From Selaginella tamariscina (lineage: Eukaryota; Streptophyta; Lycopodiopsida; Selaginellales; Selaginellaceae), in NCBI GenBank assembly GCA_003024785.1, contig PUQB01000726.1:1-64000 (forward strand): a stretch of DNA of 64,000 nucleotides. The letters are read 5' to 3'. Made by a program: the position numbers and the translations under genes. Below the pieces are notes generated by a model, which worked only from the letters and a program-made list of their open reading frames with translations, did no database searches and was not told the DNA's origin. Below, in pieces: positions 1 to 64,000 of the stretch. Each line of letters opens with the position of its first letter. The first letter of the stretch is position 1.

Positions 1-222
1 ATTACATTATTAATAGAGTTGTATGATGTGGTTCTCATACTTCAACTTTGCAGGGCTTTAGCTTTATTTTACACGTCTCTAAAACTGCATGTCCACGCTC
101 ATTTTACTCCCACGCTCGCACACTTCCTCCCATGCACGAGATTATTAGGATATATTCAAAGATCATGGCAGTGCATGAAGCATTATATGCAATAGTGATG
201 AGCTCTCGGTTGACCATCAAAT
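1..222 (+). pseudogene. Relic of an SPL terminal exon and its 3' flank (unit 1)
   Basis: Bases 148-217 resemble the last coding exon of the SBP-box gene in this window (compare 54831-54898). Shared stretches include GGATATATTC, GCATTATATGCAATAGTGA and GGTTGACC. The following 3' flank, with the ATACAGTAATATACTGTAGA-like tract near 295-320, also matches the flank after the full genes (about 30690-30760). The same relic recurs near 33175-33480 and 57620-57990. It is therefore an older partial duplicate of the SPL 3' end that is part of the repeated unit. No SBP domain is attached. The window starts inside it. Confidence 0.5.
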
Positions 223-479
223 AGACTTTCTCTCACATACAGCTTTTTCCACATGAAACTATAAGACAATTTATAAACTTTAAAACTTAAATTATACAGT
301 AATATACTGTAGATACATAATGTAGGTAGATTATACATAATATACATAATTATACAAGTTACTGAAGTTAGGCTATTGACCATGCTCCAATCCTGTAAGG
401 GCCTAATCATTGAAAATCCAACTTAGAAAAAGGCTTGTTAGTGTGGATATACAAGTTATGAAGTTAGGTTATTAACCAT

Positions 480-3182
480 GCCTGCTCATGTATCAATGTC
501 GAAGGTTCCTTCTCGACAGGATCCACCTCCTATCAATTCATCAGCACATTCGTAGGCTCTCCTCACTCCTGTGCATTCATGGACTTCTGTATAGGGTTCT
601 TCCAATCTTGTACACTCGTCAACATCAGCACATGTTTTCCCTAATCTTGCCTTTTTTCATTACTTTGCTTTTATTCCATCCCCTAAGATCCTTCTTCTTT
701 TTCATTCACAATTCCCTCATTCTCCTTTCTACATTATCACCACTATTATGTATGAACTTGCCACTAATCCTGCTTCTTTTCATCTTTTTGCTTTTCAAGT
801 AACTTTTACGTCCTCTTTTACTTCTCTTGTATTTAACTTTCCTGTTTTTCAATCTCCTTCTCCTTCTCCTACTTCTTCCCTGCCATCCAAGTATTACTTT
901 TTTTAAGATGTTTTTTATAAGTATAAAGCTGCAGTTCTTCCTATTCATAGGTCCTATGACTGTCTCATCGATCTTGCAGAGGGGAAGACTCTACCGTTCA
1001 AACCGATTTATGCACTGTCACCTATAGAATTGGAGGTTCTTCGCTAGTACATCGAGGACAACTTGGCATCCAGCTTCATTTATCACTCAAAGTCCCCTGC
1101 AAGAGCACCTATCTTCTTTGTTAAGAAAAAAGATGGGAGTTTGCATTTGGTTGTGGACTACAGGGGTTTGAATTAAATCACTATCCGAAACCAGTACCCA
1201 TTGCCACTGATCTCGAAACTTCTCGATCGATTACAAGGAGCAAAGGTGTTCACGAAGACCGACTTATGAAGGGCCTACAATCTTGTACGGATTTGTCCAT
1301 GCGATGAGTGGAAGATTGCCTTTTGTACAAGGTATAGACACTTTGAATACATGGTGATGCCTTTGGAACTTACAAATGCCCCAGCCATGTTCCAACACAT
1401 GGTGAACGACATCTTTCATGACTTCTTGGACTAGTTTGTGGTGATCTACCTCGATGGCATCTTGATTTTCTCCAAGGACTAGGCAACACATGATAAGCAT
1501 GTACGACTAGTTGTACAGAAGCTTCATGAGCATGGCCTGTATGAAAAGTTGGATTTCAAAATGGCAAAGCAGATTCATTGTTTAGGTGCTCTTACCTTGC
1601 ATCGACCTCGGGAGATCCTACATATGACTGTCAAAAGTAAGTGTTGTTGGGTCCTAGTCGATTTCGGCTTGCGGCATTATAGGTTTATCAGCCTTCAGCA
1701 AATTCAACACTTCTACAGGGCATCCGTTTGCAATTGGCTACAAACGACTTAGCGAAGAATGTGTTCTCACACATTAGTCATGACATCGCAAGCTCCTCAT
1801 CCTCTAGTTCCCATACAGATTATAAGTTGTTTGCTATACATGACGAACTCCTATACCGGAAGGGTCTGTACATTCATGTTGGTGTTTACAAGACTCATGT
1901 GGTACATGATTGGCATGATACCCCGGCTACATGACATTTTAGTGTGGCCAAGACAGTTGAGTCGGTGACTCGCAACTATTGGTGGCCTAGGTTGCGAGGT
2001 TTTGTGGAAAATTTGTACGGAGTTGTGACACCTGTAATAGATTGAAGATGCATTGTCACGGGTCCTTTGGTCTTTTTCATCCCCTTTGCTCCTTGGAGAT
2101 CCATTTATATGGATTTCCTCACAAATCTTCCTCCTCGTGGATTTGATGCAGTTCTTGTGATAGTTGACCTTTTCACCAAACAGACTCATTTCTTGCCTTG
2201 TAACAAGACGGTTATAAGCTAGACAACTGTTGAGTTGGTGATCTGTGAAGTGTTCTGACATCGTGGTCTTCTTGAGAGCATTGTTCTAATCGAGACTCAC
2301 AATTCATGTTCAAATTTTGGTGAGAGCTTCTCCAAAATTTACAAGTTTAAGTGGATCTTCTTCAGGATATCATCCGCAAACAGATGGGCAGTCAGAACGC
2401 ACAATTCAAACCTTAGAACATATCTTCGCTGCTTCATCAATTACCAATAGGACAACGGGTTGGACCTTCTTCCTATGGTGGAGTTTGCTTATAACAACTC
2501 CGTTCACGCATTTACAGGCCAGACACCTTTTTTCGCTCTTATAGGTTAGCATCCACTTTTTAACTTTGCTCCTCCTGCTTCTCCTTTTTCAGCTTTTACA
2601 GTATAGGATCGTCTCTAGTATCTTTGTCAGGTATAGGATGATCTTTGAGTTCATGTTCAACAAGCACAAGAATGGTACAAGCGTCATGCTAATGCTCATC
2701 GTTAGCCGGCACTTGCATACAAGGTTGATGATCTCATGTGGCTTCTTCATCGGCATATCCACACAACATGCCTTCTTTTAAGTTGGATTTTCAACGATTG
2801 GCCCTTACAGGATTGTGGCTAAGGTCAATCTTGTAACTTTCTGACTAGAGTTACCATTTACTATGAAACTTCATTATGTGTTTCACACCTCTTTGTTAGA
2901 ACCGTATCATCCTTCTTCTCTTCTTGGTCGTGCTTCTCCCCCTCTCCTCTGTAGTCATTAACGATGAACTTAAGTATAAAGTTGCAGCCATCCTTGATTC
3001 TCCTCTTTCATCATTGCCAACTTCAATACTTGGTGAATTAGAAAGGTTATTTACTTACTGATCGTACTTGAGAACCTGCATCCAATTTACTCCATACTTC
3101 TTCCAAGGTTGCTGCCTTCCATCAATATTATCCTGCTAAATCAGGTCCTAGGACCCGTGGAACTCGTCCTTAGGGGAGGTAT
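480..3182 (+). pseudogene. Chromovirus A pol relic, copy 1 (RT - integrase - chromodomain)
   Basis: Ty3/gypsy polyprotein remnant. Reverse transcriptase lies at about 885-1560, with frames reading [52 protein letters not shown], and [11 protein letters not shown] where the family has YxDD. Integrase follows at about 1945-2560 (zinc motif CNRLK region, SGYHPQTDGQSERTIQTLE). A C-terminal chromodomain-like stretch lies at about 2965-3160 (YKVAAILDS, TWEPASNLLH-like with the Trp codon lost). The motif style is that of Tf1/sushi-like chromoviruses, which is family knowledge rather than a search result. Many stops and frameshifts are present, several as CAG to TAG or TGG to TAG/TGA. Upstream, 480-884 reads as a Pro/Ser-rich stretch that I cannot assign. 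The 5' LTR and gag are outside the window or lost. Confidence 0.82.
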
Positions 3183-3570
3183 TGTCATGACCCGATACAA
3201 AATACAAGATATGTTTATAGGATACAACATACAAATAAGATATGCTTATAGGATACAATATACAAATACATGATACAGGATACGAATACATGAATGCCTA
3301 TAGGAATATATAGGATATGCCTACAAGATATGCTTACAGGATAAGGGACATTATTTTTAGCTCATGCCTAAATTAACTCTTGGAGTATCATTTTTAGCTT
3401 ATGCCTAGATTAGCTCTTGGAGTTGTGAGTATAAAAGCTCCGACCTAATTATTGTACAATCAGTTACTATCAACACCAGTCATTTTACAATCATTCTTGT
3501 CTTATTCCTTACTCTTGCTTTGCTCTTGAGTCACCTTGTTCTCATCCTGCTCTTAGGTCGTGGCTTGACA
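3183..3570 (+). repeat. 3' LTR of chromovirus A, copy 1
   Basis: The LTR begins TGTCATGACCCGATAC and ends GGTCGTGGCTTGACA, the TG...CA form. It is directly preceded by the purine tract AGGGGAGGTAT, which serves as the polypurine tract. An internal run of GGATAC/ATGCTTATAGGATA-type short repeats is visible at 3210-3340. A TATAAAAG box lies near 3431 and would drive plus-strand transcription. The sister LTR is at 36136-36510. After 3570 the sequence switches at once to gypsy B2. Confidence 0.8.
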
Positions 3571-3660
3571 CTTGAGTGCATCCATTCGACTTTTTATTTT
3601 TGCTGGAATATCACTATTTCTTCGTAATTAATGAACTTATTTCCTCTTTGCTACTAGGTC
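3571..3660 (-). mobile_element. Gypsy B2 fragment, pol, between A and B1
   Basis: This stretch aligns by eye with the minus-strand pol of B1 (compare 7670-7760: the shared TTGAGTGCATCCATTCGAC and the CTTTGCTACxAGG part). It belongs to an older B-type element (B2) into which both A and B1 inserted. Its last five bases, AGGTC (3656-3660), are the target duplication of B1. The partner AGGTC is at 26663-26667. Confidence 0.75.
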
Positions 3661-3859
3661 TGTCAGAGTTTTTACCTGGTGCCACAAAGGCGGCTCACCA
3701 GGTGCAACCCTAGAATCCACTCTTTGGAAACCCCACGGAATCTGGTAAAGTAACCTGTATTAGGAACCCAACCCTTAAGAACTTAAGCCCCTAGCTAACC
3801 AAGTCCACGAACAAGGCTCACCTTGTGAATCAAGACACACAGACTAGTCGAGCTATAGG

Positions 3860-4030
3860 TGTCACAACCTTTCCCTCTCCCCTTATGCCAACTAGGCAAA
3901 GGGCCATTGGTGTTTATGAGAGGACCCCTGGTCATGATGACCCAGGTCTGCTTGGGTCTTTTTGCCCACATATCCACATATCCCACAATCTTTACCCAGG
4001 TAGTCAACTCACCAGGTTAGAACTATGACA
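3860..4030 (-). repeat. TRIM left outer LTR (3' LTR)
   Basis: 171 bp, TGTCACAACC to CTATGACA on the plus strand. It is nearly identical over most of its length to 5004-5169. Recognisable words are ACTAGGCAAAGGGCC, GGTGTTTATGAGAGG and CAACTCACCAGGTTAGAA. Confidence 0.78.
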
Positions 4031-5003
4031 CTCTCCACCCATTTGAGAAAGTGGATGCCCTCATCCACAGACTTCAAGGGGTTGCTACTATGCCTTTCCC
4101 TCCCCTTATGCCAACTAGGCAAAGGGCCAATTGGTGTTTATGAGAGGGCCCTAGTCATGATGACCCAGGTCTGCTTGGGTATTTTTGCCCACATATCCCA
4201 CATATCCCACAATCTTTACCCAGGTAGTCAACTCACCAGGTTAGTCTACTTGGGTCTTTTTGCCCACATATCCCACACATCTTTACCTAGGTAAGTCAAC
4301 TCACCAGGTTAGAACTATGACCACTCTCCACCCATTTGAGAAAGTGGATGCCCTCATCCCAGACTTCAAGGGGTTGCTACTATGCCTTCCTCCAGAAGGT
4401 GCAGCCAGAGGCGTTTCTACTCATGCCCTTCCCTCTAGAAGGTGCAGCCAGAGGCGTGAGTAAAACAGAGGCGTTTCTAAGGGGTTGCTAACTATGCCTT
4501 TCCCTCTCCCCTTATGCCCACTAGGCAAAGGGCCAATTGGTGTTATGAGAGGGCCCCTATCATGATGACCCAGGTCTGCTTGGGTATTTTGCCCACATAT
4601 CCCACATATCCCACAATCTTAACCCAGGTAGTCCACTCACCAGGTTAGAACTATGACACTCTCCACCCATTTGAGAAAGTAGATGCCCTCATCCACAGAC
4701 TTCAAGGGCTCTACTATGCCTTCCTCCAGAAGGTGCAGCCAGAGGCGTTTCTACTCATGCCCTTCCTCTAGAAGGTGCATCCAGAGGCGTTTCTACTCAC
4801 GCTTAGCTCTACTTACGCTTGACTCGTAACCCAGCCCGCAAGCTGTACTCGCATCACAATGTTGGGCCAGAGGCGATCACAGAGCCGCTTGGCTGTACAC
4901 ATGTATTGAGGGGTTTAGTTAGGCAAGGTACCTTAGTGGCTTGAGCTTTACTCAAAGTTCATCCCCTGATGAGAATCAAACCTGGGACCGCTCCGATACC
5001 AAA

Positions 5004-5169
5004 TGTCACAACCTTTCCCTCTCCCTTATGCCAACTAGGCAAAGGGCAATTGGTGTTTATGAGAGGGCCCTGGTCATGATAACCCAGGTCTGCTTGAGTC
5101 TTTTGCCCAATATCCCACATATCCCCATCTTTACCCAGGTAGTCAACTCACCAGGTTAGAACTATGACA
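5004..5169 (-). repeat. TRIM right outer LTR (5' LTR) beside the PBS
   Basis: 166 bp with the same termini as the left copy. The tRNA-Met-type primer site (complement TGGTATCGGAGC) abuts it on the left, which makes this the 5' LTR of a minus-strand element. Confidence 0.78.
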
Positions 5170-6199
5170 ATAGGTATCTTTCCTAGCTTGGTGTGTTGAG
5201 GCGGCCGGAGCAAAGACTTCAACCAGTAGTTTTGCGGAACGTGAACTCAGGCAAGGCCTTTTGAGCTTGCGAGTAGGTTTTCGGGCCAAGGAATTTGACT
5301 AACTCCTTGGAAGTAATGTACCCCTATCACAAGGTGAGATCCTGCCAATGATAAGGTAGTCTAACCCAAAGGTGGGACGTTACTCTTGTCGTGTGAAAGT
5401 TTGGCGGCACAACAGAGAGTTGCGCCTTGACGACACAGCTTAGCTTGCACCAATAGGAGGTTAACGAGCTCTCTTTTGAACCCATGAAGCCTCACTACAT
5501 ATACTCTACATTAATTATGTGATAGAGCCCCCTCCCCCCATGTTTTCCTAAATGAGTAAGTGGGTTGGCATGGAAATGCCAGCCCTTAGTGAAAATGGGG
5601 TTTAGGGCGTGGGATTAGGTCAACCCTAGGGGTGTCCCTAACCCATTTTTGACAAGCTATACTTTTAACGGAAAACCTACTTTTTGAACGTTAAACCGGG
5701 GAGAGTTTTATAAAAAGTAAGTACTACCTTCGCTTAAAGTTTCTTGAGGTACCTAGTGACAGTCAATCGGACTACCCCTAAACACTTAAGTGCACTAATC
5801 AGGGTTGTTTCTCACTACAATTAGGGTTCATCACACAACTCGGTAGGTAACAACAATCAAACCCCAAAGTAAAGGGTCGAGTCATAGTAAAAACTATGGC
5901 ACACTCCCCGCCTTTGAAAATGTCAATGTCCGTCAACGTCTAACTCCAAGACTAGACTAGGTTAGGAAAAATTAACTGAAAACTAATGCTAATCACTCTA
6001 TGCGGAGTCAGCAAAAAGTTCACAAGTTTTATTACCCCCTTGCATTACGCAAATCCAAGTACTTCAGAACCGTCGTTCACTAAGCAACAATTCAGCTGCC
6101 GGAGGCACCACCTGTGACAAGAAGTCACTTGGAGACCTTTTGCACGTCTGCAAAGTCTGTCACCCGATACAGACAACAAGTTAGTTAATTTCTTTAAGT

Positions 6200-9100
6200 T
6201 AACTAAATTTTACATTGGAGGCCTCTAGTTAAGGTTGTTTGTTGGCCCCTAGGTTAAAAAGAAATAAGTTCACTTTATTTCTCATCATCATTACCAACAG
6301 TTTGAGACCTCGCCTCAAACTCATTCACTACCTCCATCGCGTTATGTAAATTCTCCAATGGTTTCCATGTCGACTCACATGCCGGGTAACCCTTTTACTT
6401 AACAAGATATTCTCGTTTAAGTTTTCACAACCCTCGACGTTTAATATCCTTTGCATCCAAAATCGACTCAACTTCGAACTCCTTTGTATCATTGACTAGC
6501 TCAGGAAGCAAACGTAAGTTTTTATATCTTTACGGATGTTTCTCATCCTTGTGAAATGGCTTGAGGAAATTGACATGAAACACATTGTGTATTGCTCCCA
6601 ACTCCAAAGGAAGATCTAACCCATAAGCCACTTTTCCTACTTGCTTCACCACCTCATATGGACCTATGTAGTGCGATAGAAACTTCCTTGAAAGAGTCAT
6701 TGGAACCTTCAGGTTTTTGGTACTCAACAATACCATATCGCCAACCTCATACACTACATCCTGCCAATGTTTATCGTACTGCTGACGATACCTTTCTTAT
6801 GTTGCAACCATCGCTTGACGAGTAGCTTCCCATGTTCAATACAACTGTTCAGTGAACTCTACTACAGATGGAACTCGATTGACATCATCTTTTGGTAACA
6901 CTGTACTTTAAGGAATACCACCCTTATTCCCAGTTAACACTTCCATTGGGCTACATCCAATCACAATGTGTGTCGAGTTATTGTAACATATCTCAGCCAT
7001 ATCCAAGTGTTCAGCTCAATCAAGTTGATCATCTTGAACAAAGCATCTGAGATAATCTCGACTTGTTGGTTCACTCTCTCCGTTTGACCATCAGTTTGCG
7101 GATGGTAAGCTATACTGAACTTCAGCATTGTGCCAAACTGCTTAAACAACGTTCCCCAAAATTTGCCCGTAAATCGAGGATCCTGATCTGAAATTATCGT
7201 TTCTGGTAGCTCGCGTACTCTTACGACTTCGTGGAAGAATAACTTTGCTGCTTGAATTGCATTCACTTTCTTTATAATTGGAATGAAATGAATAACCTTT
7301 GAAAATCGATCAACCACCACCATGAGTGCATTAAAACCACAAGATTTTGACAATCCCATGATAAAATCCAAAGTAACACTTTGAAAGAATCGGTAGACAC
7401 TACAACTTCCCAGCTCATTTTTGCGACCGATTCTTCACTTGTTAACATGTTGGGCATGTCTTAACATATTTGGCAACATCGTCTATCATACCCAGCCAAT
7501 AGAATCCTTGTTTTAATAAAGCCAATGTCTTATGCTTTCCACCATTTCCTGCCAAAGGAACATCTTGATGCTTTCTTAACAGCCTCTCCCTCCATGTCCC
7601 TTTTGGAACATAGAGTCCCTTTTCTTTATAATAAAGAACTTCATTCCGTACAACAAAGTGCGCCCGTTTGAGTGCATCCATTCGACTTTTTATTTCTGCT
7701 GAAACATTACCATCTTTTCGTAACTGATGAACTTGTTTCCTCTTTGCTACCAAGTTTAGAGCCTCCTTAGCAAATTTGTCTTGAGGATACACTGTCACAA
7801 ATTCATTCACCAAAGTTGACATGGGTGCTGACATAAACGAAGATGACCCTTCCTACTGAGTACATCAACTATCACATTGTCCTTTCCCGCTTTATGTCTG
7901 ATTTTATGCTGAAATTGTGCCAACTTCTGTTACCATCTAGCATACTTTGGTGATAGCTTCGGCTGCGTTTCAAAATACTTAGAGTTACATTATCTGTCCA
8001 AACCACAGTGCCAAGACTTGAAAGATAATGATGCCAATACTCCAAGGAAGCAACAATAGCATACATCTCCTTTTGTGAGTAGCCATCGAGTTTGCGGGCA
8101 TCTAACTTTTCGAGAAAAAGAACACTGGATGTCCTTTCTGTTGTAATACACCACCAATTACAAAGTCGAAAGTATCACACTCCACCTCAAAGGATCTTCA
8201 AAGATGGACAATTGCAAAACTGGCTAAGAGAAATAGCTTCTTTGAGTTTGACAAATGCCGTTGGCACTCTAGAGTCCAATGCCACAGAATGTTTTCATGA
8301 GATTTGTCAATGGTCACTATCTCCAAGTAACCTTTTGAATCTTCAGTAATACCCTGTCAGACCAAGAAATGATCTAACTTCATGCACGTCTTTTAAAGTC
8401 ATCCACTCGGTAATAGCTTGAATTTTCTTTGGATCCATGACAACCTCCCACCTGAGATCAAGTGTCCCAAGAAATCTATCTTGGTTTGACCAAATGCGCA
8501 CTTGCTTTCTTTAGCATACAACTGGTTCTCTCTCAACCTCTGAAACATTTTTCTAAGTGTTCCACATGTTCTCAATTGTCGAACTGAAAACCAGAATGTC
8601 ATCAATATACACCACTACGAACTCGTTTAGATAGTCTCTAAACACATCATCCATCATTGTGCAAAAAGTTGTTAGCATTGCACAATCGAATGGCAAGACT
8701 AGAAACTCAAATGATCCATAACGTTCGAAAAGAGGTCTTCTTAATGTCATTCTCTGCTACTCAAATCTATAGTACCCAGACCTCAAGTCTATTCTTGAAA
8801 AATACTTTGCTTTCGATAATATATCAAATAAGTCGTCCACTCATGGAAAAGGACACTTATTTTGATAGTTATCGCATTCACACTTGATAATCCACACACA
8901 TTCGCATTGTACCATTCTTTTTCATTATAAACAAGATCGGTGCACCATACAGCGATCGACTAGGTCAAATGTGTCCTCGACCAATCAATTCTATCAGCTA
9001 TCTCTTCAATTCTACTAATTCTGAGGATCAACTGATATGGGGCTCTTGCCGGTGGAGATGAACCTGGCAAAATCTCTATCATGTGGTCCACAGCTCGATG

Positions 9101-9660
9101 TGGAGGTAACTCGGGCGGCAAATCTTTTGATAACACGTCCTTAAACATGTTCAAGACTTCCAAAATAGGTTCGGAAATAGATTCCTAACCATCTCCTATT
9201 TTGACTCCAACAGTATCTAAAACCATTGCAAGAAATGCACGTTCCTGATGTTTAACCGCCTTACAACTGAGTTAAGGTAAGAAACAGGATTCCAATCCTT
9301 ATCAGTTAGCATTTCTATTTTGAGCGTTGTTTTTCTAATGTCCTCTTTATCAGTTATAAGCGTGATTCGATTATCTCCAGAACCTCTCATTTCGACTACA
9401 TTTTATGGAACCATTCTATACCCAAAACAAAATCAAACCCTCGTATCAAGACAACTAAGTCTAACTTAGCCTTCCAACTTTTTGATTGGATAGGAACTGC
9501 CCTTGCTATATTATTAGTATTTTGAGAACCTTTACCAAAATTGATCTTTATTTCACACATCTTTATTACATCCAAATTCAATTGACGAGCTAAACTAGTC
9601 GATATGAAGTTGTATTTTGCTCCAGTATCAATTATCATTCAGACTCAGTCCCCTCGTATC
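6200..9660 (-). pseudogene. B1 copy 1 pol (protease, RT, RNase H, integrase, chromodomain)
   Basis: Reading right to left: aspartic protease at about 9638-9396 with IIDTGAKYNFIS (catalytic DTG kept). RT at about 9100-8400 ([36 protein letters not shown]). RNase H at about 8350-7870 (MYAIVASLEYW, WTDN). Integrase zinc region at 7600-7442 (GFYWLGM, CPTC). Integrase core at 7371-6961 (VVVDRFSKVIHFIP, YHPQTDGQTERVNQQ). The integrase C-terminus at 6754-6530 reads GPYEVV and HNVFHVNFLKPF. A chromodomain-like tail lies at about 6480-6280 (FEVESILDA, KGYPACESTWKPLENL). This is a plant chromovirus pol. Frames change repeatedly, so it is not translatable as given. Confidence 0.87.
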
Positions 9661-10952
9661 CTTCATGTCAAATATAGCAAAGGGTCAATTTGTCTTAAAT
9701 AGTAAATAAGGCAGGTTGTGTTTGACACAACATTACCTTTTTTAACTCATCTTCCGGATCTTTAAGCGTTTCTCTGGTTCAGCAACTTCCTCTTCTACCA
9801 TAGCCTTGAAATGACCCAATTGTTGTGAGTGTGCTCGACATTGTCAAGCGACATGACCAGGCTTATTACAATTATCATGTTAGAACCCCACATGTAGATT
9901 GCGAGGGAGCAGACTTTGGAGCTGAGCCCTTGGCCTGCTGAGGTGTGGTAACGCTAACAATTTCCGAGATCCAATGGGTCTTGATGTATCCGAAAACTTA
10001 TAACTACCGACAAAGGACTTGCACTTCAATTCAATGGTGACTGAATTTGGTCGTCTATCAAAACTTTTGAACCCAGACTTTAGAGGAAAACTCCTCGGTT
10101 TAGGTTTTGCTTCCTCCCCTTTATACAAGTCTTCTAACGACATGCCATAAGCACACCTTTAAGCTGCCTCTTGACATTCCCGATAGCTTGTTGGATTGTA
10201 CCTTAGGATTTCTTTTGTGTCTTCTCATTCAAGCTAGCCATGAAGTAACTTCGAGCTTCATCATCACTTATATTTAGCACCAATCATTGTACACTTTCGA
10301 ATCGATAAACGTGTCCATTGGACTTTCCCGAACTCCCTGTTGACAAAGTGCCAAGTCAGCATGCAATCAGGTCATCCGGCATATACTACTTTTGATCTTC
10401 TTTTCATGTGTTTCCAATTGTTCTAATATCCACGTTCACCTTCAACAATCTGCCACCAAGTCTTAGCTTCTCCTTTAAGAAACTGCTTGGCACATGCAAC
10501 ATTTTCTGTCTTTCTCACGGAAGTAGCCTCGAAATAGCTTTCCATATCATACAACCAATCATCCAAAACCTTGTAATCCTTTGAATACATAAAATCCAAA
10601 GGCTTTACTGGTTGAATTTACAGGGGCCTCCACCACTTACTTCCGTCGAAGAATCTGATTTAGAGGAACCTGACTCTGAGTCATACTTCTTTTTTTTTTT
10701 TTCCATGTATTTAGTTACAGAATATCTGGCACTGCAGTATCGTCGAAATCTGAACAAGAACATTATCGATTGGTCGTTCAACCCCAAAACTTCCCCTTGA
10801 AGTTCGTTTAGGGCATCCATCATTATTTCTCGCCAACTAGGTCATTGTCTAACTCTAAAGGGTTGACTTGGATCAGCCTCATCCATCTCCTCATTTTGAG
10901 CCTTTACGACAATCCTCTCTGCCTCAGGCTCTAGTTGCTTTCTTTTACTCAT
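9661..10952 (-). pseudogene. B1 copy 1 gag
   Basis: The start is taken at the ATG complementary to 10950-10952 (MSKRKQLEPEAERIVV), where all three B1 copies share a start. Downstream, frames show WREIMMDALNELQGEVLGLND, an acidic Ser/Lys stretch, a gag-core remnant and MSLEDLYKGEEAKPKPRSF (10143 leftward). A CCHC-like core CNKPGHVA.QC lies at about 9880-9840, with the first cysteine not visible. Gag would form the particle and bind RNA. There are several frameshifts. The region 9661-9780 links gag to protease. Confidence 0.75.
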
Positions 10953-11259
10953 TGTATTGAACCCTAGTTTCAACACTCGGAGAATATGCTTGGAATATTC
11001 CCAATATGAAGTTGGAAACACCCTGCACATGTTGTACACCACACACTTGGCTTGAACTAGCATAAGACTTTCGGACATACCTAGAATCTCACGCTGACTC
11101 ACTGAGCAAGTGTTCCCGAAGTTGATAATTCACAGGATCAAACTCTCTGCGCAGACAGACATGTTAACCAAAAGCGATAGAGTAGATCAGGAATTTAGAG
11201 TTATTTAAACACTGAAACACCCTATGACTTAAGGCAATCCTACTGACCATAGAGAATTT

Positions 11260-11272
11260 GCTCCGATACCAA
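11260..11272 (-). other. Primer binding site of B1 copy 1
   Basis: The complement reads TTGGTATCGGAGC, very close to the plant tRNA-Met primer site (TGGTATCAGAGC). It directly follows the 5' LTR end CTTTGACA / CTCTGACA on the minus strand. The same site is at 42555-42567 and 62049-62061. Confidence 0.8.
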
Positions 11273-11286
11273 TTGTCAAAGTTTTA

Positions 11287-11310
11287 TGCAAGTGTAACTA
11301 AATGGGCATG
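11287..11310 (+). repeat. Left terminal inverted repeat of the 14.4-kb element
   Basis: It pairs with 25695-25720 with two single-base gaps and one mismatch. The outermost four bases of both ends are TGCA. It is preceded by the TTTTA duplication at 11282-11286. Confidence 0.78.
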
Positions 11311-11756
11311 GCTATAGTCCCATTTCCTAATAATTAGCAATTTTAGCTATTTAATTAGCATTTTCTAATATTAAAGGAATATTCTTTAGAATATTCTATT
11401 TTGTATTCTACCCTTTAATAAATTATAGCATTCATTGAACAAAAATTAATAACATTATAAAAGTAGAAGTATTAAATTATATAATATATTGCCTAATATA
11501 ACAATTAAGGAAGAGCATAAGAGGTACATTATATAAATATTGATGTTGTTATTAAAATATTAATATTTAAATATAACATTATTAATTAAAAATTTGTAGT
11601 AGTAATATATATATATAAAATCCTATAATAATATAGTCAATCTTCCATATCATTTTTTAAATTTATATAGTTAAGTAACAATTTGGTACTATTATTAAAG
11701 AGTTTATAATAATTATGAATATTAAATATATGATATTTTATAATTTTGTAATTGCT
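11311..11756. other. AT-rich left end of the element, no gene seen
   Basis: Very AT-rich sequence with repeated GAATATTC-type words, like the right end (25500-25690). No open frame or RNA gene is recognised. It may hold subterminal transposase sites and the 3' end of the transposase-like gene. Confidence 0.5.
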
Positions 11757-14700
11757 TTAAGCTTCAGAAAACATACATTCCCTTGCAGTTTTGTTAATCG
11801 TGACTTTATCAACGCTTCTTGACATCCACCCATATCGAATGGATTTAACATTTATAAAACATGCTGGGTCTTTTTGATTGGGAGACCATGTTTTCTCTAG
11901 GCATCCATTATATCTTTCGCTCTCCTTCTCGTGTCGCCTTTTTTGTGGTTTGAACCATGCAACCTTAACAATACTATTTTTTGTGATTACTTCAGGTGTG
12001 TCGATAATTTGACCCATCCAAATAGGCTGATTATATGACGCATCTGGAGTAATGAGAACCATCATTAGTTTTTGAAGATCCTTGCAGCAATCAAAGTATG
12101 CTTTAGGTTTTTGGTTCCTTTGTCCAACAAAGTGTGGGGTTTGCACTTCCACATCACTACTGGCTTCTATGTCGTCTATGCTCAGTGATGTCATTTCAAT
12201 CTCCTCTCGCCACCTTGTTTTAGGCCAGAAAGGGTGTTGCAATTCTGTACTTGTGACAGTAGGCCCTTCCAACTCTCGAACAACAGTCTCCCAATAGTTG
12301 ACCACATGCTTATATAGTTCTGAGTAACCAGTTGCCTTATCAGAATTCTTTGGCATCGATTTTTGAACCCATGCCACATATTTTTTGATGCCATCAATAA
12401 TAACCTCTTGTTCCTTGAGCTGGGCACTCAATGGAATAGGGTCTGGTTGTCCTTCTGGGAGAAGTGGCTTTCCATCCTCTCCACTTTTGAAGAGCATTAA
12501 GCCCTCTTTCGGTAACCACTCCTGCTCTGATGGCCGTAACTTGTACTGCATAATAGGTATACCATCTCGTATGGAGAAAAAGAATTGTAGCGGCACAAGG
12601 TGACCAACTAAAGAATCACTCCCTTCTTTTATATACTCCTTGAGAAATTTTTTGAAGTCTGGCACCTCAGTCACAAGCAAAGCACAACTTTTTTTGGAGA
12701 TGCAATTTTCAAAAAGATTCATCATATGCGGTAAGGTAAGTGCACTTGTCCTTTTTGTAGAGTTGGAGACCTTGCTGAAGAACGCATCAATATCTTCATG
12801 AGTGTGACCAACCATAAGGAAACTGAGCGTGATTGTTTCAAACACACCTTTGGCAACAAGCATTGACAAGTATGCTAGCACATATCTAGAAAATAAAAGT
12901 AAGTATGAGCTTGAGAAACCCTTAAGTAAAATGATTTACCTATTTTTGTTCTCGCCTGCACAATTATCCATCTGTAAAAGCAAATGACGAGGAAGCTTAT
13001 TTGATGTTGAGGACACATGTACACTATTTGAGCTAGATCCCTCCACTGAACCTGAACTCTCAACATCCATCTTTTTTGTGCAGGCTGACAATGCCTCTCA
13101 TATTCCCAAGTAGCCTCAAGTGCAGACGTGTTCATGAGAGCATTATGTAAAGGTTGAAGGTGTTGTTTCTTCACTTTGAGATCACTGATAGGACTTGTCT
13201 GTGAGTGGGCTTCAAGGTTTCTGAAACACATGGCTAACGACCCAATAGTGAAATTGGAGTCGCTAGACCAATGTGGAAGTGAAAAGTGTCCATATGACTC
13301 ACAACCGTGTCCATGTGTTAGCACACCTGTCAATGAAATCGGAAGTTTCATGACATTTCCAAGGCACTTTGGTGTTGCAAAGAGCTTTGGAATGCTGGTC
13401 TTTGAATGATCCATCTTGTCATGGATCAAGCACAGGTACTCTGATGGGCGTGACACAGAAAGCATGCGGTGTGCATAGTACTGAGACCGGCAAGTTTGTT
13501 GTGCAATCATGTGGGCCTCCATCTTCTTTTGAATGGCAGTGATCTCCACCAAGGTTTTTGCACAAGCCTCTGCAGCCTTCAATGATGTACAAGTGTCACA
13601 CTTGAAAAGCTAGAGTGTTTTGCAATCTCCACATCCTTAAAATGAGTATTCCATATGTTGTTGAAGGTACCAGTGCAGATTGCTTGGAGCCCCATCAAAC
13701 TGAGGCACTTGTTCACATGTTCACACAGCAATTGAGTGTAGATTGAAGGCAAAACCTTGAGATTTTCCCTGACCCCTGCATTTGTGGTTCGGCATTTGTG
13801 AGGCATCCTGTCTGCATTTGCTTCCACAAAAGCCTTGAGTATCTCTATGGCTGCCATGATGTGAGAGCGGGTTTTGACCAAGCGAGTGTTCCCATGAACT
13901 GAGGTTCGCGCTCCATCTAGCCACTCATCCCTCCGACGGTAGAACGTGGTCTTTGGGATCCCGTATATACTGTACCAAGCTTTGAAGCAGATGGCCACCT
14001 TATTAAATACCATGGATGTACTCTGATAACCTGTGTCCGAGGCCATTCCATCAATACACCCAGTTAGTGCAGCATATACAAACTCATGCCTTTGCTTTTG
14101 GGTGAGCATACGAAAGACATGTCTACATTGGGTAATTTCATTCCGGTCTGCCATCTGACAACACTTCTTCTTGCAACAGTCAATCGTGGAAATGCTCGTA
14201 ACACTTTCGGAAGATGTAGGATCCATCTTTACCCTCTTGCTGAAACTTGCAGGGGAAGATCTACAACCCATGAATCGCCTTTTTCTTACAATAGGACCAA
14301 TGCAAGGAACCTCTTCAAATATGAGTTGTTCTTCCGGGTTGTTATTATTGAAATCCAACCCAGAATATGTTGAACCATCTTGCCGTCTTAATTCAGATGT
14401 TCGCCACCTCACGAGGGATCCAGGATACAATGTGCCATTAGGTGAAACCTCTGTCACAACTACACCCACGAAGTCGGACCCTAGTTTCTCTTCTGACACT
14501 GCTTCCATTGGATTTATAGCTGTGATGATGCCTCTTCCGACTTCAATCTCACGAAGAAAGAGAATCACCTCATCCATCACAGCAGGCAAGCCATCATCTG
14601 GTAAACTCGTGCTACTATTTGTTTGTGACTCTGCATATTCTTGTCAGCCTTGACTTCATCCAAATTCCACAATACAGGAGAACCCTCCTCAAATTCCATT

Positions 14701-14877
14701 CCCAGAACCTCAACATGCTTGTAAATGGTGTTCACCCATACGTACACACAAGATCCTTGGGCAATATTGTGACATGATGCATTATTATCTCGAACTTCCA
14801 CAGTTCCAGTGCCAACTATCTCGTTGTTCCGAAGAAGACATACTTTATCTCCAGTATTAAACATATTGTCCTGCACA
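11757..14877 (-). CDS. DUF7869-like protein, candidate transposase (with frameshifts and introns)
   Basis: Reads right to left. An N-terminal exon segment begins after a splice acceptor near 14873 (GTGCAG; NTGDKVCLLRNNEIVGTG). It continues through a Cys-rich CCKKKCC motif (about 14170) and SIYGIPKTTFYRRRDEW (about 13960). Next come CDTCTSLKAAEA (about 13590), EYLCLIHDKMDHSKTSIP (about 13430), LTHGHGCESYGHF and DSNFTIGSL. After these, LLLQMDNCAGENKNR is spliced to YVLAYLSMLVA across a 54-nt GT-AG intron (12886-12939). GHTHEDIDAFFSKVS follows at about 12815-12770 and the stop is at 11757. This order matches proteins classed as DUF7869. The conserved Asp/His residues suggest an RNase-H-like nuclease, hence my transposase inference. 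Frame changes near 14640, 13620 and 13085 mean decay or base-calling errors. The true 5' exon was not found. Confidence 0.72.
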
Positions 14878-15019
14878 TAAATAATTGTATTATTTATGAT
14901 ATCTGTTTATGCAATATTTCTAAGAAATCTGAATTACGGTTACTTAATAATATGCATATGCAATAATACATAATTATGTTTAGAGATAATATCTCATGTT
15001 TGATTAATACAATTGATGG

Positions 15020-15540
15020 GGCGGGATTAATCCCGCCCACGAATCCCTCCGACGAGGAACGGTCGGCGGGATTAATCCCGCCGCCGACTCAACCCCTTCG
15101 GAGAGAGTCGGCGGGATTAATCCCGCCCACAATTCTTACGGGGAATGGGTGGCGGGATTAAACCCGCACATAACTCTCTCCAAAACTATGATTTCAAAGA
15201 GATCTCGGGATAAATCCTGTCCCCAAATCCTTAAAACAGGGAGTGGTGGCGAGATTAATCCCGCCACCCCTTCCCTGCCTCCTAAAATGGTTGGCGGGAT
15301 TAATCCCGCCGACAACTCTTTCTAATAAATTCTGGTAACTCTTCATCAGTTGAGAAGGTTATCGGCGGGATTAATCCCGCCACTCTTTTTCAGTGGCGGA
15401 GAAGCATTGCCCGAGAGATGGTGGCGGGATTAATCCCGCCACCTCTTCGAAGAGGCGAAAAAGAAATGGCCGGATTAATCCCGCCCCCGGTTAACCTAGA
15501 ATATTAAGTTAAAAGGATATTTAAACGGGATAAATCCCTA
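15020..15540. repeat. Palindrome array 1 (GGCGGGATTAATCCCGCC)
   Basis: Exact 18-bp palindromes start at 15020, 15065, 15110, 15293, 15364 and 15423. Degenerate copies lie near 15152, 15204, 15247, 15470 and 15525. The first copies are spaced 45 bp apart. The array begins about 140 bp upstream of the first recognised exon of the minus-strand gene, so it lies in its promoter or 5' region. The spacers differ from each other. The GC-rich arms stand out against the AT-rich surroundings. Confidence 0.9.
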
Positions 15541-16110
15541 ACGGAATATATTATAATCCTAATGCATTCCTAAACCCCTAAATTGTAATTTTAAGAGAGA
15601 ATGTAAGAGAGTGAATCTTTATAAGTATTTTTAAATTTGTTTATAATACTTACTTGTAAACAGCACTGAAGGCGCCGTGCTTTCCTATAAAGAATAGCAC
15701 CCAATTTAATCTCGCTCCTGAGATGATCACTATGAAGAAAAAAGAAGATCTAAAGAGTGAAAAATACAGAAATGAAGAAACCCTTGCCGGAGAAAGAACC
15801 AGATCTGAATTTGAGTGGGAAATTAAATGCATTTTCAAATTTACATGTCAGACCGACAATACATATGTCAGAAATTCAAATTTTTTAAAAAGAACAGAAA
15901 ATAAAAGATGAGTTGACACAAATATCCGACACTCTGACATATATACTCTCCAGTTCCAATGAGTATTTTAAAATTGCATTTAATGTTATTCAAGTGATTC
16001 AAGCTGTTTAATATTACGAAATTTTAGACTATATTCTACATTCTTAGTATTCAAGTATATTTATATTATATATATATAATATATACTTATACAAAAATAA
16101 ATTGATATAT
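15541..16110. other. AT-rich spacer after array 1, no gene assigned
   Basis: No convincing coding sequence. A short frame at 15723-15911 has no recognisable family. A possible upstream exon of the minus-strand gene could lie here but cannot be identified by eye. Confidence 0.4.
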
Positions 16111-16850
16111 TATTATGTATCATTTAAAATATATTCATAGTCTGTTTATTATTATTATTTTCTTAATTACTCGAGTATTTAGTTTTCATTTCCTAGTATC
16201 AATGGGATATTCTTTATTATTTTATTAATATTTGAAGAATATTCTAATATTAAACCTGATTATCATAATTAAATTAGTCTTGTTCTTAATTATTGCAGTA
16301 ATTATTCTACATTTGTATATATTAATGGGATTTTCTCAATTAATTTGTTATTATTTCAAGAATATTCTGTGTTAAACCTTATTATCAATATTAAATTAAT
16401 ATATATTATTAAAACTATATATGACTTATATTAGATAAAATGATGTATTATTATGTATAATTTAAATATGTTCATAGTGTGTATATTAATATCATTTCCT
16501 TAATTACTTGAGTAATTAATCTTCTTTATATTAATGGGATATTCTTTATTATTTTCTTATTATTCCAAGAATATTCCAATATTAAACATGATTATGATAA
16601 TTAATTTAGTTAATTATTTGAGTACTTAATTTACATTTGTATATATTAATGGGATTTTCTCAATTAATTTCTTATTATTTCAAGAATATTTCAATGTTAA
16701 ACCTTTTTATCAATATTAAATTAATATATATTATTAAAACTATATATGGCTATATATTAGATAAAATCATATATTATTATGTATAATTTAAAATATGTTC
16801 ATAGTGTGTTTTAATATTATTTTCTTAATTATTCGATGTTTGTTTTGCAC
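16111..16850. repeat. Tandem AT-rich repeat, unit about 0.3 kb, 2.3 copies
   Basis: Segments starting near 16111, 16448 and 16760 share long words in the same order: TTATGTATxATTTAAA-ATAT, TTCATAGT, TAATGGGATATTCTTTATT, AAGAATATTC, and a second TAATGGGATTTTCTCAATTA block. It is non-coding and lies inside the 14.4-kb element. Confidence 0.7.
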
Positions 16851-17068
16851 ACATATATAAACACAATCATAAATTTACACACGCATTACAAGAACTTACA
16901 AAAACACATATGCACACACATGCACAACCCTAAACCAAACTGAAGAAATATGTTGCTTCTTTATTGAAAACATCATGTTCAACGCATGTATGATATATGT
17001 ACTCAATCTGTGTGTATGTAACACATTGAATTTACATGTGTAATATTTATATTAAGCTTGTTGGGAGC

Positions 17069-17178
17069 AAACCCTAAACCCTAAACCCTAAACCTGTGTA
17101 TACATGTGTGTACAAAAATAATTTTTCAACACTCTCTCTTCACACCATGCATGATCCATCCTAAACCCTAAACCCTAA
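17069..17178. repeat. Interstitial telomere-type CCCTAAA runs
   Basis: At 17069-17094 the sequence is a run of three and a half CCCTAAA units, the Arabidopsis-type telomere repeat. At 17161-17178 there are two more units, and a third short run is near 17601-17621. They lie in the spacer of the 14.4-kb element, so they are not a chromosome end. Confidence 0.75.
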
Positions 17179-17960
17179 TATGTAACACAATGAATTTACT
17201 CATGTAATATGTATGTATGTCTGTGTGTATACACGTGTGTATGTATATATGTGTACTCTGTATGTATATATGTGTACTTTCTGTCTTCTCTCATACATAC
17301 ACACCATGCATGATCCATGTTAATATGTACTGTCTCTCTTCTCTCAAACATACACACCATGCATGATCTATAATATGTACTCGGTCTCTCTAATATGTAC
17401 TAATATGTATGTATGTCTGTGTGTATAATACACACCATGCATGATCCATAATATGTACTTCTCTCTTCTCTCATATACTATGTATGTATATCTGTGTATA
17501 ATATGTGTAAGTATATATGTGTACTAATATATGCAATGTGTACAAAAATAATTTTTCAACACTCTCTTCTCTCATACATACACACCATGCATGATCCATC
17601 CTAAATCCAAAACCCTAAACCCTATAATATGTATGTATGTCTGTGTGTATACACGTGTGTATGTATATATTATGTGTATTAATATATGCAATGTGTATGT
17701 ATGTATTGATACACATGAAACTTTAACACTCTCATGGACACACACATGTTAAATCCCTGCATGATTTATATTTTTGGGGTGTATGTGATACACCCACACA
17801 CGCACGCGCTAATAATATAATGAAAGAATATTCGTTTAGGGCGAATCTATATTTTATTCTTTTTAGGGTTTAAGTATATTCTCAGAAGGAATATTCTATT
17901 AGGGTTAATATATATATTTAATTCCTTTAGGGTTTAGGTATATTCTTAGGGTTTCAAGAG
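17137..17960. repeat. Dispersed ACACCATGCATGATCCAT repeat with TATG/TGTA simple sequence
   Basis: The word CACACCATGCATGATC recurs at about 17142, 17300, 17356, 17429 and 17581, separated by CTCTCTTCTCTCATAC and TGTGTATGTATATATGTGTA tracts. No coding region is seen. The 17820-17960 stretch is AT-rich with repeated TTTAGGGTTTA. Confidence 0.65.
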
Positions 17961-17994
17961 GCGGCGGCTGTGAAATCGGCGGCGGCGGCTGTGC

Positions 17995-18008
17995 ACACAG
18001 GTGAGATC

Positions 18009-18039
<31 letters not shown>

Positions 18040-18715
18040 ATATGTATAGGAGTGTGCGTATAATTTATTTATTGATCTATCTCTCGCACACAACGCACAC
18101 TCCTGTGTGTATATATATGTGTGTGTGGGTGTGTGTTGTTTATCTGTATGATTTTATTTGTTTCGCTCACACACGCATACACACGATATACATATACATA
18201 TATATATATACCTATATACATATACATACATATATTATGTGTACCAGTATCTATTAAATTTTTTTATTGATCTATCTCTCCCACACACACGCACATTGCT
18301 TTACATATATATATATATATATTATAATCAATGCATATTAACAAATAGTATACAACACTAGTTTATATAATGCTTATATATTCACAGACTCTCTCTCTTT
18401 CTCTATGGGTTATATTTATATACACACATATATATGTGTGTGTGTGTGTGTTTATCTGTATGATTTATTTGTTTCGCTAACACGCATACACACGATATAC
18501 ATATACACATATATACCTATGTACACACATATATTATGTGTACCAGTACTGTATAATTTTATTTATTTATCTATCTCTTGCACACACACGTACACTCCAT
18601 AATACATACATACATATAATATAATATATATATATATACACACATATATATATGTGTGTGTTTTTATCTGTATAATTTTTTTATTTATTAATTTTATCTC
18701 TCGCACACACACTAA
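17995..18715. repeat. Microsatellite tract (TG/CA/TA)n, repeated three times
   Basis: Three related blocks (about 18005-18300, 18400-18595 and 18640-18715) each carry (TG)n, ATCTGTATGATTTxATTTGTTTCGC, (CA)n and (TA)n. They follow the GC-rich GGCGGCGGCTGTG words at 17960-17995. Apparent open frames here are simple-sequence artefacts. Confidence 0.8.
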
Positions 18716-18726
18716 GCCCCTCGAGC

Positions 18727-20420
18727 GGCGGGATTAATCCCGCCGCTATAGGTTTATGGCCTCGGCGGCGGGATTAACCCGCTGTTATATGGTTGGGGCT
18801 ATGGCGGTGGGATTAATCCCGCTGCCGAGGCCCTTCACGCAGGCTAATGGGGGCGGGATTAATCCCGCCACTCTAGGACAAACCGAAGAGTGGCGGATTA
18901 ATCCCGCCGCCCATGGCCTGCGTGAGGGGCCTCGGCGGCGGGATTAATCCCACCGCCCACCCATGCCCTGCGCGGAATGCGGCGGATTTATCTCGCCGAC
19001 AATGGCCTGTGTGAAGGCCTTAATGGGCGGGATTAATCCCGACGGATTCCGCGCAAGGCATTTACAGGGGATGGGCGGCGGGATTAATCCCGCCGCTCAT
19101 GAGACTAACCGAAGAGCCTGCATGAAAGATCCTGCACGGAAGGCTAACCGAAGAGCCTTGCATGACATGTCCTGCGCGTAAGGCGGCGGGATTAATCCGC
19201 CGCCCAGGGAATTCACGCAGGACATGAACGGCGGGTTAATCCCGCCCCACGCTCATGCCCTTCCGCAGGATATAAGCGGCGGATTAATCCCGTCCCCACC
19301 CATCCTGTTCAAAATGCCGCAGCCGTGTGAGCGCATGATTTACGAGAGGGCGGCGGGATTAATCTCTCCGAACCTTCATTGCCCGGTGGCGGGATTAATC
19401 CCGCCACCCTTCTTTTTTTCCTCCATTGGTATGTTGAATCAATCCCGACTAACTCTGTTTGAGACGGAGAAGGTTTAAAAAATACCAATGGAGGGAACTG
19501 AGAAGGGTGGTGGGATTAATTTCACCATCCCTTACATGGTGGGCGGGATTAATCCCGCCGCCTTTTCGAGCCCCTGAAGGGGTGTGAAAAATAAATCCTG
19601 CCCAATTCTCTCTGAGAATGAGAAAGGTGGCGTCCAGCGGGATTAATCCCACCGCCTACGGCCGAAGTGAAGGGCCTGGGCGGCGAAATTAATCCCGCCG
19701 CCACACGCATGCCCTGCGCGGAATCGGGCGGGATTTATCCCGCCGCCATTGGCCTGCCTGAAGGGCCTAGGCGGCGGGATTAATCCCGCAAGATTTCGCA
19801 CAGGGCATTGGCGTTCGGCGGGATTAATCCCGCCGACTAAGGCCCGAGTGAAGGGCCTGGGAGGCGGGATTAATCCCGCCGCGTACGCATGCCCTGCGGA
19901 ATCGGGCGGGATTTATCCCGCCGCCATTGGCCTGCCTGAAGTGCCTAGGCGGCGGGATTAATCCCGCCCGATTCCGCGCAGGGAATTGGCGTCCGGCGGG
20001 ATTAATCCCGCCGCATAGGGACCGAGTGAAGGCCCTGGGCGGCGGGATTAATCCCGCCGAGTCTTCAATGCCTGTTGGAGGAATGAATCCCGCCACCCTT
20101 CTTTTTTCTCCATTGGTGAGTCGGACCAATCCTAAACGTTTCTGTCTGAGACGTAGAAGGTTTACAACATACCAATGGAGAGAATTGGGAAGGGTGGGGA
20201 AATTCATTTAACCATCCCTTACATGGTGGGCGAGATTAATCCCGCCTCCTTTCTGGAGTCACTGAAGGGGTGTGAGAAATAAATCCTGCCCAGTTCTCTC
20301 TGAGACCGAGAAGGGTGGCAAGATTAATTCCGCACTCCCGTTCAAGGCCTCCAGAAAGGTGGCGAGATTAATCCCGCCCACTCTTTCAGGAGGCATTGAA
20401 GGGGTGGCGAGATTAATCCC
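18727..20420. repeat. Palindrome array 2 (GGCGGGATTAATCCCGCC), upstream of the plus-strand gene
   Basis: Exact copies start at 18727, 18852, 19077, 19388, 19542, 19817, 19863, 19951, 19995 and 20041. Some 20 degenerate copies lie between them (single-base changes such as GATTTATC or GCGAGATT, and missing arm bases). In 19817-20058 the spacing is 44-46 bp. Spacers carry a second, weaker palindromic consensus of the GGCCTGCxTGAAGGGCC type. The array ends about 350 bp before the ATG of the ParB/MTase-like gene. Confidence 0.9.
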
Positions 20421-20537
20421 GCCGCACCTTCCATGTGAATATATATGTGTATTAGTATATATAAGTTGCATATCTCATTTTATTTACTTTTATCATCTTA
20501 TCATAATATTTCGAGTAAAAGCTAGGAATCTATGTAA

Positions 20538-20624
20538 AACTGTCCAGAGCTCACATTTGTGGTGGTTCTAAAACGAAATGTTATCTTTCTTTTGCACTAG
20601 CACAAATGTGAGCTTCGGACAGTT
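20538..20624. repeat. Hairpin-forming inverted repeat upstream of the ParB/MTase-like gene
   Basis: Arm 20538-20561 (AACTGTCC..AGCTCACATTTGTG) pairs with 20601-20624 (CACAAATGTGAGCT..GGACAGTT) at 22 of 24 positions, with a 39-nt loop. It lies about 140 bp before the ATG at 20767, in the promoter or 5' leader. It could be a cruciform or protein site, or a precursor-like RNA hairpin. No known RNA family is recognised. Confidence 0.75.
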
Positions 20625-20766
20625 AATTACGTCTACTTCTCTCTGTGTATTATTTTTGTATATTCGGGTTTATACAAGTGTGTGTGCGTTTTTATATGAT
20701 TTGTATTCATAGTGTATTATTTTGCAGAAGGACGATTTGATCAAACAAGGAGATCGAGTCATTAGT

Positions 20767-23700
20767 ATGGAGTCGTCGTCAAATTCTGGGTAAGAATTAA
20801 AATAAAATCTGTTATACTCGGATACTTGAACTAATCATTTTTGTATTCAGATGTGGAATTAAGGTGACATTAAAGACAAGAGCAGGAGAAGAGATGGGCA
20901 GGGGGATTCTGGAATCAACTTGGCCATATTTTAAGATAAATGGGAAGCGCATTGGAGCAACCATGGTTGCTGTCAAATTAACCTCTGTCACATCTCATGG
21001 ACAAGCAAAACAATGGAAAGTAGATTCGCTAGTCAAGCACCCGAAAGCAGGCTGCGAACCCAGATTGGACGATTCTCGACAGATATGCCTTGTTCCATCC
21101 AATGTCACGTTCTCGGATCCAGAGGTCGTCAGTTACAACATTAATTTCGGGTGGTTTTGTCGACTTGTGGATAATGACGTTCACGTGTTCACTAATGATG
21201 TTGACCTTGGAGTTCTTCTTCAACTCAACGAAAGCCCATCTATGGAGGGGATCCATCTGGATGTCTACTTCGAAGATCTTCAGACTCATCGAGTAGGTGT
21301 ATTGTCAGGAGATATTGCTTCACAATACAGAAAATCAGCAAGTGGAGCAATCTTCCCTCTTCACATTGAAGAAGAACACAGCGACATCATAAGGAGATTG
21401 AGAGGGTGGCTCGGTCTCAGGTTCTCTACAGATCACGTTCAATTTGCTTAGGAAGCTTCGGGAGCTGGAAGAGTGTGCCGAGAACACTAGAACAGCTGCA
21501 GTCGGGGATCACACATGTTGATTCGGATCGCAAAAGAAAATCATCAATCGTTTTGTCAGCTGCACCTGTGGCATCTCATGCTGCAATAAGTCACAAGGAA
21601 ATGATGTTGGATGAAAGATTTATCCTTGTAGGGTTAAATATTGCAGCGTCAACCCAAACTTCAATTACAGGCCACTCAACCAGGAACGTGTAGCTGAGCT
21701 CATGGAGAAGATGAAGGACGACAATTCTTATACCGTTCCACATAATGCTGTTTTGTGTCCATACTATGAAAGAAGGAAGGGCGCTGACAAAGTCTGGATC
21801 ACAACACCAGAACAACTCATGAAGATTCAGACGGAGAATAAAAATCTATCAAGTACTACATCATTAGTGGCCAGCACACAATAACGGCAGCCCAACGACT
21901 TCTCGATGAACACAACAAAGGAACGATGGCAACAAAACTTTCCGAGCATACCCGTGAGAAGCTGACAAAAAGATCGGCGTTTTTAGCTAAGCCGAATCTC
22001 ACAATCGAGCAGTACCATAAGTTATCGGCGGAATGGGACGCTGCCGACACCAACCACTACAACAGCAAAATATGGGAGAAGTTTAAACACACGCGAGCCG
22101 TGTGGGAATCTCTTCAGCGACCACAAAGAGCTACCGCAGGGAATACACAATCTGCGGAATACCGGGTAAGCAAATTGTTGGGCGGGATTTATCTCGCCGG
22201 TATATTAATCTGTCTTTTTCCTCAGAGAGTTGAAGAAATTGCAGCAGTTGATTTTGCCCAGGTGGGCGGGAAGGAAACATCCTTTCTGATGATGTTGATT
22301 TCTTGCCCCGAAGATAGGATCTTTGCCAAATGGTTGGGGATTATGGAATCCTTTTCAAAAGGAACACTGAAGAAGAAGCAGACAAGTGAAGGGGAGCCCT
22401 CAGAAAAGTCTGCAAAAAACCCAGTAAGACGCCGAAGGCTAAGTCTGTTCAATCTACAAAGGATGTAGACAACGATTTCAAGCTCACATGGTTGAAGCCT
22501 TTAAATGGAACAACGATGGAGGAGATGGAAGTCTTGGCTGATTTGGTGATCGATGGCAAACTACAAATTAATAACAGCAGCCCAACCTCTCCTTTTCATC
22601 TCAAGGCAATGGAGTTGAAGACGGTCAGGCATTTCAAGGAGTGGTTGGGAATACACTGCCACAAACTGGGTTGGACCTCGACTTCAACATATGAAGAGGT
22701 CAGCAAATATTTGCATGTGACGAACGATGATATGCTTGTCGAATGGGTGAACCAATCGGAAGATCTAGGCAAGAATCTATTGCACGCCAACGCCAAAAAG
22801 GAGAACATTGGGATGACGCCTTCTCTTATGGCAGTCCTTCAGCAGCGGAGAACCGAATTGAACCTTATAAAGGAGGATGCTACGAATCACGACAAGCCCT
22901 ACAGATGTTTGTTGTTTAGATTCGGAGACTTTATGGGGTAACATCACTGCTTGTAGGAAACCGTTTCAATTGTTCGTGATGGATCGGCGGGTGTCAAAAA
23001 ATCTTTCGACAGATAGGGCACTAGAGGATCTGGTGGAGAAACTTAGCCGTGCAAGCATATACATAGAAGGTATTTATTATTGAATTCATGCTTGCGCTCT
23101 TCACTGATACCTACTTTTTCAGGTATTTATTTCTTGATTCTTGCTCATGTCACCGATACTTTTGCCTTCGCCTTCGCCAAGAAGAATAGACATCGTTGGA
23201 CAGGATTTTATATGAACGATGCTAATCCCAAGTGCATTGATACCGTTGTTCACTTGGTTGTTAGGAATGCGCCAAACAATTTCAAGCTTCCAAATGACTG
23301 GCCAGGCATCTGTTTGCACTCCAACGGCCCTGAACCTCCATCCGATACACCGATAGGTGAGTGACGTATTCGGCAATGTACGTTATCCAAACATTACAAG
23401 TCAAGCGGCACGGAGCATCGTCAACTTGATTAGGGGTCCTCACAGTGATGCATGGGTTTTTGACTACTGCACTAGGGGGTCCGTCTTGAAGGAGTGTTAC
23501 CTTCGGCATACATGTGTGTTTGCCGTTGAAAAGGATAAGACCATGGTTGAGGACCTGAACAAGTGGATAGATAGGTTCTCAACTGAGTACCCCAACGAAT
23601 CCATAAAGGCGTATTTGAGAAAGTTCCCTCCAGATAAGTGCGATAGCTCTGAAGTGAATCTGGTTCAATGTCGGAGTCTGAGAACGAACTTCAATCAGAT

Positions 23701-23871
23701 ATTAGACCGGAAGTTATCTCGAGGAGTACAGAACATTCGCACACTCCAGGACCCATGGAAACATCAATAGAAGATGCAGAAGATCTTGAACCATCTCACA
23801 AGCGGCTTAGACCTTCTTCGCCTCACTCAGAAGGTAATAGCGAAGAAGAATTGTTAATGAATTGTGAGTGA
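20767..23871 (+). CDS. ParB-like plus DNA-methyltransferase-like protein (frameshifted, with introns)
   Basis: Start at ATG 20767. Exon 1 (MESSSNSG) ends at 20789 and a GT-AG intron leads to 20851. The N-terminal domain (to about 21440) is unassigned. NPNFNYRPLNQERVAELM (about 21650-21710) and YYIISGQHTITAAQRLL (about 21860-21900) look like the ParB N-terminal fold. An intron at 22166-22225 itself contains a palindrome copy. After a basic linker, 22480-23070 is helical. An intron ends at 23122, followed by a segment with RHRWTGFYMND. At about 23450-23540, DAWVFDYCTRGSVL then CVFAVEKD resembles the SAM-binding motif of beta-class N4/N6 DNA methyltransferases (motif I after the catalytic part). 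A clear DPPY is not seen: VMDRRVSKN sits about where it would be. The acidic tail has KRLRP and a stop at 23869. Frames change near 21440, 21850 and elsewhere. Prokaryotic ParB-MTase fusions are the family analogy. Confidence 0.5.
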
Positions 23872-24129
23872 TGAATAGTTGTAAATGAGTGTAACATAAG
23901 GCATTTTTGTATATTTCTTTTATATTTGTACAGAAAATAAATTCTCAAGGATTAATGAAGCTTTTAGTTCAAACATGGGTCACACATTAACAAGGTAAAT
24001 AATATACCTTGATAATTTTAAGGTCAGCTAATTATCATTTTGCAGATGTAATGAAACAGTTGAGAACACTAAATCTATTGTATCAAACTATAAAACTTTT
24101 AAGGAACTTGTTTTTTTTAGGGATATATA
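23872..24129. other. AT-rich spacer, nothing recognised
   Basis: 3' flank of the ParB/MTase-like gene with AT-rich sequence. No gene or RNA is seen. Confidence 0.4.
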
Positions 24130-24139
24130 TCTAAATTTA

Positions 24140-24215
24140 TGTGCAGGACAATATGTATAATACTGGGATAAAGTATGTCTTCTTCGGAATAACGAGATAG
24201 TTGGCACTAGAACAT
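24140..24215 (+). pseudogene. Inverted partial copy of the transposase-like gene's 5' exon
   Basis: The plus strand here (GTGCAGGACAATATG, AATACTGG, AAAGTATGTCTTCTTCGG, ACGAGATAGTTGGCACT) matches the complement of 14812-14886, including the splice-acceptor bases. It is a short duplicate of the DUF7869-like gene's exon in opposite orientation near the other end of the element. It is interrupted and not translatable beyond about 25 codons. Confidence 0.7.
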
Positions 24216-24465
24216 GGATTTCAGCATTGGCATGAGGTAAGAGAGGGTTTGGCGACAATTTCTTGTGCCACATGTCAGAATGACAGATTTCATGCAGGAA
24301 ATGGATAATAATGCAGCTCAAAACATCGTTACCATGGGGGCCACTTCATCATCATTTTTATTCCGAAATCAATTTCTTCAGCGCATGCAATATCTGAATC
24401 TTATAAGGATGATGTACAATTAAATGATGAAGGGATAGGCAACGAGATAGTGGCAACGGATAAAT

Positions 24466-25432
24466 GTGAAAGGGAGCAAAACAAGTGATTTGCAAAGTAT
24501 TCAAGAGGCAACGCTATCTCATGTTACTCATGGCCATATTGTGTTGTTGGATGTCAATGGTGTTCTGCTTCATCGACAAAGGCCCGAGGATAGGAAAAAA
24601 GAAATCAAACAAGGAGATTTCATTCCTTGTCATGGTAAATTTCGATATGATATTATTTTTCGTCCAGGGTTGGATCGTCTCTTTCAAAAGCTTAAGGAGA
24701 TGAGTGCGCTTGTGGGGATTTGGTCATGCATGCAGATTCATAACTTAACACCGCTGTTGAATTTACTTAAGAAACATTGTAGTGTTGTAGAAGAGGTGAT
24801 TCGTAAAGATTGGATTTTTGACCAGCGAATATGTTATAAACTCTCGAATTTCACAATATAAGAAAGGAAAGCAAGCCGTACTTCTTCAAGAATGAAAGAA
24901 TAATTGGGACTCACGGGAAGATCAGTCGCTTAAGGATAATGAAGAACGCACAGATGTTAGTAGTAGACGACTCTCTCAGAAGGCTATGCTCAACCAAAAC
25001 ATTGCTTGTATTCATCCAATCACTTTCGATCCATATTCTGATACCGATCATGGATGAGCTAGTGAACTACTTGGATACGTGCCTCAGAAAGAAGAATCTC
25101 AAAAATTTTATGAACAATATCCACCGTATCATACATTTCCTGAAGCTTTTCTTTCTCGTGATATTGAATTTTATAAAATGAAGGATAGCAACCGAGCGCT
25201 TTATAATATTATTCTTAAGGAACGTCAGTTTTTAGATGAGCCTTTATGCAGACCTTCTCTTATCACATCTTATGTATTAACAAGGATGGCAACTCCCAAT
25301 TGCATTCGTGAGAGTGTTAAGTGGTGGCAACAACATCAAGATATTGACCAAAATGATTTGATTAATCCGGAGAGTGATGATTTAGACAAAATAAGAAGAT
25401 TTCTTTGTATGATAGAAAGAAAGTATTTATAA
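24466..25432 (+). pseudogene. FCP1/NIF-type HAD phosphatase-like passenger, broken
   Basis: The first frame (24466-24861) reads HIVLLDVNGVLLHR, a HAD motif I in the DVNG form seen in some plant FCP1-like proteins. It goes on to FRPGLDRLFQKLKEMSALVGIWS and LTPLLNLLKKH, the order of the FCP1/SCP homology domain. MLVVDDSLRR (about 24950) fits HAD motif IV. The C-terminal part continues at 25079-25432 (VPQKEESQKFYEQYPPYHTF) to a stop at 25432. Frame changes near 24860 and 24970 and a TGA at about 25047 break it. It looks like a captured host gene inside the transposon. It may once have been expressed, and the function is unknown. Confidence 0.5.
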
Positions 25433-25694
25433 AAAAATTAACATGTTGATAAGAAAATGATTTCATTTGTAATTATGTTTGATAGTATTTCTTCATTATT
25501 GTAAACTATTTTTAGAATAATATGAATATTCTAAGATATTTTAGGAATATTCCTTACTAAGTAAGGTTATTGAAGGATTAATTAATTAATTAATTAATAT
25601 TTAAGGCTTAATTACATATTAATTAAATGATTAATTAATAATTAAAACTTAAGTATTAATTAGTAATTTATTTTATATTCCCATTTTCACGTAT
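25433..25694. other. AT-rich right end of the element
   Basis: Holds a run of TTAA/ATTAATTAATTA at about 25575-25600 and GAATATTC words mirrored at the left end. No gene is seen. Confidence 0.5.
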
Positions 25695-25720
25695 CATGCC
25701 CACTTTAGTTACAACGTGCA
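25695..25720 (-). repeat. Right terminal inverted repeat of the 14.4-kb element
   Basis: The complement begins TGCACGTTGTAACTAAAG and pairs with 11287-11310. It is followed by the TTTTA duplication at 25721-25725. Confidence 0.78.
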
Positions 25721-26662
25721 TTTTACCTGGTGCCACAAAGGTGGCTCGCCAGGTGCCAACCCTAGAATCCACTCTTTGGAAACCCCATGGAATCTAGTAA
25801 AGTAACCCGTATTAGGAACCCAACCCTTAGGAACTTAAGCCCCTAGCTAACCAAGTCCACAAACGAGGCTCACCTTGTGAATTAGGACACGCAGACTAGC
25901 CGAGCTATAGGTACCGTTCCTAGCTTGGCGTGGTTGAGGCAACAAGAGCAAGGTCTCAATCATTAGTTCTGCAAAACGTGAACTTGGGCAATGCCTTTTG
26001 AGCTTGCGAGTAGGTTTTTGGGCCAAGGAATTTGACTAACTCCTTGGAAGTAACGTACCCCTATCACAAAGGCAAAATCCTGTCAATGATAAGGATAGTT
26101 TAACCCAAAGGTGGGACGTACCCCTGTCGTGTAAAAGTTTGGGCGGCACAACAAAGGGTTGCGCCTTGACGACACAAGCTTAACTTGCACTGATAGGAGG
26201 TTAACAAACTCTCTTTTGAACCCAGGAAGCCTCACTACATATACTGTACCTTAATTATGTGATGGAGCCCCCCACCCTGTTTTCTAAATGAGTAAGTGGG
26301 CTGGCACGAAAATGCTAGTCCTTAATGAAAATGAGTTATCCTAACCTAACTCTAAACCTAACCCCTAGGGGGTTAGGGGCAACCCTAAGGTTAGGTTAAC
26401 AACCCTTTTTTGACAAGCTATACTTTTAACGGAAAACCTACTTTTGGAACGTCAAACCAGGGGAGAGTTTTCTAAAAGGTAAGTACTACCTTCGCCTAGA
26501 GTTTCTTGAGGTACCTAGTGACAACCAGCCAGATTACCCCTAAACACCTAAGTGCACTAAGCGGGGCTATTTCTCACTATAACTATGTTTCATCACACAT
26601 CTCAATAGGTACAACAATCAAACCCCAAAGTAAAGGGTTGAGTCATAGTAAAAACTATGACA
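25721..26662 (-). repeat. Remainder of the B1 copy 1 5' LTR
   Basis: Continues the LTR cut at 11286. It matches 42577-43537 closely (GGTGCCACAAAGGTGGCTCG, CTAGCTAACCAAGTCCA, TGACAAGCTATACTTTTAACG). It ends CTATGACA at 26662, followed by the AGGTC duplication. No coding sequence. Confidence 0.87.
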
Positions 26663-27785
26663 AGGTCTAAGACCTCCTTAGCAAACTTATCCTGAGGATA
26701 TGCCATCACAAATTCATTTACTAAAGTTTACACTTGTACCAACATAATATGAAGATGTCCCTTTCTACTAAGTGTGTCAGCTACCACATTGTCTTTTTCA
26801 ATTTTATGTTTGATTTCAAGCTGAAATCAAGCTAACTTCTGCTACCATCTAGCATACTTCAGTAATAGCTTCAGCTGCATTTTAAAGTATCTCAAAGCTA
26901 CATTATTAGTCCAAACCTCATTGCCATGACTTGGAAGATAATTATGCTAATACTCCAAAGAAGAAACAATAGCATATACTTCTTTTCGTGAGTAGGCTAT
27001 TGAATTTGACTTTTTCAAGAAAAAGGATATTAATGTCCTTTTTGCTACAATACACCACCAATTGTAAAGTTAGAAGCGTCACACTCTATTTCAAATGGAT
27101 CTTCAAAAATTGGTAACTGCAAATTTGGCTCAGTAGAAATAGCTTCTTTGAGTTTGACGAATGCCCGTTGGTACTCTGAAGTTCAATGTTATGAAATGTT
27201 CCTTGTGAGATTTGTCAACGGTGCTACTATCTTTGATAAATCTTTTATGAATTTATAGTAATACTCTATTAGTCAAGAAATGATCTAACTTCATACACGT
27301 CTTTTAAAATTAATCACTCAGTAATAACTTGAATTTTCTTTGGGTCCATAACAACCTTCTCACAAGAGATCGAGTGTCCCAAGAAGTCTATCTTAATTTG
27401 ACTAAATGCGTACTTTTTCCTTAATATATAATTGGTTCTTTCTCAACCTTGAAACACCTTTTTCAAGTTTTATATGTTCCTTAATTGTTAAATTAAAGAC
27501 CAAAATGTCATCAATATACACCAATATGAACTCATTTAAATAGTCTCTAAACACATTATTCATCATTATATAAAACGTTGCTAAAGCATTGTACAACCCG
27601 AATGGCAAGACTAGAAACTTGAATAATTCATAACACGTTTGAAAAGTGGTCTTCTCAATATCATTCTTTACTACCTAAATCTAATGGTACTCATATTTCA
27701 AGTCTATTCTTGAAAAATACTTTCCTTTTAATAGCTTATCAAATAAATCATCCATTCGCAAAAGAGGATAATTAGTCGTTGTAAG
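26663..27785 (-). pseudogene. Gypsy B2 pol relic (RT/RNase H), unit 2
   Basis: Minus-strand pol of the B family but more diverged than B1. RNase H-like words lie near 26930-27060. The RT part has MPFGLYNALATF, FRDYLNEFILVYIDDILVF at 27608-27500 (YIDD kept), and a truncated upstream RT to about 27785. The site 27288-27300 (AAATGATCTAACTTC) is the uninterrupted counterpart of the LTR-element insertion at 44166. Many stops. Confidence 0.78.
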
Positions 27786-28918
27786 AGCATTACACACATG
27801 CACGTACACTTCCATGGGCACAAAATATATGTGCATATGTATATGATTATGATCACACATTATTTACACGTGTGTGTATGTACATATACATATACTACCA
27901 TTATAAACTATATATATGTATAGTTTTGTGAATGTGCCTCCTATATGCTTGTTACATGTTAGTAAGCATTACATACCTGTTTGTACATATGTGGTATTTA
28001 TTTCCTTATCATGCTCGTTTATGTGGCATAAATGAATTATTTATTTGTTTCTCTAGTGTTTTACACACGCACATACACAATGTCTGACGTGTTTACCTTT
28101 TACATTTTTGGGGGTGTCAATGACACACGTATAGGATGACAATTGGATAAGATTTAAAGGGGGGCATCGAGGTAGAGACACAATAAACTTGTTATATAAG
28201 ATTTTGTTATTTATTATATTGGAATGAAGTAGAATGAAATTTTATATATATATATGAAAATTGAATGAAACTAATTAAATAAGTAAATTTCAATAAATGT
28301 CATTGTCTTTACGCTATAATTTTTTGAACATGAATTACAATTTAATTATATATCTTCTTATGTATTTTCTAAGAAAAATTATGAACATATATTATAATGT
28401 TTATTAGTTGTGTAAGTGCATGACTTGTTTATATATGTAAATATCAAAAAAAAATCTCAAAATTTATACTGTATATATTAAAATCAAGTGAAGCTGATTT
28501 AGTCTAAATATAGTAATAAATCAAAGTGCGTGCCATATCTATTATTCCTACGTGCTTATGTGGATCCAGTGTTTCCATGTCAATAAGTAGGGGTGCAAGG
28601 GCAGATGCCACGTAGAGATTCTTCGAATATCTTAAAAACATTAAAAAGATTCTTTAAATATTCTAAAAATATTAAATGCCCGACATTGAATGCTTTACAT
28701 AGGAAAATTCAAGGGAAAAATATAGGTTCTAGGGAAGATGGGTGATGAGCAGTTTCAATCCAGTAGATGAATTATCTACTCCAATCCATTCCGGCGACAC
28801 TGATTGTTAGCCATCGTTAGGAGCAGCGCCTTCTGCTGTTGGATTTCTCTTTATTTCTTTCTGTAGCAGATTCAGCTTTCAATCCATCCTAGCTGCAGTC
28901 TTCCCCACGGTATCAGAA
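27786..28918. other. C region upstream of SPL copy 1: AT-rich, no gene
   Basis: Begins with the GCATTACACACATGCACGTA junction after B2 and is repeated at 52206-53308. It contains TG/TA-rich simple sequence (27800-27930) and AT-rich DNA. The stretch 28700-28918 resembles a 5' UTR or promoter of the SBP-box gene (CTTTATTTCTTTCTGTAGCAG). No other gene is recognised. Confidence 0.5.
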
Positions 28919-30564
28919 ATGCCTTCTACAAGGTACGTTTGTTAATCGATCTTAGAAGCCAGTCCGAATCACCATCCTTTTCTTTTTCTTAGCCTAAGCT
29001 TGGCGATAGAGGATGATATTCCAAGTAGCAGTGTAGATGGCACTTTAAAGGATGTTAATTGCACAGTTGCAGTGGGTTCATGGCCTCTTTCCGATTCACC
29101 TTCTACATTTGGTAAGCAATCTAGATTGTTTTCACTTAGGGGCTTTTTCTACACATTTATGTATATTATAATAATGGAGGAAACATGCACGTGTATGTAA
29201 AATAAAACAACTGCATGCCATATAACTTGTGTGTGTATTATACATATGTACATGTAACAACTAAATCTGACACATATACTCTTCTTTTTGTAGCTAAGCA
29301 GGATTCAACAATACCCACCATGAAGGAGCGAGCAGTAGCTGAACCAGTTTCTCATGCTGCTGCTCCATCACCTTCTTGTCCAGCTTTTGAAGAGTTGCAA
29401 CAGACTGCCAATGGTATGCCTGTTTTTAACATGTGTGCATCACACATGTGATACTATTTTGGATATATTAGATAGTAAATAGAAGTAGTATATACACTCA
29501 GTCAAGTAATTGTGTGTTTTTGTATAATAATTGATCTCTTTGTATATATTTATCAATCTATATATATACTGTGTATATATGACTGATATGCCATATATAG
29601 GATAAAAGTTGTGTGACGTTTGTGCATGTATAAAGATTACATGCACAAACATCCATGTACATTTATATATATGTTATAAGCTATTGTATATACACAACCA
29701 AAATACAAAATAGTATGAGAAACTATATGTCTGTTTTGCCAAACAGAGACTGGTGTTCTTTCCCTTGGAAGTGGCAATCCACCTACACATGCACACTCTA
29801 CACAGGCATACATATGTATGTTTTCTCTATATATATTGAAACATATGTAATGATTTAATTTTCAGATTGTTCAATTTCCGGGTGTACCAACAGTATCAAC
29901 GGAGAAAAGCGCTATTACATTGACATGAAACTATGTAAATCTCACTGTCAAGCTTCCAGAGTCAGTATTGATGGTGTTGATCACCGTTTCTGTTATGTCC
30001 ATAGACGGTATGTGTGTGTATATAATATATATATTGGCACGTATAGATATATCTGTATATATATATATTGTTTAGGCGTGAAGTTAGTACACACACCTTG
30101 TTAATCTAATTTGTTTTCTTTTTATTTTGTTTCAGTTTTCATCTTCTGCTAGAATTTGATGGAAATAATAAAGGATGCAGAGAAGGATTAACTCGTCACA
30201 ACATCAGAAAAGAGAAAAGACGTGCAGCATTCTCTCTCACACACATGGTTATATTGCCGTTTAATGCATTTACCATTGATTTTATATTGCTGTTTGATTT
30301 TTATATGATTTATTGTTGATTTTATGTAAGTATTAATATGGTTATTTTTTTAGGTACCTGCAAAGCAAAAGTTCTGTACATAGTCGATGTGGTACGGTTG
30401 CTTGAGAAACAAGGTTATCTGCAGCCCTCTCCCACGATCGATATAATGGCATGATATATTCGAAGAGAAGGGTAGTGCAGGAAGCAGTATATGCAATAGT
30501 GAGGAGCTTGGTTGACCGGCCAGCAGATTTAGCTGAGCAGCTCATTGACATGCTTGGTTCCTAA
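28919..30564 (+). CDS. SBP-box (SPL) transcription factor, copy 1, damaged 3' part
   Basis: Exons by GT-AG sites: 28919-28932, 28993-29111, 29294-29413, 29866-30007, 30136-about 30229, 30354-30564. The first exons give a short Ser/Thr-rich N-terminus (MPSTSLSLAIEDDIPSSS). Exons 4-5 encode the SBP zinc domain: CSISGC, LCKSHCQASRVSIDGVDHRF, CYVHRR then FHLLLEFD, GCREGLTRHNIRKEKRR. The intron after CYVHRR is at the classic SBP-box intron position. SBP proteins bind GTAC-core DNA in the nucleus. The usual second-finger CxxC is CxxH here. The donor after exon 5 (about 30229) is lost relative to copy 2, and a one-base loss makes a TGA at 30452, truncating the last 40-odd residues. SBP identity is firm. 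Whether it is functional is uncertain. Confidence 0.8.
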
Positions 30565-31933
30565 AAAGTTAATGTTTTATAATTTTACATTATAAATTTT
30601 AGTTATGTATATTTAACTGCATTACACACTTTCTCTCTTGTGTGTTCTATTCTAACGATAAATATAAAGCATTAAACATGTAAGTTTAGAACTTAAATTA
30701 TACAGTATGTACTGTAAATATGTTATGATAAAATCATTATGTAGTTACTAAAGTTAAGCTCTTGAGAAGCCTAGAAGCAACAGGGTGCCTCTGTATGGCC
30801 ATGGAAATTGGGAGAACAATCACAGTGACCATGCACACACTAGGAGGTATGTGTATATGTATCTTATATAGTGGGTAAAAAATATGAATAAAATTATTTA
30901 TACATGTATAAAGAATGATAATTGAGTTTATATATGGTATTTGTTATAGATACATAAGTTACTGTGTATGCATTTGTGGCCATATGCAGTTGCTCTTGAC
31001 ATGGACGGTGGACTTAATGGAGTCGCTCTTGATAGCGCGCAAGAATCCTTTGCTGGTTAGTGTAAATACTTATAAAGTATATACCTAAGTATAATTTACT
31101 ACTTACTAAATCTTGCAGGATGTACACTCCCATAGGAACACTCTCACATAATTGCTTAAGGTGGTCTGCAGGGAAAAGATTATACAAGATACATATATAG
31201 ATGCACACACATGCCACACATCATTTACACACACATCGTTTACACACGTGTATACTTGTTTTGTTAACCATACATAAATAGATGCACACACATGCCACAC
31301 ATCATTTACAAACACATCGCTTACACACATGCATACTTGTTTTGTTAACCATAGTAAGGTAGGACATTTACACACTTATTAACTTATACATTTTATATGG
31401 GAGTGTATGCATTTTACTAACTATTATGTGTGCTTCTTTATTACACTGATCATATGCATGTTAGTTGTAAGTAATATGCAGGTATTTATTTCTTTATCAT
31501 GTGTATATAGGAAGAGAAATAGAAGTTGTTGTTACATGTATAAATCTACAAGTATCTATTCTATATAATATCAAACATAGTTACCAAGCACACATGTGGC
31601 TTAACATTAGTATCTAAGAAGTGTTCCATGGTAATTATAGTATTAAAGTATATAAAATAAGTAAGAAACATGTCACATAGATATTTATAGAAAATGTTAA
31701 ACACTCATGCATATAAATCTACATGCCTAATTATCTCAAGCCTTCCTACATACACACACATATTGCGATCCTTTGTATGTAAATATATGTAGACACACAA
31801 GTGAACTATGTACATCTGGTCACTAAATATATATATGAATATTTAATACTTTCCGTAGGATTCTCGAATTCAATTTGTCTGTCTAATTGTCATATTGGTA
31901 TCTTAATGTAATTTACGTGTATTATATATTATA

Positions 31934-31977
<44 letters not shown>

Positions 31978-33035
31978 GGTAAATCTGCATTTTTACACGT
32001 GTGTATGTACATATACGTATACTACTGTTACAAACTATATATGTATAGTTTTGTGAATGTGCCCACATGTTAGTAAGATGTTTTATGTATTCTCTAGTGC
32101 TTTTATACACACACACACACAATGTCTGACGTGTTTACTTTCTAGATTTTACACTAACTTTATGCAATATTATGTATATAAAAAAATATCCTGATCCATA
32201 TGAAATATCACGTGTGTCCACACTCATCATCTTTGTAATGTATAACCTCTCAAAACTTCTTACAGTTCCATCTTAGCCACGTCTTCAATCTTATCACCGA
32301 CTGATCTCCTCCTACTCGGAGCTTTGTCCATTGTTAGCTGTACCTGCTACATCACCACCATTGAAAACAACTTTGGACAAAGCAGAGTTGTCAAACATTT
32401 ACACACTTATTAACTTATATATTTTATATGTGAGCCTATGCATTTTACTAACTATTATGTTTTTTTTTTTCCTCTTTATTACACTAATCATATGCATGTT
32501 ACTTGTAAGTAATATGCAGGTATTTATTTCTTTATCATCATGTCTACAAGAAGAGAAATAGAGACTGTTGTTACACGTGTACATAATTATAAATCTACAA
32601 GTATTTATTCTATATAATATCAAACATAGTTACCAAGCACACATGACTTCTAAGAACTATAGTATTAAAGTATATAAATAAGTAAGAATATGTCACAAAG
32701 ATATTTATATAATATGTTAAACACTCATCTACATGCCTAATTATCTCAAGCCTTCATACATACACACACATATTGCGATCCTTTGTGTGTATATATATGT
32801 AGACACACAAGTGAACTATGTACATCTGGTCACTAAATATATATGTGAATATTTAGTACTTCCCCGTTGGATCCTCGAATTCATTTATCTGTCTAATTTC
32901 ATATTAATATCTATTTATGTGTGCGTTATATATATATATAATATATATATATATATACACACACACATACACACACACACACAAACACATTAATGTCATA
33001 TGTGTGTGTGTGTGTGTTTCACAGCTCGATCATTA
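30565..33035. other. C region downstream of SPL copy 1: AT-rich with an internal duplication
   Basis: Segment 31365-31990 is repeated at 32390-32960 (TTTACACACTTATTAACTTAT, GTAATATGCAGGTATTTATTTC, CCAAGCACACATG, TATTGCGATCCTTTGTxTGTA). Within 31190-31345 a 75-bp unit with ATAxATAGATGCACACACATG is doubled. Possible exon-like frames at 30800-30846 (MAMEIGRTITVTM) and 30990-31056 (ALDMDGGLNGVALDSAQES), with flanking GT/AG, belong to no family I recognise. (TA)n runs lie at 31921-31975 and 32928-32957. Confidence 0.55.
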
Positions 33036-33479
33036 CATTATTAATAGAGTTGTATGATGTGGTTCTCATACTTCAACTTTGCAGGACTTTAGCTTTATTT
33101 TACGTCTCTAAAACTGCATGTCCACGCTCGTTTTACTCCCACGTCGCACACTTCCTCCCATGCACGAGATTATTAGGATATATTTAAAGATCATGGCAGT
33201 GCATGAAGCATTATATGCAATAGTGATGAGCTCTCGGTTGACCATCAAATAGACTTTCTCTCACATACAGCTTTATTCCACTGTAAGACAATTTATAAAC
33301 TTTAAAAGTTAAATTATACAGTAATATACTGTAGATACATAATGTAGGTAGATATATAAATATACATAATCATACAAGTTATTGAAGTTAGGCTATCAAT
33401 CATGCTCCAATCCTGTAAGGGCCTAATTATTAAAAATCCAACTTAGAAGAAGGCTTGTTGATGAAGTTAGGCTATTGAC
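33036..33479 (+). pseudogene. SPL 3'-exon relic and flank, unit 2
   Basis: Same sequence as the start of the window (33036 corresponds to base 1). The exon-like part is 33175-33248. It lies after the full SPL copy, so one unit holds a complete SPL gene followed by an older 3' fragment. Confidence 0.5.
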
Positions 33480-36135
33480 CATGCCTGCTCATGTATCAAT
33501 GTCGAAGGTTCCTTCTCGACAGGATCCACCTCTTATCAATTCGTCAGCACATTCATAGGCTCTCCTCACTCCTGTGCATTCACGGACTTTTGTATAGGGT
33601 TCTTCCAATCCTGTACACTCGTCAACATCAACACATGTTTTTCCTAATCTTGCCTTTTTTCATTACTTTGTTTTATTCCATCCCCCAAGATCCTTTCTCT
33701 TTTTCATTCACAATTCCCTCATTCTCCTCTCTGCATTATCACCACTATTATGTATGAACTTGCCACCTTTTCAAGTAACTTTTATGTCCTCTTCTACCTC
33801 TTTGTATTTGACTTTCCTGTTTTTTAATCTCCTTCTCCTTCTCCTACTTCTTCCCTGCCATCCAAGTATCATTCTTTTAAGATGTTTTTTATAAGCATAA
33901 AGCTGTAGTTCTTCCTATTCACAGGTCCTATGACTGTCCCATTGATCTTGCAGAGGGGAAGACTCTACCGTTCAAACCAATTTATGCATTATCACCTATA
34001 GAATTGGAAGTTCTTCGCTAGTACATCGAGGACAACTTGGCATCCAGCTTCATTTATCATTCAAAGTCCCCTGTAAGAGCACCTATCTTCTTTGTTAAGA
34101 AAAAAGATGAGAGTTTGCATTTGGTTGTGGACTATAGGGGTTTGAATTAAGTCACTATCTGAAACCAGTACCATTGCCACTCTTGATCGATTACGAGGAG
34201 CAAAGGTGTTCACAAAAACCGACTTACGAAGGGCCTACAATCTTGTACGGATTTGTCAATGCGATGAGTGGAAGATTGCCTTTTGTACAAGGTATGGACA
34301 CTTTGAATACACGGTGATGCCTTTGGAACTTACAAATGTCCCAGCTGTGTTTCAACACATGGTGAAGGACATCTTTCATGACTTCTTGGACCAGTTTGTG
34401 TGATCTACCTCGATGGCATTTTGATTTTCTCCAAGGACTAGGCAGCATATGATAAGCATGTACGACTAGTTCTACAGAAGCTTCATGAGCATGGCTTGTA
34501 TGGAAAGTTGGATTTTGAAATGGCAAAGCAGATGCATTGTCTAAGTGTTCTTACCTTGCACCGACCTCGGGAGATCCTACATACGACTGTCAAAAGTAAG
34601 TGTTGTTGGGTCCTAGTCGATTTCGGCTTGTGACATTATAGGTTTATTAGCCTCCAGCAAATTCAACACTTCTATAGGGCATTCGTTTGCAATTGGCTAT
34701 AAACGACTTAGCGAAGAATGTGTTCTCACACATTAGTCATGACATTGCAAGCTCCTCGTCCTTTAGTTCCCATACAGATTACAAGTTGTTTGTTATACAT
34801 GATGAACTCCTATACCAGAAGGGTCCTATACATTCATGTTGGTGTTTACAGGACTCATGTGGTACAGGATTGTCATGATACCCCGGCTACATGACATTTT
34901 AGTGTGGCCAAGACAATTGACTCGGTGACTTGCAACTATTGGTGGCCTAGGTTGCGAGGTTTTGTGGAAAAATTTGTACAGAGTTGTGACACCTGTAATA
35001 GATTGAAGATGCCTTGTCACGGGCCCTTTGATCTTCTTCGTCTCCTCTGCTCCTTGGAGATTCATTTATATGAATTTCCTCATAAATCTTTCTTCTTGTG
35101 GATTTGATGCAGTTCTTGTGGTGGTTGACTGTTTCACCAAATAGACTCATTTCTTGCCTTGTAACAAAACGGTTATAAGCTAGACAATTGTTGAGTTGGT
35201 GATCTGTGAAGTGTTCTGACATTATGGTCTTCCTAAGAGCATTATTCCAATCGAGACTCACAATTCATGTCTAAATTTTGGCGAGAGCTTCTTCAAAATT
35301 TATAAGTTAAAGTGGATCTTTTTTGAGGATATCATCCGCAAACAGATGGGCAGTCAGAACGCACAATTCAGACCTTGGAACAATATCTTCGTTGCTTCAT
35401 CAATTACCAATAGGACAATGGGTTGGACCTTCTTCCTATATAACAACTCTGTTCACGCATTTACAGGCCAGACACCTTTCTTTGCTCTTACATGTTATCA
35501 TCCACTTTTTAACTTTGCTCCTCCTGCTTCTCCTTTTTCAGCTTCTACAGTATAGGATCGTCTCTAGTATCTTCGTCAGGTATAGGATGATCTTTGAATT
35601 CATGTTCAACAGGCACAGGAATGGTACAAGCGTCACGTTAATGCTCATTGTTAGCCGGCACTTGCATACAAAGTTGATGATCTCATGTGGCTTCTTCATC
35701 GGCATATCAACACCAACATGCCTTCTTTTAAGTTGGATTTTCAACGATTGGGCCCTTATAGGATTGCGGCTAAGGTCAATCTTGTAACTTTCTGACTAGA
35801 GCTACCATTTACTGTGAAACTTCATTATGTGTTTCACACCTTTTTGTTGGAACTGTATCATCCTTTTTCTCTTCTTGGTCGTGCTTCTTCTCCTCCCCCT
35901 TCTGTGGTCATTAACGATGAACCTGAGTACAAAGTTGCAACCATTATTGATTCTCGTCTTCATTGCTGCCAACTTCAATACTTGGTGGATTAGAAAGGTT
36001 ATTTGCTTACCGATCGCACTTGAGAACCTGCATCCAATTTACTCCATACTTCTTCCAAGGTTGCTGCATTTCATCAACATTATCATGCTAAACCAAGTCC
36101 TAGGACCCGTGGAACTCGTTCTTAGGGAGAAGGGT
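33480..36135 (+). pseudogene. Chromovirus A pol relic, copy 2
   Basis: RT at about 33893-34540: [57 protein letters not shown]. The YxDD-box region is frameshifted by a missing base near 34400. Integrase at about 34890-35560: NYWWPRLRGFVEKFVQSCDTCNRLK (split here as NYWWPRLRG and SCDTCNRLK), then HPQTDGQSER in another frame. Chromodomain-like C-terminus at 35905-36110, with EYKVATIIDSRL, QLQYLVD and EPASNLLHTSS; its two conserved tryptophans are stops. Several positions differ from copy 1, so both have decayed since duplication. Confidence 0.82.
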
Positions 36136-36510
36136 TTTCATGACCCGATACAAAATACATGATATGCTTATAGGATACGACATACAAAATACATGATACA
36201 GGATACGGGATACATGATATGCCTATAGGATATACCTACAAGATATGCCTATAAGATATGCTTACAGGATATACTTACAGGATAAGGGATATTATTTTTA
36301 GCTCATGCCTAGATTAGCTCTTGGAGTATCATTTTTAGCTTATGCCTAGATTAGCTCTTGGAGTTGTGAGTATAAAAGCTTCGACCTAATTATTGTACAA
36401 TCAGTTATTATAAACACTAGTCATTTTATAATCATTTTGTTTTGTTCCTTACTCTTGCTTTGCTCTTGAGTCACCTTGTTCTCATCCTGCTCTTGGGTCG
36501 TGGCTTGACA
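36136..36510 (+). repeat. 3' LTR of chromovirus A, copy 2
   Basis: Counterpart of 3183-3570, with a changed first few bases (TTTCATGACCCGATAC) and the same end GGCTTGACA. A TATAAAAG box lies near 36371. It is followed at 36511 by B2 sequence, the same junction as in unit 1, showing that the A insertion predates the duplication. Confidence 0.8.
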
Positions 36511-36597
36511 CTTGAGTGCATCCATTCGACTTTCTATTTTTGCTGAATATCATTATTTCTTGTAATTAATGAACTTATTTCCTTTTGCTACTAGGTC
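36511..36597 (-). mobile_element. Gypsy B2 fragment between A and B1, unit 2
   Basis: Same as 3571-3660. It ends with AGGTC (36593-36597), the B1 target duplication. Confidence 0.75.
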
Positions 36598-37520
36598 TGT
36601 CAGAGTTTTTACTTGGTGCCACAAAGGCGGCTCGCCAGGTCCAACCCTAGAATCCACTCTTTGGAAACCCACGAAATCTGGTAAAGTAATCCGTATTAGG
36701 AACCCAACCCTTAAGAACTTAAGCCCCTAGCTAACCAAGTCCATGAACGAGGCTCACCTTGTCAATCAAGACACGCAAACTAGTCGAGCTACAGGTATCG
36801 TTCCTAGCTTGGCGTGGTTGAGGCGGCCGGAGCAAGACCTCAACCACTAGTTTTGCGGAACGTGAACTAAGCAATGCCTTTTGAGCTTGCGAGTAGGTTT
36901 TTGGGCCAAGGAATTTGACTAACTCCTTGGAAGTAATGTACCCCTATCACAAGGCAAGATCCTGTCAATGGTAAGGATAGTCTAACCCAAAGGTGGGACG
37001 TGCTCTTGTCGTGTGGAAGTTTGGGCGGCAATAGAGGGTTGCTCCTTGACGACACAAGCTTAGCTTGCACAGTAGGAGGTTAACGAGTTCTCTTTTGAAC
37101 CCAGGAAGCCTCCCTACATATACTCTACCTTAATTATGTGATAGAGCCCCCTCCCCCCCATGTTTTCCTAAATGAGTAAGTGGGCTGGCATGGAAATGCC
37201 AGCCCTTAGTGAAAATGGAGTTTAGGGCATGGGATTAGGTCATCCCTAGGGGTGTCCCTAACCCATTTTTGACAAGCTATACTTTTAACGGAAAACCTAC
37301 TTTTTGAACGTCAAACCAGGGGAAAGTTTTCTAGAAAGTAAGTACTACCTTGCCTAGAGTTTCTTGAGGTATTTAGTGAGACAGCCGATCGGACTACCCC
37401 TAAACACTTAAGTGCACTAATCAGGTTGTTTTTCACTACAACTAGGGTTTGTCACACATCTCGGTAGGTAACAACAATCAAACCCCAAAGTAAAGGGTCG
37501 AGTCAGTAAAAACTATGGCA
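36598..37520 (-). repeat. 3' LTR of B1 copy 2
   Basis: About 0.92 kb, CTATGGCA side at 37520 to TGTCAGAG side at 36598 (plus-strand reading). The TRIM empty site is at about 36790-36800. Confidence 0.85.
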
Positions 37521-37899
37521 CACTCCCCGCCTTTGAAAATGTCAACGTCCTCGTTGATGTCTAACTCCAAGACTAGACTAAGTTAGGAAAAATTAACTGA
37601 AAACTAATGTTAATCACTTTATGCGGAGTCAGCAAAAAGTTCACAAGTTTTATTACCCTCCTTGCATTACGCAAAGCCAAGTACTTTAAAACCGTCATTC
37701 ACTAAGCAACAATTCAGCTGCCGAAGGCACCACCTGTGACAAGAAGTCACTTGGAGACCTTTTGCATGTCTGCAAAGTCTATCACCCGATACAGACAATA
37801 AGTTAGTTAATTTCTTTAAGTTAATTAGAATTTATATTGGAGGCCTCTAGTTAAGGTTGTCTGTTGGCCCCTAGGTTAAAAAGAAATAAGTTCACTTTA

Positions 37900-40800
37900 T
37901 TTCTCATCATCATTACCAACAGTTTGAGACCTCGCCTCAAACTCATTCACTACCTCCATTGCGTTATGTAGATTCTCCAATGGTTTCATGTCGAGTCAAA
38001 CCCTTTTACTTAACAAGATTCTTGTTTATGTTTTCACAACCCTCGGCGTTTAATATCCTTTGCATCCAAAATTGACTCAACTTCAAACTCTTTCGTATCG
38101 CCGACAGCTCAGGAAGCAGACGTAAGTTTTCATATCTCTGTGGATGTTTCTCATCCTTGTGAAATGGCTTGAGGAAATTGACATGAAACACATTGTGTAT
38201 TGCTCCCAACTAAAGGAAGATCTAACCCATAAGCCACTTTTCCTACTTGCTTCACCACCTCCTATGGACCTATGTAGTGCAATAGAAACTTCCTCGAAAG
38301 AGTCATTGGAACCTTCAGGTTTTTGGTACTCAGCAATACCATATCCCCAACCTCATACTCTACATCCCACCAATGTTTATCGTACTGCTAACGATACCTT
38401 TCTTATGTTGCAGCCATCTCTTGACAAGTAGCTTCCCATGTCCGATACAATTGTCCAGTGAACTCTAATACAGATGGAACTCAATTGACATTATCTTTTG
38501 GTAACACCGTACTCTAAGGAATACCACCCTTATTCCCAATTAACACTTCCATTGGGCTACATCCGATCGCAGTGTGTGTCGAGTTATTGTAACATATCTC
38601 AGCCATATCCAAGTGTTCAGCTCAATCAAGTTGATCACCTTGAACATAGCATCTGAGATAGTCCTCGACTTGTTGGTTCACTCTCTTCGTTTGACCATCC
38701 GTTTACGAATGGTAAGCTTTACTGAACTTCAGCATTGTGCTAAACTGCTTAAATAACGTTCCCCAAAATTTGCCCGTAAATCGAGGATCCCAATCTAAGA
38801 TTATCGTTTTCGGTAGCCTACATACTCTTACGACTTCGTGGGAGAATAACTTTGTTGCTTGAATTGCATTCACTTTCTCTATAGTTGGAATGAAATGAAT
38901 AACCTTTGAAAATCGATCAACCACCACCATGAGTGCGTTAACCACAAGATTTTGGCAATCATGATAAAATCCAAAGTAACACTTTGAAATGGCCACTCTG
39001 GAATTGGTAGACACTACAACTTCCCAGCTCATTTTTGCAACTGATTCTTCACTTGTTAACATGTTGGGCATGTCTTAACATATTTGGCAACATCGTCTAT
39101 CATACCCACCAATAGAATCCTTGTTTTAATAAAGCCAATGTCTTATGCCTTCCACCATTTCCTGCCAAGGAACGTCATGATGCTTTCTTAACAGCCTCTC
39201 CCTCTATGTCCCTTTTGGAACATAGAGTCTCTTTTCTTTATAATAAAGAACTCCATCGCATACAACAAAGTGCGCCCATTTGAGTGCATCCATTCGACTT
39301 TTTATTCCTGCTGGAACATTACCATCTTTTTTCATAACTGATGAACTTGTTTCTCTTTGCTACCAGGTTTAGAGCCTCCTTAGCAAATTTGTCCTGAGGA
39401 TATGCCGTCACAAATTCATTTACCAAAGTTGACACAGGTGCCGACATAATACGAAGATGACCCTTCCTACTGAGTGCATCACTACCACATTGTCCTTTCC
39501 CACTTTATGTTGATTTATGCTAAATCATGCCAACTTCTGTTGCCATCTAGCATACTTTTGATAGCTTCGGCTGCGTTTCAAAATACCTTAGAGTTACACT
39601 ATCTGTCCAAACCACAGTGCCATGACTTGGAAGATAATGACGCCAATACTCCAAGGAAGCAACAATAGCATACATCTCCTTTTCGTGAGTAGGCCATCGA
39701 GTTTGCGGGCATCTAACTTTTCGAGAAAAAGGACACTGGATGTCCTTTCTGTTGCAATACACCACCAATTGCAAAGTCGGAAGCGTCACATTCTACTTCA
39801 AAGGGATCTTCAAAGATGGGCAACTGCAAAACTGGCTCAGAAGAGATAGCCTCTTTGAGTTTGACGAATGCACGTTGGCACTCTGGAGTCCAATGCCATG
39901 GAATGTTTTCGTAAGATCTGTCAATGGGGCCGCTATTTGAGTAACCCTTTATGAATCTTCGGTAATACCCTTCAGACCAAGAAATGATCTAACTTCATGC
40001 ACGTCTTTTAAAGTCATCCACTCAGTAATAGCTTGAATTTTCTTTGGTCCATGGCAACCTCCCCACCTGAGATCAAGTGTCCCAAGAAATCTATCTTGGT
40101 TTGACCAAATGCGCACTTGCTTTCTTTAGCATACAACTGGTTCTCTCTCAACCTCTGAAACACTTTTTCTAAGTGTTCCACATGTTCCTCAATTGTCGAA
40201 CTGAAAACAGAATGTCATCAATATACACCACTACGAACTCGTCTAGATAGTCTCTAAACACATCATCCATCATTGTGCAAAAAGTTGCTGGAGCATTGCA
40301 CAACCCGAATGGCAAGACTAGAAACTCAAATGATCCATAACGCGTTAAAAGCGGTCTTCTCAATGTCATTCTCTGCTACCGAATCTGATGGTACCCAGAC
40401 CTCAAGTCTATTCTTGAAAAATACTTTGCTTTCGATATATCAAATAAGTCGTCCACTCGTGGAAGAGGATACTTATTTTGATAGTTATCGCATTCACTCG
40501 ATAGTCCACACACATTCGCATGTACCATCCTTTTTCATTATAAACAAGATAGGTGCACCATACAGCGATCGACTAGGTCGAATGTGTCCTCGACCAATCA
40601 ATTCTATCAGCTGTCTCTTCAATTCTACTAACTCTTGAGGATTCAACCGATATGGGGCTCTTGCCGGTGGAGACGAACCTGGCAAAATCTCTATCTGTGG
40701 TCCACACTCGACGTGGAGGTAACTCGGGCGGCAAGTCTTTGGCAACACCTTAAACATGTTCAAGACTTCCAAAATAGGTTCGGAAACAGATTCTTGACCA

Positions 40801-41250
40801 TCTCCTATTTTGACTTCACAGTATCCAAAACCATTGCAAGAAACACGTTCCGATGTCTAACGCCTTACGCAACTGAGTTAAGGTAAGGAAACATAGGATT
40901 CCAATCCTTATCAGTTAGCGTTTCCATTTTGAGCGTTGTTTTTCTAATGTCCTCTTTATCTATGCAAGCGTGATTCGATTATCTCCAAACCCTCATTTCG
41001 ATTACATGTTTATGGAACCATTATACCCAAAACAAAGTCAAACCCCGTCATATTCAAGACAACTAAGTCTAGCTTAGCCTTCCAATCTTTGATTTGGACA
41101 GGAACTGCCCTTGCTATATTATTAGTATTTTGAGAACCTTTGCCAAAATTGATCTTTATTTCACACATCTTTATTACATCCAAATTCAATCGACGAGCTA
41201 GACTAGTCGATATGAAGTTGTATTTTGCTCCAGTATCAATTATCATTCGA
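37900..41250 (-). pseudogene. B1 copy 2 pol
   Basis: Same domain order as copy 1. Protease IIDTGAKYNFIST at 41246 leftward. RT at 40772-40100, with [34 protein letters not shown] and VVVYIDDI. RNase H near 39789-39560 with MYAIVASLEYWRHYL and WTDS. Integrase at 39071-38703, with DRFSKVIHFIPTIEKV and FTGKFWGTLFKQF. C-terminal GAIHNVFHVNFLKPFHKDEK at 38209. The chromodomain-like tail lies at about 38110-37920 and is deleted in part near 37990. Many small indels. Confidence 0.85.
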
Positions 41251-42239
41251 ACTCAGTCCCCTCGTATCATTCATGTCAAATATAAAGGGTCAATTTTGTC
41301 TTAAATAGCAAATAAGGCAGGTTGTTTTGACACAACATTACCTCTTTTAACTCATCTTCCGGATCTTTAAGCGTTTCTGGTTCAGCAACTTCCTCTTCTA
41401 CCATAGCCTTGAAATGACCCAATTGTTATGAGGGTGCTCGACATTGTCGAGCGACATGACCAGGTTTGTTACAATTATATCATGTTGGAACCTCACATGT
41501 GGATTGCAAGGGAGCAGACTTTGGAGCTGAGCTTGCCTTGCCTGCTGAGGTGTGGTAATGCTAACGGTTTCCGAGATCCAATGGGTCTTGATGTATCTAA
41601 AAACTTAGAACTACCGACAAAGGGACTTGCACTTCAATTCAATGGTGACTGATTTGGTCGTCTATCAAACCTTTTGAACCCAGACTTTGGAGGAAAACTC
41701 CTTGGTTTAGGTTTTGCTTCCTCCCCTTTGTACAAGTCTTCTAACGACATTCCATAAGCAATCTTTTGAGCTGCCTCTTGACATTCCCGATAGCTTGTTG
41801 GATTGTACCTTAAGATTTCCTTTTGTGTCTTCTCATTCAAGCTAGCCATGAAGTAACTTCGAGCTTCATCATCACTCATATTTAGCACCAATCGCTGTAC
41901 ACTTTCGAATCGATAAACGTGGTCCATTGGACTTTTCTGAACTCCCTGTTGACAAACCTGACTCTGAGTCATGCTTCTTCTTTTTTTTCCGTGTATTTAG
42001 TTGCAGAACATCTGGCACTGCAGTATTCGTCGAAATCCGAACAACAACATTATCGATTCGGTCGTTCAACCCAAAACTTCCCCTTGAAGTTCGTTTAGGG
42101 CATCCATCATTATTTCTCACCAACTAGGTCGTTGTTTAACTCTAAAGGGTCGACCTAGATCAGCCTCATCCATCTCCTCATTTTGGGCCTCTACGACAGC
42201 CCTCTCTGCCTCAGGCTCTAGTTGCTTTCTTTTACTCAT
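41251..42239 (-). pseudogene. B1 copy 2 gag
   Basis: Start complementary to 42237-42239 (MSKRKQLEPEAERAVVEAQ). The gag core is seen at 41972-41640, with MDHVYRFESVQRLVLNMSDD and ARSYFMASLNEKTQKEIL followed by YNPTSYRECQEAAQKIAYG, then MSLEDLYKGEEAKPKPRS. CCHC-like CNKPGHVARQC lies at about 41470-41435. A deletion at about 41950 joins the acidic stretch to the core (loss relative to copy 1 at 10350-10660). Confidence 0.78.
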
Positions 42240-42554
42240 TGTATTGAACCCTAGTTTCAACACTCGGAGAATATGCTTGGAATATTCCCAATATGAAGTT
42301 GGAAACAGCCTGCACATGTTGTACACCCACACACATCGGCTTGAACTAGCATAAGACTTTCGGACATACCTAGAATCTCACGCCGACTCACTGAGCAAGT
42401 GTTCCCCGAAGTTTGATAATTCACAGGATCAAACTCTCTACACAGAATACAGACATGTCAACCGAAAGCGATAGAGTAGATCAGGAATTTAGAGTTATCT
42501 AAACACTAAAACACCTTATGACTTAAGGCAGTCCTACTGACCACAGAGAACTTG

Positions 42555-42567
42555 CTCCGATACCAAC
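42555..42567 (-). other. Primer binding site of B1 copy 2
   Basis: Complement GTTGGTATCGGAG(C), tRNA-Met type, immediately inside the 5' LTR. Confidence 0.8.
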
Positions 42568-43537
42568 TGTCAGAGTTTTTACTTGGTGCCACAAAGGTGG
42601 CTCGTCAGGTGCCAACCCTAGAATCCACTCTCTGGAAACCCCATGGAATCTAGTAAAGTAACCCGTATTAGGAACCCAACCCTTAGGAACTTAAGCCCCT
42701 AGCTAACCAAGTCCATGAACGAGGCTCACCTTGTGAATTAGGACACGGAAACTAGCCGAGTTATAGGTATCGTTCCTAGCTTGGCGTGGTTGAGGCAACC
42801 GGAGCAAGGTCTCAATCACTAGTTCTGCAAAACGTGAACTCGGGCAATGCCTTTTGAGCTTGCAAGTAGGTTTTTAGGCCAAGGAATTTGACTAACTCCT
42901 TGGAAGTAACGTACCCCTATCACAAAGGCAAAATCCTGTCAATGATAAGGATAGTTTAACCCAAAGGTGGGACGTACCCCTGTCGTGTAAAAGTTTGGGC
43001 GGCACAACAAAGGGTTGCGCCTTGATGACACAAGCTTAGCTTGCACTAATAGGAGGTTAACAAACTCTCTTTTGAACCCAGGAAGCGTCACACATATACT
43101 ATACCTTAATTATGTGATGGAGCCCCCCACCCTATTTTCCTAAATGAGTAAGTGGGCTGGCACAAAAATGCTAGTCCTTAATGAAAATGAGTTGTCCTAA
43201 CCTAACTCTAAACCTAACCCCTAGGGGCGTGGGGTTAGGGCAACCCTAGGGTTAGGTCAACGCTAGGGTGTCCCTAACCCTTTTTTGACAAGCTATACTT
43301 TTAACGGAAAACCTACTTTCGGAACGTCAAACCAGGGGAGAGTTTTCTAAAAGGTAAGTACTACCTTCGCTTAGAGTTTCTCGAGGTACCTAGTGACAGC
43401 CAACCGGACTACCCCTAAACACTTAAGTGCACTAAACAGGGCTGTTTCTCACTATAACTATGTTTCGTCACACATCTCAATAAGTACAATAGTCAAACCC
43501 CAAAGTAAAGGGTTGAGTCATAGTAAAAACTATGACA
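42568..43537 (-). repeat. 5' LTR of B1 copy 2
   Basis: 970 bp. It includes the uninterrupted counterpart of the 14.4-kb element's target (CAGAGTTTTTACTTGG at 42571-42586). It contains internal CCTAACCCTA-like words near 43195-43270. Confidence 0.86.
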
Positions 43538-44170
43538 AAGTCTAAGGCCTCCTTAGCAAACTCATCATGAGGATATGCCATCACAAATTCATTTACTAAA
43601 GTTTACACTTGTACTGACATAATATGAAGATGTCCCTTTCTACTAAGTGTGTCAGTTACCACATTGTCTTTTCCAAATTTATATTTGATTTCAGGCTGAA
43701 ATCAAGCGAACTTCTGCTGCCATCTAGCATACTTCAGTAATAGCTTCAACTGCATTTTAAAGTATCTCAAGTTACATTATTGGTCCAAACCTCATTGCCA
43801 TGACTTGGAAGATAATTACGCCAATACTCCAAAGAAGAAACAATAGCATATACTTCTTTTCGTGAGTAAGCTATTGAATTTGTGCAACATTTAACTTTCT
43901 TTAAGAAAAAGGACATTGAATGTTCTTTCTGCTACAATACACCACCAATTGCAAAGTCAGAAGCGTCACACTCTATTTCAAATGGATCTTCAAAAATTGG
44001 CAATTGCAAATTTGGCTTAGCAGAAATAGCTTCTTTGAGTTTAACGAATGCCCGTTGGTACTCTAAAGTTCAATGTTATGAAATGTTCTTCGTGAGATTG
44101 TCAACGGTGCTACTATCTTTGATAAATCTTTTATGAATTTACAGTAATACTCTATTAGTCAAGAAATGAT
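43538..44170 (-). pseudogene. Gypsy B2 pol relic, left of the LTR insertion
   Basis: RNase H/RT-region remnant, sister of 26663-27290. It ends in ATGAT (44166-44170), the duplication of the inserted LTR element. It resumes at 51774. Confidence 0.78.
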
Positions 44171-44835
44171 TGGTTGACGGTGGCCTGTCATCACGGCCAA
44201 CCGGCAGGTTTCCCATCGGCACGGACGAGTGGCTAGACGAAGTGCCGGATTAAGGGAGGTACTTCAGGTACGGACTGATGGTGACCGGTGTCAGGCGGCG
44301 GCGTAAGCGGGCAAAGATCCGATCGTCCAGACCAACTACCCAGGGTACGAAGGACAACACGCGTGGGGAGGCGCATAAATATGACAGGCAAGACTCTGTC
44401 ATCAGGCGGCAAACCAGTGGGAGAGTGCCACCTATAGCTAGGATTTAGTGGTAGATACCCACTATATAAGCCGGAAGGCTAGTAGTGGGTCGGGGTCTTC
44501 TAGGAGTCAAGTCTGCGTCTTATATCTTGCTCCCCTATCAGAGATAGTTTGTACTCAGACAGGCAATATATATCCATTTTCCTTCTATTCACCGCTTGCC
44601 CGATTCCTGGGCCCCACAACGCTCTCTACCCAATCATCTCAGTAGAACTCCCCCTTACCTGTACACGGACCCTCGCGGCGTCTGGGTAGAGGCCATCCAA
44701 TACTTCCCATTACTCCTGAGGTAAGGCCCGGCGTACCGGCCGAACCCCAGAGTTGGACGCCCTCAATAGTGTCTTGGCGACCACTACAGTTTCCTGAGAA
44801 GCACCACATCTGGCTTGTGGAGTCCTCGACGACCA
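44171..44835 (+). repeat. 5' LTR of the gag-only element
   Basis: 665 bp. A promoter-like CCCACTATATAAGCCGG lies at 44458-44474 (TATA box). It is very similar to 51094-51773, which has a 15-20 bp extra stretch near 51515 (CACCAGCATGCACTCCCC). Confidence 0.88.
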
Positions 44836-46330
44836 TTTGTGGCGACAATGGAGGGATAGGTAGTACACACATATGGAGTTCACTATAGCAAGTAGAGTGG
44901 CGGCTCGACAAAGAGCCATGATTAACTCATTCGAGCAAATAAAGATTAACAAGCAACAGCTGACCAGGAGAATGTGACGGGCCGGCCGAGGGAGATTGAT
45001 GGACGGCGGCGATGCACCTCGGTTGCCGCAATCGGCCCCTACCTCACCTACCCAAGGGAACGACGGTAACGCCACATGGCCGAATCTCCGAGCAGCAGTA
45101 AACTCGGCACACCAGCGGCAGAGGCGGTCGCACGCTGCTGACAACAAAGAAGGATATGAAGGAACTGCAGCACGTCCGGACGACAATCCAGGCACGGCAG
45201 CATGCGGGTATGATTAGCACCCGGATGGGCAACTTCGCCCGATAGTAACCTACGACGTAGAGTGGGACGGATGGCAAGATGATGAAAGCCCTCCGCCTCT
45301 CAACGTAGGCAAAAGTGATGGCCACGAAGAGCCCCCATACCAACAAGCAGAACTAGTGTTTGACGAGTACCCCCGAAGGAGGAAACCTCGCCCAGGACAA
45401 CCCTAGGAGAGGGCAGGCCTGCAACGAAGGCAAGAATCTCAAGGGGGCGAAAGCAACACGGATAGTGATAGAGGACGTGAGCTAGAAGCCCAGCGTAACC
45501 AGCACCACGATGGAGATAAGATAGAAAACCCAAGGCCATCGTCACCCATCAAGGTGACGCGGGGGGCCCGTGTCTGCCCGGAAAGAGGGGAGGAAGAGCC
45601 TCATCCGGGAAGCCCAAGTAGGGAGGGGCATCGATTGCCAATAAGGCAACCTCTACACCAGGATTTCAACTGATCGGACAACGCAGCAGGTTAGGGTGGT
45701 TACCAGGATGGAACCCAAGGCTTTAGAAGGCCGGGGTACACCTGGGCGGCCGCCTACGCGAAGGCGACTGGATGTCGATGAGCTGACGGACTGGGAGGAG
45801 GCACCAAAAGAGGGTCGCACAGTGGCTACCTTGGAGAAGGGACGAGAGGAATTCGTCCAAGGGCAGGAGAGATTCGCCCAAGCGACTAGTATCGCACCAG
45901 CCCTGCGAGGGAAATCCGCCAGGGCACATAGCAGAGCCGCAACCATTACCAGATGGGGGATACCGTCTCGGGGGAGGAGGAATCGCCCCATCAATCACGA
46001 CCGTCTAGACATTGCGAGGGAATCTGCGCACGGTCATACAAAACTACTCGCTGGAGAAGGGAAAACTGTCCAGCCAAGGTAAGCTACGCCACCAGCCGTC
46101 AGGTTGGTCCGCGGCAGGGGCCCCCGAGGGACAACCGGGAGAAGCCCGTCCTTGTCACCCACCCTCAACGGGAGGGCAGGGCCGCGAGGAAGGAGAAAGG
46201 TGCCGCAGAATACCAGGGCGTGGACTACACCATGTCCGAAGCGGAGGGTCCGGATCGGAACAACTCTCAGGCACAACGGGACGCCATGGGAGTCGACCCG
46301 GTCACCTTATTAGCCCAAGCGCTCAATCGG
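44836..46330 (+). other. Long leader of the gag-only element
   Basis: GC-rich. It contains overlapping short frames (for example 45696-46082 and 45953-46336), none with a recognised domain. They are basic and Arg/Pro-rich. The end (VDPVTLLAQALNRM at 46290-46335) leads into gag and may be its N-terminus in frame-shifted form. Confidence 0.5.
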
Positions 46331-46339
46331 ATGTAGGAG

Positions 46340-46838
46340 AGCAGTGTAACAGTGCCCTTACCCGCATTCTGTGGAGTGAAGGGGGAAGACGCAAACCAAC
46401 ACGTACACAAGATCGAAAGTGTGCGAACTTCGGACTGTGAGTGACAATCACAAGAAGTTGAGTGCCTTTGCATGCACTCTGGACAAGAAGGCACACGCCT
46501 GGTGGATGCGATTCCACAAGGTGAACGAAGGAGCCCGCTGGGAAACCACATGAAGAGCGTTTCTGGATACCTTCTAGGAAGAAAAGAGTGAAGAGGAGGT
46601 GATCCCCAAACTAACAAGCTTGAAACAAAAAGCAGGAGAGTTGGTCAACGAGTACACGGTCTACATCCTGGGGTATATCGCCCGGTTAAGAGACGCCCCA
46701 GTTGACCTGACCAAGAAAATGTGGTACCGAAAGGGACTACGGCCGGGGATCCGCAAGTGGATCGGCTTGGACGACGACTGGATGTTCGACAAGTTACTCT
46801 GGTATGCCAAGAAGGCCGAAAAGCAGGAGGCTGAATGA
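46340..46838 (+). pseudogene. Gag core (Retrotrans_gag type)
   Basis: Frames read VPLPAFCGVKGEDANQHV (about 46350), KLSAFACTLDKKAHAWWMRF (about 46455), then VIPKLTSLKQKAGELVNEYT and GLRPGIRKWIG in the last frame (46599-46838). This is the typical gag helical domain of Ty3/gypsy-type elements. It packages RNA into particles. A frame change near 46440 and a stop at 46551 disrupt it. Confidence 0.75.
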
Positions 46839-47059
46839 CACTAAGAAAGGAAGGCACAGGATAAATCAGATGCAGAGGAGGCGAACGATACTGCATCGGA
46901 TGAGGAAAACCTCTCGGATGCTCCAAAGCCGACCAAAAATGAGAACTGTCGGGTACCAAGGGACACAGGCAGCTGCAGTAGGGGAAACCCTATGAGGGGC
47001 CACGTGAAAGGAAGACTTATCCACGACATTGGCCCGAATGGGATACACCGCACTAGGGG

Positions 47060-47135
47060 ATAAGTACTGTCGGGTGTGTAAACCCACGGATCTCACAACA
47101 CGGACGATTGCTACCGGCTGGCCGAACTCCTGAGC
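47060..47135 (+). pseudogene. CCHC zinc knuckle, frameshifted
   Basis: YCRVCK (about 47067) followed, after a one-base shift, by THGSHNTDDCY gives the C-x2-C-x4-H-x4-C spacing of a retroviral-type knuckle. It binds nucleic acid as part of gag. Confidence 0.65.
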
Positions 47136-47885
47136 AAAAGGCCACCATAGGTAGCCACATTGGCAGTAGATCGAGGAACCAAAGAGGGTTCAGATGGCCG
47201 AAGGAATTACGGCCGCAGGACGAAGGGAGACAACCAACCCCGTAGGAGGTCCCATTTAAGAGACCGAAAATATAGGTCCCACTCCCGAGAACAGCCACCG
47301 TACTGACCCAGGTATGGTAATAGAGAGAGACGACCGGAACACAAGGAGGTGTTGTGCGCACTGTGGAGGCCCACACCTGCTCTACCGATGTTCATGAGTA
47401 TCATTGATCAAACCAATGCTAGAAGCGCAAGCAGTCGGCATCGCCAGACAAGTAACGGGCAGATCCCCACCAACCCAATTCCAAACTCCACATCACAAGT
47501 AAACCAAGTAACGGTGGTACTACCAGAACAGGATGTCAGGACAGACATAGTACCATAGGCGCCCTTAGCGGACAAAACAAGGGAAACCCAAAGGCAGAGA
47601 ACCAGGGGAGCGCGAAGGTGCGAAAAGAGAAGACATGCAATAAACACCCCAGTTTTAAAGCAGTGGGTAAGGAAGCAACCGCAAGAATTGACAGTCTCGG
47701 AACCTATGGAGCCCAGCCGAGGCCAAGAATCGCTAAGAAAACTAAGGAGAAGGCGAAACCGTGCATTCGTAAGGGGGGAGGCCCAGAAGGGGTCAAAACA
47801 AGAAACGCCGCTGGTTCCCACTGCATGATGGGAAAATCAGGTACGACCAGCAACAAGACCCCCACCAAGAGGCACTGCAACCACA

Positions 47886-48260
47886 GTGGACTACCTGAAC
47901 GACGTACCGACGATCCCAATTTGCATGGCGGGTCACACAATCAGCGAAGTGGTTATAGTGGGGGGTCAGCAGTCAATGTCATGTCAGCAGAGCTCCACAG
48001 GAAATTACGTATGCCAACTCCGGAACCCACCCATTTCAGGTACGCATGGCCAATCAGGCCGAGGTGGCGCCCAAGGGCATTTGAGGGCAGTAGAGGTCGA
48101 GATCCAAACGGTCAAATTTTGGATCAACGTTGTGGTCCTGGATATGCACGCAGGGGGGATTCGACCTACTCCTCGTCGACCCTGGCTCAGGGGTGCAAAG
48201 GTAAGCACGATTGGGAGCACCAACAGATACGGTTCCGCACCAGACGGGCGATAAGGTCCA
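47886..48260 (+). pseudogene. Retropepsin-like stretch of the gag-only element
   Basis: VPTIPICMAGHTISEVVI is followed in a shifted frame by GGSAVNVMSAELHRKL, the surroundings of the catalytic D-S/T-G of gypsy proteases. The Asp codon itself is not kept: SGG or VGG is read. VVVLDMHAGG and further words suit the C-terminal half. It is inactive as given. Confidence 0.55.
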
Positions 48261-49052
48261 TACCCACAGCGAAACCCAGGCCCCCGCACGGAGATTCGGG
48301 CGATGGAGTATCAGGAGCCCGGCAGGCGCTGGGGATGGAGCGAGGGCGTAACAACCTCCAGGGGCTCCCGGGATTGGGTCGTGCCAGACAGGAGGCCTCG
48401 CATCAGAGGCAGGCCAACGTAAAGGAGCTAGGGATCGCAGAAGCAACCAAAGCCCGAGACTATCCGGCACCAAACGTTGGTTCACCAACCACCAAGACAA
48501 GTCCAGGGCCTATGTGGACATACCCAAGCCAGACGGCCGCCCCAATCAAGCGGAGCCACTCCAGAGCCGGTATCGACAGGGATCACACCCTTTTTGGTCT
48601 GGTCCCAAGGAGAGATATCCATTACCTGGGCCGATCGGAGATCGGCCCGGGAAGTGGGGGGGGAGAAGCTCCGGCGTAGACACGCCCGGGTGGAAGTAGG
48701 ACACGGAAACCTAGATAGGGGACATGCGGGCCAGTGTGGGGAAGAAGCGGCAGGAAGGGATCAACAGGTAAGACTGTGCAGTTAGAGCCAGAATGGGCCT
48801 CACCAGGCGGCAGCAAAACCACCACAGTCTACGTTAAGGACAAGTACCACGACAACGGCCGATAGTAGCAGCGCTGGTCACCCAGATGGAGCACAGATTG
48901 AGGAATCCGGGGCAGAACCAGCGAACCATGGGGCAAGAGATAGGGAGGACGGAGGAGCCGAAGCAGGATCTCCAAACGCACGTGTGGCCAGCTCACAGGA
49001 CCACATGGTCCACGAGGTTGGACCACAGGCGTGAGGCACACACTAGAAGGCA

Positions 49053-51047
49053 ATGATGGTCAGGCGGCGCCATCATTGCGTATCCAGGCGCAGGGATAGA
49101 CGTGCCAGACACCTCGGAGGACGCCACAAGGACTATCACGGCACCTACACTCAGAAAGGAGGTGCACAATGCCACACCTCCATTACCATGACCACGGGGT
49201 GGACAGAGAGAAATCGGCCAGTGGTGATCAGAGAAATTCGAGTGCTCATCAAGGGCCAAGAACGAGCAGCGGAGCTAGTATCGCCCAGGTACTCCAAGTT
49301 CAAGGAATTAATCGGGCAACCCGACGTCCGGCGAGTCAGGAAGCAATTACGATTGGATGAATTCTTCGACCTTCCGTGGGGAGAAGTAGAGGACCCAGGA
49401 TTTGATGAGAAGGCCAGACAATTCCTCCAGTCAGCGAATTAGTGGCTAGTCAAACCGGGCGTAGGGGGATACAATTCTGCACATGGGAGTGCCGTCTTCC
49501 GCATTATGTTCGATGAACTGGCATAGTCTTCCGGCTACCAGGGGACGGCCTAGCCCTAGGGGAATGCTCGGACGCGGAGGTTCAATGGCCCGCCACCACA
49601 GGAAGTCATGGACTACGAGGCATACAAGCGAAGGAGGAAGCAGCCGAGTTCGTAACGCTAGTGGCCTTCATGCTCACAGGAAGAACAGGGAGTCGGATCA
49701 CCAGACGATTGGCGAACGGTCTTTGCAGGGCGTGGGAAGGAGTCGCGATAAATTGGGCTGACTGCCTTAAGCAGTACCTGATTCCGGCTCTAACTAGTGG
49801 GATTCACGGAGTTCGAGCCGGCACTGAGCAAAGGCTACCCACGGCTGGCCACATTGCTATTATGACCACGGGCTCGTTCGGCCGAACGTAGTAAGAGCAC
49901 CACCACCACTCCAAATGGGGGAACAGCCAGAACCCCCGGAGTCAACAGAAGAACAGGATTCAACGAGGAACCGTCTACAGAAGAACAGGCTCAACAGAAG
50001 AACAGGCGTCAACAGAGGAGCAGGTGGAGGGTAGCCTCCTTCCGGACCAGGAATCACCAGGGTATGTACCGCAGAACCCATCCACGCGATTCCCCTGGCT
50101 ATAGGACCCCCACTACCGGAATCCTCATCAGACGCAATCGAGCAATCTACCGGACCCAGCCAGGGAGGGAAGAAGGACAAGCCCGAGGACAAGTACGAGA
50201 GTAACTACCAACACTTCCAGGCCAACGGACGATGGACCTCCACGGTCTATACCAGGCTCGTGGGGTCTTCGACCAGCTAGACAAAGCCATGGCGATATAT
50301 GACGGCCTCGACCTCCCAGTGGTGGCGAGGGAACACGACGACATAGTGACAGAACTCACGGAGCGGCAGGGAGCCAGGAAGTCGCCCAAAGGGCTAAGGA
50401 GCTACTAGTGAAGGGGCCGACTATGTATGATGACAATGAAGAGAACGAAGGACGCCTGGGAAAGCTGAGCGAAAGGAAGCGGACTTCCAGTGGTTGTACA
50501 GTGAGTGCGAAACTCTCCTAGGGCTACTCAACGATGACCAGCACACCCGCAGCCGGGTTATAGCCGAAGAGAACAACAGATACAGGAATGCAAAGCTCGG
50601 TTAGAACGAAGGTGTGGGGAGCTCGCTGAGGACAAGCAGAACTAACGGCGGTCAGAAGGGAATTACTGACAAAGACGCAACTCTCCAAAACCAGTACCAC
50701 ACCTACAGCCGTCCAACCAGGACCCCTACTCAGGAAGCCAGAAGTGAGCGCCCCCAGCCAGCCATCCCGGGACAGGACTTGGCTCGGACCATCAGGGAGC
50801 TAGAGGTACACAGCCAGCTACAGCCCAACTCCTCGCGACAAAGGAACAAGAATTACAATGCTCCCGGAAAAGGATGTAGAACCTGGAGGATCAGCTCCAG
50901 CAAGCCCAGGAGCAACAAACAAGGTCTGAGGCAAAGCTCCAAAGGGTGATCGCGCTTTGAGAGGCGATCATCACCACATTAAAAACCACGTTATCGACAA
51001 TAGAGAGCGAGTTCGCCATGTACTGGGAGCTCCAAGGAGCAGATAAC
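49053..51047 (+). pseudogene. Third gene of the gag-only element: unknown domain plus coiled coil
   Basis: Frames show ELVSPRYSKFKELIGQP and QLRLDEFFDLPWGEVEDPG (49280-49400), then EFVTLVAFMLTGRTGSRI, RRLANGLCRAWEGVAINW and KQYLIPALTSG (49640-49810). After a Gln/Glu-rich stretch, heptad-rich helices follow (for example RLERRCGELAEDKQN near 50600 and LEDQLQQAQEQQTRSEAKL near 50890), ending MYWELQGADN at 51047. I do not recognise the globular part. The end looks like a long coiled coil. Stops and frame shifts are frequent. It occupies the place where pol would be. Confidence 0.5.
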
Positions 51048-51093
51048 TAGGGCACATGGCCCGAGGACGTGCCAACGAATAAGTCCGGGCATC

Positions 51094-51773
51094 TGGTTGA
51101 CGGTGGCCCGTCATCACAGCCAGCCAGTAGGTCACCCACCGGCGCGGACGAGCGGCTGGATGAAGCACCGGATTAAGGGAGGTACTTCAGGTACGGACTA
51201 ATGGCGACCGGTGTCAGGCGGCGGTGTAAGCAGGTGAAGATCTGATCGTCCGGACCAACTACCCAAGGTACGAAGGACAGCACGCGTGGGGGCGCATAAA
51301 TATGACAGGCAGGACTCTGTCATCAAGCGGCAGACCAGTGGGAGAGCGCCACCTGTAGCTAGGATCTAGCGGTAGATACCCACTATATAAGCCGGAAGGC
51401 TGGTAGTGGGTCGGAGTCTTTTAGGAGTCAAGTTTGCGTCTTATATCTTGCTCCCCTGTCAGAGATAGTTTGTACTCAGATAGGCAATATATATCCATTT
51501 TCCTTCTATTCACCCACCAGCATGCACTCCCCGCTTGCCCGATTCCTGGGCCCCAACACTCTCTGCCCAGTCATCTCAGTAGAACTCCCCCTTACCTGTA
51601 CACGGACCCTCGCAGTGTCTGGGTAGAGGCCATCCAATACTTCCCATTACTCCTGAGGTAAGGCCCGGCGTACTGACCGAACCCCCGGAGTTGGACGCCC
51701 TCAACAGCGTCCTGGCGACCACTGCAGCTTCCTGAGATGCACCACATCTGGCCTGCGGAGTCCCCGACGACCA
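51094..51773 (+). repeat. 3' LTR of the gag-only element
   Basis: 680 bp with the same termini and TATA box (51383) as the left LTR. Followed by ATGAT. Confidence 0.88.
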
Positions 51774-52205
51774 ATGATCTAACTTCATACACGTCTTTCA
51801 AAATTAATCACTTAGTAATAACTTGAATTTTCTTTGAGTCCATGACAACCTTCTCACAAGAGATCGAGTATCCCAAGAAGTCTATCTTGATTTGACTAAA
51901 TGTGTACTTATTTTGAACTAAAGACATCAATATACACCAATATAAACTCATTTACATAGTCTCTAAACACATCATTCATCATTATATAAAAAGTTGCTAA
52001 AGCATTACACAACCCGAATGGCAAGACCAGAAACTTGAATAATCCATAACATGTTTGAAAAGTGGTCTTCTCAATATTATTCTCTGCTACCTAAATCTAA
52101 TGGTACTCATATTTCAAGTCTATTCTTGAAAAATACTTTCCTTTTAATAGCTTATCAAATAAGTCATCCATTCGCAAAAGAGGATAATCAGTCGTTGTAA
52201 AAGCA
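51774..52205 (-). pseudogene. Gypsy B2 pol relic, right of the LTR insertion
   Basis: Continues the B2 RT from 44170. It matches 27291-27785 with a small deletion around the YIDD region (51910-51935). Confidence 0.75.
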
Positions 52206-53308
52206 TTACACACATGCACATACACTTCCATGGGCACACAAATATTATGTGCATATGTATATGATCACACATTATTTACACGTGTGTGTATGTACATATA
52301 TATACTACCATTATAAACTATATATATGTATAGTTTTGTGAATGTGCCTCCTATATACATGTTACATGTTAGTAAGCATTACATACCTTGTTTGTACATA
52401 TGTAGGTATTTATTTCCTTATCATGCTCGTTTATGTGGCATAAATGAATTATTTATTTGTTTCTCTAGTGTTTTTACACACGCACATACACAATGTCTGA
52501 CATGTTTACCTTTTACATTTTTGGGGGTGTTAATGACACACGTCTAGGATGACAATTGGATAAGATTTAAAGGGGGCACCGGGTAGAGACACAATAAACT
52601 TGTTATATAAGATTTTGTTATTTATTATATTGGAATGAAGTAGAATGAAATTATATATATATATGAAAATTGAAATGAAACTAATTAAATAAGTAAATTT
52701 CAATAAATGTCATTGTCTTAACGCTATAATTTTTTGAACATGAATTACAATTTAATTATAAATCTTCTTATGTTTTCTAAGAAAAATTATGAACATATAT
52801 TATAATGTTTATTAGTTGTGTAAGTGCATGACGGTTGTTTATATATGTAATTATCAAAAAAAAATCTCAAAATTTATATATTAAAATCAAAGCTAATTTA
52901 ATCTAAATATAGTAATAAAATCAAAGTGCATGCCATATCTATTATTCCTACGTGCTTATGTGGATCCATTGTTTCCATGTCAATAAGTAGGGGTGCAGAC
53001 GTAAAGATTCTTCGAATATCTTAAAAACATTAAAAAGATTTTTTAAATATCCAAAAAATATTAAATGCCGGACATTGAATGCTTTACATAGGAAAATTCA
53101 AGGGAAAAATATAGGTTTCTAGGGAAGATGGGTGATGAGCAGTTTCAATCCAGTAGATGAATTATCTACTCCAATCCATTCTGGCTACACTGATTGTTAG
53201 CCATCGTTAGGAGCAGCGCCTTCTGCTGTTGGATTTCTCTTTATTTCTTTCTGTAGCAGATTCAGCTTTCAATCCATCCTAGCTGCAGTCTTCCCCACGG
53301 TATCAGAA
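52206..53308. other. C region upstream of SPL copy 2, no gene
   Basis: Sister of 27786-28918 with scattered small indels. AT-rich and microsatellite sequence, plus the presumed SPL leader. Confidence 0.5.
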
Positions 53309-54944
53309 ATGCCTTCTATACAAGGTACGTTTGTTAATAGATCTCAGAAGCCAGTCCGAATCACCATCCTTTTCTTTTTCTTAGCCTAAGCTTGGCGATA
53401 GAGGATGATATTCCAAGTAGCAGTGTAGATGGTACTTTAAAGGATGTTGATTGCACAGTTGCAGTGGGTTCATGGCCTCTTTCGATTCACCTTCTACATT
53501 TGGTAAGCAATCTGGATTGTTTTCACTTAGGGGCTTTTTCTGCACATTTATGTATATTATAATAATGGAGGAAACATGCACGTGTATGTAAAATACAAAC
53601 AACTGCATGCCATATAACTTGGGTGTGTATTATACATATGTACATGTAACAACTAAATCTGACACATATACTCTTCTTTTTTGTAGCTAAGCAGGATTCA
53701 ACAATACCCACCATGGAGCGAGCAGTAGCTGAACCAGTTTCTCATGCTGCTGCTCGTCACCTTCTTGTCCAGCTTCTGGAGAGTTGCAACAGACTGCCAA
53801 TGGTATACCTGTTATTAACATGTGTGCATCACACATGTGATACATATTAGATAGTAAATAAAAGTAGTATATACACTCAGTCAAGTAATTGTGTGTTTTT
53901 GTATAATAATTGATCTCTCTTTGTATATATTTGTCAATCTATATATATACTGTGTATATATGACTGATATGCCATATATAGGATAAAAGTTGTGTGACGT
54001 TTGTGCATATAAAGATTACATGCACAAACATCCATGTACATTTATATATATGTTATAAGCTATTGTATATACACAAACAAGATACAAAATAGTATGAGAA
54101 ACTATATGTCTGTTTTGCCAAACAGAGACTGGTGTTCTTTCCCTTGGAAGTGGCAATCCACCTACACATGCACACTCTACACAGGCATACATATGTATGT
54201 TTTCTCTATATATATTGAAACACATGTAATGATTTAATTTTCAGATTGTTCAATTTCCGGGTGTACCAACAGTATCAACGGAGAAAAGCGCTATTACATT
54301 GACAAGAAACTATGTAAATCTCACTGTCAAGCTTCCAGAGTCAGTATTGATGGTGTTGATCACCGGTCCATAGCCGGTATGTGTGTGTATATATAGCTTA
54401 TATATTGGCACGTACAGCCCTTGGGGTAGATATATCTGTATTGTTTAGGCGTGAAGTTAGTACACACACCTTGTTAATCTAATTTGTTTTCTTTTTATTT
54501 TGTTTCAGTTTTCATCTTCTGCTAGAATTTGATGGAAATAATAAAGGATGCAGAGAAGGATTAACTCGTCACAACATCAGAAAAGAGAAAAGACGTGCAG
54601 CAGGTTCTCTCTCTCACACACATGGTTATATTGCCGTTTAATGCATTTACTATTGATTTTATATTGCTGTTTGATTTTTATATGATTTATCATTGATTTA
54701 ATGTAAGTATTAATATGGTTATACTTTAGGAGGTACCTGCAAAGCAAAAGTTCTGTACATAGTCGATGCGGTACGGTTGCTTGAGAAACAAGGTTATCTG
54801 CAGCCCTCTCCCACGATCGATATAATGGCATGGATATATTCGAAGAGAAGGGTAGTGCAGGAAGCAGTATATGCAATAGTGAGGAGCTTGGTTGACCGGC
54901 CAGCAGATTTAGCTGAGCACCTCATTGACATGCTTGGTTCCTAA
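53309..54944 (+). pseudogene. SBP-box (SPL) gene, copy 2, pseudogene
   Basis: Exon positions parallel copy 1: 53309-53324, 53385-53502, 53687-53802, 54245-54376, 54509-54603, 54730-54944. Lesions: a two-base gain in exon 1, single-base losses in exons 2 and 3, and a 10-bp deletion in exon 4 (around 54364) that removes the codons of the second-finger CYV part. In contrast, the exon-5 donor (CAG/GTTCTC) and the last exon are better than in copy 1. That exon reads VRLLEKQGYLQPSPTIDIM then AWIYSKRRVVQEAVYAIVRS, to a stop at 54942. So the two copies are complementary in damage. Confidence 0.78.
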
Positions 54945-57368
54945 AAAGTTAATGTTTTATAATTTTTACATTATAAATTTTAGTTATGTATATTTAACTG
55001 CATTACACACTTTCTCTCTTGTGTGTTCTATTCTAAACGATAAATATAAAGCATTAAACATGTAAGTTTAGAACTTAAATTATACAGTATGTACTGTAAA
55101 TATATTATGATAAAATCATTATGTATGTTACTAAAGTTAAGCTCTTGAGAAGCCTAGAAGCAACAGGGTGCCTCTGTATGGCCATGGAAATTGGGAGAAC
55201 AATCACAGTGACCATGCACACACTAGGAGGTATGTGTATATGTATCTTATATAGTGGGTAAATAAATATGAATAAAATTATTTATACATGTATAAAGAAT
55301 GATAATTGAAGTTTATAATATGGTATTTGTTATAGATACGTAAGTTACTGTGTATATAATGCATTTGTGGCCATATGCAGTTGCTCTTGACATGGACGAT
55401 GGACTTAATGGAGTCGCTCTTGATAGCGCGCAAGAATCCTTTGCTGGTTAGTGTAAATACTTATAAGAGTAGTATATACCTAAGTATAATTTACTACTTA
55501 CTAAATCTTGCAGGATGTACACTCCCATAGGAACACTCTCACATAATTGCTTAAGGTGGTCTGGAGGGAAAAGATTATACAAGATACATATATAGATGCA
55601 CACACATGCCACACATCATTTACACATACATTGTTTACACACGTGTATACTTGTTTTGTTAACCATACATAAATAGATGCACACACATGCCACACATCAT
55701 TTACAAACACATCCTTACACACATGCATACTTGTTTTGTTAACCATAGTAAGGTAGGACATTTACACACTTATTAACTTATACATTTTATATGGAGTGTA
55801 TGCATTTTACTAACTATTATGTGTGCTTCTTTATTACACTGATCATATGCATGTTAGTTGTAAGTAATATGCAGGTATTTATTTCTTTATCATGTGTACA
55901 TAGGAAGAGAAATAGAGGTTGTTGTTACATGTATAAATCTACAAGTATCTATTCTATATAATATCAAACATAGTTACCAAGCACACATGTGGCTTAGCAT
56001 TAGTATCTAAGAAGTGTTCCATGGTAATTATAGTATTAAAGTATATAAAATAAGTAAGAAACATGTCACATAGATATTTATAGAAAATGTTAAACACTCG
56101 TGCATATAAATCTACATGCCTAATTATCTCAAGCCTTCCTACATACACACACATATTGCGATCCTTTGTATGTAAATATATGTAGACACACAAGTGAACT
56201 ATGTACATCTGGTCACTAAATATATATATGAATATTTAATACTTTCCGTAGGATTCTCGAATTCAATTTGTCTGTCTAATGTCATATTGGTATCTTAATG
56301 TAAGATTTACGTGTGCATATATATATATATAGTGGGTAAATCTGCATTATTTACACGTGTGTGTATGTACATATACGTATACTACTGTTACAAACTATAT
56401 ATATGTATAGTTTTGTGAATGTGCCTCCCATATACATGTTACATGTTAGTAAGCATTATATACTGTTTGTACATATGTAGGTATTATTTCTTTATCATGC
56501 TCGTTTATGTGGCATAAATGAACTATTTATTTGTGTCTCTAGTGCTTTTATACACGCACACACACAATGTCTGATGTGTTTACTTTCTAGATTTTACACT
56601 AACTTTATGCAATATTATGTATATAAAACTATATCCTGATCCATATGAAATATTACGTGTGTCCACACTCATCATCTTTGTAATGTATAACCTCTCAAAA
56701 CTTCTTACAGTTCCATCTTAGCCACGTCTTCAATCTTATCACCGACTGATCTCCTCCTACTCGGAGCTTTGTCCATTGTTAGCTGTACCTGCTACATCAC
56801 CACCATTGAAACAACTTTGACAAAGCGAGTTGTCAAACATTTACACACTTATTAACTTATATATTTTATATGTGAGCCTATGCATTTTACTAACTATTAT
56901 GTTTTTTTTTTTTGCCTCTTTATTACACTAATCATATGCATGTTACTTGTAAGTAATATGCAGGTATTTATTTCTTTATCATCATGTCTACAGGAAGAGA
57001 AATAGAGACTGTTGTTACACGTGTACATAATTATAAATCTACAAGTATTTATTCTATATAATATCAAACATAGTTACCAAGCACACATGACTTCTAAGAA
57101 CTATAGTATTAAAGTATATAAAATAAGTAAGAATATGTCACAAAGATATTTATATAATATGTTAAACACTCATCTACATGCCTAATTATCTCAAGCCTTC
57201 ATACATACACACACATATTGCGATCCTTTGTGTGTATATATTGTAGACACACAAGTGAACTATGTACATTGGTCACTAAATATATATGTGAATATTTAGT
57301 ACTTCCCCGTTGGATCCTCGAATTCATTTATCTGTCTAATTTCATATTAATATCTATTTATGTGTGCG

Positions 57369-57429
<61 letters not shown>

Positions 57430-57479
57430 AACACATTAATGTCATATGTGTGTGTGTGTGTGTTTTTCACAGCTCAATC
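54945..57479. other. C region downstream of SPL copy 2, no gene
   Basis: Sister of 30565-33035. It includes the doubled 75-bp unit (55590-55745) and a long (TA)n run at 57371-57410. Relative to 31990-32100, it keeps an extra block (56420-56530: ACATGTTAGTAAGCATTATA and GGCATAAATGAACTATTTA) that the first copy has lost. Confidence 0.5.
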
Positions 57480-57990
57480 GTTACATTAATAGAGTTGTAT
57501 GATGTGGTTCTCATACTTCAACTTTGCAGGACTTTAGCTTTATTTTACACGTCTCTAAAACTGCATGTCCACGCTCGTTTTACTCCCACGCTCGCACACT
57601 TCCTCCCATGCACGATTATTAGGATATATTCAAAGATCATGGCAGTGCATGAAGCATTATATGCAATAGTGATGAGCTCTCGGTTGACCATCAAATAGAC
57701 TTTCTCTCACATACAGCTTTATTCCACATGATAACTGTAAGACAATTTATAAACTTTAAAACTTAAATTATACAGTAATATACTGTAGATACATAATGTA
57801 GGTAGATTATACATAATTATACAAGTTACTAAAGTTAGGCTATTGATCTAATCTACCTAATATACATAAATATACAAGTTACTAAAGTTAGGCTATTGAT
57901 CATGCTCTAATCCTGTAAGGGCCTAATCATTGAAAATCTAACTTAGAAGAAGGCTTGTTGGTGTGGATATAAAATTACTGAAGTTAGGCT
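57480..57990 (+). pseudogene. SPL 3'-exon relic and flank, unit 3
   Basis: Matches 1-480 and 33036-33480. A local repeat of TATACAAGTTACTAAAGTTAGGCTATTGAT appears twice (57815-57845 and 57872-57900), a small tandem duplication found only in this copy. Confidence 0.5.
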
Positions 57991-60150
57991 ATTGACCATG
58001 CCTGCTCATGTATCAATGTCGAAGGTTCCTTCTCACAGGATCCACCTCCTATCAATTCGTCAGCACGTTCATAGGCTCTCCTCACTCCTGTGCATTCACA
58101 GACTTTTGTATAGGGTTCTTCCAATCCTGTACACTCGTCAACATCAGCACATGTTTTTCCTAATCTTGCCTTTTTTCATTACTTTGTTTTATTCCATCCC
58201 CCAAGATCCTTCCTCTTTTTCATTCACAATTCCCTCATTCTCCTCTCTGTATTATCACCACTATTATGTATGAACTTGCCATGATCCTGCTTCTTTTCAT
58301 CTTTTTGCTTTTCAAGTAACTTTTATATCCTCTTCTACCTCTCTTGTATTTGACTTTCCTGTTTTTTAATCTCCTTCTCCTTCTCCTACTTCTTCCCTGC
58401 ATCCAAGTATCACTTCTTTTAAGACGTTTTTTATAAGCATAAAGCTGCAGTTCTTCCTATTCACAGGTCCTATGACTGTCCCATCGATCTTGCAGAGGGG
58501 AAGATTCTACCGTTCAAACTGATTTATGCATTGTCACCTATAGAATTGGAGGTTCTTCATTAATACATCGAAGACAACTTGGCATCCAGCTTCATTTATC
58601 ACTCAAAGTCCCCTGCAAGAGCACTTATCTTCTTTGTTAAGAAAAAAGATGGGAGTTTGCATTTGGTTGTGGACTACAAGGGTTTGAATTAAGTCACTAT
58701 CCGAAACCAGTACCCATTGCCACTGATCCCAAAACTTCTCAATCAATTACGAGGAGCAAAGGTGTTCACAAAGACCGACTTACGAAGGGCCTATAATCTT
58801 GTATGGATTTGTCCATGCGATGAGTGGAAGACTGCCTTTTGTACAAGGTATAGACACTTTGAATACACGGTGATGCCTTTCAAACTTACAAATGCCCCAG
58901 CTATGTTCCAACACATGGTGAACGACATCTTTCATGACTTCTTGGACCAGTTTGTGGTGATTTACCTCGATGGCATCTTGATTTTCTCCAAGGACTAGGC
59001 AGCACATGATAAACATGTACGACTAGCTCTACAGAAGCTTCATGAGCATGGCATGTATGGAAAGTTGGATTTCAAAATGGCAAAGTAGATTCATTGTTTA
59101 GGTGCTCTTACCTTGCATCGACCTCGGGCGATCCTACATACGACTGTCAAAAGTAAGTGTTGTTGGGTCCTAGTCAATTTCGGCTTGCAGCATTATATGT
59201 TTATCAGCCTCCAGCAAATTCAACACTTCTACAGGGCATCCGTTTGCAATTGGCTACAAACGACTTAGCGAAGAATGTGTTTTCACACATTAGTCATGAC
59301 ATCGCAAGCTCCTGTCCTCTAGTTCCCATACAAATTACAAGTTGTTTACTATACATGACGAACTCCTGTACCGGAAGGGTCTCCTGTACATTCATGTTGG
59401 TGTTTACAGGACTCATGTGGTACAAGATTGGCATGATACCTCGGCTACATGACATTTTAGTGTGGCCAAGACAGTTGAGTCGGTGACTCGCAACTATTGG
59501 TGGTCTAGGTTGCGAGGTTTTGTGAAAAAATTTGTACAGAGTTGTGACACCTGTAATAGATTGAAGATGCATTGTCACGGGTCCTTTGGTCTTCTTCGTC
59601 CCCTTTGCTCCTTGGAGATCCATTTATATGGATTTCCTCATAAATCTTCCTCCTCGTGGATTTGATGCAGTTCTTGTGGTGGTTGACCATTTCACCAAAT
59701 AGACTCATTTCTTGCCTTGTAACAAAACGGTTATAAGCTAGACAACTGTTGAGTTGGTGATCTGTGAAGTGTTCTAACATCGTGGTCTTCCTGAGAGCAT
59801 TGTTCTAATCGAGACTCACAATTCATGTTCAAATTTTGGCGAGAGCTTCTCCGAAATTTACAAGTTAAAGTGGATCTTTCTTCAGGATATCATCCGCAAA
59901 TAGATGGGCAATCAAAACGCACAATTTAAACCTTGGAAAGTATCTTCACTGCTTTATCAATTACCAATAGGACAACAGGTTGGATCTTCTTCCTATGGCG
60001 GAGTTTGTTTATAACAACTCCATTCACGCATTTATAGGCCAGACACCTTTCTTTGCTCTTACAAGTTAGCATCCACTTTTTGACTTTGCTCCTCCTGCTT
60101 CTCCTTTTTCAGCTTTTACAGTATAGGATCGTCTCTAGTATCTTCGTTAG
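57991..60150 (+). pseudogene. Chromovirus A pol relic, copy 3, cut at 60150
   Basis: Best-preserved RT of the three: 58717-58998 is one open frame with [39 protein letters not shown] and [14 protein letters not shown] (YLDG where the family has YLDD). Integrase zinc region 59462-59600 (NYWW, SCDTCNRLK). The integrase core follows in broken frames to about 60100. The sequence ends abruptly at about 60150 (GTATCTTCGTTAG), where the next bases belong to an inverted LTR fragment. The integrase end, chromodomain and LTR are missing. Confidence 0.82.
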
Positions 60151-60151
60151 G

Positions 60152-60451
60152 GCTTATACAGTGGGTATCTACCACTAAATCCTAGCTATAGGTGGCACTC
60201 TCCCATGGTCTGCCGCCTGATGACAGAGTCTTGCCTGTCATATTTATGCGCCTCCCCACGCGTGCTGTCCTTCGTACCCTGGGTAGTTGGTCCGGACGAT
60301 CGAATCTTCGCCCGCTTATGCTGCCACCTGACACCGGTCACCATCAGTCCGTACCTGAAGTACCTCCCTTAATCCGGCACTTCGTCCAGCCACTCGTCTA
60401 CACCGATGGGCAACCTGCCGGTTGGCCGTGATGACAGGCCACCGTCAACCA
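60152..60451 (-). repeat. Inverted 5' fragment of the gag-only element's LTR
   Basis: Complement of 44171-44468, ending exactly at the LTR tip TGGTTGAC (60451 side). It is followed by ATCATTTCTTGAC, the complement of the insertion-site flank at 44158-44170. So it is part of an inverted copy of the whole 5' junction, not a new insertion. Confidence 0.88.
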
Positions 60452-61083
60452 ATCATTTCTTGACAAATAGAGTATTACTGTAAATTCATAAAAGATTTAT
60501 CAAAGATAGTAGCACCGTTGACAAATCTCACGAAGAACATTTCATAACATTGAACTTTAGAGTACCAACGGGCATTCGTTAAACTCAAAGAAGCTATTTC
60601 TGCTAAGCCAAATTTGCAATTGCCAATTTTTGAAGATCCATTTGAAATAGAGTGTGACGCTTTGACTTTGCAATTGGTGGTGTATTGTAGCAGAAAGAAC
60701 ATTCAATGTCCTTTTTCTTAAAGAAAGTTAAATGTTGCACAAATTCAATAGCTTACTCACAAAAGAAGTATATGCTATTGTTTCTTCTTTGAAGTATTGG
60801 CGTAATTATCTTCCAAGTCAAGACAATGAGGTTTGGACCAATAATGTAACTTTGAGATACTTTAAAATGCAGTTGAAGCTATTACTGAAGTATGCTAGAT
60901 GGCAGCAGAAGTTAGCTTGATTTCAGCCTGAAATCAAATATAAATTTGGAAAAGACAATGTGGTAACTGACACACTTAGTAAAAGGGACATCTTCATATT
61001 ATGTCAGTACAAGTGTAAACTTTAGTAAATGAATTTGTGATGGCATATCCTCATGATGAGTTTGCTAAGGAGGCCTTAGACTT
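60452..61083 (+). pseudogene. Gypsy B2 pol relic, inverted copy
   Basis: Plus-strand copy of 43538-44170. RNase H-like words VYAIVSSLKYWRNYLPS and VWTNNVTLRYFK are open at 60744-60870. Ends GACTT (61079-61083), the complement of AAGTC at 43538. Confidence 0.8.
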
Positions 61084-62047
61084 TGTCATAGTTTTTACTA
61101 TGACTCAACCCTTTACTTTGGGGTTTGACTGTTGTACTTATTGAGATGTGTGACGAAACCTAGTTATAGTGAGAAAAGCCCGTTTAGTGCACTTAAGTGT
61201 TTAGGGGTAGTCCGGTTGGCTGTCACTAGGTACCTCGAGAAACTCTAAGCGAAGGTAGTACTTACCTTTTAGAAAACTCTCCCCTAGTTTGACGTTCCAA
61301 AAGTAGGTTTTCCGTTAAAAGTATAGCTTGTCAAAAAAGGGTTAGGGACACCCCTAGCATTGACCTAACCCTAGGGTTGCCCTAACCCCACGCCCCTAGG
61401 GGTTAGGTTTAGAGTTAGGTTAGGACAACTCATTTTCATTAAGGACTGGCATTTTTGTGCTAGCCCACTTACTCATTTAGGAAAACAGGGTGGGGGCTCC
61501 ATCACATAATTAAGGTACAGTATATGTAGTGAGGCTTCCTGGGTTCAAAAGAGTTTGTTAACCTCCTATCAGTGCAAGCTAAGCTTGTGTCATCAAGGCG
61601 CAACCCTTTGTTGTGCCGCCCAAACTTTTACACGACAGGGGTACGTCCCACCTTTGGGTTAAACTATCCTTATCATTGACAGGATTTTGCCTTTGTGATA
61701 GGGGTACGTTACTTCCAAGGAGTTAGTCAAATTCCTTGGCCTAAAAACCTACTCGCAAGCTCAAAAGGCATTGCCCAAGTTCACGTTTTGCAGAACTAGT
61801 GATTGAGACCTTGCTCCGGTTGCCTCAACCACGCCAAGCTAGGAACGATACCTATAGCTCGGCTAGTCTGCGTGTCCTAATTCACAAGGTGAGCCTCGTT
61901 TGTGGACTTGGTTAGCTAGGGGCTTAAGTTCCTAAGGGTTGGGTTCCTAATACGGGTTACTTTACTAGATTCCATGGGGTTTCAGAGAGTGGATTCTAGG
62001 GTTGGCACCTACGAGCCGCCTTTGTGGCACCAGGTAAAACTCTGACA
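61084..62047 (+). repeat. 5' LTR of B1 copy 3
   Basis: 964 bp, TGTCATAG...CTCTGACA. It includes CCCTAACCCCACGCCCCTAG near 61380. Complement of 42568-43537 with scattered changes. Confidence 0.86.
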
Positions 62048-62048
62048 G

Positions 62049-62061
62049 TTGGTATCGGAGC
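62049..62061 (+). other. Primer binding site of B1 copy 3
   Basis: TTGGTATCGGAGC directly after the LTR end and one spacer base. tRNA-Met type. Confidence 0.82.
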
Positions 62062-62375
62062 AAGTTCTCTGTGGTCAGTAAGACTGCCTTAAGTCATAGG
62101 GTGTTTTAGTGTTTAGATAACTCTAAATTCCTGATCTACTCTATCGCTTTCGGTTGACATGTCTGTATTCTGCGTAGAGAGTTTGATCCTGTGAATTATC
62201 AAACTTCGGGGAACACTTGCTCAGTGAGTCGGCGTGAGATTCTAGGTATGTCCGAAAGTCTTATGCTAGTTCAAGCCGATGTGTGTGGGTGTACAACATG
62301 TGCAAGCTGTTTCCAACTTCATATTGGGAATATTCCAAGCATATTCTCCGAGTGTTGAAACTAGGGTTCAATACA

Positions 62376-62657
62376 ATGAGTAAAAGAAAGCAACTAGAGC
62401 CTTAGGCAGAGAGGGCTGTCGTAGAGGCTCAAAAGAGGAGATGGATGAGGCTGATCTAGGTCGACCCTTTAGAGTTAAACAACGACCTAGTTGGTGAGAA
62501 ATAATGATGGATGCCCTAAACGAACTTCAAGGGGAAGTTTTGGGGTTGAACGACCGAATCGATAATGTTATTGTTCGGATTTCGACGAATACTGCAGTGC
62601 CAGATGTTCTGCAACTAAATACATGGAAAAAAAAGAAGAAGCATGACTCAGAGTCAA
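62376..62657 (+). pseudogene. B1 copy 3 gag N-terminus, deleted after 62657
   Basis: MSKRKQLEP then a stop (CAG? to TAG at 62402), then in another frame MMDALNELQGEVLGLNDRI and KKKKHDSES. After GACTCAGAGTCA (62645-62656) the sequence jumps to protease. Confidence 0.75.
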
Positions 62658-64000
62658 GAATACAACTTCAATCAACTAGTTTAGCTCGTTGATTGAATTT
62701 GGATGTAATAAAGATGTGTGAAATAAAGATCAATTTTGGCAAAGGTTCTCAAAATACTAATAATATAGCAGGGGAAGTTCCTGTCCAAATCAAAGGTTGG
62801 AAGGCTAAGTTAAACTTAGTTGTCTTGAATACGATGGGTTTGACTTTATTTTGAGTATATAATGGTTCCATAAACATGTAGTCGAAATGAGAGGTTTGGA
62901 GATAATCGAATCACGCTTATAACTGATAAAGAGGACATTAAAAAACAACGCTCAAAATAAAACGCTAACTGATAAGGATTGGAATCCTATGTTTCTTACC
63001 TTAACTCAGTTGTAAGGCGGTTAAACATCAGGAACGTGCATTTCTTGCAATGGTTTTAGATACTGTTGGAGTCAAAATAGGAGATGGTCAGGAATCTATT
63101 TCCGAACCTATTTTGGAAGTCTTGAACATGTTTAAGGACTGTTGTCAAAAGACTTGCTGCCCGAGTTACCTCCACGTCGAGCTGTGGACCACATGATAAA
63201 GATTTTGCCAGGTTCATCTCCACCGGCAAGAGCCCCATATCAGTTGAATCCTCAAGAGTTAGTAGAATTGAAGAGACAGCTGATAGAATTGATTGGTCGA
63301 GGACACATTTGACCTAGTCGATTGCTGTATGGTGCACCGATCTTGTTTATAATGAAAAAGAATGGTACAATGCGAATGTGTGTGGATTATCAAGTGTTGA
63401 ATGCGATAACTATCAAAAATAAGTGTCCTTTTCCATGAGTGGACGACTTATTTGATATATTATCGAAAGCAAAGTATTTTTCAAGAATAGACTTGAGGTC
63501 TGGGTACTATTAAATTTGAGTAGCAGAGAATGACATTAAGTAAACCTCTTTTTGAATGCATTATGGATCATTTGAGTTTCTAGTCTTGCCATTCCGATTG
63601 TGCAATGATCTAACAACTTTTTGCATAATGATGGATGATGTGTTTAGAGACTATCTAAACGAGTTCGTAGTGGTGTATATTGATGACATTCTGGTTTTCA
63701 GTTCGACAACTGAGGAACATGTGGAACACTTAGAAAAAATGTTTCAGAGGTTGAGAGAGGACCAGTTGTATGCTAAAGAAAGCAAGTGCGCATTTGGTCA
63801 AACAAGATAGATTTCTTGGGATACTTGATTTCAGGTGGGGAGGTTGCCATGGATCCAAAGAAAATTCAAGCTATTACCGAGTGAATAACTTTGAAAGACG
63901 TGCATAAAGTGAGATCATTTCTTGGTCTGATGAAGTATTACTGAAGATTCATAAAAGGTTACTTGGAGATAGTGACATCAGTGACAAATCTCATGAAAAA
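62658..64000 (+). pseudogene. B1 copy 3 protease remnant and RT, window end
   Basis: A protease remnant (INFGKGSQNTNNIA) lies at about 62730. RT from about 63235: [28 protein letters not shown], then 63556-63810 in one frame with [30 protein letters not shown] (catalytic YIDD) and KESKCAFGQT. Stops replace several codons (RGHI*P, FP*VDD). Runs off the window. Confidence 0.8.

Follow-up and report, generated by a model that had tools for sequence, protein, structure and literature searches.

The analysed window, a 64,000-nucleotide stretch of Selaginella tamariscina DNA, contains a 14,436-bp element with the termini ATGCA...TGCAT (positions 11,286–25,721), which belongs to a young, recently amplified DNA transposon family with many copies. 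We consider it likely that this family is of the DDE/D type with terminal inverted repeats (TIRs), that a DUF7869 protein serves as its transposase, that arrays of a short palindrome take part in its control and that a third gene has an accessory role.

The insertion can be followed directly in the window. The element interrupts an LTR, and uninterrupted sister LTRs are present in the same stretch: the joined flanks match one of them (41,955–43,269) end to end with 93% identity, and both flanks match a second, inverted one (~60,452–62,656) up to the same point with 93% each. The window element is a TIR transposon inserted into an LTR, as an earlier note on this DNA had proposed from an uninterrupted sister LTR. 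The imperfect TIRs described there were recovered as well, over ~24 bp in the window and with 25/27 identical positions in the full-length copy Y604. The left TIR (11,286–11,310, plus strand) is two bases short in the window and reads ATGCAAGTTGTAACTAAAATGGGCATG in other copies; the right TIR (25,695–25,721, minus strand) comprises 27 bp. A TIR score as high was reached by one of 20,000 random 30-mers of the window, a draw that may be the partner end itself. While the earlier note was right about the type of element, its boundaries (11,287–25,720, starting with TGCA) had to be corrected to the ends given above.

In the 300.7-Mb genome sequence searched (1,391 contigs), the right terminus occurs 1,081 times as an exact match (control, 0). 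Among 40 scored left-end copies (487 candidates, window included), 31 start at query base 1, and all 20 right ends retrieved (20/20) diverge directly after TGCAT. Copies elsewhere in the genome share the ends of the window element.

The target-site duplication (TSD) has a length of 4 bp. With ATGCA ends, a 4-bp duplication was found in 8/15 end pairs versus 0/210 cross-pairs; one of the eight (L038) was missing its terminal A, which was supplied by hand in the comparison. Empty sites fitting this length were found for copies L032 and L048. A 5-bp duplication (TTTTA flanks), previously suggested, was rejected upon flank alignment of the copies: with TGCA ends it occurs in one of the 15 pairs, the window element itself. 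Six-base-pair duplications were seen in 1/15 pairs with ATGCA ends and in 2/15 with TGCA ends. Left out of the 15 pairs were, among 18 left-end slices, eight without a left end and one cut at the slice edge (L055), and, in a second set of 11 copies, eight without a complete right end in the retrieved stretch (C638, C1237, C902, C1367, C815, C1082, C402, C925). At C1237, a diverged stretch resembles the right end; judged by eye, the flanks of this copy lack a 4-bp duplication, and counting it would give 8/16. In the window, the left TSD (11,282–11,285) reads TTTT, with its length taken from other copies, and the right one (25,722–25,725) reads TTTA where TTTT is expected. For the window alone this counts against 4 bp, as does the gap to the sister LTR, which is two bases under the 4-bp reading and one base under the 5-bp reading. 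One T has probably been lost from the T-run, a plausible event given how often bases are missing from this assembly. Fixed-end TIRs in many copies and a TSD of constant length, two features expected of DDE/D TIR transposons, are both present here.

Gene A (11,757–14,864, minus strand) encodes the proposed transposase and has a 54-bp GT-AG intron at 12,886–12,939. In the window its frame is broken in at least three places, with 12 deleted bases compared to the intact copy L071. The DUF7869 profile matches with an E-value of 1e-26 in the window and 9.1e-47 on L071, in agreement with the identity assigned earlier. From residue 2 to 1021/1022 of P0003, a relative of gene A, 41/44 scored copies (6,811 candidates) are open in one frame but for a single TAA, which falls in the intron in L071, the one such copy retrieved. 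Compared to L071, pN/pS ranged between 0.18 and 0.44 in 13/14 copies and was 0.81 in Y604 (eight changes); these values indicate that gene A is under purifying selection. Sixteen relatives were found at E 1e-3, one of them from the clam Mya arenaria. Scans with one pattern (17 stretches) and with two patterns (45 stretches), which reach only pattern-holding relatives, confirmed no bacterial, archaeal or viral DUF7869 relative, and a viral fold library gave no match at E 0.001 among the families on the VIA list. One weak, position-consistent profile match (probability 1.2, E 0.044) hints at an N-terminal domain shared by genes A and B, which we do not claim.

The predicted structure of P0003, a low-confidence model (pLDDT 61), shows strands at 503–511 (with D509), 537–544 and 551–555 followed by a helix at 563–578, then a strand at 648–654 (with D654), a helix at 661–674 and a strand at 680–686. 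Next comes the stretch GHTHEDID, in which E693, D694 and D696 lie at the helix 693–708. In this model the strands thus follow the RNase-H order, and conserved acids are found on strands 1 and 4 as well as at the last helix; PMC5718144 gives the same order and placing of acids for retroviral-integrase-like DDE/D transposases. Structural matches of this low-confidence model over residues ~484–728 include the integrases of MMTV, visna virus and foamy virus, and those over longer stretches include Mos1, TnsB and IstA. The element differs from this class in that the core piece tested had no sequence match to a solved DDE/D transposase and the model had no Foldseek match at E 0.001. The conserved acids, the modelled strand order, the structural matches, purifying selection and, in the copies read, a location between the TIRs together support the earlier proposal that the DUF7869 protein is probably the transposase. 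A Pfam domain of unknown function thereby gains a suggested role as a transposase, and the genome offers dozens of open copies. The RNase-H-fold enzyme would probably cut at the ATGCA/TGCAT ends and insert them at staggered positions 4 bp apart in the target DNA, presumably by cut-and-paste, which would leave the 4-bp duplications. For its N-terminal part, where SH3/Tudor-like barrels are predicted ahead of helical segments and a CxxC, binding to the ends or to chromatin is probable.

Two other readings concern the role and the name of this protein. DUF7869 could be a passenger or a host gene, the copies being moved by gene B or by an element elsewhere; gene B is likewise conserved. Against this speak the multi-copy nature of DUF7869, the transposase-like strand order in the model of its relative and the lack of a recognised domain in gene B, for which 7,996 scored candidates yielded not one relative at E 1e-3, versus 16 for DUF7869. 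We regard this as very improbable. A stronger contender, to which we give somewhat less than an even chance, is that Repbase already lists the superfamily of this element, most likely as Sola, with DUF7869 as its Pfam name; what is new would then come down to the remaining genes and the palindrome arrays. Sola DNA transposons, reportedly described by Bao et al. in 2009, have a 4-bp TSD and a DDD transposase and occur in bacteria, protists, plants and animals. The element resembles them in these described features, with its 4-bp TSD and conserved acids at three positions, and the relative from Mya arenaria fits the inclusion of animals. A scan of bacterial and archaeal genomes with one pattern (17 stretches), reaching pattern-holding relatives, confirmed no DUF7869 relative, which is weak evidence against Sola, and we know of no ATGCA ends, palindrome arrays or genes B and C in that group. 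That DUF7869 instead marks an undescribed eukaryotic DNA transposon superfamily with ATGCA ends and 4-bp duplications, including a plant lineage whose orphan DNA-binding gene B reads 18-bp palindrome arrays to activate both genes or release them from silencing, is a tentative proposal that we hold to be possible but doubtful. A partial literature search returned no paper naming DUF7869 or recognised as describing this element, which does not imply absence from print.

The element also stands apart from the common plant superfamilies, as had been suggested before: its termini and gene content differ from CACTA and IS3EU, and Pfam scans listed no hAT, MULE, PIF/Harbinger or piggyBac transposase domain in gene A or its 16 relatives. 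VANDAL elements of Arabidopsis are MULEs with VANC anti-silencing proteins and ~9-bp duplications. Like them, the element is a large plant TIR element combining a transposase with extra conserved genes and short repeated non-coding motifs, but it differs in duplication length and in that gene A has no listed MULE domain. Plant CACTA/EnSpm elements, too, are large and carry repeated binding motifs in their interior, and a weak, sub-cut-off Transposase_23 match was seen in 2/16 relatives of gene A; their CAC ends and 3-bp TSD contrast with ATGCA and 4 bp here. According to PMC12730594, the CACTA/EnSpm group (CMCT) has CA..TG ends and carries CxxC and H(3-4)H between the second D and the last acid; between D654 and E693 of P0003, no CxxC or HxxxH was found by eye. 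IS3EU/GingerRoot, of which GingerRoot was described from a Selaginella, is likewise DDE/D, and according to PMC10045372 and PMC12730594 has a 6-bp TSD and mostly TA..TA ends, compared to 4 bp and ATGCA..TGCAT here.

An array of the 18-bp palindrome GGCGGGATTAATCCCGCC lies upstream of each of the two divergently oriented genes A and B, which is a new observation; the arrays are absent from the earlier note. Array 1 (15,020–15,485) holds 9 sites with up to four mismatches and starts ~156 bp before the ATG of gene A. Array 2 (18,727–20,423) holds 29 sites, the last of which starts ~360 bp before the ATG of gene B, and a single palindrome with two mismatches (22,181–22,198) lies in the second intron of gene B. 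Within the arrays the sites recur about every 45 bp, a conserved palindrome alternating with linkers of near-random sequence. The distance from the start of array 1 to the gene A ATG is 151–156 bp in 13/13 copies holding this array, and that from the last site of array 2 to the gene B ATG is 353–392 bp in 10/10 copies in which that ATG was found. Across the 300-Mb genome, the palindrome occurs 27,128 times as an exact match (0 for the reversed control), and in the copies read it is arrayed with near-constant spacing to the two main genes.

Gene B (20,767–23,871, plus strand; exons 20,767–20,789, 20,851–22,165, 22,226–23,069 and 23,123–23,871) has a broken frame in the window, and its 976-aa orphan protein was assembled from copies Y612 and Y604. 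Pooled pN/pS values of 0.45, 0.18 and 0.46 for the three large exons indicate that it is under selection. An element-encoded protein, most likely that of gene B, may bind the arrays, which would act as promoter elements, and may control or de-silence genes A and B; if so, this would constitute a plant self-regulation or anti-silencing system. Alternatively, the palindromes may be host-factor sites exploited by the element, and the family would then have distributed host binding sites in large number. The arrays at fixed distances from both genes would suit this, and the half site GGCGGGA presumably resembles an E2F site. However, the E2F consensus TTTSSCGC is not matched by the palindrome as a whole, and within the window the palindrome is confined to the element. 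We consider a host factor possible but rather unlikely. More improbable still is the earlier assignment of gene B as a ParB-like DNA-modification enzyme. The stretch SGQHTITAAQ resembles what we take to be a ParB/Srx motif, and residues 358–417 gave one sub-threshold PHROG match of unknown function (E 0.051). Searches of Pfam, NCBIfam, PDB sequences, phage genomes and the protein database returned no ParB or methyltransferase match, Pfam giving two unrelated sub-cut-off rows (E 0.035 and 0.21), which leaves the assignment unsupported.

A third gene, absent from the earlier note, lies near the right end. Gene C (24,451–25,432, plus strand) is FCP/NIF-phosphatase-like, with its start not fixed and its frame broken in the window. 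PF03031 (cut-off 21.8 bits) matched with 41.2 bits when the pieces were joined and with 32.1 bits when one frame of the window was taken alone. The catalytic motif of NIF/FCP phosphatases is DxDx(T/V), from which gene C deviates in reading DVNGV (motif DVNGVL). Its pN/pS values of 0.30 and 0.55 indicate that gene C, too, is under selection, and it may be an accessory protein, possibly host-derived. Upstream of it lies an inverted duplicate (24,167–24,213) of the start of gene A (14,803–14,849), with 96% identity over 47 bp.

A genome search for further copies of the TIR transposon found many with fixed ends, and the family combines these ends with 4-bp target-site duplications, open genes under selection and palindrome arrays at near-constant positions. 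In the window, the element runs from a left end at 11286 to a right end at 25721, both with TIRs. Its insertion in an LTR, described in the earlier note, was confirmed by the joined flanks, which match the uninterrupted sister LTR at 93%; a second uninterrupted LTR in the window aligns to each flank separately. Using the left 314 bp as query, 31 of 40 scored copies (window included; 487 candidates) start at base 1, and for the right 320 bp, 1,156 candidates gave 40 scored copies. Exact matches to the 27-bp right terminus number 1,081 in the genome (536 + 545), compared to 0 for the reversed control sequence, and four loci (C855, C3, C612, C604) were read as copies 14.1-14.9 kb long.

A 5-bp duplication (TTTTA) with TGCA-type ends had been claimed before, and the window's sister LTR taken by itself slightly favours this reading; the copies instead point to 4 bp. 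All 20 fetched right ends have a T after TGCA, and an A precedes most left ends. Based on ATGCA...TGCAT ends, exact 4-bp duplications were present in 8/15 end pairs versus 0/210 cross-pairs. The target of copy L032 is gene A of another copy, where the uninterrupted sequence has the 4 bp once; the retrotransposon targeted by L048 also has them once, with one base different. No 4-bp match was seen in the other seven pairs (window, Y604, C855, C811, L035, L039, L042), which may reflect rearrangement, mutation or misassembly.

Across the 320 bp of the right end, the 40 scored copies show no differences, whereas the 39 other scored left ends diverge by 4-11% from that of the window; this could stem from a recent burst, from conversion or from assembly indels on the left side. 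Family copies also sit within other family copies (L032/L054, C811). C811 (L022-L023) is nested or rearranged, with one copy following a 2-kb fragment of another.

The proposed transposase, the DUF7869 protein of gene A, has 16 distinct relatives in a database of 5.8 billion proteins; 15 are encoded on contigs of 2.3-6.0 kb, and the other is a Mya arenaria protein. Of the 16, 15 carry the first acid motif (exception: P0007, IIDGMDQ), 13 the second and 12 GHTHEDID; P0007 aside, relatives missing an acid motif end before it. Among 44 scored genomic matches, 41 span relative P0003 between residue 2 and residue 1021 or 1022 and contain a single TAA, which in the open copy L071 falls within a 54-bp intron. 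Against L071, pN/pS was 0.18-0.44 in 13 of 14 gene A copies, and three of the 14 contain in-frame stops. The window's gene A has at least three frame breaks, is 99.3% identical to L071 over 3,213 bp and, relative to it, has lost 12 bases and gained none; deleted bases also exceed inserted ones in most other copies (14 compared with L071). This predominance of deleted bases points to probable assembly errors, which would disrupt gene models in this genome.

Gene B comprises four exons and 976 residues, as assembled from copies Y612 (one frame break, last exon) and Y604. Excluding these two, pooled pN/pS of its three large exons was 0.45, 0.18 and 0.46; the window's second exon showed 1.40 on 12 changes, and in-frame stops occur in C1367, C1082 and C3. 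The window version, including its frame breaks, retrieved no relative at E 1e-3, and the family and profile searches made matched no known family. Gene C matches NIF phosphatase (41.2 bits), with DVNGV where DxDx(T/V) is expected, and has pooled pN/pS values of 0.30 and 0.55. Upstream of it, at 24167-24213, the start of gene A (14803-14849) is repeated inverted (47 bp, 96% alike), an internal duplication of the element.

Within 4 mismatches, the palindrome GGCGGGATTAATCCCGCC has 39 sites in the 64-kb window, every one within the element, where 9 precede gene A (array 1), 29 precede gene B (array 2) and one is in an intron of gene B. Exact palindromes number 27,128 across the genome (reversed control: 0). 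Of 14 copies examined, 13 contain array 1, which in each of them starts at a distance of 151-156 bp from the ATG of gene A; C402 has neither palindrome site nor gene B start. For array 2, the distance between the start of its last site and the ATG of gene B is 353-392 bp in the 10 copies where that ATG was found (positions accurate to ~3 bp). Spacing is most often 44-46 bp, and over 359 sites the palindrome columns hold 1.4-2.0 bits and the linker columns 0.0-0.5, partly due to site choice. CpG observed/expected in the arrays (15001-15500 and 18701-20450) was 0.98 and 1.07, or 0.75 and 0.80 with palindromes removed; the ratio was 0.41 for gene A, 0.76 for gene B and 0.55 for the flanking DNA.

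We propose that the DUF7869 protein would cut the element ends and join them, while the arrays may be bound by the gene B protein, or else a host factor, and this binding could drive or de-silence the genes. The layout is reminiscent of VANDAL anti-silencing and of the TNPA sites of CACTA; no shared proteins were found with either. The element lacks the defining traits of CACTA and IS3EU, and Sola may fit by TSD and acids; we therefore file the element as a DDE/D-type TIR transposon of a new variant, which may represent a new superfamily. Outside the element, a block at 3860-5169 inside an LTR element contains direct repeats of ~150-240 bp that are 89-95% identical.
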